Source: Chlorogloea sp. CCALA 695 (GTDB lineage: Bacteria; Cyanobacteriota; Cyanobacteriia; Cyanobacteriales; Chroococcidiopsidaceae). Taken from it: a stretch of DNA of 64,000 nucleotides. The notes beneath the pieces are model-generated. The model did not search any database. It saw only the letters and a program-made list of their open reading frames with translations, and was not told the DNA's origin. The number at the start of each line of letters is the position of its first letter. Positions within the stretch are counted from its first letter, which is position 1. Location: NCBI RefSeq assembly GCF_003003885.1, contig NZ_PVWN01000002.1:124001-188000 (forward strand), given 5' to 3'. Shown here piece after piece: positions 1-64,000 of the stretch. The position numbers and the translations under genes are program-made.

Positions 1-679
1 CACCATCAATGCTGCTAGTTTGGGCTGCCGCCATTAGACCATCTACTACATCACCAACATAAATCCAATCTACTGGACGCTGACCACTGCTCAATTTTGG
101 CGCTTCACCTCGCAATAGAGAAAGCGTCACGTAGGGAATTAGCTTATTTAGATCCTTTTGCGCGGGGCCATACACCATAAATAGTCTCGCTCCAACTACC
201 GGAACTTGATAAAGCTGATGAAACATTCGCGCATAGACGCTTGCAGACCATTTAGCCGCCGCGTAAGGCGACGAAGCAATAGGTAGTTCCCCTAATTCTG
301 GTTCTTCGAGGGAGCCTGCCAAAACTAGCCGCCGACACCCCTGATCGGCAACTATAGTCAGCAAATTGACCGTACTAATCAAATTGCTATGCAAGGTCGG
401 GAGTACAGCTTTGAGGCTGCGATCGCCAGAGACATAACTTGCCAAGTGAAAAATCACATCGGGCTTGAGCGCCGTTAAGATTCGCTGCATATCTGCTAAA
501 TTTGCCCCGTCTCCCTGCCACCAACGCAAGGCATTGCTATCAGGCTGTTCGCTGCGAGAAATTCCGTGAACCTCAGCGCCAGTGCTATGCAGCCGAGCGC
601 ACAAATGCTCCCCAATGAAGCCACTGGCTCCTGTCACTAAAACTGTTTGACCTGCTAATGACTCCGAAGAATATTGCAT
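1..679 (-). CDS. NAD-dependent epimerase/dehydratase (extended SDR), 3' end cut off
   Basis: This reading frame runs off the left edge, so only the N-terminal 226 residues are visible, starting at the ATG at 679. The N-terminus has the Rossmann motif GASGFIG (about residues 16-22), and further on the catalytic pair of extended SDRs appears as YAAAK, preceded by a Ser-rich turn (GSLEEP and SSPY). These are hallmarks of nucleotide-sugar epimerases and dehydratases such as GalE or GDP-mannose dehydratase relatives. The substrate cannot be named. It is likely cytoplasmic and used in surface polysaccharide synthesis. The ictB gene lies 89 bp upstream on the same strand, so cotranscription is possible. 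The family call is firm and the substrate is unknown. Confidence 0.85.
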   Translation of the reverse strand, partial: MQYSSESLAGQTVLVTGASGFIGEHLCARLHSTGAEVHGISRSEQPDSNALRWWQGDGANLADMQRILTALKPDVIFHLASYVSGDRSLKAVLPTLHSNLISTVNLLTIVADQGCRRLVLAGSLEEPELGELPIASSPYAAAKWSASVYARMFHQLYQVPVVGARLFMVYGPAQKDLNKLIPYVTLSLLRGEAPKLSSGQRPVDWIYVGDVVDGLMAAAQTSSIDG

Positions 680-768
680 ACAAAATACACCGAGGTAGAA
701 AAACAAAGGGAAAATGAAAGTGCTACTGTAACTGACTTAGTAAATACGTTAGTTGGTCTCTTTAAAAC

Positions 769-2151
769 CTACGACTTTAGAGGTAATTGTCCCGGTGGAT
801 TAGAGTAATAGCTGGCAATTAAAGCCACCATTAACCACCAAACTGTATTAATTTCAGGACGATACCAAACCGTGTCTACGGCTCCATGAGCCAGCATACC
901 GACAATAACTGCCGTCGCCCCAATTAACCAAAAACCTTCACGACTTCTTGTTTCCCGCAGCTTCATTAGTTGCACCCAGCCTTGATTTAAGGTGACAACT
1001 AATAACCACAGGAAACACGCCAAACCAACAAAACCTGTTTCTACAGCAATTTCTAGCAGCACAGAGTAAGCACTTAAAGCCGTGAACCGGGGGCGCTGGT
1101 AGAGAGGATAAATTTTATTAAAAGCATTATTACCAGGGCCAATACCCAAAAACGGGCGATCGCGGATCATCTCTATTACTGCCGCCCAAACATTTTGGCG
1201 GAAATTATTACTACTGTCGCCTCTACCCGCAAAAATAGTTAAAAGGCGATCGCGCAACGATTCACTCAAGACTATTGCCGCTAATAATAAAATAGCCAAA
1301 CTACCAATAAAAATTGCGATCGCCCATTTGCGCCAAAAACTCGGCAAGTATTGCGCCCACCACTGGCGCAGCAAAAATACCACCGCTACCATTGCTACTA
1401 CCGTCGCAATCCAACCGCCACGACTACCAGTAAAAGCCAAACAAGCAGCATTGACTAAAAACATAGTTAACGCTAAAGCTTTTGCCGTCCACCTCTGCCA
1501 CGCAAATATCGCCACAAAACTTAGAATCAAGGCGGGTAACAAGTACCCCGCCAGTAAATTAGGATTGCCTAAATAACTATAAACTCGCGTTGCCGTTGCT
1601 TGGGCTGAATTAGGATCGTTCCAAGTTGCTAGAGGTTCTACTTTATCGAACCATTGCTGCACCCCATAGACGCTGACAATTAGGGCAACATGGAGGTATA
1701 CGCCAATTACGAAACTTCGTAGCCGAGGAAATCGCAGCACCCGCGCTGACAACGCAAATAGCAATAAATAAGAAGTTAGCTTCATTAGCCCCGCAAAAGC
1801 GTCAGCCTTGACGGGGGATAAAGCCGTTGCCACCGTAGCAATTGCCCAATATAGCAAAACTAACCAATGAATTGGGGTAACTTTGGTTTTGGCATCGTCT
1901 GCCACAGTTAGCAGTATCCAAAAACTACCACAGGCAAGCAGCAACACTTTGACTAAATCGTTAGATACAAAAGGCGCTAGTCCAAATACTAAGCTAACTA
2001 ATAAAGCCGCCAATGGTTCTGACCATTGCATCAACCAGCTACTTTGTCGCCAGTTGCGTAGTAGTCCGACTGGGCGGTGCAGGTAGCTGGCGTTTTGCCA
2101 CTGTTGCAGGGGCAGGTTACGGAGGGTAAATTGTTGCCAAATTAAATTCAT
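769..2151 (-). CDS. ictB: IctB-family membrane protein (O-antigen ligase/Wzy_C domain)
   Basis: This 460-residue polytopic membrane protein begins MNLIWQQFTL and contains about ten hydrophobic segments from residue 45 to the C-terminus. A large loop near residues 305-360 carries GRGDSSNNFR and PFLGIGPGNNAFN, typical of the Wzy_C/O-antigen ligase superfamily. Length and N-terminus match cyanobacterial IctB. IctB was first described as a bicarbonate transporter; its family membership instead suggests a glycan ligase or a role around inorganic carbon uptake, so the function remains debated. The upstream neighbour in the direction of transcription is a histidine-kinase-like gene and the downstream one an SDR epimerase. 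The epimerase context mildly favours a polysaccharide role. Confidence 0.85.
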   Translation of the reverse strand: MNLIWQQFTLRNLPLQQWQNASYLHRPVGLLRNWRQSSWLMQWSEPLAALLVSLVFGLAPFVSNDLVKVLLLACGSFWILLTVADDAKTKVTPIHWLVLLYWAIATVATALSPVKADAFAGLMKLTSYLLLFALSARVLRFPRLRSFVIGVYLHVALIVSVYGVQQWFDKVEPLATWNDPNSAQATATRVYSYLGNPNLLAGYLLPALILSFVAIFAWQRWTAKALALTMFLVNAACLAFTGSRGGWIATVVAMVAVVFLLRQWWAQYLPSFWRKWAIAIFIGSLAILLLAAIVLSESLRDRLLTIFAGRGDSSNNFRQNVWAAVIEMIRDRPFLGIGPGNNAFNKIYPLYQRPRFTALSAYSVLLEIAVETGFVGLACFLWLLVVTLNQGWVQLMKLRETRSREGFWLIGATAVIVGMLAHGAVDTVWYRPEINTVWWLMVALIASYYSNPPGQLPLKS

Positions 2152-2247
2152 AGGATAAAAAGCTGGGATTAAACCAAAAGGGCAGGGTATTTAATTTACG
2201 CCCAACCAAAGAGGTTAGTGCTGAAGCTTATTATCCATAATTTCTAG

Positions 2248-3858
2248 CTAAGAATTATTTTTTAGTTTCTCCAAGTTAGGTAGACTCAATAAATAACGAT
2301 AGCCAGAGTCTGGGATCAATTCAATCGATATTTCCCCACCATGCAATTGCGCCAAATAACAACTAAGAGAAAGGCGCAGTTCGCCAAGAGAGTACAATTG
2401 TTTGAAAATTTGCCGATTACTTTGGGCTATCTCCTCCGCTTCTATACTATTATCGTTGTCTATTGAGCTATAGGCATCGTTCGGTACAGCCACTTCATCC
2501 TCTGACGGTGGCAATAAGTTTGTGTTACTTTGATCGCCATCTACTTCAGCATCTTCTTCTTGCAAAAGTTGAGACTTATTAAGGGCTGGCAACTTAGTAA
2601 ATAAAGGTTCCATATCCGTCAAACCATCTCCTAGCCAAGGATGAGAAACTGAGACGGCAATTTTTCTACTATCGGTCGAACTAAAAACATGAACGCGAAT
2701 ATTACTGCCAGTGCTGGTAGATTGAATAACGCTAAAGAGTAAGTGATACAACAGTTGCCGAACTTTTTCTTTATCTATAACCCAAGTACGAGTGCGATCG
2801 CGTTCTATAGATAAACGAATTTGTTGTTCTTTGCGTTTTGCCCCCGCTTCTAAGCTGTGTGTTACTTGCTGACACAGCATTTCAATATCTACTGTGGCTA
2901 GATCGAGGTCTTCAATTTTGCTAGTTATTTCTCCTAGTTCAGAAATTTCGTTGACTAGCGATAGTAAGTAGCGGCCGCTTTTTTGAATAATCTCTAAATA
3001 TTCCTTTTGTTTGCTCATCAGGGGGCCATAAATTTCCCGACTCAATACTGTCGCCATTCCGAGTATGGATGTTAGAGGCGTGCGGAGTTCTTGAATTAGC
3101 TGCTCTAATAGTTCAAGTTTGACGTTTAAAGTTTCGGTAACAAAATCTCCCGGACAAAATTGTTGTGCTGGCGTAGCTAAAGAATCCTGGGGTTTGTCGG
3201 CTTTTACTTTGTCTAAAATTGATTTTGTTAGGGTTTGATCGTAGAGGGGTTGAGATGAATTACCCGGATACTTTTTTAAGGTTTCTGGTTCTGATTTGCG
3301 ATCACTTAACCATTGACGCTCAAACTCGCTCATACTCCAACGGGCAATAATTTCTAAACTTTGAATGTCTTTAGGGGTGAACGTGCGCGGCGACTGCTCC
3401 ATAATCGAAATCGCCCCTAAGCAGTTGCCTTGAGCATCAATTAGAGGTACTCCCAAGTAAGCACGAATGCCGTATTGCACCAACATTTTGCGGGCATAAT
3501 CTGGAGATAAAAGCGTGTCGTTAATCGCTAAAACTTGATGACTCTCTACTACAATGTTGCAGAAAGATTCGGCTCGTGGTAGCTGGCGCTCTTGAGCAAT
3601 TTTATTCATCAATCCCAGCCGCGATAAACCTACGGCAGATTTGAATAAGTGACAGTGGCGATCCACAAATCCTAATATACAAATCGGGGCATCCAGCAAC
3701 TCCGCCGCCGTTTGAATGGCTTCTTCAAAAACGGGGATAGTTTGAGCTTCGAGCAATCCAAACTCTGACAAGGCTTTGAGCCTTTGTTTTTCCCGACACG
3801 CGATCGTACTTACCGATTTGACTAATCGACCAACTAGCCTATTTCCAGGTTCTACCAT
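2248..3858 (-). CDS. GAF-domain histidine-kinase-like protein lacking the phospho-acceptor His
   Basis: A 536-residue protein. A GAF domain occupies about residues 38-180, including FCNIVVESHQVLAINDT and YLGVPLIDAQGNCLGAIS. A DHp-like segment follows near 245-295, where the usual H-E-L-R-T-P-L reads Q-E-L-R-T-P-L (Gln at about 257). The C-terminal part resembles a HATPase_c domain but its N-box Asn is not visible (LLYHLLFSVIQST), the G1 box is replaced by SHPWLGDGL, and an acidic insert sits near 430-480. It looks like a pseudokinase or sensory scaffold rather than an active His kinase. ATG at 3858 was preferred to the GTG one codon upstream. No response regulator is adjacent. Confidence 0.8.
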   Translation of the reverse strand: MVEPGNRLVGRLVKSVSTIACREKQRLKALSEFGLLEAQTIPVFEEAIQTAAELLDAPICILGFVDRHCHLFKSAVGLSRLGLMNKIAQERQLPRAESFCNIVVESHQVLAINDTLLSPDYARKMLVQYGIRAYLGVPLIDAQGNCLGAISIMEQSPRTFTPKDIQSLEIIARWSMSEFERQWLSDRKSEPETLKKYPGNSSQPLYDQTLTKSILDKVKADKPQDSLATPAQQFCPGDFVTETLNVKLELLEQLIQELRTPLTSILGMATVLSREIYGPLMSKQKEYLEIIQKSGRYLLSLVNEISELGEITSKIEDLDLATVDIEMLCQQVTHSLEAGAKRKEQQIRLSIERDRTRTWVIDKEKVRQLLYHLLFSVIQSTSTGSNIRVHVFSSTDSRKIAVSVSHPWLGDGLTDMEPLFTKLPALNKSQLLQEEDAEVDGDQSNTNLLPPSEDEVAVPNDAYSSIDNDNSIEAEEIAQSNRQIFKQLYSLGELRLSLSCYLAQLHGGEISIELIPDSGYRYLLSLPNLEKLKNNS

Positions 3859-3861
3859 CAC

Positions 3862-4261
3862 TTATTCCTACCTCGACCCCTGCCGAACAATGTGTATTCG
3901 AGCTTGACTCATCTTTGTAGCCAATCTATTGTTCTTAGGATTCCCTAAATACAGTCAAGATCAACACTACTTAGATAAATTATGCAAATTTTATTGCTCT
4001 GGAGCCAAATTCTTACTTTTTGCAGGCTGAAAAATGCTACTTGTATCATCTTTGGTTAGCCTAGTTGCGGGTGGTAGCTCTATAGGTTAAAGGCTAATGT
4101 GAATTACCTAAGAGGTTTATTGATAGTCAAAGGCAAATATTCCACCTGTAGACCGATGAAATTTAGGTATAAAAAAGCAAGACTTGTAATGTTAGCAAAA
4201 ATAGTTATATAACTTCTGTATTTGCGCTAACTTTGTTCACATCGCAACACGGAGGAAAAAA
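3862..4261. other. 400-bp intergenic region between divergent genes
   Basis: This gap separates the kinase-like gene (minus) from the stress-protein gene (plus) and should carry both promoters. It is AT-rich. A GGAGG ribosome binding site lies 7-8 bases before the stress-protein ATG. I see no RNA gene, no coding frame worth calling and no clear operator. Confidence 0.5.
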
Positions 4262-4945
4262 ATGGCATTAGGTTTAAACAAACGGGCAGTAGGTGTATTT
4301 AGCACTCGCTCTGAAGCAGAACACGCGCTTCACGAATTAAATAATTCGGGTTTTCCGATGAACAAAATCTCGGTTATTGCCAAAGACGATAACCAAGACA
4401 ATATTGAAGGAGTTGATGTTCAAGACAAAGTAGGCAACAAAGCCGATGAAGGAGCTAGTACTGGAGCGCTGACAGGTGGAGTGTTAGGTGGTGCTACAGG
4501 CTTACTTGTCGGCTTAGGAGCTTTAGCAATTCCTGGTGTGGGCCCGATTGTATTAGCTGGTGAAATAGCAACAGCGCTCGCTACAACCTTAGCTGGTGGA
4601 GCTATTGGCGCGGCGGCGGGTGGTTTAATTGGGGCTTTAGTTGGCTTAGGAATTCCTGAAGAAAGAGCTAAGACCTATAATGATCGCGTGTCTAGAGGTC
4701 ATTACTTAGTAATGGTAGACGGTAACGAGGCGGAAATTGCTAGAGCCGAAGCAGTTTTGACAGGTAGAGGAATTGAAGACTTTGGCATCTATGATATACC
4801 AGGCAGTACAACGGCGGTTCCTACAGCAACAGGTTATGCACCAGAGACATTAAATACCACTTCTACTACGGACGTAGTTAGTGATCGCACCGCTACGACA
4901 GGCGATCCTAGAGTAGTAATTGTTGATCGTCGCGAAGAAATTTAG
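4262..4945 (+). CDS. General stress protein, YflT/GsiB-17M-like with Gly/Ala-rich membrane-type core
   Basis: A 227-residue protein. The N-terminus (about residues 8-45, RAVGVFSTRSEAEHALHEL) matches the heat-induced stress protein YflT domain. The middle (about 65-135) is very rich in Gly and Ala and hydrophobic, like a glycine-zipper membrane segment. The segment after it (GHYLVMVDGNEAEIARAEAVL) forms a second ferredoxin-like half, and the Thr-rich C-terminal tail is low complexity. Such proteins are common and stress-induced in cyanobacteria; molecular function is unknown. The next gene, a BON lipoprotein, lies 114 bp downstream in the same direction, suggesting a joint envelope or osmotic stress response. 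Confidence 0.8.
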   Translation: MALGLNKRAVGVFSTRSEAEHALHELNNSGFPMNKISVIAKDDNQDNIEGVDVQDKVGNKADEGASTGALTGGVLGGATGLLVGLGALAIPGVGPIVLAGEIATALATTLAGGAIGAAAGGLIGALVGLGIPEERAKTYNDRVSRGHYLVMVDGNEAEIARAEAVLTGRGIEDFGIYDIPGSTTAVPTATGYAPETLNTTSTTDVVSDRTATTGDPRVVIVDRREEI

Positions 4946-5059
4946 TTACAACAATATATTTTCCCCCTTTTTAAGGGTTTCAAGGGGGGAGCGTTCGGCT
5001 AAAACAATTACCCTAAGCGATCGCTCACCAAGCAAATAAAAAAAAGTTACGAGGCAAAA

Positions 5060-5524
5060 ATGAAAAAATTTATTCCTTTGATAATTGGCAGCTTTTTAAT
5101 TGTCAGCACAGTTGGTTGTCAAGACACTGCCAAAACCAGCACTGACGCACCTAATAATGCCGGAGAAACTGTTGCAGCCCCAAAAACGGACGATGCTGCC
5201 CAAGTTCAAAATGATGCCACTAGCGAAGTTCGTAGAGAGCAGCTAAATTCTGATATCAGAGCGCGAGAACAGCGCAACAATGCGAGTGGTGGCGATGCTG
5301 ATAGAGCCGAAGGAGACTTGCAAAGCGAAGTGCGTAGTAAGTTAGAGGCAAACCTTCCTGCAAGTCAGTTAGGGGTTGAAGCAGAAGACGGTGTAGTAAC
5401 TGTAAGTGGTACTGTTCCCACCGATGAACAGCTACAAAAAGTTGAACCTTTGGCAAAAGAAATCAAAGGAGTAACTAGCGTCAAAGTTAATGTTCAAGTT
5501 AAGCCTGCAAAACCTAGTAATTAA
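5060..5524 (+). CDS. BON-domain lipoprotein
   Basis: A 154-residue protein with an N-terminal lipoprotein signal (MKKFIPLIIGSFLIVSTVGC, Cys20 as the lipidated residue). A low-complexity linker (20-95) is followed by a BON domain at about residues 95-150 (VRSKLEANLPASQLGVEAEDGVVTVSG). BON domains are found in OsmY and related proteins and bind membranes or phospholipids. It probably sits at the periplasmic face of a membrane. It follows the YflT-like stress gene and ends in a good hairpin terminator. The first two thirds are likely disordered. Confidence 0.85.
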   Translation: MKKFIPLIIGSFLIVSTVGCQDTAKTSTDAPNNAGETVAAPKTDDAAQVQNDATSEVRREQLNSDIRAREQRNNASGGDADRAEGDLQSEVRSKLEANLPASQLGVEAEDGVVTVSGTVPTDEQLQKVEPLAKEIKGVTSVKVNVQVKPAKPSN

Positions 5525-5538
5525 TTAGGCAAAGATTA

Positions 5539-5571
5539 AAAACAAAGGGGTATTCCTTGCCCCTTTGTTTT
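5539..5571 (+). terminator. Intrinsic terminator of the BON lipoprotein gene
   Basis: A 12-bp perfect stem (AAAACAAAGGGG / CCCCTTTGTTTT) with a 9-nt loop begins 15 bp after the stop codon and ends in a T run. This is a textbook rho-independent terminator. Confidence 0.8.
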
Positions 5572-5618
5572 GGTTAATTTTTTCAATCGCCTAAGTCCAA
5601 GATTGTTAAAATTTCAAA

Positions 5619-5642
5619 GGAGGAGAAATTATTTTCTCCTCC
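5619..5642 (-). terminator. Hairpin downstream of the first dps gene
   Basis: A 10-bp stem (GGAGGAGAAA / TTTCTCCTCC) with a 4-nt loop lies 30 bp past the dps stop on the minus strand. The T-tract after it on that strand is short and interrupted, so it could also act on the plus-strand transcript. Confidence 0.5.
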
Positions 5643-5671
5643 TGTATGCGATCGCTTATTTCAGAGCAAAT

Positions 5672-6217
5672 CTAGTTAGAGTGTGCTTCTACAGGAACTT
5701 TGTTCGCACCAGGCTTGTTACCATCAGCAGTAAGACTTTCACCCTCAATGAATGAGCGCAGCATCCAAGCCATTTCTTCATGCTGTTCCATCAATCCAGT
5801 TAGAAAGTCGGCTGTACCTTGGTCGCCCAATTCTTCGCCAGCTTGATCTACGTGTTCGCGCAAGTTGCGGATAATTTCCTCATGGTCGTCTACCAACTGC
5901 GATACCATCTCTGTAGCTAGAGGAATATTGTCTGATTGCTCTTTGATAGAACCATATTCAAGAAATCCTGCGGCTGTACCTACAGGGAAAAACCCTAAAG
6001 TGCGGACACGCTCAGCTAGGGAATCTATGTTAATCGTCAAAGCTTTGTAGTGTTCTTCCCATAACTGGTGCAAAGAACGAAATTGAGGGCCAACTACATC
6101 CCAATGAAATTTTTTTGTCTTAATTAATAGCAGATAAGCGTTTGCCAAGTCACTGTTTAACAGTTTACTTACACCCGCTCTTTGTTCTTCCGATAGACCA
6201 ATGTTGATTTTACGCAT
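5672..6217 (-). CDS. dps: Dps family DNA-binding ferritin-like protein
   Basis: A 181-residue four-helix protein with the Dps signature: KKFHWDVVGPQFRSLHQLWEEHY (ferroxidase His and Asp/Glu ligands, about residues 35-57) and the D-x-x-A-E-R helix DSLAERVRTLG. Dps dodecamers oxidise ferrous iron with hydrogen peroxide and store it, protecting DNA. It is one of two dps genes in this 2-kb stretch, related to but clearly distinct from the one at 7039, with a longer C-terminal tail. A regulator gene and a heptamer repeat lie upstream. Confidence 0.93.
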   Translation of the reverse strand: MRKINIGLSEEQRAGVSKLLNSDLANAYLLLIKTKKFHWDVVGPQFRSLHQLWEEHYKALTINIDSLAERVRTLGFFPVGTAAGFLEYGSIKEQSDNIPLATEMVSQLVDDHEEIIRNLREHVDQAGEELGDQGTADFLTGLMEQHEEMAWMLRSFIEGESLTADGNKPGANKVPVEAHSN

Positions 6218-6308
6218 TATTTATTTTACATTTTGCTTCATTACTTAGTGGAACAAATCTATACATAAAAGAACATCAGCCAAAGGGCTGATCGTATCAT
6301 TTAACTAA

Positions 6309-6375
6309 TTGGTAATGGGTAATGGGTAATGGGTAATGGGTAATGGGTAATTGGTAATGGGTAATTGGTAATTGG
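6309..6375. repeat. Heptanucleotide short tandem repeat, TGGGTAA/TTGGTAA
   Basis: Nine full 7-bp units plus four bases: five consecutive TGGGTAA copies flanked by TTGGTAA variants. This is the short tandemly repeated repetitive sequence type known from cyanobacteria. It ends two bases before the stop codon side of the XRE gene and lies in the dps promoter region. Confidence 0.95.
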
Positions 6376-6376
6376 A

Positions 6377-7024
6377 TTATTCAATCAAGCTAACTTTGGC
6401 GCGGTATAGGAGCTTATCGCCTTGAATGTAACCAGTGTAGCGGACTATAACTAAGTCTCCTGGTTGAGCATTTCCTTTGAGAAGTTGGTGCAGTTGCTCG
6501 TTGTAAGGTAATTTTGACCCTACAGGCGCGATTTGTTCTATTCCCCATTGCTGTAATAATTGCTCTAACGGGCGCATTAAGGGCAGTAATTTTGTGGCGC
6601 TGATTTCGGGGTTTTGTTGGACTTTAAACGCGAAAGTCGGCAATTGCAACAAGCAAGATTCCAATACTTGTAAGCTTGATAGTTGAAACTCTTGCAATAA
6701 TGTTTGTCTTTGTTGTGCCAATTGGTGTTGTAGTCTTTGATACTCTTGCTTTAAAGTATCAATAGTTTTATCGTCAGTCTGTGGTGGTGCTGGAGCGAGA
6801 TTTGAAAATGTTTTCACAAGAACATTTATCGGTACTTGCAGCAATTGAGCCAGCTTAATTACGTTTTCTACACGCATTTGGGCTATTTCTCCTTGTCGCA
6901 ACCGCCTAATTTGCCTTGGGGAAACTCCCGCCGTACTAGCTAAAGCTTTAAAACTGACGATACCAACTCGTTGCATTAGCGATCGCAACGAGTTGGTATA
7001 ATTTGACTCAAATGACTGGGACAT
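6377..7024 (-). CDS. XRE-family helix-turn-helix regulator with coiled-coil region
   Basis: A 215-residue protein from ATG 7024. An HTH of the Cro/C1 type occupies about residues 12-65 (FKALASTAGVSPRQIRRLRQGE). A Gln-rich predicted coiled coil follows (about 80-130, YQRLQHQLAQQRQTLLQEFQ), and the C-terminus contains GDLVIVRYTGYIQGDKLLYRAKV, which resembles the GrpE/OB-like end of related cyanobacterial proteins. An in-frame GTG/ATG upstream at 7069 would overlap dps; I chose 7024 because it leaves a 14-bp gap after dps. A 15-bp perfect inverted repeat lies in its first codons. The gene follows one dps and precedes another, so it is a good candidate for their regulator, but this is inference. 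Confidence 0.75.
   Translation of the reverse strand: MSQSFESNYTNSLRSLMQRVGIVSFKALASTAGVSPRQIRRLRQGEIAQMRVENVIKLAQLLQVPINVLVKTFSNLAPAPPQTDDKTIDTLKQEYQRLQHQLAQQRQTLLQEFQLSSLQVLESCLLQLPTFAFKVQQNPEISATKLLPLMRPLEQLLQQWGIEQIAPVGSKLPYNEQLHQLLKGNAQPGDLVIVRYTGYIQGDKLLYRAKVSLIE
6960..6999. promoter_or_regulatory. 15-bp perfect inverted repeat inside the 5' end of the XRE gene
   Basis: The arms ATACCAACTCGTTGC and GCAACGAGTTGGTAT are perfectly complementary around a 10-nt centre. The element spans about codons 9-22 of the XRE gene. It could be an autoregulatory operator or an mRNA stem-loop; an alternative ATG at 6976 falls within its loop. Confidence 0.5.
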
Positions 7025-7038
7025 TGCGATCGCCGATT

Positions 7039-7530
7039 CTATTCTTCTAGTAGGCTTCTTAACATCCAAGCATTTTTTTCGTGAATTTGCATTCTTTGCG
7101 TCAATAAATCGGCGGTAGGTTCGTCGCTTACTTGGTCTACAACGGGAAATATAGACCGAGCGGTTCTAACTACAGCTTCTTGACCTTCTACCAATAAACG
7201 AATCATTTCTATAGCTTTGGGAACTCCTGGAGTTTCAGCAATAGAACTTAGTTTTGCATATTCGCTGTAAGTTCCCGGTGCTGGATAGCCTAGCGCTCTA
7301 ATTCTTTCAGCAATTAAATCTACTGCCAAGGCTAACTCTGTATACTGGGTTTCAAACATCAAATGTAAGGTTTGAAACATTGGCCCAGTGACATTCCAAT
7401 GAAAGTTATGAGTTTTGAGATACAGCGAATAGCTATCAGCCAGCATCCGCGATAAACCTTCCGCAATTAGCTTGCGGTTTTCGTCATCTATACCAATATT
7501 GACTGGAAAAACCGAACCTTGAGCTTGCAT
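7039..7530 (-). CDS. dps: Second Dps family protein
   Basis: A 163-residue Dps protein with the canonical [19 protein letters not shown] motif (His ligands, about residues 38-56) and the [13 protein letters not shown] helix. It has a compact length for the family with little C-terminal extension. It should form a ferroxidase-active dodecamer. The XRE gene starts 14 bp after its stop, so the two genes are probably one operon. Sulfiredoxin lies 89 bp upstream on the same strand, giving a hydrogen-peroxide defence block. Confidence 0.94.
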
Positions 7531-7618
7531 AAATTCTCCAATTTAGGTGAAATCTAAATGTAATTCGCGCTTTTTATGGCTTTAATGATTGCCTAAAACA
7601 CGCTAACTGTAAATCTCT

Positions 7619-7882
7619 CTATGCTAGGTGCATTTTTAAGACGGCGCGGGGGGCTTTACGCACTCTCGCTATAATTGTTTCTTTACCCAACTTCTGACAA
7701 GCTTCGTAACGATGACAACCAGAAAAACCGTAGTATTGTCCGTCTACTTCTAATACATCAATGGGTTCAATTTGTCCGATTTCGGCGATAGACTCCATTA
7801 ATGCTGTAACTTTAGCTGGATCGTTGGCTCTCGGTAAAGGTCTATATATCTGCTGTAGCGGAATCTCTTGTACCTTTATCAT
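7619..7882 (-). CDS. srx: Sulfiredoxin
   Basis: An 87-residue protein with the ParB/Srx fold. The motif FSGCHRYEA places the catalytic cysteine at residue 56. Sulfiredoxin uses ATP to reduce the sulfinic form of overoxidised 2-Cys peroxiredoxins. The short length and the C-H-R motif separate it from ParB proteins, which lack the cysteine. It lies directly upstream of a dps-XRE pair on the same strand and is divergent from a SpoIID-like gene, so a peroxide-responsive promoter is expected between them at 7883-8009. Confidence 0.92.
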   Translation of the reverse strand: MIKVQEIPLQQIYRPLPRANDPAKVTALMESIAEIGQIEPIDVLEVDGQYYGFSGCHRYEACQKLGKETIIARVRKAPRAVLKMHLA

Positions 7883-8009
7883 AGTAATGCTACTTTTTTA
7901 TCTTCTTCTATATCGTACTCATTATGACTTCAGTTTGCAACCTTTTGGACAAGATTTAGTCAAAGAGTTAAAGGAAATTGGTAATATATCTGCTTTAAGT
8001 AATATTTAT

Positions 8010-9593
8010 ATGAAGTTTCAGCACCGGAATTTAGTAGTTAGCGCTTTTTCAGCCTTTTGCATACTGGGATTGACGGCAATCTCTGTAAAAGCTGCATCCA
8101 CTGAGCAAGAGTTGAAAGTAGGCATAGTACAGCGTTTTGGCGATGAAGCAACCGAGCAATTGCTACTGGAGGCTGTACCGGGAGATAGCTTAACAATAAA
8201 TTTTCATACTGGTACAAAGCCACAAACTATCCAATCAAAAAGTCTCAAGTTAGAAATAGCTATGCAACCATTGCCAAAGCCAGAATTGGCGGAGCGGGTT
8301 GTTTTGGGAGTATTTCGCAGCTTTGAAACGGCAGAAGAAAGCGCCCAAAGGTGGAAAGCGCAAGGTATAGAAGTAGAAGTTGCTCAACCGGAGCGTTGGG
8401 AGGTTTGGGCAAAAAGAGATGTATACAATACGCCGTTATTGCGGCGGTTGTTGATGGGGAGCTTGCAAACAAAAGGTAATAAGATCGCCTATTTGGATAG
8501 TAAAGTTGTCCAAAAATTGCCCAAACTTAGCTGGATTGTTAATGGCAATCGTTACAGCCGGGAAAAGTTAAGTATTTCTGCAACTAAAAATGTAATTCAA
8601 GTTAGTCAAGCTAAAAATAAAACCGATGCGATCGCCTATCCCGGACGTTTGCGGTTGCAGGGCAACGCCTACGGTAGTTATACGCTAATTAATGATGTTC
8701 CCGTTGAAAGCTATTTGCGGGGCGTAGTACCCAACGAAATCGGCGCTAAAGCACCTTACAATGCTGTAGAAGCGCAGACAATTATCGCTCGAACTTATGC
8801 TTTACGAAATGTGCGTCGCTTTGCCATTGATGGCTACGAACTATCCGCCGACGTTCATTGTCAAGTTTATAAGGGATTGAGCGGCATAGATCCAAATAGC
8901 GATCGCGCAATTTCGGCAACTAAGGGACAAGTTCTTACCTATCAAAATCAATTAGTAGACGCTTTGTATTCTTCAACAACAGGCGGTGTAACGGCTAAGT
9001 TTAGCGATGTTTGGAATGGAGAAGATCGCCCTTATTTAAAGCCTATAGTCGATGCGGCGGGGAGTGTGTGGAATTTATCGCGCCAGAGTTTAGCTAATGA
9101 GCAAAACTTTCAGCAGTTTATTAATATCAATCGTGGATTTAACGAGGTTGGCTGGAAAACCTTTCGTTGGCGCAGAGAAAGCAGTATAGAGCAACTGACA
9201 AAAGATTTGCAGAAATACTTAGAAGTAAATAGAAGTCCTTTTGCTAGGTTTCAAAAACTTCAAAGCTTAGAAGTAGTAGAGCGATCGCCTGGAGGGAGAA
9301 TTTTAAAGCTATCGGTGCAAACAGATATCGGGACGTTTAATTTGTTTAAAGACGAAGTTCGCAGCGCCTTTTCTGCACCCCGAAGCACCTTATTTTATTT
9401 GGAAACTGTGAAAAAAGATAATAATCCCTTATGGGGTTATGCTTTTGTCGGTGGCGGTTTTGGGCATGGAGTCGGATTGAGTCAAACCGGATCTTATCGT
9501 TTGGCGGAGTTAGGCTGGACAAGCAAGCGGATTTTAAACTTTTACTATCCAGGGACAACACTTCAGGTTTTGAATGCCGTAGTCAAGCGTTAA
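8010..9593 (+). CDS. SpoIID/LytB domain protein, secreted
   Basis: A 527-residue protein. The ATG at 8010 gives a good signal peptide (MKFQHRNLVVSAFSAFCILG, cleavage after about residue 30); the frame is open further upstream but that overlaps sulfiredoxin. A SPOR-like segment (about 90-130, VVLGVFRSFETAEESAQRWK) precedes a SpoIID/LytB domain (about 210-525) with YLRGVVPNEIG, SADVHCQVYKG, STTGGVTA and GHGVGLSQTGSY. SpoIID of Bacillus is a lytic transglycosylase acting on peptide-free glycan; LytB-type relatives enhance amidases. The likely place is the periplasm, in peptidoglycan remodelling. Confidence 0.9.
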   Translation: MKFQHRNLVVSAFSAFCILGLTAISVKAASTEQELKVGIVQRFGDEATEQLLLEAVPGDSLTINFHTGTKPQTIQSKSLKLEIAMQPLPKPELAERVVLGVFRSFETAEESAQRWKAQGIEVEVAQPERWEVWAKRDVYNTPLLRRLLMGSLQTKGNKIAYLDSKVVQKLPKLSWIVNGNRYSREKLSISATKNVIQVSQAKNKTDAIAYPGRLRLQGNAYGSYTLINDVPVESYLRGVVPNEIGAKAPYNAVEAQTIIARTYALRNVRRFAIDGYELSADVHCQVYKGLSGIDPNSDRAISATKGQVLTYQNQLVDALYSSTTGGVTAKFSDVWNGEDRPYLKPIVDAAGSVWNLSRQSLANEQNFQQFININRGFNEVGWKTFRWRRESSIEQLTKDLQKYLEVNRSPFARFQKLQSLEVVERSPGGRILKLSVQTDIGTFNLFKDEVRSAFSAPRSTLFYLETVKKDNNPLWGYAFVGGGFGHGVGLSQTGSYRLAELGWTSKRILNFYYPGTTLQVLNAVVKR

Positions 9594-9601
9594 TAATGAA
9601 A

Positions 9602-9623
9602 AAGGCAGGAACATTCCTGCCTT
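9602..9623 (+). terminator. Intrinsic terminator between convergent spoIID-like and ferredoxin genes
   Basis: An 8-10 bp stem (AAGGCAGG / CCTGCCTT) with a short loop lies just after the SpoIID-like stop codon. It is followed by a T-rich stretch and can serve both strands. Confidence 0.65.
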
Positions 9624-9658
9624 AGAACTTGTTTTATTAATTAGTGCGATCGCATTAA

Positions 9659-9985
<327 letters not shown>

Positions 9986-10201
9986 TTAATAAGTTTTTCT
10001 AAAGCAAATTCCCGATTCGCTAATCAAAACGAATGCTTAGTTTCTTTTGCTTCATCTTAGATACTACGAGAAAAATTACCGATTTCAACCGTGCTATTGA
10101 ACGCAATTAGTAATGGAATTTAGGGATTTAATCCTGATTACTTATACTTATTTGACAAAATAGGCTATAAAGGGTAATAAATGGTAGATTTGGGGCAGTT
10201 C

Positions 10202-10672
10202 TCAACAGCACTTCATCCAACTCCATTCTCCGTCGTCATACCATTCTTTTTTCCAGATAGGAGCATTGTCTTTAAGGGCATTGATCGCATAACGGCAAGC
10301 CTCAAACGCCTCTAAGCGGTGAGGACAACCCACAGCAATTAAAACGCTGATTTCGCCAACTTGCAAGCGTCCGACGCGGTGATGGATAATTACACGGTTA
10401 ACGTCGTGCCATTGCTGGCGAATCTCGGCGGCGATAGAGCGAAATACTTGGATTGCCATCGGTTCGTAAGCTTGATACTCTAAAGCAACTACCGCTCTCC
10501 CCCCGGTTTGATTGCGAACCATCCCACTCATAACTACTACTGCACCATTAGCGCGATCGTCGGCTAAGTCGTAAACTTCAGTTAAAGATAAGGGGGCGAA
10601 AAATATCGCAAAATTATCTTCTGATTTGGCGATAATTGGATAATTTAAAGACGTTGGGACAATAGATGTCAT
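10202..10672 (-). CDS. moaE: Molybdopterin synthase catalytic subunit MoaE
   Basis: A 156-residue protein from the ATG at 10672; the frame extends 32 codons upstream but through a hairpin repeat. Family motifs are GAVVVMSGMVRNQTGG, LEYQAYEPMA, HHRVGRLQVGE, GCPHRLEAFEAC and the catalytic region APIWKKE. MoaE with thiocarboxylated MoaD converts precursor Z to molybdopterin. No moaD or other molybdenum cofactor gene is adjacent. The N-terminal 20 residues are slightly longer than in E. coli. Confidence 0.9.
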   Translation of the reverse strand: MTSIVPTSLNYPIIAKSEDNFAIFFAPLSLTEVYDLADDRANGAVVVMSGMVRNQTGGRAVVALEYQAYEPMAIQVFRSIAAEIRQQWHDVNRVIIHHRVGRLQVGEISVLIAVGCPHRLEAFEACRYAINALKDNAPIWKKEWYDDGEWSWMKCC

Positions 10673-10712
10673 AAGAAATTGAATAGAAAGACTAATTCTA
10701 TTGTGCTTGTAG

Positions 10713-10733
10713 AGACGTTCCGGTGGAACGTCT
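10713..10733. repeat. Dispersed GACGTT-type hairpin, copy 1
   Basis: A stem of 10 bp (AGACGTTCC-type arms GACGTTCC / GGAACGTC) with a 3-nt loop GGT, followed by T residues. It lies between the cax stop and the moaE start. Two related copies are at 38197 and 52075. Confidence 0.75.
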
Positions 10734-10751
10734 TTAATTATTTGAAAAGAA

Positions 10752-11864
10752 TTAGCCAATACCTGCAATCACCGGATGGTAATAGAAAGCCAGTCCCAAA
10801 ACCACATAAGCTGCTAATAACATTGTGCCTTCTAGCCAATTAGAGCGCCCATCGGAACTAATAGAATTGGCAATCAATACAGACACCGCCACAGCAACTA
10901 ATTCAAAGGGATTAAAATTCAAGTCCATTGGTTTATGGGTAAACCAACCAACTAAAACCAATACCGGAGCGACGAATAGAGCAATCTGCAAGCTCGATCC
11001 TACAGCGACGGACACTGAAAGATCCATTTTGTTTTTCATTGCTACTGTAACCGCCGTAGTATGTTCAGCCGCATTACCAATGATAGGGACAACGATAACT
11101 CCAGTAAAAAGCGAAGTTAAACCAAGTTGCGCTGTAGCGACTTCCAGCGATCCTACTAATAATTCTGATTCCACCGCTACAAGCAAAGTTGCTCCTAGCA
11201 ATACCCCAACCCACAGCCATAAATTGACACCAGTTTCGCCCTCAATCAAATTTGCCTCAGCTAATTCAACTTGCTTAATTTCCGCTAAACCCACATCGTA
11301 GAGGTAAGAGTGAGTTTTCATTGAAAATAGTAGCGTTAAGCCATAAACCAAAATCAAAACGATCGCTACTGCAATAGATAAGTTCTGTAAGATAGCTTCA
11401 GGAATGCCCGAAGATGTAAAATTGACGGCGGTGGGCATCAAAATCGCAATTACAGCTAGGTTCATCAACGAAGCATTTACCCGCGCCACAAAAGAAGGAA
11501 ACTCTTGTTCTTTGTAGCGCAAACCGCCTAGGAGCATCGAAAAACCCATCACCAAAAGTAAGTTGCTAATAATTGAGCCTGTAATACTAGCTTTGACTAC
11601 ATCGACAAGCCCCGCATTGAGAGCAATTAAGGCAATAATTAGCTCGGTAGCGTTGCCAAAAGTAGCGTTTAAAAAGCCGCCTAAAGTTGGGCCCACTACT
11701 ACAGCTATTTCCTCTGTAGCGCTCCCCATCCAAGCCGCCAAAGGCAATATTGCTAACCCCGCCGTAATAAATACTGCTAGTTCTCCCCAGTGTAAAAAGT
11801 GCGCCGCCGCCGAAATTGGTACAAATACTAATAAAACTAAAAACAAACCATTTTTGAAAGACAT
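10752..11864 (-). CDS. cax: Calcium/proton exchanger (CaCA family)
   Basis: A 370-residue membrane protein with about ten or eleven hydrophobic segments. The two alpha repeats of the CaCA superfamily are visible: GGFLNATFGNATELIIAL (about 62-79) and PIIGNAAEHTTAVTVAMKNK (about 260-279), each with the cation-binding G-N-A-x-E core. It exports Ca2+ (or other divalent cations) against protons. Length and motifs fit the cyanobacterial CAX group. A hairpin repeat separates it from moaE downstream on the same strand. Confidence 0.92.
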   Translation of the reverse strand: MSFKNGLFLVLLVFVPISAAAHFLHWGELAVFITAGLAILPLAAWMGSATEEIAVVVGPTLGGFLNATFGNATELIIALIALNAGLVDVVKASITGSIISNLLLVMGFSMLLGGLRYKEQEFPSFVARVNASLMNLAVIAILMPTAVNFTSSGIPEAILQNLSIAVAIVLILVYGLTLLFSMKTHSYLYDVGLAEIKQVELAEANLIEGETGVNLWLWVGVLLGATLLVAVESELLVGSLEVATAQLGLTSLFTGVIVVPIIGNAAEHTTAVTVAMKNKMDLSVSVAVGSSLQIALFVAPVLVLVGWFTHKPMDLNFNPFELVAVAVSVLIANSISSDGRSNWLEGTMLLAAYVVLGLAFYYHPVIAGIG

Positions 11865-12243
11865 TGCGAATTTTGTTCCTAATTCCTTGGAAAAACAGCT
11901 TTTCTGCCCAGCTTGGCGGAAAGTCTGGATTAAGCTAACAGCCTGTAATTAAAAGTGTAGCTTTGTAAAGTAATCGCCCAAGTGTTGTCAAAATATTAGG
12001 TTGACTTAATTTGAGGCGTTACTTAAGATTTAAGAGTAAAAGTTGCGTGTACTACCAACTGAGGCAATCAACCTAAATAAGTGATTAGAATCAGCCTCTA
12101 TAAGATGAAAAACGCAAACTCTAGAACTTTTTACCATCTTTCCGTAACGATTTGCTATTACAAACCCATTGTTTAGTTGAATTTGTCTTCAATCCTTGGG
12201 TTCTGCATATTTATTAACAACAATAATTTTGGATTAATACTAC
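11865..12243. other. 379-bp divergent intergenic region
   Basis: Between the divergent cax and GH57 genes. It should hold both promoters. I see no coding frame, no RNA gene and no strong hairpin here. Confidence 0.5.
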
Positions 12244-14850
12244 ATGACTTTTGCTGCCGATCCCGTTAGTGCTGTTACGCAATATCAAGGTAATGACATT
12301 ACAGCCACAAATCCCCTACAAACAGCGACAGGTGTTTACGTTACAGTTCATGGTCATTTTTACCAGCCACCCCGCGAAAACCCTTATCTAGATGCGGTTG
12401 AGCGTCAAGCGGGGGCGGCTCCATTTCACGACTGGAACGAACGCATACATCACGAATGTTACCGCCCAAATGCCTTTGCAAGAGTGGTAGACGAATGGGG
12501 CGATGTGGTGGGGATCGTCAATAACTACGAGTATTTGAGCTTTAATATCGGCGCAACGCTGATGTCATGGTTAGAAAGGTACGATGTGGAAGTGTATCAG
12601 CGCATTTTAGAAGCCGATCGCCATAGTTGCGATCGCCTGAATGGTCATGGAAATGCGATCGCTCAAGTATACAATCACATCATTATGCCCCTTGCCAACG
12701 AGCGCGATAAGCATACGCAGATTCGCTGGGGTAAAGAAGATTTCAAATCCCGGTTTAAGCGCGATCCCGAAGGAATGTGGCTGGCGGAGGCGGCGGTAGA
12801 TTATGCAACGATAGCAGCCTTGATTGCTGAGAAAATTAGGTTTATAGTGCTTGCACCATCTCAAGCGCTACGTTGCCGAAATTTAGCTAACCCAGACGAA
12901 AATAGGGGTGAATGGTATGAAGTGGGCGGTAGTCAAATTGATGCAACTCGTCCTTACAGATGTTTTTTACCTGGGGGCGATCGCGATCGTGACTACATTG
13001 ATATTTTCTTTTACGATGGCCCAATCTCCCGCGATATGGGCTTTAACGATGACTTGTATAGTGCCGATCGCTTAAGTGGCAGAATTGGACAAGCAGTACG
13101 CGGGGATCATCGCTCATCGCAGTTAATTTCTGTGGCTACCGATGGCGAAACTTTTGGACATCACAAAAAAGGTACAGAAAAGACTTTAGCCTATGCTTTT
13201 TTAAATGAGTTTCCCGATCGCAATTGGACAGTAACTAACTACGCCCACTATTTAAGTATCAATCCCCCTACTTGGGAAGTGGAATTAAAGCCGATAACAG
13301 CTTGGAGTTGCGCTCATGGTGTCGATCGCTGGCAAGATGATTGTGGTTGTGGTGGTGAAGGTGGCGTATGGCATCAAAAATGGCGCAAACCCTTGCGCGA
13401 GTCTCTTGATTGGCTAAGAGAGCAGTTAGTTAAGGTGTATGAGGAGACAGGAAAGCTATTTTTCCGCGATCCCTGGCTAGTAAGGGATGAGTATATACAG
13501 GTAATGCGCGATCGCTCGATTGCTAATGTTAGCCGTTTCCTCAACCGCCACCAATCCCACAAACTCACACTTTTAGAGCAAGTAGACGCTTTACGTTTAC
13601 TGGAGATGCAGCGTCACGCTTTATTAATGTATACAAGTTGCGGCTGGTTTTTTGAAGAAATTTCCCGCCCCGAAGGTACGCAAATTTTGCGTTATGCTGG
13701 TCGTGCTTTAGAATTGGCAGGAGATGTAGCCGGAGTACAGTTAGAAAAAGCTTTTGTTAAACGCTTAACCCAAGCACCGAGCAATGTTGAGTCCTTTAAG
13801 CACGGCGCAGAAATTTATCGACAATTGGTAGTAACAGCGCAAATTGGGTTTAGACAAGTAGCCGCTCAGTATGCCATTAGTTCATTGTTTGGCGATCGCA
13901 CGTCTAATCGTTCGGTACAGCGCATTTATTGCTACACCGCCCATCAAGTAGATTATCAAGTACAACGGATGGGATCGCTAACTTTGGCTGTAGGACAGTT
14001 GCGTTTAGTTTCTGATATTACTTGGGAAAGTCAACATTTAACCTTTGCGGTATTGCATTTAGGCGGTTGGGATTTTCATTGCTGCATTCAACCATTTACC
14101 GGACGGAGAACTTATAGCCAGTTAAAAGACAAAGTATTTGGCTCTTTAGAACAAGCTAGTGCAGCGCAGACTATTTTGGCAATCAATGAGGTATTTGGGG
14201 ATCAGACTTTTAGTTTGCAAAATCTGTTCGCTGAAGAAAGACATCGGATTATGGAGCTACTAAGTCACGAAACTTTGACAAGGCTCGATCAGCTTTATAC
14301 TCAAGTTTACCGCGATAATTACGGCGTACTAATGGCATTTCACCGCGACGAGCTAGACGTACCCCAAGAGTTGCAAGTAGCGGCGGAGATTGCTTTAAAG
14401 CACCGTTGCGTCAATGTTTTAAAGCTAATGTGGGAAGAAATCGCCGATATTCAAGTAAGTTTGCATCATTTGGGAGAATTAGAAGCAACGGCTACAGAAG
14501 CCAAACATCTGCGCTGTAATTTGCATATACCCGCAGGTAAGCAGACAATGGAGCAATTAATTTTGCGATCGCTCTGGCAACTATTGCACGATACTAATTC
14601 GGCTACTGTAGAGGCAATACAACAGGTTGAGCGCTTGATTGATGTAGCAAAGCAATTAAATCTTGGCTTGAGTTTGGGTAAGTCTCAGGAGCTATATTTT
14701 AGCCAGTTACCGCAAATAGTCTCGCAGTGTCGCCAATCTGTTGCAAGTCAAGGTGATGAAATTGGCAATTTTAGTCAGTTACAGCAATTGTTGCATTTGG
14801 GTCAAAAGTTGGGTATTGGGGTAAATAATTTGCTAGAACAATTAGCTTAA
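12244..14850 (+). CDS. Glycoside hydrolase family 57 protein with DUF3536
   Basis: An 868-residue protein. GH57 motifs are visible: HGHFYQPPRENPYLD (residues 36-50), GMWLAEAAVD with the likely nucleophile Glu182, and SVATDGETFGHH near residue 300. The C-terminal half matches the all-helical DUF3536 region that accompanies this GH57 subfamily. GH57 enzymes act on alpha-glucans (amylases, branching or 4-alpha-glucanotransferases); the exact reaction of this subfamily is not assigned. A cytoplasmic role in glycogen metabolism is plausible as no signal peptide is seen. Confidence 0.88.
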   Translation: MTFAADPVSAVTQYQGNDITATNPLQTATGVYVTVHGHFYQPPRENPYLDAVERQAGAAPFHDWNERIHHECYRPNAFARVVDEWGDVVGIVNNYEYLSFNIGATLMSWLERYDVEVYQRILEADRHSCDRLNGHGNAIAQVYNHIIMPLANERDKHTQIRWGKEDFKSRFKRDPEGMWLAEAAVDYATIAALIAEKIRFIVLAPSQALRCRNLANPDENRGEWYEVGGSQIDATRPYRCFLPGGDRDRDYIDIFFYDGPISRDMGFNDDLYSADRLSGRIGQAVRGDHRSSQLISVATDGETFGHHKKGTEKTLAYAFLNEFPDRNWTVTNYAHYLSINPPTWEVELKPITAWSCAHGVDRWQDDCGCGGEGGVWHQKWRKPLRESLDWLREQLVKVYEETGKLFFRDPWLVRDEYIQVMRDRSIANVSRFLNRHQSHKLTLLEQVDALRLLEMQRHALLMYTSCGWFFEEISRPEGTQILRYAGRALELAGDVAGVQLEKAFVKRLTQAPSNVESFKHGAEIYRQLVVTAQIGFRQVAAQYAISSLFGDRTSNRSVQRIYCYTAHQVDYQVQRMGSLTLAVGQLRLVSDITWESQHLTFAVLHLGGWDFHCCIQPFTGRRTYSQLKDKVFGSLEQASAAQTILAINEVFGDQTFSLQNLFAEERHRIMELLSHETLTRLDQLYTQVYRDNYGVLMAFHRDELDVPQELQVAAEIALKHRCVNVLKLMWEEIADIQVSLHHLGELEATATEAKHLRCNLHIPAGKQTMEQLILRSLWQLLHDTNSATVEAIQQVERLIDVAKQLNLGLSLGKSQELYFSQLPQIVSQCRQSVASQGDEIGNFSQLQQLLHLGQKLGIGVNNLLEQLA

Positions 14851-14860
14851 AAGTGTTATG

Positions 14861-14880
14861 GGGTAGGCAAAACACTACCC
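14861..14880 (+). terminator. Probable terminator after the GH57 gene
   Basis: A 6-bp GC-rich stem (GGGTAG / CTACCC) with an 8-nt loop lies 10 bp past the stop, followed by a T-rich stretch. The stem is short. Confidence 0.5.
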
Positions 14881-14910
14881 TAACTTTAATTTTAGATAGC
14901 GATAAAAACT

Positions 14911-15180
14911 TTAGGTCATGCGATCACTAGGACAATGATAAGGATACAACCATTGACATTTAATCAGTCCGCGAGAGTGTTTTTCAAAAAAGGTTCCGGC
15001 GTGTACTCCATGAACTATATCGATTCCAACTCTCGACTTAAATTCATACAGTAAGGGAAAAGCTGTTACTAAAATAGCGACGGCTAACACCAGGCGTAAT
15101 AGTGTTTTTGAGTAAGACTTTCGGCTTGAAAATGCCGTATTTTCTTTACTGTTTGATTTGTTACTAAAATTTTCAGGCAT
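14911..15180 (-). CDS. Hypothetical small single-span membrane protein
   Basis: An 89-residue protein from the ATG at 15180; the longer frame from a TTG at 15222 would overlap the HNH gene. One transmembrane segment is visible (LLRLVLAVAILVTAFPLLY, about residues 26-44) after a polar N-terminus, followed by a C-terminal part with two Cys (CQWLYPYHC). I do not recognise the family. It follows the HNH and KGK genes on the same strand and might be cotranscribed. Confidence 0.5.
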   Translation of the reverse strand: MPENFSNKSNSKENTAFSSRKSYSKTLLRLVLAVAILVTAFPLLYEFKSRVGIDIVHGVHAGTFFEKHSRGLIKCQWLYPYHCPSDRMT

Positions 15181-15211
15181 AGGCTCAGTAAAAGCGAGAT
15201 TCAATAATAAC

Positions 15212-15457
15212 TTATCTGTCAAAATAACGTCTAAATCGCGGATCTAAGCGATCGCGTTTACGTTGATTGCAGGTACAACACAGAGTTTGTAGATTGCTGA
15301 GATCGTTTTTGCCACCACGAGCTAAAGGAATAATATGATCGACATTTAGATTAGCTTCTGAGTTAGTTTTACCGCAACTTTGGCAATGATAGCGATCGCG
15401 CTCAAAGACATATTTCCTCACTTCTGGCGGAATGAGAATGCGTGGCGTTTTGCTCAT
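15212..15457 (-). CDS. Small HNH endonuclease
   Basis: An 81-residue protein consisting of one HNH domain: two CxxC zinc motifs (CQSCG and CCTC) around the catalytic NVDHIIPLARGGKNDLSNLQTL-type core, with Asp-His and the conserved Asn. Stand-alone HNH proteins of this type are widespread in cyanobacteria; some are nicking enzymes, others repair or mobile-element associated. It lies 8 bp after the KGK gene, so the two are probably cotranscribed. Confidence 0.85.
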   Translation of the reverse strand: MSKTPRILIPPEVRKYVFERDRYHCQSCGKTNSEANLNVDHIIPLARGGKNDLSNLQTLCCTCNQRKRDRLDPRFRRYFDR

Positions 15458-15465
15458 GAATTATT

Positions 15466-15897
15466 CTACTGAGTATCTTTGCTCATCAATTGGCGAATAT
15501 CGTCAAGTGGTGATTCGGTTTGATTAATTTCTACATCATTACTTTGTGTTAGTTCCTCAACTTCAGGCTCATCAGGACAAAATTCTAAAGTAAACTTAAT
15601 TCTCAACTTACCTTTTTGCCAGCCTCCAGCACCAATACTTAAAATTTCACAATTTTTTCCATCAATAAACCACTTCCGGTTATAATTTTCCACTCTAAAC
15701 GAACCCTTTTGATATTCACGAATACTTGTTCCTGTTATTCCCTGAGCTTCTAAATATTCAACTAAAGTATCGGGTAATTTACTTTGCAAAGCCGATTGCA
15801 ATACTTGTTTAAACCTACCAAATTTGCACATTTCAGATGAATTGAATGTTATAACATCATCGTCACCATAATTCGGCTGATAAAATTTATCTTCCAT
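15466..15897 (-). CDS. KGK-domain family protein
   Basis: A 143-residue soluble protein. The segment GAGGWQKGKLRIKFTLEFCPDE (about 90-111, shown here only as the WQKGK core) fits the KGK family, a small cyanobacterial family of unknown function named after its Lys-Gly-Lys motif. The C-terminal tail is acidic (EPEVEELTQSNDVE). It sits upstream of the HNH gene and downstream of a dynamin-like GTPase, all on the minus strand, with a terminator between it and the GTPase. Confidence 0.65.
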   Translation of the reverse strand: MEDKFYQPNYGDDDVITFNSSEMCKFGRFKQVLQSALQSKLPDTLVEYLEAQGITGTSIREYQKGSFRVENYNRKWFIDGKNCEILSIGAGGWQKGKLRIKFTLEFCPDEPEVEELTQSNDVEINQTESPLDDIRQLMSKDTQ

Positions 15898-15950
15898 CTC
15901 AATTTATTTCCTTAAAAGTGGTTGCGTTTTTTCAATTAGTACCTGGACAT

Positions 15951-16004
15951 AAAAACCACCTATATAAATTAAGTAACTTATAGAATCGGTATAGGTGGGT
16001 TTTA
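15951..16004 (-). terminator. Terminator of the dynamin-like GTPase gene
   Basis: Imperfect long inverted repeat (TATAGGTGGGTTTT against AAAACCACCTATA, one bulged base) around a 27-nt loop. On the minus strand it ends in five T residues, as expected for the gene ending at 16021. Confidence 0.65.
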
Positions 16005-16020
16005 TCTTTTTATCTTTAAT

Positions 16021-18456
16021 TTAAACTGCTAATGCTTCCTTCAAGACTTCTGTATCAACGATAACTGATTTAAAATCAGAATCAGTAATTATTGGTAACA
16101 CATGACTGTTTAATTGCATTGCATATAAGCAATCATTAATACCGCAAACCGCTTGATTGTAAACAGCTATATTACTTTCTACTTCCTTTTGCGATCGCAT
16201 ATTCCCAGCAATTTTTTCCTCGGCTTCTTTTTCCAAAGTTTGCTCTAGATGATTACGAGCATTATTGTATTGCTGCAAAATATCATTTGCTTGGATTTCC
16301 GCAAGTGGTAATAATCGACTTTTGAGAACAGCATTAATATTAGCGCGGAAGTTTTTGCGGATAGTTTCGGATACTTTTGGCTCAAAATCTAACTTCAATA
16401 GTTGCCTAATTGCTGGTTCTGCTTGTACCATACTTTCGCTGTCGTAGCCTTGGGATGTTTGCGCTAATGTTTGACGAAATTGATAGATCGAGAATGTCCC
16501 TTCGTCGTAAAACCTTGGACTTTCTCTAACAAAGCGATCGCATTCTACTTTTGCGGCATCCATTAAAGAATGTTGTACTAAAATTTCCAATCCTTTTATT
16601 TGTTCTACAATTCCCGCATCATTTCCCAATAATCTGTACAAATGACTGTAATATTCTGCTTTCTGCACTCGCTCAATTAAGCGTTGAAAAAAGCTATTAA
16701 TCACTTCTTGGCAAGATTTGACTAAAACATCTTCCAATTCATTAGATAGATAATAAAGTGCTTCCACTAAAACAGCAATCAATGGCGCTGTAGCATTACG
16801 GCGATGGCTGAGAGTAGCACGGCTGTAGGCTTCCGCCACAGAAAAAGTATTTATCAATTCGTCCAATTTGCCAATCATTCGAGTTTGTAGCAAAAGAAAA
16901 TCTTTTTCAAAACTCTCGCATTTATTATTTACTAATTGATTGACTTCTAACTCAATATGCTGTAAAAACTGCTCTCCCAAGTCCTGTAATTCTTTACTTA
17001 ATAGTTGCAATTCCCGCGATTTCATAGCTTCAATTTCGCGGGGTTGACTGTCTAATTCTCGATGTTTATCAAGATAGTTGTTGCGTAAGTTAATACACAC
17101 TGGTTGTAAATCGTCAGCTAAATTTGCAAACAATTGAGGGCGCTTTTCTTCGGTCAAATAACGAGTAATAGCCGAGCGAAATTCCTCAATTCCACTATCT
17201 AAAATCAATTGCTCAATTAGTGGCATTCCATAATCATCTAAAATACGTTCATAGTTTTGATTTGGCGTTTCATATCCTCGCACATCAATCCGAAATTGGG
17301 TAGCAGACAACTTACCCGCCAACGCGCAATATTGCATTAAAGCATTAACAAATTGTGGCGTTTCTTCTTGTCCATCCGCACCTTTAACACTCTCAGCAAA
17401 GATAGAATCTAAACCAAAGCGATCGCTCTTATTTGTATATTGTTTAACCTGACTACCATGAAACCCTAGCAAACCACTGGTTTTGTAGACTCTAGTAGTA
17501 TTTTGAAACTCAGAATTAATTAACCTATCTAATCGTTGCTTTAACTCCGGTTTGAACCAAGTTTCATCAATTCGGTTAAATACATAAAAAAGGCGATCGC
17601 GTATTCCGATATTAGAGTTTGTTTTCTCTATTAATTCTGTCTCCTCCTTCGTCATATCTCCCGCAGATGCAGGCTTTAGTACGCAGACAACGGCGGAGGT
17701 ATCGGGGTTTTCAATTTTACGATAAGCGAGTTCTGCATCCCTTTGTACGGGTGCATCAATTCCAGGTGTATCAATAATAACATTGCCATCTTTTAATAAA
17801 GGATGGTTGCAATAGTAATCAATCCGCTTTAAAACGGCGCTGTTACTCCCACGACGCGCATAACTGGCGGCTTCTTTAAGCGTTGAAAAGTTAAACTGTT
17901 CCATCGAATAAGTAGCATTATTTAGCGAATGAATGCGATCGCGGTTTGCTTCAAATCCTTCTAATAAAAGTATCAAAGCCTTAGCTTGTTTGGCGCGTTC
18001 CGATTTACTCTCACCGCCTTCTTTTTGAATAATTAATACGCATCCTTGACGCAACAAATCAACCATGTCAGCTTGATTAATATTACTCGGTGGTGTTAAT
18101 CCTAACTTTTGACATAACGCTACCGCTTGTTCTCTAATTTCTACTTCACTTAAGAAAGTCAGAATAACTTTTTCTTGTTCGGCTTCCGCATAAAAAATGT
18201 AGCATTCTGTACCCGTAGCGTGTCCTTCCGCACTGTATAACAGTTCTCTTTCTAGCAAGGCGTTGATTAGCATCGATTTACCCGCACTAAACGCACCAGC
18301 AAAGACAATTTCAAAGGTTGGGGAAACTGCTTTTCTTAAACTAGATTGCACAGGGGTTGTATCTTGCGATCGCAAACTTGTTTCTTGATGCGATAACTGA
18401 AGTATGCTTTCAACTTGTACTTGCAAGTTTTGGCATTCTGCTAAGGGTGCAGTCAT
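16021..18456 (-). CDS. Dynamin-family GTPase (bacterial dynamin-like protein)
   Basis: An 811-residue protein from ATG 18456, which has an AGGA ribosome binding site; a GTG ten codons upstream is less likely. The N-terminal G domain has the P-loop GAFSAGKS (residues 54-61), the switch DTPG (229-232) and the G4-like NRID (294-297). The rest is long and helical, with coiled-coil segments, as in bacterial dynamin-like proteins that remodel or protect membranes. Unlike many bacterial cases there is no second dynamin gene next to it. No transmembrane span is evident. Confidence 0.85.
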   Translation of the reverse strand: MTAPLAECQNLQVQVESILQLSHQETSLRSQDTTPVQSSLRKAVSPTFEIVFAGAFSAGKSMLINALLERELLYSAEGHATGTECYIFYAEAEQEKVILTFLSEVEIREQAVALCQKLGLTPPSNINQADMVDLLRQGCVLIIQKEGGESKSERAKQAKALILLLEGFEANRDRIHSLNNATYSMEQFNFSTLKEAASYARRGSNSAVLKRIDYYCNHPLLKDGNVIIDTPGIDAPVQRDAELAYRKIENPDTSAVVCVLKPASAGDMTKEETELIEKTNSNIGIRDRLFYVFNRIDETWFKPELKQRLDRLINSEFQNTTRVYKTSGLLGFHGSQVKQYTNKSDRFGLDSIFAESVKGADGQEETPQFVNALMQYCALAGKLSATQFRIDVRGYETPNQNYERILDDYGMPLIEQLILDSGIEEFRSAITRYLTEEKRPQLFANLADDLQPVCINLRNNYLDKHRELDSQPREIEAMKSRELQLLSKELQDLGEQFLQHIELEVNQLVNNKCESFEKDFLLLQTRMIGKLDELINTFSVAEAYSRATLSHRRNATAPLIAVLVEALYYLSNELEDVLVKSCQEVINSFFQRLIERVQKAEYYSHLYRLLGNDAGIVEQIKGLEILVQHSLMDAAKVECDRFVRESPRFYDEGTFSIYQFRQTLAQTSQGYDSESMVQAEPAIRQLLKLDFEPKVSETIRKNFRANINAVLKSRLLPLAEIQANDILQQYNNARNHLEQTLEKEAEEKIAGNMRSQKEVESNIAVYNQAVCGINDCLYAMQLNSHVLPIITDSDFKSVIVDTEVLKEALAV

Positions 18457-18585
18457 TATACTTTTCCTAAAAATAGCTAATTTCACTCATTTTAAGAAGC
18501 CTACTTAGGTACGAGTGATAGTATAAATACGGATATATTTATAACAAGTTTAATTTCTACTCGTATATATACCAATGTTGCTGTT

Positions 18586-18984
18586 ATGAAAACTTTTGCT
18601 TTAAGACTCAAACCCGAACAAGATTTACGCCAAGCTTTAGAATTATTTACTCAAGAAAAAGACGTAAAAGCAGGATTTATTTTAACAGCAATAGGTAGCT
18701 TAAAACAGGCAACTATCCGTTTTGCTAATCAAAGTGTTTCTACAGTTTTGCAAGACAAATTTGAAATCCTTTCTCTCAATGGCACATTAGCTAAAACTGG
18801 CATTCATTTACATATAACAATAGCCGATTGCCAAGGTAAAACTATTGGCGGACATTTAGAAACTGGCTGCATTATTTACACAACAGCAGAAATTGTTATT
18901 GGTTTAAGTGAAGATTTTACCTTTATTAGAACTATTGACGTGCAGACAGGATATAAAGAGCTAAAAGTCTTACCAATTCAATAA
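18586..18984 (+). CDS. PPC (DUF296) domain protein
   Basis: A 132-residue protein covering one PPC domain: LRLKPEQDLRQAL at the start and GIHLHITIADCQGKTIGGHL (about 82-101) with the conserved His-x-His and downstream His that bind metal in the trimeric PPC fold. In plants the domain is found in AT-hook proteins; in bacteria its role is unknown although it is often annotated as DNA-binding. It stands alone with its own upstream gap. Confidence 0.85.
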   Translation: MKTFALRLKPEQDLRQALELFTQEKDVKAGFILTAIGSLKQATIRFANQSVSTVLQDKFEILSLNGTLAKTGIHLHITIADCQGKTIGGHLETGCIIYTTAEIVIGLSEDFTFIRTIDVQTGYKELKVLPIQ

Positions 18985-19148
18985 TATTTTACTTAGATAG
19001 TTTAGATAAAAGAAATATACCATCATCTAAAGTGTCACAGCCAAGGAAGTTGATTTCTCTTTATAGTTTGACAATAAAACCAATATAGCTTTCAAATTAA
19101 TAAAACTTTTAATTTATTAACATTTTGTTGATAAAAAAGGAGGCATTT

Positions 19149-20579
19149 ATGACTACAGACAAGTTTCGCAGCCAATTACGCCAAGAAGCAGAAGTATGGC
19201 GCACCGAAGGAATAATTAATGATTCCCAACACGAACAACTAGCACAACGCTATCAATTTAATGCGCTTGATACATCTTCTCGAAACCTATTTGTCATGGT
19301 TTTAATCGGACTTGGATGTATTTTAGTTGGTTTAGGAATAATTACTTTTGTAGCATCTAATTGGCAAGAGTTATCAAAAAATTTCAAAGTTTTGTTACTC
19401 ATAAGTTTACTTGTAGGTGTAAATACTACAGGATTTTATATTTGGAGAAAATCAAGGGAATCTAACCAGCGCCTTGGTAATGGATTGCTACTTTTAGGAG
19501 CCTTGATATTAGGCGCAAATATAGCATTAATGGGGCAGATTTACCACGTCGATAATCCATTTTATGAACTAATGTTTGCTTGGGGGATTGGTGTATTAGT
19601 AATGGCTTATAGCTTGCGTTTAACTACATTAAGTTTACTCGCTATTCTGCTAATTTGGATTGGTCAATGGGGATTTGCTATCAATAGTTCATTTGATAGT
19701 CCTTGGCTGTATCAAAAACTTACCTGGTCATCTGTATTAGGGGAACATATGCCCATAATTGCTTGCATAATGTTTGTACCTTTAGCTTACTTGTGTAAAT
19801 CGCGGTGGGTATTTGCATTTAGTGCGATCGCAATTGTCTCAGCTTTGATGGGTAATGTATATTTCTACAGCTACGGAATAGGTAGATTATTCAATTTATC
19901 TACGCTACAAATATTAGGTTGGGCGATCGCGCTTTTTTTTGCATTACCGCCAATACTGTTATGGAGTTACGACGACTTTAGAGAAAATCGAGCGATATCA
20001 AAGTCTTTTAAGGCAATTTCTCAAAACCTTGCGCTTATTTACTTAGCAGGTGTATTTTACTCCTTTTCTTTCTATAGCTTATGGGCTATTTTACCGCCCG
20101 AATCTTTACAAACGGATTTAACAAAAGTAAATTTATTTCCGCTAATAAGCCTTTTAGCTTTAATCATAATTGGAGTTTGGCAATGGGTACGTTTAGGACA
20201 AAAAATGACTAGACATCGCCCGTTACGTTCTCAAGATTTGACAACAATAGTTGTCGGTTTATTAATAGGTATTACTGCTTTAATCCCGCTCTGGCATACT
20301 TTCGTTGCGCCAATTCCTGAATTAGCAACCTTTGCATTTAACGCAATGTTATTTATGCTCTCAATTGGATTGATGCGAGAAGGCTTAACGCACGGGCAAA
20401 GACGCGCTTTTTGGTTCGGATTGTTGTTACTAATTTGTAGAATTTTAAATTGGTTTTTCTTAGCTGATACTGGGCTACTTATCAAGTCTTTAGTTTTTGT
20501 CTTGTGTGGAGTTGGAGTAATTGCAATTGGGCTTTGGTTTGAGAAATATGTCAGAACTTTTGGCAATCCTACTAATTAA
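19149..20579 (+). CDS. DUF2157 polytopic membrane protein
   Basis: A 476-residue protein. ATG 19149 has an AGGAGG ribosome binding site six bases upstream; the frame is open eight codons further but without this signal. A cytoplasmic N-terminus (about 1-45, with WRTEGIINDSQHEQLAQRY) is followed by about 12 hydrophobic segments. The first span contains LGCILVGLGIITFVASNW, the DUF2157 signature. The function is unknown. The next gene is a GDYXXLXY protein 16 bp downstream, a pairing found in many bacteria. Confidence 0.85.
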   Translation: MTTDKFRSQLRQEAEVWRTEGIINDSQHEQLAQRYQFNALDTSSRNLFVMVLIGLGCILVGLGIITFVASNWQELSKNFKVLLLISLLVGVNTTGFYIWRKSRESNQRLGNGLLLLGALILGANIALMGQIYHVDNPFYELMFAWGIGVLVMAYSLRLTTLSLLAILLIWIGQWGFAINSSFDSPWLYQKLTWSSVLGEHMPIIACIMFVPLAYLCKSRWVFAFSAIAIVSALMGNVYFYSYGIGRLFNLSTLQILGWAIALFFALPPILLWSYDDFRENRAISKSFKAISQNLALIYLAGVFYSFSFYSLWAILPPESLQTDLTKVNLFPLISLLALIIIGVWQWVRLGQKMTRHRPLRSQDLTTIVVGLLIGITALIPLWHTFVAPIPELATFAFNAMLFMLSIGLMREGLTHGQRRAFWFGLLLLICRILNWFFLADTGLLIKSLVFVLCGVGVIAIGLWFEKYVRTFGNPTN

Positions 20580-20595
20580 AACTTAAGAGGTTTTT

Positions 20596-21216
20596 ATGAC
20601 ACAAAATGAAGAAACGCGATCGCCATTACCTCTATGGCGGTTTGCTGTACCTTTGCTACTGCAAATCGGGCTAGTATTAGTTCCCCCCGCCCAATCTGTT
20701 TATACGCACATTACAGGCAAAACTGTGATATTACAGACAATTCCTGTAGATCCCTACGATCCATTGCGGGGTTATTCGCAAACTTTAAGTTATGACATTT
20801 CTCGCCTAGAAACCTTAAAAAAGCTTCCTGGTTGGCAAGAAATAAGTAAGCAGCAAAAAAATAAAAATGTAGATTACTTAGACTCAGAGACAGAGTTGTA
20901 TGTAGTCTTAGAATCGCCACCAGACGGGGCAAAACAGCCGCCTCTAGCGTGGAAACCTGTAAAAGTGAGTAGCAGTAGCCCAACATCTTTACCAGCCAAT
21001 CAGATAGCTCTAAAGGGCAAAGGAGCAGCTAATATGATTCGCTACGGATTGGAGACTTATTACTTCCCCGAATCTCAGCAACAAGAAATTAACCAAGCTA
21101 TTATGCAGGCGCAAAGAGGACAAAAGCAGTCGCTAGTAGTAGAAATTAAGGTAAATAAGGGCGGTTATGGCGTACCAGTTAGTCTTTGGGTACGCGATCG
21201 CAATTACCGTTTTTAA
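20596..21216 (+). CDS. GDYXXLXY-family membrane-anchored protein
   Basis: A 206-residue protein with one N-terminal transmembrane helix (FAVPLLLQIGLVLVPPAQSV, about 15-34) and an extracytoplasmic domain. The motif DPLRGYSQTLSYDIS corresponds to the family's G-D-Y-x-x-L-x-Y signature. It partners the DUF2157 protein encoded directly upstream. The biochemical role is unknown. Confidence 0.8.
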   Translation: MTQNEETRSPLPLWRFAVPLLLQIGLVLVPPAQSVYTHITGKTVILQTIPVDPYDPLRGYSQTLSYDISRLETLKKLPGWQEISKQQKNKNVDYLDSETELYVVLESPPDGAKQPPLAWKPVKVSSSSPTSLPANQIALKGKGAANMIRYGLETYYFPESQQQEINQAIMQAQRGQKQSLVVEIKVNKGGYGVPVSLWVRDRNYRF

Positions 21217-21326
21217 TCGGCTAAAAGTTTAGTATTCGCAGTTAAAAACTATTTTTCGCTCGTTAGAGAGAGTTATCAAGGGAGGCAAAAGTATTATCAA
21301 ATAAGAAGCGAAGTTAACAAAAATTT

Positions 21327-22418
21327 ATGTTGCAGTCGGTGGGAATAATTCGAGAATTTAGAAGCGCGATTACTTATTTACCTTTTGGAAGCGTTACGAA
21401 TACCGTGTTTTCAGGCTCTCAAGGCTTTTTAGTCTTAATTGCGGGGTTAGTTTTAGCTTTTGCCTTTCAGCTACTACTAGCTAACTTTTTTATTGCTTTG
21501 GGTATTTCTTACTCAGACTCCGACGAGGGATTGGATAAGTCAGAAACTTTAGACGATACCATTGACAAAATTGGCACAATAGTAGGCTTACGAACCCTGG
21601 GAACTCTTAGCATTACTTTATTTGGGGCTTGTTTTTTGGCTGTAAAACTCAGCTTAGTAAATGATTCCGTTTTAGGGGCAATTTTTGGGCTAACAATTTG
21701 GGCAACATACTTTACTTTACTTATTTGGATTAGTGTAACTACTGTGGGATCTGTAATTGGTACAGTAGTCAATTCGGCAACTTCTGGATTGCAAGGAATT
21801 ATTGGTACAGCAGCGATCGCCCTAGGAGCAAAACAAGTAAGCGATCGCGTTGTCTCTACAGCCGAAGCCGCCGCAACTACGGTACGCCGCGAACTTAGTA
21901 CGGCAATAGATTATGATCGCAGCCGGGAAGCGATTTCAAGTTACCTAAAACAGTTAAGAATACCAGAAGAAGATCGCCATCAACTCCAAGGGGAATTTGA
22001 AAAATTGATTGTTGAACCAGAAATGCAGTCAATCGCGCGCGAACACCAAATTCAAAACATTGGGCGACAAACTTTTGTCGACTTAGTTAGCAGCCGCACA
22101 GACTTTTCTAAAAACGATGTCAATCAAGCTATGGAGCAGTTAGAAACCTATTGGCTACAGCTTTGGGGACAACAACCGCCAAAATCTGCACCAGAGACTA
22201 TACTTGCCGTGCTTCAACCTGACCACACTGAAGACAAATCAATCCAACTTAGTCAAGAATTAGAACAACTGATCGAGCAAACCCGCAAACAACAAGCTAT
22301 TGTTCAAGCGCACGCTATTCAAAAGGTAGAAGAAACCGCCGCGTGGTGGTTATTTGGTTCGGCTTTTACCTCGGCTGTAGCAGCAGCGATCGCGGGGATA
22401 ATTAGCGTTAAAGGTTAA
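21327..22418 (+). CDS. Conserved cyanobacterial membrane protein, function unknown
   Basis: A 363-residue protein with four hydrophobic stretches in the first 175 residues (for example FLVLIAGLVLAFAFQLLLANF and AIFGLTIWATYFTLLIWISV) and a last one at the C-terminus (WWLFGSAFTSAVAAAIAGII). The part between them is soluble and helical and may form a coiled coil. Topology (membrane, helical cytoplasmic region, membrane) resembles some mechanosensing or membrane-scaffold proteins, but I recognise no family motif. The promoter region has no notable feature. Confidence 0.6.
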   Translation: MLQSVGIIREFRSAITYLPFGSVTNTVFSGSQGFLVLIAGLVLAFAFQLLLANFFIALGISYSDSDEGLDKSETLDDTIDKIGTIVGLRTLGTLSITLFGACFLAVKLSLVNDSVLGAIFGLTIWATYFTLLIWISVTTVGSVIGTVVNSATSGLQGIIGTAAIALGAKQVSDRVVSTAEAAATTVRRELSTAIDYDRSREAISSYLKQLRIPEEDRHQLQGEFEKLIVEPEMQSIAREHQIQNIGRQTFVDLVSSRTDFSKNDVNQAMEQLETYWLQLWGQQPPKSAPETILAVLQPDHTEDKSIQLSQELEQLIEQTRKQQAIVQAHAIQKVEETAAWWLFGSAFTSAVAAAIAGIISVKG

Positions 22419-22428
22419 AAATTCAACT

Positions 22429-22668
22429 TTACTCATCGTGTTTGATTTGTAATGCCGCTACTACGGCGGCAGTAAATCCAGCAATTAAACCCGTACTCAT
22501 GCCTTGCATAGTTTTAACTAATGGCTCTTGAAGGAGACAAGCATTTGTCACCTCTTTAGATTCCCAACATTGATTGCTGTCTGCCAAACTAGCACTACCG
22601 CCTAAAATTACACCAACGGCACTACAAGAAATTACTAACAGTGCCAAACGCTTATTTTTTATGTGCAT
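22429..22668 (-). CDS. Hypothetical small membrane protein
   Basis: A 79-residue protein with an N-terminal hydrophobic segment (LALLVISCSAVGVILGGSASL), a short loop containing two Cys (NQCWESKEVTNACLL) and a second membrane segment (GLIAGFTAAVVAALQI). The loop cysteines could form a disulfide in the periplasm or lumen. The gene converges on the previous one with 10 bp between the stops. No family recognised. Confidence 0.55.
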   Translation of the reverse strand: MHIKNKRLALLVISCSAVGVILGGSASLADSNQCWESKEVTNACLLQEPLVKTMQGMSTGLIAGFTAAVVAALQIKHDE

Positions 22669-22791
22669 AGTGTAGATGTGGGCGATCGCGTTTATATACT
22701 TAAACTTCCCCTAATTCTATAGGTATAGTTTCAAAATACAACCGTGATTTTACTGACTACTTTCGCAGCGCGTGCTTAAGAATCTACATTT

Positions 22792-24624
22792 TTATTCAAT
22801 ATGCAAGGTAAACGGCAAACGAGCATAAACGCCCATTGGATCGTTCATTGTTTGCAATACCTCTAACTCTTTTTGTAATTTCAAAAACTCCACCGTTAGC
22901 AAATCTTTTGACTTACTCGTAGCCTCACCGCCCAATCTTACCCGCGCTTCGTTGCCTAATTGACCAAATAGACGTTGTTCAAAGCTGCGGACTGCGGGAT
23001 ACTCTGTTACTTGCCAATCATTGCCTAACTTTGCCTGTTTAGCCGCGTAACTAATCGCTGCATCAATACCGCCAATTTCATCAACTAAGCCAATTTCTTT
23101 TGCTGCTACTCCCGACCATACTCGACCTTGGGCAATTTCTGCTACTTTTTGGGCTGGAAGATTGCGCCCTTGGGCAACTTTACTCAAAAACAAATTATAA
23201 AGTCGGTTAACAGAACTTTGATAAACTGCCAATTCTTGAGGAGACTTAGGACGAGAAACAGTTTGACTGTCAGCAAGAGTTGCCGTTTTGACTACATCCC
23301 AAGTAATGCCATTATTATTTGCAAGTTTCTGAAAGTTTGGCAATACTCCAAACACGCCAATAGAGCCAGTAATTGTATTTGGCTCGGCAAAAATGCGGTT
23401 AGCATCGGTAGCAATCCAGTAACCACCCGAAGCCGCCACATCACCCATAGAGACAATTACAGGTTTTGTTTTACCTACAAGCTTAATTTCGCGCTGCATG
23501 ACCTCTGAAGCCGTTGCACTACCCCCCGGACTATTGACTCGCAAAACGATCGCCTTTACAGTTTTATCTTGCTGCAACCTGCGAAATATCCGCGCAAAGC
23601 GATCGCCTCCTACTTCTCCTACTCCCCCTTGTCCATCTACAATCGTACCTTCAGCGTAAACAACCGCAATATGATTTTTTGAGTTGCGCTCTACACCCAA
23701 AGATTTCCCAGAAACTTCAGAGTAATCTACTAAACTAACTTGCTCAAAGGTTCGTTCTTCGGCTTTACTACCCGTTAACTGCTTAAGATCGCCCAAAACT
23801 TCGTCAAAATACGCGACTTTATCAACTAAACCATTACTTTTGGCAACACTAGCTTCAAGTATGCCTTGATTGTCGGCGATTTGTTGCAATTTATCAATGC
23901 TTACCTTGCGGCTCTTGCTAACGGCGCTTTGCCATTCTCCCCATACATCGCCCAATAATCTCTCGGTTTGCTGGCGGTTTTCTGGACTTAACTTAGTTAA
24001 GATAAATGGCTCAACGGCGGCTTTAAATTTGCCAACTCGGATAATTTGAATCCCGATACCGTACTTTTCTAAAGCTCCGGCTAAAAATATCGGTTGAGAA
24101 CTCAAACCGTTAAGTTCCATCGCTCCCAATGGATTGATAATAATCTTATTGGCTACGGAGCTTAAATAATAATCTCGTTCGCTCCATTCCACGTTATATG
24201 TAACAATAGTTTTTCCGGCGGCGCGGAATTTTTCTAAAGCGGATCTTACTTCCTTAAGCGTGGCAAAGCCTGTAGAACTTTCCCCACTACTTCTACTACC
24301 ATCTAAATAAATACCAACAATGCGTGGATCGCGCCTAGCTTTTTCCAAGGTATCTAAAACAGTACGCAGCGTAACTCTATTTCTATCTTCTCCTGATAGT
24401 GCTTCTTGCAAAGCGGCGCTGCTGCTAGAGTTGGGCTTAGAATCAGTAATATTTAGCGCTAAATCTAATACCAATACCGATTTATTTTTTACTTGGGTAC
24501 TTTTATCTTGACCTGCGGCGATTAGCAGTCCTATCAATCCCACAGTTCCCAGTCCAAAAAAAATAAATAGCCCTAGCAAGCTACCAATCGCGCTTGTAAA
24601 GGTTTGTTTAATAAAATTACGCAT
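22792..24624 (-). CDS. sppA: Signal peptide peptidase SppA, 67-kDa type
   Basis: A 610-residue membrane protease with one N-terminal transmembrane segment (about residues 12-38) and two tandem SppA domains. Sequence around RVGKFKAAVEPF supplies the general-base Lys201 in the N-terminal half and DVAASGGYWIA the nucleophile Ser399 in the C-terminal half, as in the E. coli Ser/Lys dyad. SppA degrades cleaved signal peptides; in cyanobacteria it is also tied to light acclimation and thylakoid protein turnover. The gene stands alone. Confidence 0.93.
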   Translation of the reverse strand: MRNFIKQTFTSAIGSLLGLFIFFGLGTVGLIGLLIAAGQDKSTQVKNKSVLVLDLALNITDSKPNSSSSAALQEALSGEDRNRVTLRTVLDTLEKARRDPRIVGIYLDGSRSSGESSTGFATLKEVRSALEKFRAAGKTIVTYNVEWSERDYYLSSVANKIIINPLGAMELNGLSSQPIFLAGALEKYGIGIQIIRVGKFKAAVEPFILTKLSPENRQQTERLLGDVWGEWQSAVSKSRKVSIDKLQQIADNQGILEASVAKSNGLVDKVAYFDEVLGDLKQLTGSKAEERTFEQVSLVDYSEVSGKSLGVERNSKNHIAVVYAEGTIVDGQGGVGEVGGDRFARIFRRLQQDKTVKAIVLRVNSPGGSATASEVMQREIKLVGKTKPVIVSMGDVAASGGYWIATDANRIFAEPNTITGSIGVFGVLPNFQKLANNNGITWDVVKTATLADSQTVSRPKSPQELAVYQSSVNRLYNLFLSKVAQGRNLPAQKVAEIAQGRVWSGVAAKEIGLVDEIGGIDAAISYAAKQAKLGNDWQVTEYPAVRSFEQRLFGQLGNEARVRLGGEATSKSKDLLTVEFLKLQKELEVLQTMNDPMGVYARLPFTLHIE

Positions 24625-24724
24625 TTTGATATTCCTAACGGTTAGCTAACAGCTAACTATGTTTACGTTTTGCTGCCAGTAAGATAAACCACCAATCTAA
24701 CTTAAAGAGTAGCCAATTCGTGGG

Positions 24725-25783
24725 TTAGGCGACTTCTCCTGTTAGCGCTTGCAAAGCTGACGATGATTTTAGTTGCTCTATCGTGGCATTTCCTGTACAA
24801 AATAGCACCGTTGTCATTTCGGCAATCAACACCTTAACTAACTCATCTAGAGCCGCCTCCGATTGAGCCGCCGCCTGCAAAAAGGGTAATGCCATCCCCC
24901 CAATATCTGCGCCTAACGCTAAAGCCTTTGCGATATCTAAGCCATGACGCAAGCCACCAGAAGCAATTAAAGGTATTCCTGGCGCGGCGGCGCGGATGCT
25001 TGTAATACACTCCGCCGTAGGCAAACCCCAATCAGCAAAAGTCATGCCTAAGCGCCTTTGCAAGGGTGTTTCGGCTCTTTCGCTTTCTACTCTTGCCCAA
25101 GATGTCCCCCCCGCTCCAGCTACATCAATTGCTTTTACTCCCGCTTCTATTAGTTTTTTCGTCATTGCTGCCGAAATCCCGTTCCCTACTTCTTTAGCAA
25201 TTACTGGCACAGGTAACTTGCCGCACAAAATGCTAATTTTGTCAAGCAGTCCGCGAAAATTTGTATCTCCTTTAGTTTGAATACACTCTTGTAGGGGGTT
25301 AAGGTGCAAAATTAAGGCATCAGCTTCGAGCAAATCGACCATTTGCAGACATTGATCTAAACCGTAGTTATAGTTGAGTTGCACCGCGCCCAAATTAGCA
25401 AATAGGAGAATATCAGGAGCGAGCGATCGCACAGCAAAGGTAGAAGCAACAATCGGCTTTTCTACAGCTACTCTTTGAGAACCCACACCCATAGCTATTT
25501 TATAGTGTTGGGCAACAGTGGCTAGACGCTGGTTAATGATTCGGGCTTGTTCTGTACCGCCCGTCATTGAAGAGATTAGTAAAGGTGCTGATAGCTGTTT
25601 GCCCAAAAAGGTAGTAGTTAAATCGATTTCGCTGCGATCTAATTCTGGCAAACAACAATGAGTAAAACGATAACGTTCTAATCCGTTGGTATTAGCATAA
25701 AATTGCACATCCTCCTCTAGACAGATTCGTAAATGATCGGCTTTGCGGGTTTGGGTTTGGAAGGGGGAACTAGGAGGAATCAC
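24725..25783 (-). CDS. fni: Type 2 isopentenyl-diphosphate isomerase
   Basis: A 352-residue FMN-dependent enzyme that interconverts IPP and DMAPP, feeding carotenoids, phytol and quinones. Family signatures: [17 protein letters not shown] at the N-terminus, [12 protein letters not shown] (about 66-77), [11 protein letters not shown], the HLNPLQE motif near residue 160 and [13 protein letters not shown], with the FMN-phosphate site [20 protein letters not shown] near the C-terminus. Full length. A geranylgeranyl-reductase-like gene is divergent on the other side of a 222-bp gap, so both may serve isoprenoid metabolism. Confidence 0.95.
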
Positions 25784-26005
25784 AACTATCTAACTCAAAA
25801 CAGGATAATTAATATTCTCTCAGCCCTTGGCAAATTCAGGATCTAAGAGTAACTTAGACGTATTTATTGCTCTTTAGGCAATTGTATTGTTTTTGTAAAA
25901 TGCTTATTTGCTCCCAACAGGTCTGTAAATAAAAGCGCAAAATTAGTTAAAGTCTTCTCAGGATATCTACCAGTTTAAGTATAAAACGGAGCTAAATTTA
26001 GGATT

Positions 26006-27139
26006 ATGTACGATTGCATTATTGTCGGGGCAGGCCCCGCAGGTGGCACGGCTGCTTATCATTTAGCTAAAAAAGGGCATTCCGTTTTAGTGTTAGAAAA
26101 AGAATCGCTGCCACGTTATAAGCCTTGTGGCGGTGGCGTATCGCCTGCGATCGCCAAGTGGTTTGATTTTGACTTTTCTCCAGCAATTTCTGTTAAAGTC
26201 AATACCATTCGTTACACCTGGAAAATGGACGATCCGGTACAAGCAGAATTAAATACACCAGAACCGATGTGGATGGTCAGGCGTGATGTTTTCGATCATT
26301 TTTTGATTCAGCAAGCCCAGAAACAAGGCGCAGAATTAAAAGATAGTACCGAAGTTAAAAGCATTGAGTTTAAAAACGACTCTTGGCAAGTTAATACTAG
26401 CAATGGTTCCTTTAACGGACGGTTTTTGATTGCAGCCGATGGTGCTAAAGGGCCAATGGCGAAGCTACTAGGTTTTAAAGAGCGTCAGCGCCGTTTGGGA
26501 GCAGCTTTAGAGGCAGAGGCGATCGCCAAGGTCGAAAACAGTAATATTGCTCATTTCGAGTTTGGGATGGTCAAAAATGGCTATATTTGGAACTTCCCTA
26601 AAGCTGACGGTTATTCGATTGGGATTGGGACTTTTCGAGGGGGTGAAGGGCAAGACTTTAAGAAGATTTTAGGCGAATACAGCACCTTGTTTGGCATTGA
26701 TATGAAAACTACCAAACAATACGGGCATCCCCTCTGTTTGTGGGATGGCAATCAACGATTGCATACTCAAAATGCCGTTTTAGCCGGGGAAGCCGCTTGT
26801 ATTGTCGATCCAATGACCGCCGAGGGGATTCGCCCCTCAATTTTTAGCGGTTTAAAAGCCGCAGAATCAATTGATCGCGCCATTGGTGGCGATTTGAATG
26901 CTTTGGAGAAGTACACCCAAGTTATTACCGAAGAATGGGGATCGGAAATGATCTGGGCGCAGCGTTTGGCGGCGGTATTTTACCGAGTTCCCGGAATTGG
27001 CTACAGAGTCGGAGTTAAGCGCCCCTCTGCTACTCAGCGCATGGGTAAAATCCTTTGTGGCGAAATGGGTTACAGCGAGGTGGCGGGACGTGCGCTCAAG
27101 CGTCTTAGTGGTAGTTTAATTCCTGGTATGGGTGGGTAA
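26006..27139 (+). CDS. Geranylgeranyl reductase-family FAD-dependent oxidoreductase
   Basis: A 377-residue flavoprotein. The dinucleotide motif GAGPAGGTAAYHLAKKG is at residues 8-24, followed by LEKESLPRYKPCGGGVSP and, further on, ADGAKGPMAKLLGF and GEAACIVDPMTAEGIRPS. It belongs to the geranylgeranyl reductase family but differs from ChlP, which is longer and begins differently, so I do not call it chlP. A role in saturating prenyl chains of lipids or quinones is plausible. It ends in a good terminator and is divergent from fni. Confidence 0.85.
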   Translation: MYDCIIVGAGPAGGTAAYHLAKKGHSVLVLEKESLPRYKPCGGGVSPAIAKWFDFDFSPAISVKVNTIRYTWKMDDPVQAELNTPEPMWMVRRDVFDHFLIQQAQKQGAELKDSTEVKSIEFKNDSWQVNTSNGSFNGRFLIAADGAKGPMAKLLGFKERQRRLGAALEAEAIAKVENSNIAHFEFGMVKNGYIWNFPKADGYSIGIGTFRGGEGQDFKKILGEYSTLFGIDMKTTKQYGHPLCLWDGNQRLHTQNAVLAGEAACIVDPMTAEGIRPSIFSGLKAAESIDRAIGGDLNALEKYTQVITEEWGSEMIWAQRLAAVFYRVPGIGYRVGVKRPSATQRMGKILCGEMGYSEVAGRALKRLSGSLIPGMGG

Positions 27140-27201
27140 GAGTAGGAAATAACTTTGAGATTGGAGGATGTTTTAAAGACAGCCCCCAAGAACACGTCAA
27201 C

Positions 27202-27232
27202 AAAGCGGTCAGGCTCAGCTACACCGCTTTTT
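27202..27232 (+). terminator. Terminator of the geranylgeranyl-reductase-like gene
   Basis: An 8-bp stem (AAAGCGGT / ACCGCTTT) with a 13-nt loop and five T residues, 62 bp after the stop codon. Confidence 0.7.
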
Positions 27233-27319
27233 GACTCCCCTTAAAAAAGGGGGGAAAATATCTATTAGATTCCTTTAAAGTCCTTGCATGAAATCTCTCG
27301 GTTTATTCGTGCAGGAGGT

Positions 27320-28099
27320 TTATTGTTGTTGATATGCCCAATAGACAGCCTCTAAAAATACATCAGGTTCAACGGGTGTAGGAAGCTTATCTAAGCCGAT
27401 AATTGCTTTAGTCTGCTTGGCAAGTTGCAAACTTACCTCATTTTTTGCTTTTGGGGTCATTTTCTCCCGTCGTTGGAGATAGTCGCGGATAGTTGCAAAT
27501 TCATCGGGTAATAACTGACTAAAATTAGCTGAACTTTGTTGTAGTTGAGCAGCTATTTCCTGCGCCTTGCTAGATACGGGAAAACTTGCAGAGGTGGTTG
27601 ATGCTTCAGTTTGAATCACAATAGTTCCCCCTAACAAATCTCCTAATCGCTTTTCTTTTTTTGTAAGCATAATTAGCAATGCACCAATAAAAAAGGTGTC
27701 ATCAACACTTCTAATTAAAGCTCGCAAAGTTGCTTGTTGCAGCCCGATTAATCTGCCATCATCTTGAATAACACGAATTTTAGCTAACCTTTTTCCCGGC
27801 GTTTGTCCTTGCCACAAAGTCTCAAAAAAGACAAAATAGCTGGTATAAATTGCAAAGGCAGTTATAAAGGCGATCGCACCTAACCATAATTCTATATTTC
27901 GAGTACCGAAAGTTCTCCCCCAACCCTCTATTAATACGCTAGAAATTGCCCAGATAATCGCTAAAAAGCCGACTAAAATCGCCCCCAAAATATTATAATC
28001 AATTACCAATGCCCAAGCCCGGCTACCAATGCCTGCTAGAGTAAATTCTAGTTCTATACTTTCGGGTGTTTGGTGAGTGACACGATTAAAAATGTGCAT
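27320..28099 (-). CDS. RDD-family membrane protein
   Basis: A 259-residue protein. The RDD domain spans about residues 15-170 with three hydrophobic segments: GSRAWALVIDYNILGAILVG at the start (the Arg-Asp positions) and LWQGQTPGKRLAKIRVIQDDG in the loop. The C-terminal 90 residues are soluble and helical. RDD proteins are thought to be transporters or channel-like, some as Na+/H+ antiporters. Here it is the last gene of a minus-strand set with two paralogous membrane genes, opposite a SpoIIM-family gene; RDD and SpoIIM proteins are often encoded together. Confidence 0.88.
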   Translation of the reverse strand: MHIFNRVTHQTPESIELEFTLAGIGSRAWALVIDYNILGAILVGFLAIIWAISSVLIEGWGRTFGTRNIELWLGAIAFITAFAIYTSYFVFFETLWQGQTPGKRLAKIRVIQDDGRLIGLQQATLRALIRSVDDTFFIGALLIMLTKKEKRLGDLLGGTIVIQTEASTTSASFPVSSKAQEIAAQLQQSSANFSQLLPDEFATIRDYLQRREKMTPKAKNEVSLQLAKQTKAIIGLDKLPTPVEPDVFLEAVYWAYQQQ

Positions 28100-28105
28100 A
28101 ATAAG

Positions 28106-29035
28106 TTAAATATTGCGATCGCGTAATTTTAATCCTAAGCCTTCTTTGCGAGTCCGCAAGTCATAGTAAACCACTGCTTTAACTGCTTGCCAAAAAGGTA
28201 ATTGTATAGCGCCAACTACAATACTCAAGCAAAGACTTAAAATCCAAAGCAGCAAATTAAAAATTTGTTTCTGCCCATTTGACTCGTTAAGCAAAACTTG
28301 AAACATTTTACGGATAATTTCCTCTAAAATAACTAAAGCAACCAAAGGATAGGCAGTTAAAAAGTTACCAAAAGAGGATTTATATATTAAATAGCAAGCA
28401 CTCTCTAATAAAGCTAATAAAGGTAAAGTAATTAGAAAAGTTACAATATAAATTAATAGAATGTGACTTTCAAAACCTTTAGTTAACTTCCAGCTACGGC
28501 GGATAGTTAAAGTCGCATTGATATTATCTTCAATTGCTAAGGGTAATTCCAATACAAAAAAGCGTAGCAGAAGCAACATTAATCCAATGATGCTAATTGT
28601 AAGAATAATCGCACCAATAACTGTACTCGTGGTAGTATTTTGTTGTAAGGTTGAAACCAATTCCCTAAATACTAAAGCTACGCTCACAAATATAACAACA
28701 AATACAATAATCAATGCGATCAGCAAAATAATCCATACACTTAAACTAATAAGACCTAAAAGTAATCCTGCAAGTAAAAACTGCCACATTTTAGAATTGA
28801 CGTACCTTGTCCCACCATTAATTGTTTCTGGTTGATTTGTTAATTCACCGTAAACTAAGCGAGAAATTAACGCCGAAATTGCGAGGAATTTTGCCCAACC
28901 ATAAACCGGAACTAACAACCAAAAGTAGGCTTTAAGCGCTAATACAAAGTAAGGCTGAAAACGATTTTTATAGAGTTGAAAGCCAGTCGTAACTATGTTA
29001 CCAACACTTAAAGGCTGCGATGAACTTTGAGCCAT
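28106..29035 (-). CDS. Multi-pass membrane protein, paralog A of a tandem pair
   Basis: A 309-residue membrane protein with about six hydrophobic segments. Its first 75 residues (from MAQSSSQPLSVGNIVTT) and last 30 residues (AVKAVVYYDLRTRKEGLGL) are nearly identical to those of the next gene upstream, while the middle is diverged. The pattern is like the glycerophosphoryl-diester-phosphodiesterase membrane-domain and DUF975-type families. The function is unknown. It lies 6 bp before the RDD gene and 13 bp after its paralog, so an operon is likely. Confidence 0.7.
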   Translation of the reverse strand: MAQSSSQPLSVGNIVTTGFQLYKNRFQPYFVLALKAYFWLLVPVYGWAKFLAISALISRLVYGELTNQPETINGGTRYVNSKMWQFLLAGLLLGLISLSVWIILLIALIIVFVVIFVSVALVFRELVSTLQQNTTTSTVIGAIILTISIIGLMLLLLRFFVLELPLAIEDNINATLTIRRSWKLTKGFESHILLIYIVTFLITLPLLALLESACYLIYKSSFGNFLTAYPLVALVILEEIIRKMFQVLLNESNGQKQIFNLLLWILSLCLSIVVGAIQLPFWQAVKAVVYYDLRTRKEGLGLKLRDRNI

Positions 29036-29048
29036 AATAATTATCTGA

Positions 29049-29876
29049 TTAAATATTGCGATCGCGTAGATTCAATCCCAATCCTTCTTTACGAGTCCGC
29101 AAATCGTAGTAAACCACGGCTTTGACTGCTTGGGTAAAAGGTAACTGTATAGCACCCAACACAAAATTTAAGCCCAAATAAATAACAACTAGGGGTAGGC
29201 TTAAGATAGATTGTTGTTCGATTAAGACTGCCAAGGAAGATTGAAGTGTTGCGCTAACAATTTGTCCTAAAACTAATAAAGGAAGGGTAATTAAAACCGC
29301 GACAAAAGAAATTAACAGAATCCGCCCCACAAAGCCCTTAGTTAACTCCCAACTACGACTAATAGTTGAAGTTGAATCAGTATTATCTTCAATGGCTAAA
29401 GGTAACTCATATATATAAAAGCGGACTAAAATCAACAAAAATCCTACAATAAAAGCAATAAAAGCGACTCCAGCCACAATAAAAGCGATCGCTATAAGCG
29501 CACTATTACCTAGTTGAGAGCCAACTAATCCGCCAAACACTACCGCAATACCAATAGCGATCACCAAAGCAATGTACGCACCTAAAGCAATTAATCCGAG
29601 GAGTATGGCTGCAACTAAAAACTGCCACATTTTAGAATTGACAAAGTATGTCCCATCCTTGATAGTTTCTGGTTGATTAACTAATTCCCCGTAAGCCAAA
29701 CGAGAAATCAGCGCCGAAATTGCAAAAAACTTCGCCCAACCATAAACCGGAACTAGCAACCAAAAGTAGGCTTTAAGCGCCAACAAAAAGTAAGGCTTAA
29801 AACGATTTTTATAGAGTTGAAAAGCGGTAGTAACAATATTACCAACACTTAGAGGCTGCGCTGAACTTTGAGCCAT
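29049..29876 (-). CDS. Multi-pass membrane protein, paralog B of a tandem pair
   Basis: A 275-residue membrane protein, first gene of the paralog B, paralog A, RDD set. It starts MAQSSAQPLSVGNIVTT and ends in AVKAVVYYDLRTRKEGLGL. Its central membrane region (residues 85-230) is Gly/Ala/Val-rich and differs from paralog A by substitutions and a 34-residue shorter length. The terminal regions conserved between the two probably carry the shared function, for instance membrane insertion or partner contact. It is divergent from the SpoIIM-family gene. Confidence 0.7.
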   Translation of the reverse strand: MAQSSAQPLSVGNIVTTAFQLYKNRFKPYFLLALKAYFWLLVPVYGWAKFFAISALISRLAYGELVNQPETIKDGTYFVNSKMWQFLVAAILLGLIALGAYIALVIAIGIAVVFGGLVGSQLGNSALIAIAFIVAGVAFIAFIVGFLLILVRFYIYELPLAIEDNTDSTSTISRSWELTKGFVGRILLISFVAVLITLPLLVLGQIVSATLQSSLAVLIEQQSILSLPLVVIYLGLNFVLGAIQLPFTQAVKAVVYYDLRTRKEGLGLNLRDRNI

Positions 29877-29959
29877 AATAATTCTCCAGGGATTTTACAT
29901 ATCTATCTAGGGGAATAGCGCTATCTTAAGTTAGCAAAGTCTTATTGCCCACAAAGTTA

Positions 29960-30922
29960 ATGAACATTCAACGTTGGATTGCCAGACGAGAAACAGACTG
30001 GAAGCGTCTAGATGCGTTACTAGGGCAGGTAGAGAAAAAAGGGATTAAATCGTTAAAAGCTGAGGAAATAGCAACCCTAGCAAGCTTGTATCGCTCGGTA
30101 GCCGCAGATTTTGCCCGCGCTCGTACCCAACAAGCAGGTAATTTAATTACTCAAAATTTACAATCATTAACAACTCGCGGCTATAACCAAATTTATCAAG
30201 GTTCAAGGCGACAAGAATGGCAAGCGGTAAAAGAGTTTTATCGCACAGGTTTACCACTGTTAATCCAGCAGACATCAGGATATATTGCCCTGGCGACGGG
30301 GATATTTTTATTCGGGGCAGCGATCGCCTGGTGGTATGCTTGGCAAGATCCGGCATTTTTGCCCTTAATAGTGCCGCAAGAATTAATTACAAAAGTTAGA
30401 GACAAGCATGAGCTATGGATGGGTTCAATTGTTGGGATTGAGCCATTAGCTTCTAGCGGTATTACAGTCAACAACATCTCTGTATCTTTTGCAGCAATAA
30501 CTGGAGGTATGACCGCCGGATTATATACAGCTTATATCATGGGCTATAACGGGTTAAGTATTGGGGCGATCGCTACTTTAGTCGGGCAAAATAATTTAGC
30601 TTATCCATTTTGGGCTTTTGTTTTCCCTCACGGTGCGCTGGAATTACCAGCTATATTTTTTGCTGGCGGTGCGGGGTTATTAATCGCCAGAGCAATTTTG
30701 TTTCCTGGTAAGTATCGCCGCCTAGATGCTTTGCGATTTTATGGTTCTAAGGCAGTACAGTTAATATTTGCTATAGTACCAATGTTGGTAATTGCTGGGA
30801 CTATTGAGGGCTTTTTCTCACCCAATCCCAATGTTAACGACGCAATTAAATATTTAGTCGGGATTATCCTATTTACGCTCTTAGTCTTGTATTGCAGCAA
30901 AAAAAGTAAATTTACATCTTAA
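29960..30922 (+). CDS. Stage II sporulation protein M (SpoIIM) family membrane protein
   Basis: A 320-residue protein from ATG 29960 (a TTG five codons upstream is in frame). A helical cytoplasmic N-terminus (about 1-95, with WIARRETDWKRLDALL) precedes five or so membrane segments. The signature of the family is FPHGALELPAIFFAGGAGLLI (about 217-237). SpoIIM in Bacillus works in the engulfment complex with SpoIID and SpoIIP, but in non-sporulating bacteria the role is unknown. It is divergent from the RDD gene set. A SpoIID-like gene occurs separately at 8010. Confidence 0.9.
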   Translation: MNIQRWIARRETDWKRLDALLGQVEKKGIKSLKAEEIATLASLYRSVAADFARARTQQAGNLITQNLQSLTTRGYNQIYQGSRRQEWQAVKEFYRTGLPLLIQQTSGYIALATGIFLFGAAIAWWYAWQDPAFLPLIVPQELITKVRDKHELWMGSIVGIEPLASSGITVNNISVSFAAITGGMTAGLYTAYIMGYNGLSIGAIATLVGQNNLAYPFWAFVFPHGALELPAIFFAGGAGLLIARAILFPGKYRRLDALRFYGSKAVQLIFAIVPMLVIAGTIEGFFSPNPNVNDAIKYLVGIILFTLLVLYCSKKSKFTS

Positions 30923-30925
30923 AAA

Positions 30926-32296
30926 TTATTTCCCAATGCAAAAACGGCTGAAAATTCGGTCAAGCACTGATTCTGTAACTTCTTCGCCAGTAATTTCCCC
31001 CAAGGCTTGAATTGCTCCCCTCAAGTCAATTGTCCAAAAATCTAACGGTAAGGTAGCATTTACTGCTTCAATTACTTGTTCTAACGAGATTTTGGCTTTT
31101 GTCAACGCCGCCGCTTGTCTTTGATTAATGGCTAAATTCATGTCAGCAGACTTGACAATTCCCGTTTGTGCGGTGGTCAAAATTGCTTGCTCTAACGCCT
31201 CAATACCTCTATTTTGTGCCGCCGCCGTCACAACGATACGTGTAATATGATCGGGTAGTTGGGGTTTGGTTTCTACTAAGTCAATCTTATTAATGACTAC
31301 AATTACCGGACGATGTTGTACAGAAATATAGATGTCTGCGTCCGCTTCTGTCCAACCTGCGTCAGCATCAATTGTCAGCAATACTAAATCTGCACCTTGA
31401 GCGCTGGTAAGACTTCTTTCTACACCGATTTTTTCTACTTTATCGTTTGTTTCTCGGATTCCCGCCGTATCTAACACTTGTACCGGAATACCGCCGACAA
31501 CTAGCTGAGATTCTACTACATCACGGGTTGTACCGGGTAAATCTGTGACGATCGCGCGATCGCATTTACTCCACGCATTTAGTAAGCTAGATTTACCAAC
31601 GTTTGGTCTACCAACTATAGCTACCTTCAATCCACTGCGTAATAGTTCGCCTCGGTCAGCCGTTGCTAGTATTTCACTTACTTCCGCTAATAATTGCCTG
31701 ATTTTGGCTGTAATATCCTCGATATCAAGCGGTATTAAATCTTCTTCAAAATCAATCCGGGCTTCAATTTCTGCTAGTATATCCAAGCAAGTAGCTCGTA
31801 ATTGAACAATAGGCGATCGCAAGAACCCTTGTAACCCCATTAAAGCCGCCTGTGCTGCTTGGGGAGATTTTGCCCCTACTAAATCGTTAATACTTTCTGC
31901 TTGAGATAAGTCTAAGCGCCCGTTTAAAAATGCTCTTAAAGTAAATTCTCCCGGTTGCGCCAACCTTGCACCAGCTTCTAAACATAGTTGCAAGACTTGC
32001 TGTACCGCCATAATTCCCCCGTGACAATGAAGTTCTATTACATCCTCGCGGGTGTAGGAGCGGGGAGAAAGCATAATTAATAGCAAAGCTTCATCAATTA
32101 GTTTTTGCGTCTGAGGATGGCGAATGTAGCCATAAAGAATGCGGTGAGACTCCCATACTTGCGAACCTGGGGAGTGAAAAATCTGTTGAGCAATTTTTAG
32201 CGCCGTAGTCCCTGATAAGCGCACAATTCCTACACTACCTTGAGTCGGAACAATCGCCGTTGCGATCGCAGCTATAGTTTCATTGGTTGCTAACAT
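30926..32296 (-). CDS. mnmE: tRNA modification GTPase MnmE
   Basis: A 456-residue protein with the N-terminal tetrahydrofolate-binding domain (ending near residue 120), a helical domain and an inserted G domain. P-loop [12 protein letters not shown] is near residue 230, followed by DLPGTTRD and DTAG. It ends in the canonical C-I-G-K, whose Cys is essential for modification. With MnmG it makes the cmnm5-U34 wobble modification. Its stop lies 3 bp past the stop of the convergent SpoIIM gene. Confidence 0.96.
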
Positions 32297-32344
32297 TCAC
32301 AATCTCTAGGCGTATCGCTACTTATACTAGCTATAACATAGTAG

Positions 32345-32379
32345 AAATGCGAAGCGCTGCGAGCTTGTGGCTCTATCGC
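32345..32379 (-). repeat. Dispersed 35-bp repeat, copy 1
   Basis: Read on the minus strand this is GCGATAGAGCCACAAGCTCG followed by a short tail ending in TTCGCATTT. It is nearly identical (two mismatches) to 50799-50836 on the plus strand. It lies just upstream of a small cysteine-rich ORF. Confidence 0.7.
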
Positions 32380-32438
32380 GCTAGTCGAAGTTTTATAATC
32401 AGAAACAGTTACCAATACAACAATTTTCGTACTTTTAT

Positions 32439-32639
32439 ATGCCAGAAACTACGATTGACTGTGCCACTGCCTGCATTAATGGCTGTGTTTTGGGCGACAA
32501 ATGCCCCAACTTAGAGTATAAGCAAGAGTCAGCGAAATTTATCCAGGAAACTTCTTTAGATCGGATGCTAGAAATTGCGGAAGAAAGGCTAAAAAAAAGA
32601 ATGAATGAACCGCCAAAGTGGGTTTATCCTGAAGAATAG
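32439..32639 (+). CDS. Conserved small cysteine-rich protein
   Basis: A 66-residue protein with four cysteines in the first 25 residues (C-x3-C-x3-C-x6-C, starting MPETTIDCATACINGCVLG), followed by a helical charged region and a PPKWVYPEE end. This arrangement suggests a zinc- or iron-sulfur-binding site. I have seen similar short proteins in cyanobacteria but know no function. The gene ends in the strong hairpin at 32643. Confidence 0.6.
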   Translation: MPETTIDCATACINGCVLGDKCPNLEYKQESAKFIQETSLDRMLEIAEERLKKRMNEPPKWVYPEE

Positions 32640-32642
32640 TTA

Positions 32643-32687
32643 AAAAAGGGCGATCGCATTAAGTAGTAATGCGATCGCCCTTTTTTC
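32643..32687. terminator. Perfect 20-bp hairpin terminator built on HIP1 copies
   Basis: Two 20-base arms (A-run, GGGCGATCGCATTA, and its complement ending in a T-run) flank a 5-nt loop AGTAG. Each arm holds one HIP1 GCGATCGC. It lies between the convergent small cysteine-rich gene and the Uma2 gene and can terminate both transcripts. Confidence 0.9.
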
Positions 32688-33389
32688 TTAAACTGTATCT
32701 GGATCGATACCTAATTCGCGTAATTTGGCGGCTAAAGTTACTACTTTTTGAGTTTGCTGTTGAGCAAGTTGAGTTTGTTGTTGAGCAAGTTCCATAGGTG
32801 TCGCAACTAACAACCCAACGGCTGTAAAAAAGCGTAATTTTTGCTCGTGAATACCTAAATATAGTTCTAACTGCTGACTCCACATCCAGCCTTGAGCATT
32901 TGGTTCTATAGGCTGATACGTGCCGTCAATTAGACAAAATCCGACAAATTCTAAACTGTCTGGATCGAACCAAAAGTATTCGGGAGTGTGGAAAGTATCT
33001 TGATAAATCTGCTTTTTTAAGCCTCGATCTACTTTAGCTGTTGACTCAGACAATAACTCGATAATTATATTGGGATACAAGCCGTTTTCATGCCAAACTA
33101 CCCAACTTTTGCGAGGTTTGCGCTCTGTCCCCAAAACAACAAAAAAATCTGGGCCCCGAAAATCCTCGCTTTTGCGCTGGCGTTGGCTATAGTAAATAGT
33201 TAAATTACCTACAGCATAAAAATCGTTTCGGTCTTGCCAACACAATTCAAGGCACTGTAATAGTAGGATAATTTGCCGCAAATGCAATTCGGTTTCCAAA
33301 GGTGGCTCGTCGCTATAGATTTCTCCTGGAGGAAAGATAACATCTTCGGCGGTACTTTCGATAAGTTCTGAATCTTTGGCAACAGACAT
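32688..33389 (-). CDS. Uma2-family (DUF820) restriction-endonuclease-fold protein
   Basis: A 233-residue protein from ATG 33389. It has a PD-(D/E)XK-like core: GPDFFVVLG with the catalytic Asp near residue 90, and PNIIIELLSEST with Glu near residue 117 followed by RGLKKQIYQDT. The C-terminus has an AQQQTQ repeat (LAQQQTQLAQQQTQ). Uma2 proteins are strongly expanded in cyanobacteria, with unknown substrates. The 39-codon longer frame upstream has no ribosome binding site and was not used. Confidence 0.85.
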   Translation of the reverse strand: MSVAKDSELIESTAEDVIFPPGEIYSDEPPLETELHLRQIILLLQCLELCWQDRNDFYAVGNLTIYYSQRQRKSEDFRGPDFFVVLGTERKPRKSWVVWHENGLYPNIIIELLSESTAKVDRGLKKQIYQDTFHTPEYFWFDPDSLEFVGFCLIDGTYQPIEPNAQGWMWSQQLELYLGIHEQKLRFFTAVGLLVATPMELAQQQTQLAQQQTQKVVTLAAKLRELGIDPDTV

Positions 33390-33530
33390 AACTATTTTAG
33401 GTACAGATTGCTGATTTAAGTTTAGCAAGCATCGCCTTTGTTGGAAGGCAGCGCAAAATCTGCTCTTGAGGGTTTCCCTCCACAGAGTTTCGGAAGAGAA
33501 AGCCACACCCCAAAATTTTCGCCTAATTAA

Positions 33531-34061
33531 TTATCGTAGTGTTCCCGCTTGGCAATCTCGCAGCCAAGTTTTTACAGCTTGAGCAACGGAGCCATTACTG
33601 CTTTCTCTTGGCGGCGTGGGTGGTTGAGAGTTGGGATAAGTCCCCGTCCGCGAAAACATAAACGCCAACCGCCAACCGCCCGTTGTTTGGGTCAAAAATA
33701 GCCAATGATACTGTTGCAATTGAACTAATTTTTTGCTCGTATACTGTCGCTCTAAAGTAGTGATAAACACTTGCTGCGGCTGCTCGGCAACTGGTAACGT
33801 TGGCAAATACTCCCCAGGGCCAAGAGATAAGGGGGCAAATTCTGCTTTTCCAGCTATCAGTACGTAACTATAAATATCTACGCTTCGTTTTAAACGGCGA
33901 GACTTTTGATTGACGCGATTAGTATAGTTGGGTAAGTCTTTGACTAAACCAGTTGTGAGAGTTTCTATATCTTGTTTTTGGCATTCAGATACAGGAACTT
34001 GAGCGATCGCACCACAACCCGTAAGCCATAACAGACAAGCTACAATCCCTAGGAATCTCAT
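33531..34061 (-). CDS. Hypothetical lipoprotein
   Basis: A 176-residue protein with a lipoprotein signal ([18 protein letters not shown], lipidated Cys16). The mature part has conserved-looking segments such as [16 protein letters not shown] and [16 protein letters not shown], and a Pro/Ser linker before a C-terminal helix ([12 protein letters not shown]). This pattern is found in cyanobacterial proteins of unknown function. It overlaps pyrF by 4 bp (ATGA) and is therefore translationally linked to it. Confidence 0.65.
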
Positions 34062-34768
34062 GCTGCTGCTATTTCGTCACAAATGCGCTGCCAAGCTACT
34101 CTAGGCTCCACCGCCGCCGTAATTGGACGACCAATGACTAAATAATCTGCCCCTAGTGTGATCGCTTTTGAAGGTGTCATACTCCGCTTTTGATCTCCCA
34201 ATTCTGCCCAAGTTGGACGTACACCCGGACAAACTAGCAAAAAATCTTTACCACAACTATCTTTTAGTTGCTTTACTTCAAGCGGCGAACAAACTGCCCC
34301 TTCTAGCCCCGATTCTTGAGCCATTAAAGCCATATGCAGCGCATATTCTGGTAATTCTAAAGGGATTTTTAGCTCGAAGGCAAGCTGCCGCGATGAGAGG
34401 CTTGTCAGTACAGTAATTGCAATCAATTTAGTTGGTGTAACCCCCGCCTCTATTGCTCCTTGTTGAATTGCCTCATGAGCCAAAGTCAGCGCTTCTCTAC
34501 CACAGGTACTATGGATTGTAAGTAAATCTACACCGTACCGCGCCGCCGCCCGACTTGCTCCAGCAACGGTATTAGGAATATCGTGCAGCTTGAGGTCTAA
34601 AAATACCTTTTTTTGCCGCTCTTTGAGGATTTTTACTACATTAGCGCCAGTGCTGACAAATAACTCTAAACCCACTTTCCAAAAAGTAACTTCTGGCAAC
34701 TTGTCAATTAAAGTAATCGCATCAGCTTCGGTAGCTACGTCTAGAGGGACAATAATTTGAGATGACAT
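34058..34768 (-). CDS. pyrF: Orotidine-5'-phosphate decarboxylase
   Basis: A 236-residue TIM-barrel enzyme for the last step of UMP synthesis. The signature [16 protein letters not shown] carries the catalytic Asp-x-Lys-x-x-Asp set. [10 protein letters not shown] and [10 protein letters not shown] mark the phosphate-binding end. It is 5 bp downstream of tyrS and overlaps the next gene by 4 bp, so tyrS-pyrF-lipoprotein is probably one transcript. Confidence 0.96.
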
Positions 34769-34773
34769 ACTAT

Positions 34774-36024
34774 TTACGGTACTAGGCGGATAAATTTGGT
34801 TTTGCCAAACTGTAAAACCTTGTCATATAAAGGATTAGGTTCATCAAAACCTAAATCGGCTTGCTCGATTTTTTCTCCATCCAAGCGAATAGCGCCCCCC
34901 TGAATTTGCCGCCGCGCGTCTCCATTACTTTTACATAAACTGCTACCACTTAAAATATTTACGAGCTTGGTCGGAAACTGGATTGAGGAAAGGGAAAACT
35001 CTGGTACAGCAGCCGATTGCGTTGTACTACCACTGACTATTGATAAAGCTGCGCTTTGAGCTTGCAGCGCGGATTCTTTGCCGTGATATTGAGTAACAAT
35101 GTTTAAAGCTAGGAGTTTTTGGCGATCGCGCGCCTGTGCTGGCAATTGTTCTACAGTTAAATCTGTCAACAACTCAAAATATTGCTCTAGTAAGCTATCA
35201 GGGGTTTTTTCGAGCTTTGAGTACATGGTTAACGGATCTTCGGATAAGCCTACATAATTGTGCAGCGACTTAGACATTTTCTGTACGCCATCTGTCCCTA
35301 ACAAAATTGGCATTAATAACCCAAACTGGGGTGTTTTGCCGAAATGTTTTTGCAAGTCTCGCCCCACTGCGATGTTAAATTTTTGGTCTGTACCGCCTAA
35401 TTCTACATCTGCGTCAATAGCAACTGAATCATAACCTTGCATTAATGGGTAAAGAAATTCGTGCAGATAAATCGGATTTTCTTGGGTAAAGCGATCGCTG
35501 AATCCTTCTTTTGCCAACATTTGCCCTACAGTCATCGTTGACAGCAAGTTTAAAATTTCTGATAAATCTAGTTTTGCCAACCACTGCGAGTTGTAACGAA
35601 TTTCCAACCTTCCAGGGGTATCAAAATCTAAAATCGGTCGAACTTGGTCTAGATAATTTTGGGCATTTTGCGCTACCATTTCCTCGGTTAGCTGACGGCG
35701 TACTTCTGATTTGCCTGTCGGATCGCCAATTCTAGCAGTAAAATCACCAATAATCAAAACTGCTATATGTCCCGCATCTTGAAACGCCCGTAGTTTTCGC
35801 ACAGGGATACTATGACCGAGATGTATATCTGCTCCTGTTGGATCGATGCCCAGTTTTATCCGCAAAGGTCGCTTTGTAGTTTCAATCAGTCTTGCTAGAC
35901 TTTCTTGGGGATTATTGCTATCTGGGCGATTGGGGAAAATTTCACTTGTCCCCCGATGCAGCCAATTATTACCTGTGCCAAGTTGGGAAACGGTTTCAAT
36001 GTTAGTTATTTCTAGGTTTTGCAT
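34774..36024 (-). CDS. tyrS: Tyrosyl-tRNA synthetase
   Basis: A 416-residue class I synthetase from ATG 36024; the frame is open to a TTG at 36126 but residues before 36024 show no family similarity. The HIGH-like motif is HLGH in [11 protein letters not shown], the KMSKS motif is present as KMSKS, and the C-terminal S4 RNA-binding domain includes [15 protein letters not shown]. It is of the TyrS type found in many bacteria with the KMSKS sequence intact. First gene of the tyrS-pyrF set. Confidence 0.95.
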
Positions 36025-36282
36025 CCGCTCAACAAGTTGTTTTTTCAACTCTAATGTAAACTTTTCTCTTAACCCCAAATTACTATTGGCTGCTTTTTTA
36101 GCTAAATTAGTTACATTCACTAGCAATTTACTTTTATTGTTCGGCTCGTCAACCTACTATAATTGCAAAAATTAACTCTCTTGTCTCTGGAAATCGGGAG
36201 AAAATTTCTTTAACCAATTATTAAAAAAATCTGCTACTACCACTACTAATCCTAATTATCTAAGTGAGGAAGTTAAGTAACT

Positions 36283-38193
36283 GTGTCAACGAGTATTATT
36301 CACAAAAAAGATAAAAGTAGCCCTAGTTTTAAGTTTGTTAGGGACATAACCAAAGTAACGGGGGGAACCCTCCTCACAATTACAATGTTAAGTAGTGCGA
36401 TCGCGGCAGGAGGATTAGTTGGTTTAGCAATTAGCTTCCGTGACTTGCCCGATGTGCGAGCTTTACGCACCTATGTTCCTGCGGAGACTAGCTACATTTA
36501 CGACATTAAAGGCAAGCTTTTCTCTAGTATTCACGGGGAAGCTAACCGCGAGGTTACACCTCTAGATAAAATTTCCCCAGAATTAAAAAGGGCAGTAATT
36601 GCGATTGAAGACAGCAATTTTTATTACCACAGAGGCATCAACCCGATCAGTGTCGGACGGGCGTTAGTAGTCAACTATCAAAAAGGTTCAGTGAGAGAAG
36701 GTAGCTCAACCTTGACTATGCAGTTGATGAAAAATGTTTTTCTCTCACGCCAGCGTACCTTTAGCCGCAAACTAGCCGAGGGCGTATTGGCAATTCGGAT
36801 TGAACAAATTTTGACCAAAGACCAAATTTTGGAAATGTACCTCAATCAAATTTATTGGGGACATAACAACTATGGCGTACAAACTGCTGCTCGTAGCTAT
36901 TTCAACAAATCGGCAGGAACTTTAACCTTAGCTGAATCGGCAATGCTTGCAGGTTTAATCAAAGCACCTCAAGAATACAGCCCGTTTGTAGATATTAAAA
37001 AGGCAACCGAGCAACAGCATATAGTATTACGACGAATGCGCGATTTAGGCTGGATTACACCCCAAGAGGAAACCAAAGCCCGCACCCAAAAAATTAAGCT
37101 AGGTAAGATTAAATCTTTCCAAGGTAGTGCAAGTCCCTATGTGACAAATGCCGCTTCGGGCGAGTTAATTCAACGCTTTGGGCGCGATGCAGTTTTAAAA
37201 GGTGGAATGCGGGTACAAACTACGATTGATGCCAAAATGCAAACTATGGCAGAAGAAACAGTAGTTAATTCCCATCGCAGGTTGCGTCGTCAAGGTGTTC
37301 GCGCTGATCAAATGGCTCTAGTGGCGATCGATCCGCGCACGCACTTTATTAAAGCCTTGGTAGGGGGTGTAAATCCTAAAAAGAGCGAATTTAACCGCGC
37401 AATTCAAGCTATTCGTCAGCCTGGCTCGGCGTTTAAACCCTTTGTTTACTATGCAGCTTTTGCATCGGGCAAATATACGCCCAATTCGATTGTTTCCGAT
37501 ACACCCGTCCGGTATCGAGAAGCTAGTGGTTACTATTATCCCAAAAACTACGATAGCTCTTTTAGCGGATCTATGTCGATTCGGAAAGCTTTGGAAGTAT
37601 CGCGCAATATTCCAGCAATTAAAATCGGACGGGCTGTGGGGATGAATAAAGTGATCGAAACTTGCCGTATTTTGGGTATCAATAGCCCAATGGAGCCTGT
37701 AACCTCTCTGCCATTGGGAGCAATTGGCGTAACTCCTTTAGAAATGGCTAATGCCTATGCCACGTTTGCAAGTTATGGTTGGCAATCGGATCCTACGGTG
37801 ATTGCCCGTGTCACCGATAGCAGTGGAAATGTTTTATTAGACAATACCCCCAAACCGCAATTAGTCCTTGAGCCTTGGGCAGCAGCTTCACTAACAAGTG
37901 TCATGCAAGGGGTAATTAATAACGGTACAGGAAAAGCTGCCCAAATTGGTCGCCCCGCCGCCGGGAAAACGGGAACAACATCTTCCGAGCGGGATATTTG
38001 GTTTGTGGGCTATGTACCGCAACTGGCTACGGCTGTATGGGTAGGAAATGATAACTATCGACCTTTGGGTCAAGGTTCTACTGGTGGTACTTTTGTCGCT
38101 CCGATTTGGCGCGACTTTATGAGTAAAGCTTTGAAAGGTATACCTGCTCAAAACTTTCGTCCGGCATCGGATTTTGATCGCCCTAAGAGATAG
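36283..38193 (+). CDS. Class A penicillin-binding protein 1A
   Basis: A 636-residue bifunctional peptidoglycan synthase starting at GTG. One transmembrane span near residues 28-52 is followed by a GT51 glycosyltransferase domain (IEDSNFYYHRG with the catalytic Glu near residue 108; REGSSTLTMQLMKN) and a transpeptidase domain with the active-site motif S-A-F-K (near residue 382), the SRN motif and K-T-G near 561. All catalytic residues are present. It is the shorter kind of cyanobacterial PBP1. A hairpin repeat lies 4 bp past its stop. Confidence 0.93.
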   Translation: MSTSIIHKKDKSSPSFKFVRDITKVTGGTLLTITMLSSAIAAGGLVGLAISFRDLPDVRALRTYVPAETSYIYDIKGKLFSSIHGEANREVTPLDKISPELKRAVIAIEDSNFYYHRGINPISVGRALVVNYQKGSVREGSSTLTMQLMKNVFLSRQRTFSRKLAEGVLAIRIEQILTKDQILEMYLNQIYWGHNNYGVQTAARSYFNKSAGTLTLAESAMLAGLIKAPQEYSPFVDIKKATEQQHIVLRRMRDLGWITPQEETKARTQKIKLGKIKSFQGSASPYVTNAASGELIQRFGRDAVLKGGMRVQTTIDAKMQTMAEETVVNSHRRLRRQGVRADQMALVAIDPRTHFIKALVGGVNPKKSEFNRAIQAIRQPGSAFKPFVYYAAFASGKYTPNSIVSDTPVRYREASGYYYPKNYDSSFSGSMSIRKALEVSRNIPAIKIGRAVGMNKVIETCRILGINSPMEPVTSLPLGAIGVTPLEMANAYATFASYGWQSDPTVIARVTDSSGNVLLDNTPKPQLVLEPWAAASLTSVMQGVINNGTGKAAQIGRPAAGKTGTTSSERDIWFVGYVPQLATAVWVGNDNYRPLGQGSTGGTFVAPIWRDFMSKALKGIPAQNFRPASDFDRPKR

Positions 38194-38196
38194 CAA

Positions 38197-38217
38197 AGAC
38201 GTTGCGTTGCAACGTCT
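38197..38217. repeat. Dispersed GACGTT-type hairpin, copy 2
   Basis: A 9-bp stem AGACGTTGC / GCAACGTCT with the loop GTT. It fills nearly the entire space between the stop codons of the convergent PBP1A and DUF1825 genes, so it should act as a bidirectional terminator. Confidence 0.8.
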
Positions 38218-38541
38218 CTACACTCCCTTTTCTAACTCAGCTTTCATCCGCTCCAAAGTAAAGTTCATTTGGTCGAACATTTGCTGCGGAGTCACCCCAA
38301 ATTGATTTAGTTGGGTTTTGAGCTGTTCTACCGTCATCTGCGCCATGAAATCTTCTGATAGCTCAAAGCGCTTCATAAAGATTTTATAGCGCTCCATCAT
38401 CGCCTCCATCTGCTCAATAAATAGCTTTTTGCCGTCGCGGTCGAATTTGCCGTAACTATTACCAAGCTTTACTAAGGCTTGGTATTCTTCAAACAGTTGT
38501 TTGGCTTCTTGTTGGACTATCTCAGAGTCAAAAAATCCCAT
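38218..38541 (-). CDS. DUF1825 family protein
   Basis: A 107-residue all-helical protein from ATG 38541 (MGFFDSEIVQQEAKQLFEEY). The family is restricted to cyanobacteria and plastid-bearing relatives; function unknown. Charged, Met- and Gln-rich helices (EQMEAMMERYKIFMKRF) make a coiled-coil or helical bundle likely. The 20-codon longer frame upstream contains a HIP1 site and is rejected. Confidence 0.85.
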   Translation of the reverse strand: MGFFDSEIVQQEAKQLFEEYQALVKLGNSYGKFDRDGKKLFIEQMEAMMERYKIFMKRFELSEDFMAQMTVEQLKTQLNQFGVTPQQMFDQMNFTLERMKAELEKGV

Positions 38542-38714
38542 AGCGTTGGATAACAAAGGTGCGATCGCCCAAAATATGTGTACTTTGGCGTTTAGTATCA
38601 TTCTAGTCTAGGCTTAAGGTTTAGCTTGAATATCCTAAAGAGCGAGATTTCTCTCCTTGACTATATAGCAATTATATGTATATAAATTATCTTGCTATGT
38701 AGAGTTGCCGGAAA

Positions 38715-39083
38715 ATGATTGAGCGCTCAAAAAGTCGAAAAATTGCCGCAGTTTTAGCTTTAACAGGAATCCTTAGCCCCATTGCTGGATGGCATAAGTT
38801 TTATTTGGGTCAGCCTTTGTGGGGGGTGGTATATTTGCTATTGTCTTGGACACCCATCCCACGCGCCGCTAGTGCCATTGAGGGTGTATGGTATTTACTA
38901 CAAAATGAAGCAGAATTTGACGAAAACTTTAACCAAAGTTCGCCTCAGATATTAATAGCGCCAAATAACGTTAAAGCAATTTCTGAAGCCATGCGTCAAC
39001 TAGACTCTTTGCGCGAAGATGGGCTAATCTCGGAATACGAGTTTGAGCAGAAACGCCGCCAAATGTTAGATAAAATTGCTTAA
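38715..39083 (+). CDS. TM2-domain membrane protein with C-terminal SHOCT-like helix
   Basis: A 122-residue protein. The N-terminal two-span TM2 domain (about 8-62) includes GWHKFYLGQPLWGVVYLLLSW. The C-terminus (about 90-122, EAMRQLDSLREDGLISEYEFEQKRRQMLDKI) matches a SHOCT short helical oligomerisation module. The combination is common in bacteria; it may be a membrane-anchored oligomerising scaffold. The downstream helix-hairpin-helix gene begins 21 bp later. Confidence 0.85.
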   Translation: MIERSKSRKIAAVLALTGILSPIAGWHKFYLGQPLWGVVYLLLSWTPIPRAASAIEGVWYLLQNEAEFDENFNQSSPQILIAPNNVKAISEAMRQLDSLREDGLISEYEFEQKRRQMLDKIA

Positions 39084-39104
39084 GCATTTACAATCAATTA
39101 ATTC

Positions 39105-39608
39105 ATGCAATGGCTACCTTCAATTCGCACTAAGCTATTAAACGATCCTTTTTATCGAATGCAAACAAATGCAGAAATTGCGATCGCTGCCGATTTGGGT
39201 ATTATGATCGATGTCAATACAGCCAAGGTAGACGATTGGTTGCGACTACCTGGGTTATCCATCCATCAAGCGCGAAACTTGGTGCAACTATGTCAAGCTG
39301 GAGTACAATTTTGCTGCATTGAAGATATTGCCGCAGCTTTAAGTATTTCTGTTCAACACTTGCAACCTTTAGTACCTGTACTCAAGTTTTGCTACTACGA
39401 TGAAATTTCTGCTGTAAAAGCAATTAGCCCAAATATTGCCACAATTGAGCAATTAGCAGAAATTCCCGCCATTGATTTAGCTTTAGCTCAATTTATAGTC
39501 CAAAATCGTCACTTGCAAGGTACGTACCGCAACTTAGTAGATTTTCAACGGCGGCTATCGCTAAGTGGGGCTGTAATTAGCCAGTTGATGTATTATTTGC
39601 AGTTTTAG
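39105..39608 (+). CDS. Helix-hairpin-helix (ComEA-like) protein
   Basis: A 167-residue cytoplasmic protein with two HhH-like stretches: DVNTAKVDDWLRLPGLSIHQARNLVQL (about 37-63) and IATIEQLAEIPAIDLALAQFIVQ (about 114-136). These are the sequence-independent DNA-binding hairpins of ComEA, although there is no secretion signal. Its stop overlaps the convergent lepB by 4 bp. A role in DNA binding or repair is inferred only. Confidence 0.75.
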   Translation: MQWLPSIRTKLLNDPFYRMQTNAEIAIAADLGIMIDVNTAKVDDWLRLPGLSIHQARNLVQLCQAGVQFCCIEDIAAALSISVQHLQPLVPVLKFCYYDEISAVKAISPNIATIEQLAEIPAIDLALAQFIVQNRHLQGTYRNLVDFQRRLSLSGAVISQLMYYLQF

Positions 39609-40171
39609 ACAAAGCCGATGCGGTTAAGCGGCCAAAAACGAAACCTCGCCCGTCCAATAATATTTTGTTCTGGTAAAAATCCCCAAACGTGAGAATCGTT
39701 ACTATCATTGCGGTTATCGCCCATTACAAACAAATTATGTGCAGGAACTTGTTGGGGTAATAAGCGGTAAGCTGGAGGTTCGGCAATATAGCTTTCTTGC
39801 AAAGGATGGTTGTTTAAATATACTTTGCCATTGGTAACGCTTACGGTTTCTTGAGGAGTCGCAATTACACGCTTGATAAAGGCTTGTTCTTTATCGTAGG
39901 CAGTTTGTAGTTGCAGGGGAGTATGGAAAACGACAATGTCTCCCTTTGTTGGCGCGTGGAAATGATAAGAGAGTTTCTCGACCACTAAGCGATCGCCTGT
40001 ATGTAAAGTTGGTAGCATAGAATCTGAGGGAATATAGCGCGGTTCGGCAACAAAAGCACGAATCAGCAGCGCCAAACACAAAGCAATAAAAATTAGCTGA
40101 AAATTCTCTTGCTGGGAGCGCCAAACCCTCAACCACAAAGGCGCTTCTATTGATTTTTTGTCTTCATTCAT
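39605..40171 (-). CDS. lepB: Signal peptidase I
   Basis: A 188-residue serine protease with one N-terminal transmembrane helix (IFIALCLALLIRAFV). The catalytic Ser51 is in PSDSMLPTL and Lys100 in FIKRVIA, and the GDNRNDSNDS box is present. It removes signal peptides from secreted and thylakoid-lumen proteins. Full length. Upstream lies a 516-bp gap with an 11-bp inverted repeat. Confidence 0.95.
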   Translation of the reverse strand: MNEDKKSIEAPLWLRVWRSQQENFQLIFIALCLALLIRAFVAEPRYIPSDSMLPTLHTGDRLVVEKLSYHFHAPTKGDIVVFHTPLQLQTAYDKEQAFIKRVIATPQETVSVTNGKVYLNNHPLQESYIAEPPAYRLLPQQVPAHNLFVMGDNRNDSNDSHVWGFLPEQNIIGRARFRFWPLNRIGFV

Positions 40172-40687
40172 AGAAATTAGTTGAGCAAAGCAATTAGTTC
40201 AAACAGCAGTTTTTATCGCCTAACTTTGACTATCGGCGAAAAAAAACTGCTGACAACTCTAAGTCTAAGAGAGGTTGAGCCTTAGAAACTGTTTCAATCT
40301 CAGTTAAGCCAGAAAGCAACATTAGTTAAATCGTCTTTAACGCGATTTTAGAGCAAAAACAAGCATAAATACCTTAAATCTAACCCCATGATTTCCTTAG
40401 CACTTTCCTAACCCTAAATCCTAACTTTTTAATATTATTTCTACCTTTTGGTAGTGTAAAAATCTTGGGGCGATGTTAAATTAGGTACGAGATCAATTTA
40501 TCCTTTCGCAACTGCTAGAAACGGTGATTTTTGGGATTATACCGTCATTTTTAAATGAAAAATTTAGAAGGCTCCTAGTTTTCATTAGTTCGCGCTATCA
40601 AGCGATGCTTTGGACTCAATAGCAACGTTTTCAAATGTGCAACACTTGTTGTATTAATCGCTGTTAACTGTAAGGAAACTAAAAACC
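40172..40687. other. 516-bp regulatory gap upstream of the mycosporine cluster
   Basis: Between divergent lepB and mysA. It holds an 11-bp inverted repeat CAGCAGTTTTT / AAAAACTGCTG at 40204-40252 with an inner TCGCC/GGCGA pair, a small hairpin CTACC-TTTT-GGTAG at 40441-40454, and a 5-bp stem ACGGT/ACCGT at 40521-40545 followed by a T-run. I see no ORF and no named riboswitch. A GGAAAC stretch precedes the mysA ATG. Confidence 0.55.
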
Positions 40688-41923
40688 ATGAGTATTGTTC
40701 AAGCAAAATTTGAAGCGACTGAAACTGCCTTTCATGTAGAAGGATACGAAAAAATTGATTTTAGTCTGGTTTTCGTCAACGGAGCTTTTGACATCAACAA
40801 CCCAGAATTAGCGCAAAGCTATAACAATTTTGGGCGATGTTTAGCAGTAGTAGATCGCAATGTCAATCGGTTGTATGGTAGTCAACTTGAAGCATACTTT
40901 AAGCACTACAACATTGATTTAACTGTATTTGAACTTGCAATTACCGAACCCACAAAGACGTTAGAAACCTTTGAAGCAATTATCGATGGGTTTGCTGACT
41001 TTGGTTTAGTCCGCAAAGAGCCTGTTTTGGTAGTAGGTGGTGGCTTGACAACCGATGTAGCAGGTTTTGCTTGCGCCTCTTATCGTCGCCGTACAAACTA
41101 TATTCGCATCCCGACAACGTTAATTGGCTTAGTAGATGCGGGAGTAGCAATTAAAGTTGCAGTCAATCACGGCAAACTTAAAAACCGTTTAGGCGCTTAC
41201 CACGCACCAAAAAAAGTAATTTTAGACTTTTCATTTTTACAAACCTTGCCAACTTCAGAAGTACGCAATGGAATGGCAGAATTAGTCAAAATTGCTGTAG
41301 TTTCAAACTCTGAAGTATTCGAGCTATTAGCGGAGTATGGGGAAGAATTACTTAATACTCATTTTGGCTACATTGACGCAAGCGAAAAAATTAAACTTGT
41401 TGCTCAAGAAGTAACCTATAAAGCAATCCAAACCATGCTGGAATTAGAAACCCCCAACTTGCATGAATTGGATTTAGACCGGGTAATTGCTTACGGACAC
41501 ACCTGGAGTCCAACATTAGAATTATCGCCTTCTGTGCCTTTATTACACGGTCATGCAGTAAATATTGACATGGCATTGACTGCAACGATCGCCCAATTAC
41601 GAGGTTACATTACCGTTGCAGAACGCGATCGCATTTTGGGTTTAATGAGCAAAATCGGTTTAGCTTTAGATCATCCTCTCCTAGATATCGATTTACTGTG
41701 GTATGCCACCGAGTCTATCACCCAAACTAGAGACGGCTTGCAACGCGCCGCCATGCCTAAACCAATCGGCGAATGCTGCTTTGTGAACGATTTAACCATT
41801 GAAGAATTAGAGGCGGCTTTAAGCGAACATAAGCGCCTTTGTGCAACCTATCCTCGTGCAGGGGCAGGAATTGATGGTTATGTTGGTAGCGTTCAACAAT
41901 TGGTAGGAACTAATAATGTCTAA
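40688..41923 (+). CDS. mysA: Demethyl-4-deoxygadusol synthase (MysA), sedoheptulose-7-phosphate cyclase
   Basis: A 411-residue enzyme of the 3-dehydroquinate synthase-like family. It turns sedoheptulose 7-phosphate (NAD- and metal-dependent) into demethyl-4-deoxygadusol, the first step of mycosporine synthesis. NAD-binding features include [22 protein letters not shown], and metal and substrate residues lie in [11 protein letters not shown] and [12 protein letters not shown]. The assignment as DDG synthase rather than another cyclase rests on the following mysB and mysC. mysB overlaps its end by 8 bp. Confidence 0.93.
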
Positions 41924-42728
41924 ATTAGTTCCTCGCCCGGTTACTCCTTTGGGAATACTGGTAGAAAAACTAGAAACGGCGCTAATGATGGCAAGAGAGG
42001 CGCTTGTAGCAACTCCTGTCATCAAACAGTTAGAAACAGCGCTGTTGCTAGCGGCGGGGATAGATCCTTACATAGAAAATTGTACTACCACCCAATCGCC
42101 AGCATTAAGAGAAATCGCTTTAAGTACCCAAGCGGAAAAATGGAGCGAAAAGTTTAATGATGGTGCTACTGGGCGAGAGTTAGAACAAGAAATGCTTTCG
42201 GGACACTTAGAAGGACAAGCATTAAAAATGTTTGTTTATATGAGTCGCGCTCAAAGTATTTTAGACATTGGGATGTTTACAGGCTACTCGGCGTTAGCAA
42301 TGGCGGAAGCTTTGCCAGAAAATGGACGTTTGGTAGCTTGCGAGGTGGATGCTTACGTTGCTAAATTTGCTCAAAAGTTGTTTGAATCTTCTCCTCACGG
42401 GGCAAAAATAGAAGTAGAAGTAGGTGGGGCTTTAGAAACTTTAGATAAGTTAGCCGCTAAGGGAGAGTGTTTCGATTTGGCGTTTATTGATGCCGATAAA
42501 GAGGAATACGTAGAGTATTACAAAAAACTGTTAGACTCCAATCTCTTAGCGCCCCAAGGCTTTATCTGTGTAGATAATACCTTGTTGCAAGGGCAGCCTT
42601 ACTTATCAGAGCAATCCGCCAATGGCAAAGCGATCGCCGAGTTTAACCAGATAGTGGCAGAAGATCCGCGCACGGAGCAAGTATTGTTACCAATTCGTGA
42701 TGGTTTGACGATTATTCGGCGAGTTTAA
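41916..42728 (+). CDS. mysB: O-methyltransferase MysB
   Basis: A 270-residue class I methyltransferase. It converts demethyl-4-deoxygadusol to 4-deoxygadusol with S-adenosylmethionine. Motifs: [21 protein letters not shown] (SAM-binding Gly loop), [15 protein letters not shown] and [12 protein letters not shown], as in catechol-type O-methyltransferases. An 8-bp overlap with mysA indicates translational coupling. A short hairpin follows before mysC. Confidence 0.93.
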
Positions 42729-42734
42729 CTTTTA

Positions 42735-42759
42735 AGGGCGTACCTATGTTGTGCGCCCT
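42735..42759 (+). promoter_or_regulatory. Hairpin between mysB and mysC
   Basis: AGGGCG and CGCCCT form a 6-bp GC-rich stem with a 13-nt loop in the 60-bp gap, followed by an A/T-rich tract with five T residues. It could attenuate mysC expression. Confidence 0.4.
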
Positions 42760-42788
42760 CAACAAATTTTTGATGGGGAGACGCGCAA

Positions 42789-44102
42789 GTGTTGGCATTG
42801 TTTCAAAATCTGGGTACTCTATTACTACTTGCTTTGGCATTTCCCTTTAATTGCATCGTTGTTTTAGTAGCGTTACTAACAAAACCAAAACTTCCCCAAG
42901 CTACCGTTGCGAAAGCTCAAAATATCTTGATTAGTGGCGGTAAAATGACAAAAGCGTTGCAATTAGCGCGATCGTTTTATGCGGCGGGACATCGAGTAGT
43001 TTTAATTGAGACTGATAAATATTGGTTAACTGGACATCGATTTTCTCGCGCTGTCGATGCTTTTTATACTGTACCTGCACCACAAAAAGATCCCGAAGCT
43101 TATATTCAAGCGTTAGTTAACATTGCAAAAAAAGAAAATATTGATGTATACATTCCTGTATGCAGTCCAATTTCTAGCTATTATGACTCTTTAGCTAAAC
43201 CCGCTTTAGCTGGCTGCTGCGAGGTGTTTCACTTTGATGCTGATATTACTAAAATGCTCGATGATAAATTTGCTTTTGCTCAAACAGCGCAAAGTTTTGG
43301 TTTATCTGTCCCCAAATCCTACAAAATTACTCATCCTCAACAAGTCCTTGACTTTGATTTCTCTACTGAGCAAAATAAATATATTCTTAAAAGCATTCCC
43401 TACGATTCTGTTAGACGCTTAAACTTAACTAAACTTCCCTGTAATACCCGCGCAGAAACCGCAGCTTTTGTAAATAGCTTACCCATCAGCGAGGAAAAGC
43501 CCTGGATTATGCAAGAATTTATCACAGGGAAAGAGTATTGCACTCATAGCACCGTCAGAGATGGAGAGTTGAGATTGCATTGCTGTTGTGAATCCTCAGC
43601 TTTTCAAGTGAATTATGAAAACGTCGATCAACCAGAGATTTTGCAATGGGTGAGCCATTTTGTTAAACAATTGGGAGTCACCGGACAAGCTTCTTTTGAC
43701 TTTATTAGAGCAGAAAACGGGAATATCTACGCTATTGAATGCAACCCCCGCACGCACTCCGCCATTACGATGTTTTACAACCATCCAGGGGTAGCGTCAG
43801 CTTATTTGAGCAGTCAACCATTAAAGCCCTTGCAACCGCTAACTGATAGCAAGCCCACTTACTGGCTATATCATGAGGTTTGGCGGCTAAATGAAATTAG
43901 ATCGTTGCAGCAATTGCAGACATGGTTTAAAAATATTAGGCGCGGGAAAGAGTCAATTTTTGCCTTTAACGATCCCTTACCTTTTCTGATGGTGCATCAT
44001 TGGCAAATCCCTTTACTATTATTAGACAATCTGCGCCGACTAGCAGGTTGGATCAGGATAGATTTTAATATTGGTAAGCTTGTGGAGTTTGGGGGAGATT
44101 AA
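42789..44102 (+). CDS. mysC: ATP-grasp ligase MysC (mycosporine-glycine synthase)
   Basis: A 437-residue protein starting at GTG. An N-terminal hydrophobic stretch (LGTLLLLALAFPFNCIVVLVALLT) precedes an ATP-grasp fold with ISGGKMTKALQLARSF, KYILKSIPYDSV, WIMQEFITGKEYCTH and FDFIRAENGNIYAIECNPRTHS, the last carrying metal-binding Glu and Asn. It attaches glycine to 4-deoxygadusol to form mycosporine-glycine. No mysD (D-Ala ligase-like) or mysE (NRPS-like) gene follows. Confidence 0.92.
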   Translation: MLALFQNLGTLLLLALAFPFNCIVVLVALLTKPKLPQATVAKAQNILISGGKMTKALQLARSFYAAGHRVVLIETDKYWLTGHRFSRAVDAFYTVPAPQKDPEAYIQALVNIAKKENIDVYIPVCSPISSYYDSLAKPALAGCCEVFHFDADITKMLDDKFAFAQTAQSFGLSVPKSYKITHPQQVLDFDFSTEQNKYILKSIPYDSVRRLNLTKLPCNTRAETAAFVNSLPISEEKPWIMQEFITGKEYCTHSTVRDGELRLHCCCESSAFQVNYENVDQPEILQWVSHFVKQLGVTGQASFDFIRAENGNIYAIECNPRTHSAITMFYNHPGVASAYLSSQPLKPLQPLTDSKPTYWLYHEVWRLNEIRSLQQLQTWFKNIRRGKESIFAFNDPLPFLMVHHWQIPLLLLDNLRRLAGWIRIDFNIGKLVEFGGD

Positions 44103-44468
44103 TACTTAATGAATAGCACAACCCACTCGCAAGGTAGATTGTGCCAAGAAACCTTAAATAATTCATCTCTATTATCTCTCATAGTGCGATCGCACTTTCT
44201 TAATTAATTCTTAAATATTTACATAATTTTAATTTCTATAGCTATTAAGTCAACTGATTTAATATGCACCTAAACCCTCTCCAACAAAAGATTCTTAGCA
44301 TTATTGAGCCACTATTGCTACAAAACGCCTTAGTTAAATCAACCTTAATCTAAATCCGCCAAATTGGTTTAGGGGCAACCATGACAAAAATGTTGCTACA
44401 GTGCGATCTGTATATAAGATAAAGTAAATAAATATTAATAATTTCTCACAATAGGACAAAACTATATC
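44103..44468. other. 366-bp gap after mysC
   Basis: Holds a HIP1-based 14-bp palindrome with a T-rich tail (44183-44205), possibly the mys terminator. At 44263 begins a 29-codon ATG frame (MHLNPLQQKILSIIEPLLL and ten more residues) that stops and then continues open for about 20 codons; it may be a decayed gene end or chance. AT-rich DNA before arsA should hold its promoter. Confidence 0.4.
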
Positions 44469-45641
44469 ATGCGCGTAATTTTAATGACAGGTAAAGGCGG
44501 AGTTGGCAAAACTTCTGTAGCGGCGGCTACAGGGCTACGTTGTGCAGAGCTTGGCTACCGTACACTGGTATTAAGTACCGATCCCGCGCACTCTTTAGCA
44601 GATAGTTTTGACTTAGAATTAGGACACGAAGCGCAACAAATACGCCCTAACCTCTGGGGAGCAGAATTAGACGCGCTAATGGAGCTAGAAGGCAACTGGG
44701 GAGCCGTCAAACGCTACATTACCCAAGTATTGCAAGCGCGTGGCTTAGACGGCATTCAGGCGGAGGAATTAGCAATTTTGCCAGGGATGGATGAAATCTT
44801 TGGTTTAGTACGGATGAAACGCCACTACGACGAAGGCGAATTTGATGTATTAATTATCGATTCTGCGCCTACAGGTACAGCTTTGCGCTTACTAAGCTTA
44901 CCAGAAGTTGGCGGCTGGTATATGCGCCGCTTTTACAAACCATTTCAAAATATATCTGTAGCCTTAAGACCGCTTGTAGAGCCATTTTTCAGACCAATTG
45001 CCGGGTTTTCTTTGCCTAATAAAGAAGTAATGGACGCTCCTTACGAATTTTACGAACAAATTGAGGCTTTAGAAAAAGTATTAACCGATAATACGCAAAC
45101 TTCTGTGCGGTTAGTTACCAACCCGGAAAAAATGGTAATTAAAGAATCTTTACGCGCCCATGCTTACTTAAGTTTGTACAACGTAGCAACCGATTTAGTA
45201 GTAGCAAATAGAATTATTCCCGCCGAAGTTCAAGATCCATTTTTTAAACGTTGGAAAGAAAATCAAGAGCAATATCGCCAAGAAATTCACGAAAATTTCC
45301 ACCCTTTACCCGTTAAAGAAGTTCCTTTGTATTCCGAGGAAATGTGCGGTTTAGCAGCATTGGAAAGATTGAAAGATACCTTATACGACAACGAAGATCC
45401 GACGCAAGTTTATTACAAAGAAACTACCTTAAGAGTTGTTAGAGAAGAAAATCAATACAGCTTAGAGATTTACTTACCAGGTATTCCTAAAAACCAAGTT
45501 CAGCTAAATAAAACGGGTGATGAGCTAAATATTACTATTGGCAATCATCGGCGGAATTTAGTTTTGCCTCAAGCTTTAGCAGCGCTGCAACCTGCGGGAG
45601 CAAAAATGGAAGAAGATTACTTAAAAATTCGTTTTGCTTGA
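44469..45641 (+). CDS. ArsA/Get3-family ATPase with C-terminal Hsp20-like domain
   Basis: A 390-residue protein. The deviant Walker A loop GKGGVGKT is at residues 8-15, the switch [12 protein letters not shown] near 137, and LVTNPEKMV near 216. The last 80 residues ([28 protein letters not shown]) fold like the alpha-crystallin/Hsp20 domain, as in cyanobacterial ArsA proteins. The family includes arsenite pumps and the tail-anchored-protein targeting factor Get3; without arsB or arsC neighbours, a targeting or chaperone role is more likely. Confidence 0.88.
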
Positions 45642-45713
45642 AGCAAGCAGTAAGGGTGTAAGGCAGAAAGTTTCCACATAATTAATATCTAGGCATCCTG
45701 CAAAAAATTTCTT

Positions 45714-46094
45714 ATGGCTCAACATTCTCAAGTGAAAGTTGTTGAATTGGAAGAACGTCTTAGGCAAGCGATGCTGCACTCCGATGTAGCCGAGCTAGAC
45801 GCACTTATTGCACCTGAACTTATCTTCACGAACCATTTAGGTCAGATTATTAGTAAGCAAGAAGACCTTGCTATTCACCAATCTGGAGCGCTTAAATTAA
45901 GAGAACTTACGCCCTCCGAGCAGCGTATTGGGTTCAATCAAGAGTTTGCGATTGTTTCGGTTCAAATGCACCTGCTGGGCAGCTACGAAGCCACAGCAAT
46001 TGATGTTCGGATTCGGTACACTCGTGTTTGGTCAAAATCCTCTACTGGCTCTATTCAAATTGTCGCTGGTCATTCTAGTGTTGTTTCAACATAG
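45714..46094 (+). CDS. DUF4440 / NTF2-like small protein
   Basis: A 126-residue protein of the SnoaL/DUF4440 fold: an N-terminal helix (VVELEERLRQAMLHSDVAELDALI), then LFTN-type strand LIFTNHLGQIISKQEDLAI and a C-terminal beta-rich half ending in IRYTRVWSKSSTGSIQIVAGHSS. Such proteins may bind or isomerise small molecules; no substrate can be assigned. It lies 72 bp downstream of the ArsA gene. Confidence 0.75.
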   Translation: MAQHSQVKVVELEERLRQAMLHSDVAELDALIAPELIFTNHLGQIISKQEDLAIHQSGALKLRELTPSEQRIGFNQEFAIVSVQMHLLGSYEATAIDVRIRYTRVWSKSSTGSIQIVAGHSSVVST

Positions 46095-46110
46095 TAAGTA
46101 AGCCATAACA

Positions 46111-46153
46111 ATAGATGCGATCGCAGTAGGAACAGTACATAGATGCGATCGCA
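46111..46153. repeat. Two HIP1-containing 15-bp direct repeats
   Basis: ATAGATGCGATCGCA occurs at 46111-46125 and again at 46139-46153. Both include a HIP1 core. Confidence 0.7.
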
Positions 46154-46176
46154 CTTCCTCAAAACAATCATCTACC

Positions 46177-46215
46177 GCTATCTAAATTGCTACGCAACGT
46201 GCGAAGTCTTTTATT
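46177..46215. repeat. 39-bp direct repeat left of the VapBC module (copy 1)
   Basis: 38 of 39 bases match 46986-47024, in the same orientation. This copy additionally pairs with a downstream arm: TGCGAAGTCT (46200-46209) and AGACTTCGCA (46227-46236) form a 10-bp inverted repeat, ending 41 bp before the antitoxin ATG. Confidence 0.85.
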
Positions 46216-46276
46216 TTGATGCGTTGAGACTTCGCAATCAATTAAAATAGTTTCAATCCCGCCCGAAAGAGGAGCT

Positions 46277-46552
46277 ATGGCTAAAATATTTACGATTACT
46301 CTTTCCGATGATTTAGAGCAGGCATTAACCGCCCAAGCAGAACGCTTAAACAAGTCTTTAGAGGAAATCGTGTTACAAGTCCTATCACAGCAGTTAACAA
46401 CTTTACTGCCATCTAACTCAGTACCAAAAGTAGAAACAGACCCACTTTTAAGACTAATTGGTTCTCTCAGTGTAGATGTTCCCGATTTAGCCGAGAATCA
46501 TGACTACTATATTGGACAATCTCTTTGTCAGGAATTAAAAAGGGATGAGTAG
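46277..46552 (+). CDS. Antitoxin of a VapBC-like pair
   Basis: A 91-residue protein that opens with MAKIFTITLSDDLEQALTAQAERLNKSLEEI, a ribbon-helix-helix style DNA-binding N-terminus. The C-terminus (SLSVDVPDLAENHDYYIGQSLCQEL) should wrap around the toxin. It overlaps the PIN gene by 8 bp. It would form an autorepressed pair, with the 10-bp inverted repeat upstream as a possible operator. Confidence 0.75.
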   Translation: MAKIFTITLSDDLEQALTAQAERLNKSLEEIVLQVLSQQLTTLLPSNSVPKVETDPLLRLIGSLSVDVPDLAENHDYYIGQSLCQELKRDE

Positions 46553-46961
46553 TTTGTTTGTTGATACGTCCGGTTGGGCAAGTCTTTTTGTTAACACTCA
46601 ACCTTACTATCCACAAGCAGAGCAATATTTTCGTTTAGCGGTTCAACAACAAACAAAAATTTGTACGACAAATTATGTAATTACTGAATTGGTAGCATTA
46701 TTAAATAGCCCACTGCGGGTTGAGCGATCGCGGATATTTGAAATTGTTGATGCGATTAAAACAGTTGCTTATGTTGAGGTTATTCATATTGATGATGTAA
46801 CAGATGCTCTAGCTTGGAAACCATGCAAAAGTAGAGTAGACAAAGCTTGGTCTTTGGTTGACTGTACATCTTTCATTGTGATGAAACATAAAGGTTGTCA
46901 AGAGGCGTTGACCACTGACCGACATTTTGAGCAAGCAGGTTTTATCCGTTTACTCAAGTGA
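46545..46961 (+). CDS. vapC: PIN-domain toxin (VapC-like)
   Basis: A 138-residue PIN-domain ribonuclease. The acidic residues of the active site are visible: Asp7 in FVDTSGW, Glu48 in VITELVALL, Asp106 in SLVDCTSF and Asp125 in TTDRHF. VapC toxins cleave tRNA or rRNA. The antitoxin gene overlaps by 8 bp. The pair is bracketed by direct repeats at 46177 and 46986. Confidence 0.88.
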   Translation: MSSLFVDTSGWASLFVNTQPYYPQAEQYFRLAVQQQTKICTTNYVITELVALLNSPLRVERSRIFEIVDAIKTVAYVEVIHIDDVTDALAWKPCKSRVDKAWSLVDCTSFIVMKHKGCQEALTTDRHFEQAGFIRLLK

Positions 46962-46985
46962 CTCCTACCAAGAAATGTTGTAGTG

Positions 46986-47024
46986 GCTATCTAAATTGCT
47001 ACGCAACGTGCAAAGTCTTTTATT
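46986..47024. repeat. 39-bp direct repeat right of the VapBC module (copy 2)
   Basis: Matches 46177-46215 with one mismatch. It starts 25 bp after the toxin stop codon and lies 54 bp upstream of the methyltransferase start. Confidence 0.85.
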
Positions 47025-47078
47025 CTTGTACCTTAAAATATATTCAGAAAATTTCTTAAAGTGTCTTGAGGATATGGG

Positions 47079-47776
47079 ATGTCACTCTATGACGTAATTG
47101 GGAAAAGCTACGCCCAAACGAGAAGAAGCGATCCACGTATTACTGAAAAATTACTAGAAATTCTTGCACCCTCCCAGGCTGCGACCATTGCAGATATTGG
47201 TGCTGGTACAGGTTCTTACGCACTTGTTTTAGCTGAGTGTGGATATCGTGTTTTTGCAATTGAGCCGTCAGCGACGATGCGAAGGCAGGCGAAGTCTCAT
47301 CCTGCCATTCAATGGATAGATGCTTTTGCTGACAACTTACCTTTGCCAGACGGCTCGGTAGATGCAGCCATTATTATGCTGGCTTTCCACCACTTCCAGG
47401 ATTATCGGCAAGCGTTGCGTGAAATCCATAGGATCGCAGGTGATGGAAAAATTGTTCTGTTCACTTACGATCCAGAAAAAATCTCAAGTTTTTGGTTGAC
47501 GCAATATTTTCCCTCACTTGTAGCAGATGTACAGGCTACATTTCTGACTATTCCAAGATTAATATTTGAAATTGAGGCGATCGCAAATGTTGCCGTAAAT
47601 GTAGTTAAGTTTCCTTTACCTAATGACTTGTCGGACTCGTTTGCAGCCGTTGGCTGGGCAAGACCAGAACTTTACCTTAATAGCGATATTCGCAATGGAA
47701 TTTCATCGTTTGCAAACATTGCTGAGAATGAGCTAAATCAAGGTTTAGCGAATTTATATAAGGATTTAGAAACAGG
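47079..47776 (+). CDS. Class I SAM methyltransferase, exon 1 (split by a group II intron)
   Basis: The 5' part (232 codons plus two bases, GG) of a class I methyltransferase. SAM-binding motif ADIGAGTGSYALVLAECG, then FAIEPSATMRRQAK and the LPDGSVDAAIIMLAFHHFQD motif, all in the first 125 residues. The frame stays open to a TAA at 47807 but those last codons (CDSLVSKSR) lie in the intron. Joining 47776 to 49976 gives GGA (Gly) and then VWDRKHGHLRQQ, the C-terminus typical of the family. The spliced protein would have 259 residues. It follows a TA module and its substrate is unknown. Confidence 0.88.
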
Positions 47777-49975
47777 GTGCGATTCGTTGGTTAGCAAATC
47801 GCGGTAATCAGTCCGTACATAACTAACCCAGCCAAGACTCCCAAGTCTAGCTGAACTCTCAGATTGATGTAGGTGAAAGTCCTACCCACCAGGTTCAGGT
47901 GTGACTCCTTACCTTGCCCCTACCGAACAAGCTCGATTCTTGTAGAGTAAAGCGGGGAACAGGGCGCAATCAGACAATCGTTATGGATTGACACTGGCGC
48001 TAACAGGGAGTTCTTATGGAGAAACCGAGCCTATAAAAGTGACCCACTATAACAGCAGGGCATAACATAATCAACCCAGATTATCCCTGACTGCATCAGA
48101 GCTAAAACCTACTGCATGACTTGTTGATAGCAGTCTGAACCCAGGGTTTCTGATGGTCAAATTGGCTACTCCTAACAGGACAAAACAATCATCTGAGGGA
48201 ACGAATAAAAACGAATCAAAGGTCTAGGGACGGTCGAGTCCCAAGTAGGTAAGACGAGATACAGAATCCCTCTGATTCGGGTAGGATGCGGCGTAATTGC
48301 CGCAAGATATTCAGAAGACACTTTACGGAGTACGAGCATGATTAGGCACAGCGACAACGCTAGTGAATCTTGGAGGACCTTACCCTGGAAGCAATTCCGG
48401 CGTAATCTATTCCGCCTACAAAAGAGAGTGTACAAAGCAGTTCAAGCAGGAGACAAGCGCAAAGCAATGTCCCTTCAAAAACTTATTCTGAAGTCCAAAG
48501 CGGCTAGATTACTGGCAATCCGTCAAGTAACTCAGCTAAACGCTGGTAAGAAAACGGCAGGTATCGACGGCAAGAAATTCCTCACCTTTGAGGAACGCTT
48601 CAAGCTAGAGAAACTGCTGAAGGCATTGAGTAACAACTGGAAACACCAGAAATTGCGTAGTATTCCCATCCCAAAAAAGGACGGAAGTACCAGAATGCTA
48701 AAAATCCCCACTATCGCGGACAGAGCTTGGCAATGCCTCGCCAAATACGCCTTAGAACCAGCACACGAAGCAACTTTCCATGCTAGGAGCTATGGGTTCA
48801 GACCAGGACGTTCGGCACATGATGCCCAAAGAATCCTATTCGCAAATCTAAACTCCGGTGTAAATGGAATCAATAAAAGAGTCATAGAACTTGACATTGA
48901 AAAATGCTTCGATAGGATAAGCCATACAACCATAATGGACAACCTTATTGCCACTCGTGGCATCAAATCAGGAATATTCCGATGCTTAAAAGCCGGGGTA
49001 AATCCTGAATTTCCAGAACAAGGAACGCCACAAGGTGGTGTGGTAAGCCCCCTATTAGCCAATGTCGCACTCAACGGAATCGAAAAAATCCATAGATACA
49101 AAAGTACAAGTGGAGAGTACGTAGAACCATCAATCCGATATGCGGATGACATGGTAATAATACTTCGTCCCCAAGAGAACGCGACAGAGATACTTGAAAG
49201 AATTAGTCAGTTTTTAGCCGCCAGAGGAATGAAAGTAAGCGAAAAGAAGACAAAGATAACCGCTACGACAGAGGGTTTTGACTTCCTTGGTTGGCATTTC
49301 AAAGTGCAAAACAACGGAAAATTTAGAAGCACCCCCTCAGTGGATAACTTCAAGAAATTCCGTCAGAAGATAAAAGCAATCGTCAACTGCTCGAACTATG
49401 GCGCGAAGGTCAAGGCTATGAAATTAGCCCCCATCGTTAGAGGCTGGAGAAATTACCATAAATTCTGTAAGATGGACGGGTCGCGTTTTTCGCTATACCT
49501 CACTCAAAACAGAGCCTTCAGGGTATTTAACAAGGAACCCAAGCAAGACCGTCATTCTAGTAAGAAATTATTAGACATGGCATTCCCTTCGGTTCCTTAC
49601 TCCGAATTCAAATTCTTCAACGTTAAAGGCAATAAATCACCTTACGACGGAGATATAACGTACTGGAGCGAACGCAACAGTAAGTTATACGACAATCACA
49701 CCTCTAAAGCCTTAAAACGGCAAAACCACACGTGCGGACATTGCGGTATGAAGTGCATTAGCGATGAGCAAGTACAACTACACCACATTGACGGGAATCA
49801 TAGCAACTGGAAGATCAAAAATCTAATTGCCGTACACGAATCTTGTCACGATTACGTCCACATGGGCAAAAGGGAACAACAACCCTAAGAATATCTGGGA
49901 GCCGGATGAGGCGAAAGTTTCACGTCCGGCTTTGTAGGAGAGGTGCGGGGTGCAATAGCCCCCATCGACTCTAAC
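47777..49975 (+). mobile_element. Complete group II intron with reverse transcriptase ORF
   Basis: The 5' end is GTGCG followed by a 6-bp stem (GCGATT / AATCGC, 47779-47784 with 47797-47802). Domain V is the 34-nt element at 49899-49932 with a GAAA tetraloop and the AGC triad at 49900-49902. Domain VI (about 49937-49971) has an unpaired A at 49968, seven bases before the 3' end, which is AC. The ORF sits between, in domain IV. Exon 1 ends AACAGG; CTTGTT at 48120-48125 can pair with it and is a candidate EBS1. The boundaries restore the methyltransferase frame exactly, so it is full length and probably splices. Confidence 0.9.
48338..49888 (+). CDS. ltrA: Group II intron reverse transcriptase/maturase with HNH endonuclease
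   Basis: A 516-residue intron-encoded protein. Reverse transcriptase motifs: GIDGKKF (near 75), ELDIEKCFDRI (near 185), GTPQGGVVSPLLANV (near 229) and the catalytic YADD at 268-271. The maturase X domain covers about 330-430. The C-terminal HNH domain (about 460-510) has two CxxC motifs, CGHCG and the E-S-C-H region, with HHIDGNHSN. It promotes splicing and retrohoming by reverse splicing into DNA. All key residues are intact. Ends 11 bp before domain V. Confidence 0.94.
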   Translation: MIRHSDNASESWRTLPWKQFRRNLFRLQKRVYKAVQAGDKRKAMSLQKLILKSKAARLLAIRQVTQLNAGKKTAGIDGKKFLTFEERFKLEKLLKALSNNWKHQKLRSIPIPKKDGSTRMLKIPTIADRAWQCLAKYALEPAHEATFHARSYGFRPGRSAHDAQRILFANLNSGVNGINKRVIELDIEKCFDRISHTTIMDNLIATRGIKSGIFRCLKAGVNPEFPEQGTPQGGVVSPLLANVALNGIEKIHRYKSTSGEYVEPSIRYADDMVIILRPQENATEILERISQFLAARGMKVSEKKTKITATTEGFDFLGWHFKVQNNGKFRSTPSVDNFKKFRQKIKAIVNCSNYGAKVKAMKLAPIVRGWRNYHKFCKMDGSRFSLYLTQNRAFRVFNKEPKQDRHSSKKLLDMAFPSVPYSEFKFFNVKGNKSPYDGDITYWSERNSKLYDNHTSKALKRQNHTCGHCGMKCISDEQVQLHHIDGNHSNWKIKNLIAVHESCHDYVHMGKREQQP

Positions 49976-50057
49976 AGTTTGGGATCGAAAACATGGGCAT
50001 TTACGTCAACAAGAACAGTATGATGTAGGTTATCGTTTTGTCTACACTGCCGTTTAA
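49976..50057 (+). CDS. Class I SAM methyltransferase, exon 2
   Basis: The 3' exon, starting with the third base of a Gly codon. It reads GVWDRKHGHLRQQEQYDVGY, then RFVYTAV and TAA at 50055-50057. GHLRQQxxYDVGYRF is the end of this SAM methyltransferase family (same family as exon 1 at 47079). It has no start codon of its own and too few codons to be an independent gene. The frame match across the intron is exact. Confidence 0.85.
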
Positions 50058-50262
50058 TAAGTTGCTGCCTTGAAACGAAGGAATACGACATTGTTTATAT
50101 TATCTTCTCCTCTGGCGAGTTTAAGTAGTTGGCTATTGGATACTTCGCACATTTGAAAGTGTTTTGAGGTGAGCGCTGCTCACAGCTTGTAGTAATGGCG
50201 TTAAGCCTGACAAGTGTTAGTGTGTAAAGTAAAGCTCCCTTTTTATTATTCCTAAATAACTT

Positions 50263-50493
50263 ATGTCTTCCTCTGCCATTACCACAATTGTCAAAATGGT
50301 TGAATCTTTACCAGATGATTTGCAAGAGCAAGTTGCGGAGCATATTCGTGAATATATTATCGATTTGGAAGATGAAGCACGGTGGGAGTCTTCATTTAAA
50401 AAGTCACAGGATAAGTTAGTGACCGCCGCCCGGCAAGCAAAACAAGAAATCGCTGAAGGTCGATCGATGCCGATGGATTATAAGCAGTTATGA
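50263..50493 (+). CDS. Antitoxin partner of a RelE-like toxin
   Basis: A 76-residue, charged helical protein (VKMVESLPDDLQEQVAEHIREYI, then ARQAKQEIAEGRSMPMDYKQL). The end matches antitoxins that pair with ParE/RelE-type toxins, in which the C-terminal helix and tail contact the toxin. The toxin gene starts within its last 4 bp. It lies downstream of the intron-split methyltransferase. Confidence 0.75.
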   Translation: MSSSAITTIVKMVESLPDDLQEQVAEHIREYIIDLEDEARWESSFKKSQDKLVTAARQAKQEIAEGRSMPMDYKQL

Positions 50494-50753
50494 AGTCGGC
50501 TACCCTGCCATCTTTTTGGGTTGAATATAGACAACTGAGCAATTCGGTCAGAAAGGGAGCGCGAAAAGCCTATCAGCTTTGGGCAGAAAATCCGTTTCAT
50601 CCATCTTTACATTTTAAATGTATCAATAGTGAGGAAGGAATTTGGTCAGTTCGGGTAACACTTAGCTATCGCGCAATTGGAATTCTAGAAGGTGATACAG
50701 TGACGTGGTTTTGGATCGGTAGCCATGATGATTATGAGCGATTCTACTCTTAA
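50490..50753 (+). CDS. RelE/ParE-superfamily toxin
   Basis: An 87-residue protein with the RelE-like fold: N-terminal helices (FWVEYRQLSNSVRKGARKAYQLW), then the strand FKCINSEEGIWSVRVTLSYRAIGILEG and WFWIGSHDDYERF at the C-terminus. The pattern WSVR-x-YRAI and the terminal SHDDYER are usual for RelE toxins that cleave mRNA at the ribosome. Four-base overlap with the antitoxin gene. Confidence 0.8.
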   Translation: MKSATLPSFWVEYRQLSNSVRKGARKAYQLWAENPFHPSLHFKCINSEEGIWSVRVTLSYRAIGILEGDTVTWFWIGSHDDYERFYS

Positions 50754-50798
50754 GTGCTGGGTGGACAAGAGTTTTGTAGCTATTGATTTAGGACTGGT

Positions 50799-50836
50799 GC
50801 GATAGAGCCACAAGCTCGCAAAGCTTCGCATTTTTT
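50799..50836 (+). repeat. Dispersed 35-bp repeat, copy 2
   Basis: GCGATAGAGCCACAAGCTCG, then CAAAGCTTCGCATTTTTT. It corresponds to 32345-32379 on the other strand with two mismatches and contains the small hairpin AAGCT-CGCAA-AGCTT. It sits 45 bp after the RelE stop and could act as a terminator. Confidence 0.7.
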
Positions 50837-50963
50837 AAGGAGTCCTTTCAAATAATCAACACAAATAACCGCTTCCCTAGTTTTGGCTTAAAGATTTCAA
50901 GCGCCTATCGGGGTTACTCAAGCCTGATAAAATAATCTTTGCCTATATTAATGACTTGAGACA

Positions 50964-51254
50964 ATGAACCCAGACGCAACCACCACTGGCGCAGATGCAA
51001 TTGATGAAGCGATCGCATCAGGAAACGATTTTGACGGTTCTCCCATTCCCCAAGCCAAATTAGGCTTGTATCATCAAGTAATGGGTTTGGAAGCAGGTAG
51101 ACAGCGCAGTGGCGTATCTAATACTATGCGATCGCGCATTGTCCGCATTGGTGCAAAACATATTCCCCAAGCCGAACTCAATCAAATGCTAGTAGACGCA
51201 GACTTTGCACCCCTAAAAGATAAGGAAATTGCTTTTTACTATAGCGGTAAATAG
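50964..51254 (+). CDS. Conserved hypothetical cyanobacterial protein
   Basis: A 96-residue acidic-to-neutral protein (MNPDATTTGADAIDEAIASG) with a conserved-looking middle (PIPQAKLGLYHQVMGLEAGR) and a C-terminus MLVDADFAPLKDKEIAFYY. No membrane segment or known motif. It lies 68 bp upstream of ycf23. Family not recognised. Confidence 0.6.
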   Translation: MNPDATTTGADAIDEAIASGNDFDGSPIPQAKLGLYHQVMGLEAGRQRSGVSNTMRSRIVRIGAKHIPQAELNQMLVDADFAPLKDKEIAFYYSGK

Positions 51255-51322
51255 TTAATTTTGTCCTAATTTTGCCAGATAGTATTTACTATCTAATTTC
51301 ATCACTAACAGGAGCTACATTT

Positions 51323-52069
51323 ATGACAATGGATCGATTATTACAACGCGCTTTTGATTCTGCTTCCGTACTCAAAGTTATTAGCGGCTTAAATAACTTT
51401 AATAGCGATCGCGTCGCTGCTACAATTAGAGCCGCCGAGCTTGGTGGTGCTACTTTTGTAGATATTGCTGCTGACCCTAATTTAGTTACTTTAGCTAAAC
51501 AGTTGACAAATCTACCGATTTGTGTATCTGCCGTAGAGCCAGAATTATTCGTTCAAGCGGTAGCCGCAGGCGCAGACTTAATTGAAATTGGTAACTTTGA
51601 TAGTTTTTACGCTCAAGGGCGGCGTTTTGAGGCGGTGGAAGTATTAGCTTTAACTTATCAAACCCGCAGCTTATTACCTGACGTAACTCTATCTGTAACC
51701 GTTCCGTACATTTTAGCCCTCGATTTACAAGTTCAACTAGCCGAAGACTTGGTTAAAGCGGGAGCCGATATTATTCAAACTGAAGGTGGAACTAGCACTA
51801 ACCCCGTGCATGGTGGGACTTTAGGGCTGCTAGAAAAGGCAGCACCTACCTTAGCCGCCGCCTATGAAATTTCCCGCGCTGTAAGTGTTCCTGTATTGTG
51901 CGCTAGTGGCATATCGAGCGTAACTGCACCCCTAGCGATCGCTTGTGGAGCGGCTGGCGTTGGTGTTGGTTCGGCAATTAACCAACTTAACAGCGAAGTT
52001 GCGATGATTGCCGCCGTTCGTAGTTTGGTAGAATCAATTGCTGGTAGTCGTCGCCGGATTTTTGCCTAA
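51323..52069 (+). CDS. ycf23: Ycf23-family (DUF561) protein
   Basis: A 248-residue protein of the DUF561/Ycf23 family, TIM-barrel-like and conserved in cyanobacteria and algal plastids. ATG 51323 is preceded by AGGAG; a longer frame upstream is ignored. Motifs include KVISGLNNFNSDRVAATIRAAELGG, ADLIEIGNFDSFYAQGRRF and GADIIQTEGGTST. The catalytic activity is unknown. Ends in the 12-bp hairpin repeat at 52075. Confidence 0.9.
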   Translation: MTMDRLLQRAFDSASVLKVISGLNNFNSDRVAATIRAAELGGATFVDIAADPNLVTLAKQLTNLPICVSAVEPELFVQAVAAGADLIEIGNFDSFYAQGRRFEAVEVLALTYQTRSLLPDVTLSVTVPYILALDLQVQLAEDLVKAGADIIQTEGGTSTNPVHGGTLGLLEKAAPTLAAAYEISRAVSVPVLCASGISSVTAPLAIACGAAGVGVGSAINQLNSEVAMIAAVRSLVESIAGSRRRIFA

Positions 52070-52074
52070 ATTAA

Positions 52075-52101
52075 TAGAGACGTTGCATTGCAACGTCTCT
52101 A
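52075..52101. repeat. Dispersed GACGTT-type hairpin, copy 3
   Basis: A perfect 12-bp stem TAGAGACGTTGC / GCAACGTCTCTA with the loop ATT, between the convergent stops of ycf23 (52069) and the aminotransferase (52099). A bidirectional terminator. Confidence 0.85.
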
Positions 52102-53220
52102 CATTAAACAATCTTTGAGACTATAAACTACCTGTTGTTGCTGATCTACAGACAGTTCGGGAAACATCGGTAAAGATAATACTTGCCCCGATGCTTGTTC
52201 AGCTATGGGGAATTGTCCTAACTGATAGCCTAAATGCTTGTAAACGGGCTGTAAATGTAAAGAGCGCGGATAGTAAACCATCGAAGCAACCCCGCGCCCA
52301 GTCAACAAGTCGCGTACCTTGTCTCGCCCTTCTAGCACCCGAATTGTGTATTGATTCCAAACGGCACTAGATCCCGCTAATTCTTGCGGTGCGACTATTC
52401 CGGGAACATGGCTTAGTAACTCTTGGTAGGATTGGGCGATCGCCCGTCTTTTTTCGTTCCAAGAGTCGAGATAGCGCAACTTTACCATTAAAATCGCTGC
52501 TTGCAAGGAGTCTAGACGGCTATTGATGCCGTTTTCGGCGTGTATGTACCGTTCTTTTTGCCCGTGTTCACGCAAGCTTTTAATAGTAGATGCGATCGCC
52601 GGATCGTTGGTTGTCACCGCCCCCCCATCGCCACAAGCACCAAGGTTTTTAGTGGGGAAAAAACTAAAACAGCCCACTCGCCCAATACTACCGACTTTAA
52701 ACGCCTCCCAAGAAGCCCCTGTTGACTGGGCGCAGTCTTCTATTACCGAGATTTGGTAAGTAGAAGCAACTTTCATTAACTCCGTCATATCCACAGGTTG
52801 CCCAAATAAATGAACGGGAATAATTGCTTTAGTTTTAGGTGTAATTGCTGCCGCTAATAGGTCTAAATTAAGGTTAAATGTAGCTGCGTCAATATCGACA
52901 AATACAGGAGTCGCACCTACCGCCGCGATCGCTTCGGAAGTAGCGATAAAAGTAAAAGGAGTCGTGATTACTTCGTCACCTACGCCAATATTTAAAGCTC
53001 TCAGGGCTAAATACAGCGCATCTGTACCCGAATTGCAACCTACACAATTTGATACGCCAACATAATGGGCAAACTGTTGTTCAAATTCTTCAACGAGAGT
53101 TCCACCAATATAGCGCCCAGATGCTAAGACTTTTGATACAGCTTCGCTGACTTCCACCTCAATACTTTTGTACTGCTGTGTTAGATCGAGAGGAGGGATA
53201 AAATTCACGCTTTGACTCAT
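52099..53220 (-). CDS. DegT/DnrJ/EryC1/StrS-family sugar aminotransferase
   Basis: A 373-residue PLP enzyme. Motifs: GRYIGGTLVEEFEQQFA at the N-terminus, GCNSGTDALYLALRAL, IEDCAQSTGA and the PLP Lys in FSFFPTKNLGACGDGGA (about 190). Such enzymes make amino-sugars for surface polysaccharides or antibiotics. No sugar-biosynthesis neighbours are seen, so the substrate is open. Converges on ycf23 with a hairpin between. Confidence 0.9.
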   Translation of the reverse strand: MSQSVNFIPPLDLTQQYKSIEVEVSEAVSKVLASGRYIGGTLVEEFEQQFAHYVGVSNCVGCNSGTDALYLALRALNIGVGDEVITTPFTFIATSEAIAAVGATPVFVDIDAATFNLNLDLLAAAITPKTKAIIPVHLFGQPVDMTELMKVASTYQISVIEDCAQSTGASWEAFKVGSIGRVGCFSFFPTKNLGACGDGGAVTTNDPAIASTIKSLREHGQKERYIHAENGINSRLDSLQAAILMVKLRYLDSWNEKRRAIAQSYQELLSHVPGIVAPQELAGSSAVWNQYTIRVLEGRDKVRDLLTGRGVASMVYYPRSLHLQPVYKHLGYQLGQFPIAEQASGQVLSLPMFPELSVDQQQQVVYSLKDCLM

Positions 53221-53335
53221 AAGTTTTTATTTTAATATCAAACCAAATTTTGTTTAGTTAGAAAATGTTTATAGTACCTTTTTAGCTTTGAGAATGAGTA
53301 AAGCTATAAATTGTTTCCTTTTAGGAGTTTAGGTA

Positions 53336-54118
53336 GTGGAAGGTTTAATTAAGCTAGATTTACTCGATTTAGTTTTGGCGCTGGGCATGATGGGGCTGGC
53401 GATTGGTTTATCGGCTTGGCAACAATTGGGCATGGAATGGACATTAGCGATCGCCACAGGGCGGACACTCCTGCAATTGCTAGTAGTTGGGTATATATTA
53501 GCGTTCATCTTTGCTTTAGATAATCCTTGGGCGGTTTTAGCGATTTTGCTGATTATGGTTTCAATTGCGGCGATTGTCGCCCGTAACCGCATTAGTAAAA
53601 AAATTCCGCGTGTTTTACCTTTGGTATGGGGGTCAATTTTCATCAGCACAGCTTTAACTTTAAGCTATACAACACTACTAATAATTCAACCTAACAGTTG
53701 GTACGAACCTCAGTATCTTATTCCCATCGGCGGGATTATTTTAGGTAACTCAATGAATGGGGCGGCGATCGCTGGCGAAAGATTAGTCAGCACCATCAAC
53801 GCCAGTCATTTAGAAATTGAAACTCATCTTAGTTTAGGCGCAACTCCCCAGCAAGCTGTAAATAAATATCGCACTGAAGCTATCAAAGCTGGATTAATTC
53901 CGACAATCAACGCCATGATGGTTGTCGGAATAGTTACTTTACCAGGCATTATTACCGGGCAATTGTTGAGCGGTATTGAACCTTTAGATGCCGCCTCTTA
54001 CCAAATTTTAGTGATGTTTATGCTCACCTTTGCTAACTTAATCACTACTTTATTAGTAACTCAGGGGCTATGCCGTCAGTTTTTTAACAGTGCAACACAA
54101 CTCAAGCAAATAAGTTAA
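53336..54118 (+). CDS. FetB-like UPF0014 ABC permease
   Basis: A 260-residue membrane protein starting at GTG with an AGGAG site. Seven or so hydrophobic segments. The family motifs are GRTLLQLLVVGYIL, PIGGIILGNSMNGAAIAGERL and LSLGATPQQAVNKYRTEAIKAG, with LPGIITGQLLSGIEP near the end, as in E. coli FetB (YbbM). FetB works with the ATPase FetA in iron export under oxidative stress, but no fetA is adjacent. It overlaps the next gene (opposite strand) by 17 bp. Confidence 0.9.
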   Translation: MEGLIKLDLLDLVLALGMMGLAIGLSAWQQLGMEWTLAIATGRTLLQLLVVGYILAFIFALDNPWAVLAILLIMVSIAAIVARNRISKKIPRVLPLVWGSIFISTALTLSYTTLLIIQPNSWYEPQYLIPIGGIILGNSMNGAAIAGERLVSTINASHLEIETHLSLGATPQQAVNKYRTEAIKAGLIPTINAMMVVGIVTLPGIITGQLLSGIEPLDAASYQILVMFMLTFANLITTLLVTQGLCRQFFNSATQLKQIS

Positions 54119-54869
54119 ATCTCTGCAACTGCGTTTCAATTACTTGAGGCAATACTTTATCTAATTCGGCACTGTCATTAAATGGTAATGATTGGTAGCT
54201 AGGTAATTCAAAAGGATACTGCCCCGATAGTTGAGAGCGGTTTTTTTGGGCAATTAAAATTTGCTCTGCCCGTTTGCTCGTAACAGCGTAGCCAATTTCT
54301 ACACAGACGCTCGGACTTAAAATTAATTGGCTAGTTTTGCCCTCAATTTGAGCCACTGGCGTACCATCAGCAATAAATAACAGGCATTTGCGGATTTTGC
54401 GCGTAGCAGTGCTGCTGAGTCTCACAGGGCTATTGCCTGGGCGCGGAGATTCAACTAAAGTTATGGGGAAACGCGATCGCTTATTTAAGTTTTCTAATAC
54501 CATACTTAAAGATTCTCTAAGTATTTGGCTAGACTCTGCGTACTCGTTTTGATGACATAAAAAAATTGTCGGCTCCATCTGAGCAATGGTTGTTTGCTTG
54601 ATAAAATAAATTTCATGGCTGCTAAGGTCGATATTTGCGATCGTATAGCCGCCACTGCCTTCAATATAAAATTCGACAACTTCCCCATCTAGGTAGCGTT
54701 GAAACCATCCTGACTTTTTGATTTCTTGGCTATCTTCCAAAAAATCTGCTCTTAGCGCCGATTTGAGTAAGCTATTTTTATTCAGCCTCAAATCGTGGTG
54801 GCGTTTCTCTAATTCTTGAAGCGGCTCGTACTTGTCTAAATACCAAGCTTTTAAGGCAATAATCGCCAT
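54102..54869 (-). CDS. Unknown protein with a TIR-like/nucleotide-binding C-terminal half
   Basis: A 255-residue protein. The N-terminal 95 residues are charged and mixed alpha/beta. The C-terminal part starts at EPTIFLCHQNEYAESSQIL (about 99-117), continues with RKIRKCLLFIADG, and has PSVCVEIGYAVTSKRAEQIL around Glu191. This order (strand, helix, strand and E-x-G-Y) resembles TIR-like and nucleoside-2-deoxyribosyltransferase folds. A catalytic NAD- or nucleotide-processing role is therefore only an idea. It overlaps the permease gene by 17 bp at the 3' end. No signal peptide. Confidence 0.6.
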   Translation of the reverse strand: MAIIALKAWYLDKYEPLQELEKRHHDLRLNKNSLLKSALRADFLEDSQEIKKSGWFQRYLDGEVVEFYIEGSGGYTIANIDLSSHEIYFIKQTTIAQMEPTIFLCHQNEYAESSQILRESLSMVLENLNKRSRFPITLVESPRPGNSPVRLSSTATRKIRKCLLFIADGTPVAQIEGKTSQLILSPSVCVEIGYAVTSKRAEQILIAQKNRSQLSGQYPFELPSYQSLPFNDSAELDKVLPQVIETQLQRFNLFA

Positions 54870-55259
54870 AATACGGATTTTATCTCAGGCTGCCCTTCAA
54901 TTATATTGACTCCGCCTCTAGTTGAAATAAAAATTTTTACACAACAACACCCAACTTGATAGTAACCGGGGAATTTCCTCTTTTGGGCGATTTTACTTAG
55001 GGTTGCACTGAATTATTACTCGATTGAAAAGCTGAGTAATGTTGCTTTCAGTGGCAGCGCCCCCGATGATAATCACTTTAGGAAATATCAGTTTTAAATA
55101 AGCTGGGTGTTGCGGTGTTTTGACGAGACAGATAGGAATTTAACAGCGCTTTTTACCTCTTAAGTTAGTGTGTACTTTAGCTGTTGGATCTGCCAGGAAA
55201 GCTTTGTAGCTTCAATTAATAAGTTAGCTTCTGTAATTGCTAAAAGCTAGGAAATGATA
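54870..55259. other. 390-bp gap holding a structured element
   Basis: No ORF and no named RNA gene. It contains the nested inverted repeats described at 54945-55112. The remainder, 55113-55259, is AT-rich and carries nothing I can name. Confidence 0.6.
54945..55112. ncRNA. Candidate long-hairpin structured RNA, 6S-like architecture
   Basis: Four paired segments share one centre near 55028. Outer: 54945-54957 with 55100-55112 (12 of 13). Second: ATTTCCT 54973-54979 with AGGAAAT 55080-55086. Third: CACTGAA 55006-55012 with TTCAGTG 55047-55053. Apical: ATTACTC 55015-55021 with GAGTAAT 55034-55040. Between the second and third pairs is a large mostly unpaired region, like the central bubble of 6S RNA. 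Strand undecided; no conserved 6S sequence was recognised. Could also be a chance inverted structure. Confidence 0.45.
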
Positions 55260-55709
55260 CTAAAGTTTACTTTTAATTTCTGCTCGGACGCTCATCAATA
55301 TTTTACCTAAATGATTAGCGCCAGTTTTAGTTTCTCCACAACCCCAGTAATAGTCATTTGGCGAGTCTTCTACTATCAGCAAGTCGGCGGTAGAAAGCAA
55401 TATTGCTTGAATATCTTGATGAGTAAAAAACTTTTGCCTTACTGCCTCTCGCATCACTGTAACTTTGATTTGTTCCCAATTTGACCGCAATTGACGGCGA
55501 CAATCTCGTCCCAAAGCGGCGGCTTGTTCTGGCGTAGGTACGGCTTTAATTATTAATGAACTTCTTTCGTCTGGTGTGCCGATAAATTTTTGCGCTTGGT
55601 AGTAATGCTCGACAGTTTGCCAGTTTTCTCCACCGATCGCAATACCGTGAGGGGAAAAGTTAGAAAAGCACCCGTAAGGTTCATTCACCTTATAAAAGTA
55701 AATGGTCAT
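55260..55709 (-). CDS. NADAR family protein (YbiA-like)
   Basis: A 149-residue protein from ATG 55709. NADAR features: MTIYFYKVNEPYGCFSNFSP at the N-terminus, WQTVEHYYQAQKF, DLLIVEDSPNDYYWGCG and GANHLGKILMSVR. NADAR enzymes hydrolyse N-glycosidic bonds in NAD-derived molecules, including removal of ADP-ribose from guanine bases; YbiA acts on a riboflavin-pathway intermediate. The exact substrate here is unknown. The next gene on the same strand encodes a TIR-like protein beyond the structured gap. Confidence 0.9.
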   Translation of the reverse strand: MTIYFYKVNEPYGCFSNFSPHGIAIGGENWQTVEHYYQAQKFIGTPDERSSLIIKAVPTPEQAAALGRDCRRQLRSNWEQIKVTVMREAVRQKFFTHQDIQAILLSTADLLIVEDSPNDYYWGCGETKTGANHLGKILMSVRAEIKSKL

Positions 55710-55943
55710 TGCGATCGCACTTGTTAACTCCAACCTTTATCAATTGTAAATAATAACAAAATATGTTTACGTTTGAATAAATATTATTAATTTATTTTAA
55801 GTCTAATTATGATTTTACTGGTTTTTTGCTAATAGTAAAACATAATTTTAACCAATATACAAGTTGATTTTTAGATTGGGAAAAATCCTCAACCTAAAAA
55901 TCAAGTTTTGCAAGAGGGGGTAAGATAATTCTGTTTGAGATTA

Positions 55944-56918
55944 TTAATCGAGCAAAAGTCCTTTTTGAGCTAACCATTCTCGGTTAAATAAACGCGATTG
56001 GTAGCGAGTACCGCTATCGCACAAAATAGTAACAATTGTATGTCCTGACCCTAGTTGTTTTGCCAATTGCACGGCGGCGGCGACATTAATACCTGTAGAA
56101 CCGCCCAGAAATAGCCCTTCTTCTTGAAGCAATCGGTAAACCACCCGGACGGCTTCAAGATCCTCAATTTGAATCGCATCATCAATAAGCGCATTGATTA
56201 AATTAACAGTAATGCGACTATTGCCAATTCCTTCAGTAATCGAGCTACCTTCGGCGTGGGGTTTGCCCGTTTTAACATAACTATAAAGCCCGCTACCCAT
56301 CGGATCTGCTAAGACAGTTTTGATGGCTGGATTTTTTTCTTTTAAGTACATTGAAACCCCCGCCAGCGTCCCGCCTGTTCCCGTTGCCGTTACCCAAACA
56401 TCGACTTTACCATCGGTTTGTTCCCAAATTTCTTTACCTGTAGTTTCGTAATGCGATCGCCTATTTGCCAAATTATCAAATTGATTTGCCCAAATAGCAT
56501 TTTCCATTTCTGAGGCAATTCTTCCTGAAAGCCGCACGTAATTATTAGGATCTTTGTAAGGTACGGCAGGGACAGTGCGAACTTCTGCACCTAAAGTTTT
56601 TAAAGCCTCAATCTTTTCTTGAGACTGAGTATCGGGAATCACAATTAGGCATTTATAGCCTTTGGCGTTGCAGATATGAGCAAGTCCAATTCCTGTATTT
56701 CCGGCGGTTCCTTCTACTACCGTACCACCGGGCTTAAGCAAGCCTTTTTCCTCCGCATCTAAAATCATATACAGGGCGGCGCGATCTTTTACCGAACCAC
56801 CAGGGTTGAGAAATTCAGCTTTTCCCAGAATTTCGCAGCCTGTCTCCTGGCTGAAACGATTTAGACGAATTAGTGGCGTATTGCCTACAGTGTCTATGAA
56901 TCCATTTTTGATATCCAT
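55944..56918 (-). CDS. cysK: Cysteine synthase A-family enzyme
   Basis: A 324-residue PLP enzyme making cysteine from O-acetylserine and sulfide. PLP Lys44 is in [10 protein letters not shown], the substrate loop is [10 protein letters not shown] (about 86-95), the phosphate loop GTGGTLAG (near 180) and [11 protein letters not shown] near the C-terminus. Full length. Some sequences of this type act as cystathionine beta-synthases, so the assignment is to the family. The gene is divergent from rpoZ across 192 bp. Confidence 0.88.
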
Positions 56919-57110
56919 GCCAACATTACCTAACTATCCCTATAAAGATTTTGGCTTAGATTGGCGATCGCATTTTCTACCATTAGGAATTAGTTTCGCC
57001 CTTGACACGGGAATATCTTGGCAAATAATTTGCAACTTGGCTAAAAGTGCGATCGCCCTATTTCTAAAGTCTGTTGTAGACTATAATCAAACCCAAAACT
57101 TGCAGGTTTC

Positions 57111-57347
57111 ATGCTCAAACGTACTAAATTCGAGACACCCCAAACCGAAGTTATTCAACGAGCGGAAGAGCTAATTAGTGCCGCCTCAAATCGCTATCGG
57201 ATCACTGTTCAAGTAGCCAATCGCGCTAAACGCCGCCGTTATGAAGACTTTGATACTATGGACGATCCCATGATGAAACCAGTATTAAGGGCAATTATTG
57301 AAATGTCCGACGAACTTAATCAGCCAGAAATTATTGGCGAATCTTGA
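57111..57347 (+). CDS. rpoZ: RNA polymerase omega subunit
   Basis: A 78-residue protein with the cyanobacterial omega pattern: [40 protein letters not shown] and a C-terminal [20 protein letters not shown]. The RxTxxxxxxA and Arg-rich helix promote assembly of beta' into RNA polymerase. ATG is used. The next gene begins 25 bp downstream. Confidence 0.93.
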
Positions 57348-57371
57348 AGATCCGTTTAGGGGCAGAAAATT

Positions 57372-57956
57372 GTGAATAGGCAAAAAAAATCGCCTTTATC
57401 GCTATTTATTCTCGCTTGCACAACAGGCTTAATAGTGTTAGGTACGTCGCTAAATATTAGCAATAGCTTTTTAGCTGCACCGAGTTTTGCTCAAAGTGCT
57501 AGACCTCAAGAGTTTGGAATGCAAGTTTATCAAAGGTTGCCAAATCTACCTTTAGAAAACAAGTATGTCAGCAAAGATACGAAAAAAGTAGCCGCAGACA
57601 ATACTTTAGTTACTCGTTTGCTGCAATATCACCTATATCTTAAAGGACGCGCCCCCGGTTATAGACTTGATTGGAAACTAACTTTAGCTGACTATTTAGG
57701 CGCTAACGAGCTAATAGATGAAGTAGCATATCCAGGATACGCTACTTTGTTGACAAATCCCTTAGAAGGCGATCGCGCGGTAATTACCCGCCTCAACCGC
57801 AAACAGCGCAATGAATTAGTGCAAGTTATGGTTAGCCTATTTAATCAAAACACACGGGCTGCTACTAGCCCCTCTGGTAGGGCAAATCCTCAGATTCCCG
57901 CCCCCACGTCCACACCACTTCCGCCCCGCCCTGGCGACGCACAGAGGTTGAAATAA
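57372..57956 (+). CDS. Secreted conserved cyanobacterial protein, unknown
   Basis: A 194-residue protein from GTG with a signal peptide (PLSLFILACTTGLIVLGTSL, cleavage near residue 41, APSFAQS). The mature domain has QRLPNLPLENKYVSKDTKKV, YHLYLKGRAPGYRLDWKLTLADYLG and a Pro-rich tail (PTSTPLPPRPGD). I know no function. Two bases separate its stop from the start of the next gene, so it may be in an operon with rpoZ and the ADC-like gene. Confidence 0.65.
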   Translation: MNRQKKSPLSLFILACTTGLIVLGTSLNISNSFLAAPSFAQSARPQEFGMQVYQRLPNLPLENKYVSKDTKKVAADNTLVTRLLQYHLYLKGRAPGYRLDWKLTLADYLGANELIDEVAYPGYATLLTNPLEGDRAVITRLNRKQRNELVQVMVSLFNQNTRAATSPSGRANPQIPAPTSTPLPPRPGDAQRLK

Positions 57957-57958
57957 AA

Positions 57959-58591
57959 ATGACCTATCCCCAGCCTCCTTGGACATTAAAAGGCGATGCT
58001 TTTGTCACTTTGCAGTTATTAGACATTGCGCGAGTACGTCCCCTAATTCCTGCGGAGTTAAATATTGTTTCCGTCTTGCCTAGTAAAACTGTTGGTGGGG
58101 TTTATTTATCTAAGTACAGTTCTGGTTCTGTATTAGAATACAGCGAACTAATTATTATTGCTGGCTTTTTGAGCTATAAAGGTAAATTTGGTGGCTGGGT
58201 TTCGCATATTTATGTAGATAATCCTGACTCGGTGGCGGGTGGGAGAGAAGTTTGGGGCTTACCTAAAGAATTAGCCCAATTTAGTTGGGAAGCAAGTAGT
58301 GTCACTGTAAGTCAATCAGGCCATTTATTGTGTAAATTCAATTACCAGCGTCAAAGCTTTGGTTTACCTCTAAAACTTGGTGCTGCGGCTTTTAGTCGCA
58401 AAGAGAGTAATTTGTTAATATTTCCTGCCTTTGTGGAAGCGAATTTTGGTTTAGTTAGTTCTAACTTAGAGATTCCCACAACTAGCCCTTTTGCATCGCT
58501 AAATATTAGTCAGCCTATATTAACAGTTCATAGCGATCGCCTAAATTTGGTAGTAGATGCTCCAACAGGTGTTGGACAAACAAGACTTTAG
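57959..58591 (+). CDS. Acetoacetate decarboxylase-family protein
   Basis: A 210-residue protein of the ADC fold: MTYPQPPWTLKGDAFVTLQLL at the N-terminus and SVAGGREVWGLPKELAQF (about 90-107), where the Lys corresponds to the region of the Schiff-base Lys. The family contains decarboxylases and related aldolase-dehydratases. Function in cyanobacteria is unknown. It is 2 bp downstream of a secreted unknown protein. Confidence 0.85.
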   Translation: MTYPQPPWTLKGDAFVTLQLLDIARVRPLIPAELNIVSVLPSKTVGGVYLSKYSSGSVLEYSELIIIAGFLSYKGKFGGWVSHIYVDNPDSVAGGREVWGLPKELAQFSWEASSVTVSQSGHLLCKFNYQRQSFGLPLKLGAAAFSRKESNLLIFPAFVEANFGLVSSNLEIPTTSPFASLNISQPILTVHSDRLNLVVDAPTGVGQTRL

Positions 58592-58738
58592 ATAAATAAT
58601 CCAATAATTGCGATCGCGTCAACTGTGACAACCTACGCTATAATCTTTGACTTAGCGCTGCAAAAACTTAAGTTAAGCTCATCTTAATTACTGAGTTCAC
58701 CGCACTCAAACAGCATTCTTAATGGAAGCCTAATTTCT

Positions 58739-60103
58739 GTGCCTCAAAAACCTACTGACCTTAACAATGTGCCTACAGAGATAAACCCAGTTTTGGCATT
58801 AAAAGAATTGGTGGCGCGTCTGCATCGAGAACAACATAAAATCCCAGACTTACTAAGCTCTTTAGGTTTTGCGCTGCGAAGTTTCAACAATCTCAATCAG
58901 TTTTTAGAATTAATTCCGCTTATGGCAACGCGGGTAACTGAAGCGGAGGTTGGCGCATTAATATTATATAAACCTAATGGTCAAGTAAAGTTAGAACAAT
59001 TACATTGCCAAGATAGCAATCAGCAAAAAATAATTCGTAAAGCCTTAGAAACAGCTATTAATGTAGTTACCGCCTCTTTGACTTCTGCCCAATTAGTACC
59101 AGTCACCGCCACTATAGACGCTCAAGTTAGCAGCCAATTGGGGGGGGATAGGCAATTGTTTGGTACGAGTATTCTAGTCAAACAGGCAGAAAGAGGTAGA
59201 TTATATGTTTTTAGCAATAATCCCCAATACAATTGGACGGAAGAGCGACAAAAACTCGTGCGCCTAATAGCTGATCAAACCGCCGTAGCTATCGAAAATG
59301 GCGAACTTACTATAGAGTTACGCAAAAAAGAACGTTTAGACCGAGAATTAGAAATTGGCGCAGAAATTCAATTACAATTACTACCTCGTCAATGTCCAAC
59401 TATTCCTGGCGTATCTTTAGCTGCTTTTTGTCAACCAGCTAATCGCGTAGGTGGAGACTATTATGATTTTATTCCTACTGGTCACAACGGACAAAAAAAA
59501 TTAGTTAGCCAATCTCATCGCTGGACGCTAGTAATTGGCGATGTGATGGGTAAAGGAGTTCCGGCAGGACTAATTATGACTATGACACGGGGAATGCTAA
59601 GGGGAGAAGTGCTAAATGGTCACTCTCCAGCCCGAATTCTGCAACACTTAAATCGGGTAATGTATGCAGATTTAGAAAATTCTCATCGATTTGTCACGCT
59701 GTTTTGCTCGGAGTACGATCCCGATACGCAGATTTTGACCTATAGTAACGCCGCTCATAATCCACCGTTATTGTGGCACGCTGCAACTAAAACTATTAAG
59801 CGTCTTGATACGTTGGGAATGTTAATCGGGCTTGATGCTCATAATCAGTACGAAAATGCTCAAGTTCAATTACGCAGTGGAGATACAATTATTTATTACA
59901 CTGATGGCTTTACCGATGCAGCTAGTCAAAATGGCGATCGCTTTGATGAGGAAAACTTAATCAGGGCTTTTGGGTGGGCTTGCAAGCATTCTTTAGCACC
60001 TCAATCAATTTTAGAATATCTATTTGACAAAGTTCGCCAATTTATCGGTACTGATAGTCAAAATACTGACGACATGACTTTAGTTGTTATGCAAATTCAC
60101 TGA
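58739..60103 (+). CDS. GAF-domain PP2C (SpoIIE) phosphatase
   Basis: A 454-residue protein starting at GTG. A GAF-like domain covers about 45-195 (FLELIPLMATRVTEAEVGALILY; WTEERQKLVRLIADQTAVAIEN). The SpoIIE-type PP2C domain spans about 215-452, with metal-site motifs VGGDYYDF, VIGDVMGKGVPAGLIMTM, IIYYTDGFTDA and DDMTLVV. Cyanobacterial proteins of this type dephosphorylate anti-sigma antagonists in partner-switching cascades. No anti-sigma or antagonist gene is adjacent. Confidence 0.92.
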   Translation: MPQKPTDLNNVPTEINPVLALKELVARLHREQHKIPDLLSSLGFALRSFNNLNQFLELIPLMATRVTEAEVGALILYKPNGQVKLEQLHCQDSNQQKIIRKALETAINVVTASLTSAQLVPVTATIDAQVSSQLGGDRQLFGTSILVKQAERGRLYVFSNNPQYNWTEERQKLVRLIADQTAVAIENGELTIELRKKERLDRELEIGAEIQLQLLPRQCPTIPGVSLAAFCQPANRVGGDYYDFIPTGHNGQKKLVSQSHRWTLVIGDVMGKGVPAGLIMTMTRGMLRGEVLNGHSPARILQHLNRVMYADLENSHRFVTLFCSEYDPDTQILTYSNAAHNPPLLWHAATKTIKRLDTLGMLIGLDAHNQYENAQVQLRSGDTIIYYTDGFTDAASQNGDRFDEENLIRAFGWACKHSLAPQSILEYLFDKVRQFIGTDSQNTDDMTLVVMQIH

Positions 60104-60109
60104 GAAGAT

Positions 60110-60751
60110 ATGACTAACCAAGTAGCCCCAGAATCAATAATTTATCCAGGACAGTTTGGCGATTTTACTATCGATAAAAGCGATCGCACCAGTGTAATTA
60201 TCTATCGTACTGGTTTGGGTATTGCTGCCCTTAGTTTTGCCCTAGGAAGTGCGGTTTCTCTTTTCCAACCTAATAATTTGTCCTTGCTACAGCCTTTGTT
60301 TTTCTGCTTTAGTTTGGGTTTGGGAGTTAGTTTGCTCACAATCCACATTTATCTTGCGGTACTGCACCGAGTATTACAAATCTTTTGGGCGATCGGGACA
60401 ACGAGCGCAGTTTTTTGGACAATATCTAGTCGCGCACCTTTGGCTACAACTCTTTATCATCAACCACTAGCTTTATTCGGAGTTGGGTTTATTTTTGCCG
60501 CTTTGACGGGTATCTACTTCAAGGAAGCCTTCTGTTTTTATCGGTTAGAAACAAAATTTCTTACGCCTTTAGTGCCAGCTTTGCTTTTAGGACATCTGTT
60601 AAATCTTATACCTGTTGCTGGAGAAAAATTAATGCTGGCTACCTGGGCGGTTTTATTTTGTGTGTTTGCCCTTCGTAAAGCCGTACAACCAATTCCTCCA
60701 GATATTGGCGACAAATCAGTATTTACTTATCTACACGAGCGTAAGGTTTAA
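60110..60751 (+). CDS. DUF2301 integral membrane protein
   Basis: A 213-residue protein with five or six membrane segments after a polar 30-residue N-terminus (YPGQFGDFTIDKSDRTSVIIYR). The family is mostly cyanobacterial and of unknown function. It lies 6 bp after the phosphatase stop, so the two may be cotranscribed. The stretch behind it contains a 10-bp inverted repeat (60762-60771 with 60818-60828). Confidence 0.82.
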   Translation: MTNQVAPESIIYPGQFGDFTIDKSDRTSVIIYRTGLGIAALSFALGSAVSLFQPNNLSLLQPLFFCFSLGLGVSLLTIHIYLAVLHRVLQIFWAIGTTSAVFWTISSRAPLATTLYHQPLALFGVGFIFAALTGIYFKEAFCFYRLETKFLTPLVPALLLGHLLNLIPVAGEKLMLATWAVLFCVFALRKAVQPIPPDIGDKSVFTYLHERKV

Positions 60752-60863
60752 AAAAATACCTTTAACACCTTTGCCCTAAAGTTAGTAAAGGTCTAGATCC
60801 TTGAAGCCAACCGTGCTAAGGTGTTTAACTACTAATACCCTGAGCAAAATTCAACCAGCGCCT

Positions 60864-63800
60864 ATGGTGTATGTCAAGCGCCTGGAACTCTCGCATTTTA
60901 AATCCTTTGGCGGTACAACGACAGTTCCATTATTGCCAGGTTTTACAGTGGTTTCTGGCCCCAATGGTTCGGGTAAATCTAATATTCTCGATGCTTTATT
61001 ATTTGCCCTTGGTCTTGCTAGTTCTAAAGGGATGAGAGCCGAGCGCTTACCCGACCTAGTTAACCACAATCAAGGCAATCGTGGTAAAGCAGAAGCTAGT
61101 GTTACTGTTACCTTTGATATCAGCGACGACGAGCAAAATACTTCTACCGAATGGAGCGTTACGCGCCGTCTCCGAGTCACTAAGCAAGATACTTATACTT
61201 CAAACTATTACATCAATGACGAAGCTTGTACTTTAACTCAGCTACACGCTCAGTTATCGCAATTGCGGATTTATCCTGAAGGCTACAATGTAGTGCTGCA
61301 AGGCGATGTGACTAGCATTATTTCTATGAATGCTAAAGAGCGGAGAGAAATTATTGACGAACTAGCAGGGGTTGCTAACTTTGATCGCAAAATTATTCAA
61401 GCCAAAGATACTTTGGAAGAAGTACGCGATCGCATTGAACGCTGTCAAATCGTTGAGAAAGAATTAATTATTCAACGCGAAAAGCTTTCGACCGACAGGC
61501 TCAAAGCTGAGAAATACCAACGCCTCCGCGCTGACTTCGCTCAAAAGCAACAATGGGAAACGGTGCTACAGTGGCGACATCTCCAAGCTCAACAACAACA
61601 AATTGTAGAGCAACTACAAATAGGCGATCGCACTATCGCCGAATTAACTACTCAGCTTGCCGATAGTCAGCTACAAATTAGCACTTCTACCACCCAACTT
61701 GACTTACTCAACCAGCGCGTCAAAGCCTTGGGAGAAGCGGATCTTTTACAACTCCAGTCTACTTTAGCAACCTTCCAAGCTGAACAAAAACAACTCCACC
61801 TCCGCAAGCAAGAGTTAGAACACGCCGCAAACAATATCACAGCCAGAATATCCCGAAAAAATGAAGAAGTCAAGTCAAATCAGCATCTTTTTAGTCAAAT
61901 TATTAAAGAACAGGAAGTATTAGAAACCCAAACTATTGCCGCCTTACGTTTAGCACAACTAGAGGCAAAGATTGCTTTAGAACAAAGCCGAGAATCAGCA
62001 AATGCGATCGCCTATGCTGGTGATGAGCTGGTACAGCAACAAACCGCTCTAAGCCGTCAGATTGAGGCTTTACTGAAAACTATCGAACCCCAACGTACAG
62101 AACAAGCTAAGTTAAACGAGCGTCACAATCAGTTAAATAAACAAGTTAGCGAACAAACTCAATTAATTTCTAACTTAGAGCCGCAAATAGCCCAGAAAAA
62201 AGATCAACTTAGGAACTTAGAAGCGGAATTGCTAACATTTACTGAAAAAACTGAATTATTATTAAAAACCTTGGCAGCAGGAGAACAAGAATTACAAATT
62301 CAGCAGCAAACGCAAAATAGATTGATCTTAGAACAAAGAGAAAAACAACGTAATTTAGATCAATTAGAAGCACAAATTCAAGCCGTTCAATCGGTTCAAG
62401 GAACTTTCGCCACTAACGTTATTTTACAATCGGGTTTAAGTGGTGTTTGTGGATTAGTTGCCCAATTAGGAAAGGTTGAACCCCGGTATCAATTAGCCTT
62501 AGAAACTGCCGCCGGAGGAAGGTTAGGACAGTTGGTAGTAGAAGATGACTTGGTAGCGGCGGCAGCTATTGAGTTGTTGAAGCAAAAAAAAGCTGGGAGA
62601 ATCACCTTTTTACCTTTAAATAAGATTCAATCCGGGCGGTTTTCGCCTACTGTAGCCTTGGGCTACGCGAAAGGGTTTGTAGATTACGCGATAAATTTGC
62701 TGGAATGCGAAGGCAAATATCAAAATATCTTTGCTTATGTGTTTGGTAGCACCGTAGTATTTGCCACCTTAGAAGCAGCGCGGGGTTATTTGGGACAGCA
62801 TCGGATTGTGACATTAGACGGCGAATTATTAGAAACTAGCGGCGCAATGACTGGGGGAATAAGTAACCAGCGTTCGAGCTTGCATTTTGGCAGAGGAGAG
62901 GCAACGGAATCATCAGAAATTACCCAGTTAAAAAATCGCCTGCAAGATATTACGCAAATATTAGAGCGTTGTACCCAAGTAATCAACACGCTTCTAGCCA
63001 AAACTAAGCAGCAAAGTCAAGAAATAACAGAAATGCGCCAACAAAGGCGAGAAAAGCAGATTAAGTGCGAACAACTTAGCAAAGAGATTACTAACTTAAG
63101 CCAGCAACTAGCGCAAACAGCAGTTCAAAATGCCCAAACTACTGAACAATTAGTTAAGGCTCAAGCTCGATTGCAAGTTTTAGAGCAAGAACTGCCCCAG
63201 CAAGAAGCTACACTGCAACAACAAAAACTAGCATTAACTGAATTAGAGAACTCACAAACAAATAGTCAATGGCAGGAAATCCAAGCAGTAATTAAGACTA
63301 ACGAGCAACAATTGCAAGCAAAAGAACAGGAACTAAGACAAGCGGAGGGAAAAATTAAAGACCTTGAAAATCAACAATCTCGTCTGCAAGTATCCATCGC
63401 CGCCAGTATTGCTAGAAAAGAAGAATATCAGCAGCAAGAGATAGAAACGACTGCTCAAATTGCCGAAATTGAAAATCAACTATTAGCGACTTCTACCCAA
63501 ATCACCCAAATTAGGACATCTTTAAGTCAAGTAAGCCAACAATTGACCACCGAAAAAGCGCAGCGCGATCGCACAGAAAAACACTTAAGCGCCCAACATT
63601 TAGCCCACAGTCAACTAGAATGGCAACAACAAAAACAGCAAGAAACCCAAATAACAAAGCAGCAACAATTATTAGAACTAAAAGCAAAGTTACAACAAGC
63701 CGAGTTACCCCAACCATTACCGCAAGTACCAATAGAAATAGATTTAGAACAACTACAAAAAGAATTGAAAGTAACTGCCAAACGTTTAGAAGCAATGGAG

Positions 63801-64000
63801 CCTGTAAATATGCTGGCGTTAGAAGAATACGATCGCACCAACACGCGCTTAGAAGAACTTACGCAAAAGTTAGAGACACTATCCGCCGAACGTACAGAAT
63901 TATTATTACGAATAGAGAACTTTACAACATTGCGTCAAAGAGCCTTTAAAGAAGCCTTTGATGCTGTAAACGAGAACTTTCAAAGCATTTTTGCGATTCT
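60864..64000 (+). CDS. smc: Chromosome segregation protein SMC, 3' end cut off
   Basis: The frame runs from ATG 60864 to the right edge, about 1,045 residues visible and no stop. Walker A is GPNGSGKS (residues 32-39). Two very long Gln-rich coiled coils flank the hinge (about 515-665, SGLSGVCGLVAQLGKVEPRYQ and DGELLETSGAMTGG). The C-terminal head begins to appear near the end (MEPVNMLALEEYDRT). The ATP-dependent condensin organises chromosome arms. ScpA and ScpB partners are not in the window. The missing part should hold the signature motif and Walker B. Confidence 0.94.
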   Translation, partial: MVYVKRLELSHFKSFGGTTTVPLLPGFTVVSGPNGSGKSNILDALLFALGLASSKGMRAERLPDLVNHNQGNRGKAEASVTVTFDISDDEQNTSTEWSVTRRLRVTKQDTYTSNYYINDEACTLTQLHAQLSQLRIYPEGYNVVLQGDVTSIISMNAKERREIIDELAGVANFDRKIIQAKDTLEEVRDRIERCQIVEKELIIQREKLSTDRLKAEKYQRLRADFAQKQQWETVLQWRHLQAQQQQIVEQLQIGDRTIAELTTQLADSQLQISTSTTQLDLLNQRVKALGEADLLQLQSTLATFQAEQKQLHLRKQELEHAANNITARISRKNEEVKSNQHLFSQIIKEQEVLETQTIAALRLAQLEAKIALEQSRESANAIAYAGDELVQQQTALSRQIEALLKTIEPQRTEQAKLNERHNQLNKQVSEQTQLISNLEPQIAQKKDQLRNLEAELLTFTEKTELLLKTLAAGEQELQIQQQTQNRLILEQREKQRNLDQLEAQIQAVQSVQGTFATNVILQSGLSGVCGLVAQLGKVEPRYQLALETAAGGRLGQLVVEDDLVAAAAIELLKQKKAGRITFLPLNKIQSGRFSPTVALGYAKGFVDYAINLLECEGKYQNIFAYVFGSTVVFATLEAARGYLGQHRIVTLDGELLETSGAMTGGISNQRSSLHFGRGEATESSEITQLKNRLQDITQILERCTQVINTLLAKTKQQSQEITEMRQQRREKQIKCEQLSKEITNLSQQLAQTAVQNAQTTEQLVKAQARLQVLEQELPQQEATLQQQKLALTELENSQTNSQWQEIQAVIKTNEQQLQAKEQELRQAEGKIKDLENQQSRLQVSIAASIARKEEYQQQEIETTAQIAEIENQLLATSTQITQIRTSLSQVSQQLTTEKAQRDRTEKHLSAQHLAHSQLEWQQQKQQETQITKQQQLLELKAKLQQAELPQPLPQVPIEIDLEQLQKELKVTAKRLEAMEPVNMLALEEYDRTNTRLEELTQKLETLSAERTELLLRIENFTTLRQRAFKEAFDAVNENFQSIFAI

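Follow-up and report, generated by a model that had tools for sequence, protein, structure and literature searches.

In bacteria, group II introns are mostly found outside conserved genes. This had also been stated in the initial annotation of the locus described here, and it holds in general, but not for cyanobacteria, which are the stated exception (PMC4424553). In Trichodesmium erythraeum many group II introns are located in protein genes, with in vivo splicing documented for 17 of them. Ten introns of this organism lack an ORF, trans-acting maturases have been reported, and an in-gene twintron was in 2015 termed the only bacterial case (Pfreundt and Hess, 2015; PMC4649490). The TeI3/TeI4 introns of Thermosynechococcus elongatus have spread by changes of their EBS and form twintrons; they belong to class IIB1, with EcI5 (class CL/IIB1) being their nearest relative (Mohr et al., 2010; PMC2882425). 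Most of their copies are found in non-coding DNA, and their twintrons do not lie in ORFs (PMC4649490).

The intron analyzed here lies in a window of 64,000 nucleotides, the whole stretch of DNA that was analyzed, from the cyanobacterium Chlorogloea sp. CCALA 695 (coordinates are positions in this window, and all tabulated intron and gene features are on its forward strand). This genome resembles that of Trichodesmium in containing multiple in-gene group II introns and one in-gene twintron. It differs in that splicing was demonstrated by experiment there and is predicted from sequence here, in that the window intron carries an intact maturase and in its other host genes. With T. elongatus it shares a cyanobacterial intron family showing EBS divergence and twintrons, and the best solved relative of the intron-encoded protein (IEP) is 6me0 (E 5.5e-70), which we take to be the TeI4h protein of T. 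elongatus. Unlike in that species, however, several genes are split. Further cyanobacterial relatives (Nostoc, Anabaena, Scytonema, Coleofasciculus and others) encode an IEP that is 74-85% identical to that of the window and share the GTGCGATTCGTT start, the EBS positions and the IEP architecture. The window case thus belongs to a kind already known in cyanobacteria, and the genome-wide intron load and the in-gene twintron are more interesting than the single insertion. With bacterial group II introns being rare in conserved genes, six coding sequences split here by one lineage would allow a common control of several host genes by one maturase to be tested, and intronless relatives of the same genus are natural controls for how a bacterium tolerates such insertions.

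Results

The window contains a complete group II intron of 2199 nt (47777-49975) inside a gene for a SAM-dependent methyltransferase and in sense orientation to it, and its boundaries were confirmed to the nucleotide. In a genome of the same genus (G005, locus L047) the gene is uninterrupted, and its alignment with the joined exons of the window has 282 of 294 nt identical and no gap across 47776|49976. As this empty site aligns gap-free across the junction, both splice sites are fixed to the base. It confirms both the GTGCG at the 5′ splice site (47777-47781), where GTGCGATTCGTT is invariant in 22 related introns, and the AC at the 3′ end (49974-49975). Domain V (49899-49932) and the bulged branch-point A of domain VI (49968; position by homology) were placed by alignment to the Rfam model RF00029, which matches 49897-49975 with 56.6 bits (E 1.8e-8; gathering score 40). 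The start, domain V, the branch-point A and the AC end had all been given at these coordinates in the initial annotation and are present as described; the covariance match, covering the 3′ part of the intron and ending exactly on 49975, agrees with it as well. A search for the intron in phage records gave no match.

Domain IV, which separates the 5′ ribozyme region from domain V, encodes an intact reverse transcriptase/maturase of 516 aa (48338-49888) with RVT_N, RVT_1 and GIIM domains. The model for group II reverse transcriptases/maturases, TIGR04416, is passed narrowly (301.4 bits vs. a cut-off of 300). The C-terminus of the IEP contains an HNH-type endonuclease motif (49733-49861), with two weak Pfam HNH matches (E 0.0014 and 0.0069) that are both below the curated cut-offs.

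Pairing between intron and exon was analyzed in a sample of 80 loci from other cyanobacteria, taken out of 306 relatives, plus the copies of the own genome. In an unbiased scan every intron column was compared with the final bases of the exon for complementarity, which yielded a single partner for IBS1 (intron positions 344-349) and a single one for IBS2 (271-275), with runners-up being about 10 times weaker. In the window, EBS1 (CTTGTT, 48120-48125; observed 0.785 vs. expected 0.279) forms all six pairs, one of them G.U, with IBS1 (AACAGG, 47771-47776; exon positions -6 to -1). EBS2 (CTATA, 48047-48051; observed 0.817 vs. expected 0.278) forms four of five pairs with IBS2 (TTTAG, 47765-47769; exon positions -12 to -8), for which covariation was found in 69 introns. 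With G.U counted, EBS1 pairs with its own exon at 348 of 390 positions, compared to a shuffle mean of 164 (SD 9.4), and EBS2 at 308 of 345 positions, compared to 145 (SD 9.1). Within the family, pairing is therefore about 18-20 SD above that with shuffled partners (65-69 introns). These counts are based on per-sequence pairing, as in a second alignment of 36 sequences the EBS columns were a few positions off. A hand-picked candidate for EBS2 near a CTAAAACC motif (48102) was given up in favour of the one that the unbiased scan had located. A search for EBS3/IBS3 by covariation with exon position +1 in 36 introns gave no column that stood out, +1 being C in 28 of them. The stretch that precedes the intron ORF (47777-48337) has, in 22 introns, a consensus fold of 145 pairs, with compensatory changes seen at 89, and the window intron keeps 142 of the 145; the assignment of this region to ribozyme domains I-III was made by position and not with a domain-level model.

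Exon 1 of the host gene (47079-47776) consists of 232 codons and two further bases, and exon 2 (49976-50057) supplies the one base missing from the divided Gly codon, followed by 26 terminal codons and the stop. The insertion point therefore lies within a Gly codon, 27 codons before the gene end. Joining 47776 to 49976 gives a protein of 259 aa with its stop codon ending at 50057, whereas the unspliced reading frame stops after 242 aa. The spliced product is predicted to be a class I SAM-dependent methyltransferase: it contains PF08241 (Methyltransf_11; E 2.9e-19) at residues 39-126, within exon 1, matches the solved structure 3EGE over residues 1-258 (E 6.8e-69), and is 97% identical over the same residues to the G005 protein. 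A C-terminal block, G.W..KYG....DVGYRF, is present in all 11 aligned relatives and in 3EGE. Because this block, encoded behind the intron, is conserved in them, a natural end of the protein near residue 232 is not to be expected, and the intact relatives indeed continue to residue 255-258 of the spliced protein, with none of them naturally ending near 232. The earlier proposal that the frame is restored at Gly and that the intron hides a last exon is thus borne out by G005, the 11 relatives and 3EGE alike.

At E 1e-40 the methyltransferase gene was found in 25 of the 245 genomes of the order, the own genome included. Among these matches only one besides that of the window is cut near residue 228-230 (G062, see below). 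A second copy of the gene in the own genome, searched for at E 1e-30, gave no match. Upstream of the gene lies a toxin-antitoxin-like ribbon-helix-helix/PIN pair (46277-46961), and downstream of it a ParE-like toxin with a small partner (50263-50753), also toxin-antitoxin-like.

In the own genome (5.23 Mb, 168 contigs) the group II family is matched 34 times, and 5′ ends of the window intron's type are readable at 23 sites, the one in the window included. Many contigs start or stop within an intron, and the exons of a gene are therefore often found on separate contigs; split exons were paired through the intact genes of relatives. Exact junctions were obtained for a Crp-type regulator (C128; intact relatives L219 and L222), a helicase-like P-loop protein (C143; L217), the ketopantoate reductase PanE (C39 and C117; L210 and L220) and a protein of about 590 aa, split 7 codons before its stop (C109 and C154; L187 and L188). 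Another gene is split near its end (C56 and C152), and a membrane protein gene is split, with an exact junction, within its stop codon, TA|A (C7 and C151; L198 and L199). In total, six genes, including that of the window, are split within the coding sequence, plus one at the stop codon. Two more genes are cut within coding sequence (C91 and C18), with their second halves not located. Crp and PanE were named by Pfam, the helicase and the membrane protein by the look of their sequences (P-loop and hydrophobic stretches, respectively). In the Crp-type regulator, PanE and the helicase the frames are kept across the insertions. As the intron in the membrane protein gene begins with G, its unspliced frame still reads TAG (L141/L161; C7:1470 and C151:37729). 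An apparent bias of the insertions towards gene 3′ ends was noted but is not put forward as a result, as the 5′-exon search favoured such cases.

The helicase gene contains a twintron (L157; C143:29520-33918, reverse strand). Its host intron of 2155 nt encodes an IEP of 510 aa and is interrupted after position 190 by a nested intron of 2244 nt with an IEP of 522 aa. Excising both of them restores the open frame seen in L217.

Discussion

Taken together, the sequence evidence makes it very probable that a mobile group II intron was inserted into the methyltransferase gene by EBS pairing and is spliced with maturase help, restoring the 259-aa methyltransferase. The intron would have entered the sense strand of the gene by retrohoming or retrotransposition, with EBS1 and EBS2 pairing with the exon. 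In the transcript, the intron RNA would fold with the aid of its own maturase or of a related maturase of the genome, the same EBS-IBS pairs would select the exon, and the intron would splice out. Unspliced RNA would instead yield the 242-aa protein, which lacks the conserved C-terminal DVGYRF block. We infer splicing in vivo, a lack of activity in the shortened protein and an expression of the gene that is limited by the maturase.

Restoration of the frame is by itself weak evidence for this, because precise reverse splicing always yields a frame at insertion. Accordingly, ORF continuity across the junction was in 36 full-length related introns no better than for mispaired exons, and it was dropped as evidence in favour of the empty sites in relatives. 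The main competing explanation is that the gene is in effect inactivated, with the intron splicing poorly and the gene being a young pseudogene or giving rise only to the truncated protein. The exons differ from the intronless gene of G005 at only about 3% of their bases, a distance at which decay would not yet be visible, and the absence of the methyltransferase from many genomes of the order indicates that it is dispensable at that scale. A further point in favour of inactivation comes from G062, a genome of the same order but of another family, whose homologue (L223; 49% identical) is interrupted by an intron of this lineage, located a few codons upstream of where the window intron lies. 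This intron (RF00029 55.1 bits) encodes an intact IEP of 508 aa, and two extra bases put the joined exons out of the homologous frame. The cut of this homologue near residue 228 is hence due to the intron and does not represent a natural end, and the case shows that insertions of this lineage can persist in broken genes.

In the window, however, ribozyme, EBS/IBS pairs and maturase are all intact, and the split gene contains neither a stop nor a frameshift. Exon 2 differs from that of the relative by six synonymous and one nonsynonymous substitution. Since the split from G005, eight synonymous and six nonsynonymous changes fall on the intron-bearing branch and seven and five, respectively, on the intronless one, so that a nonsynonymous excess is absent from the former; this assignment is based on three intronless outgroups and on a small sample. 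The split gene thus shows no sign of relaxed constraint or decay, as far as can be read from these substitutions. The insertion may be recent, and at an exon divergence of about 3% purifying selection after insertion is not datable. The same genome has introns in the genes for the Crp-type regulator, PanE and the helicase, with the frames kept in all three. Overall, inactivation of the methyltransferase gene appears unlikely.

It is considerably less probable that the shortened 242-aa protein is functional and that the intron merely substitutes its C-terminus. The location of the SAM-binding domain within exon 1 speaks for this idea, but the intact relatives extend to residue 255-258 with the DVGYRF block, which the 3EGE chain, matching over its full length, has as well. 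An assembly artefact, with intron and gene wrongly joined, can practically be dismissed. Many intron copies do coincide with breaks in the draft assembly, but the one in the window lies well inside its contig, which is at least 188 kb long. Its divergence from each of the other long copies found is about 12% or more, and both of its flanks match the relative's gene exactly.

If the intron is spliced with maturase help, as favoured here, dependence of methyltransferase expression on the maturase, which the initial annotation had considered, is plausible. It is probably a shared dependence, as at least two further intact related maturases are encoded in the genome that could act in trans, making it unlikely that the dependence is private to the window intron. 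A more speculative extension, which we regard as possible but rather doubtful, is that a small pool of trans-acting maturases sets the output of several unrelated split genes (methyltransferase, Crp-type regulator, PanE, helicase and others), including the helicase gene, which would need two-step twintron splicing.

Going by the statement made in 2015 (PMC4649490), bacteria would with the helicase twintron have a second in-gene case after that of Trichodesmium. In the literature from 2016 on, titles and abstracts among the matches listed mention no bacterial in-gene twintron. Nesting was also observed elsewhere in the genome, with copies of the window-type intron holding other group II introns on four contigs (L159, L160, L162 and L165 on C107, C42, C109 and C25). 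Several of the nested introns are located in the reverse transcriptase coding sequence, for example at about intron position 1380 beside the YADD codons, at 1123-1125 and at 1675. Finally, a further copy of the intron probably interrupts a LAGLIDADG-type gene (L145 and L162; C107:74885 and C109:894), whose two parts agree in phase (1/1).
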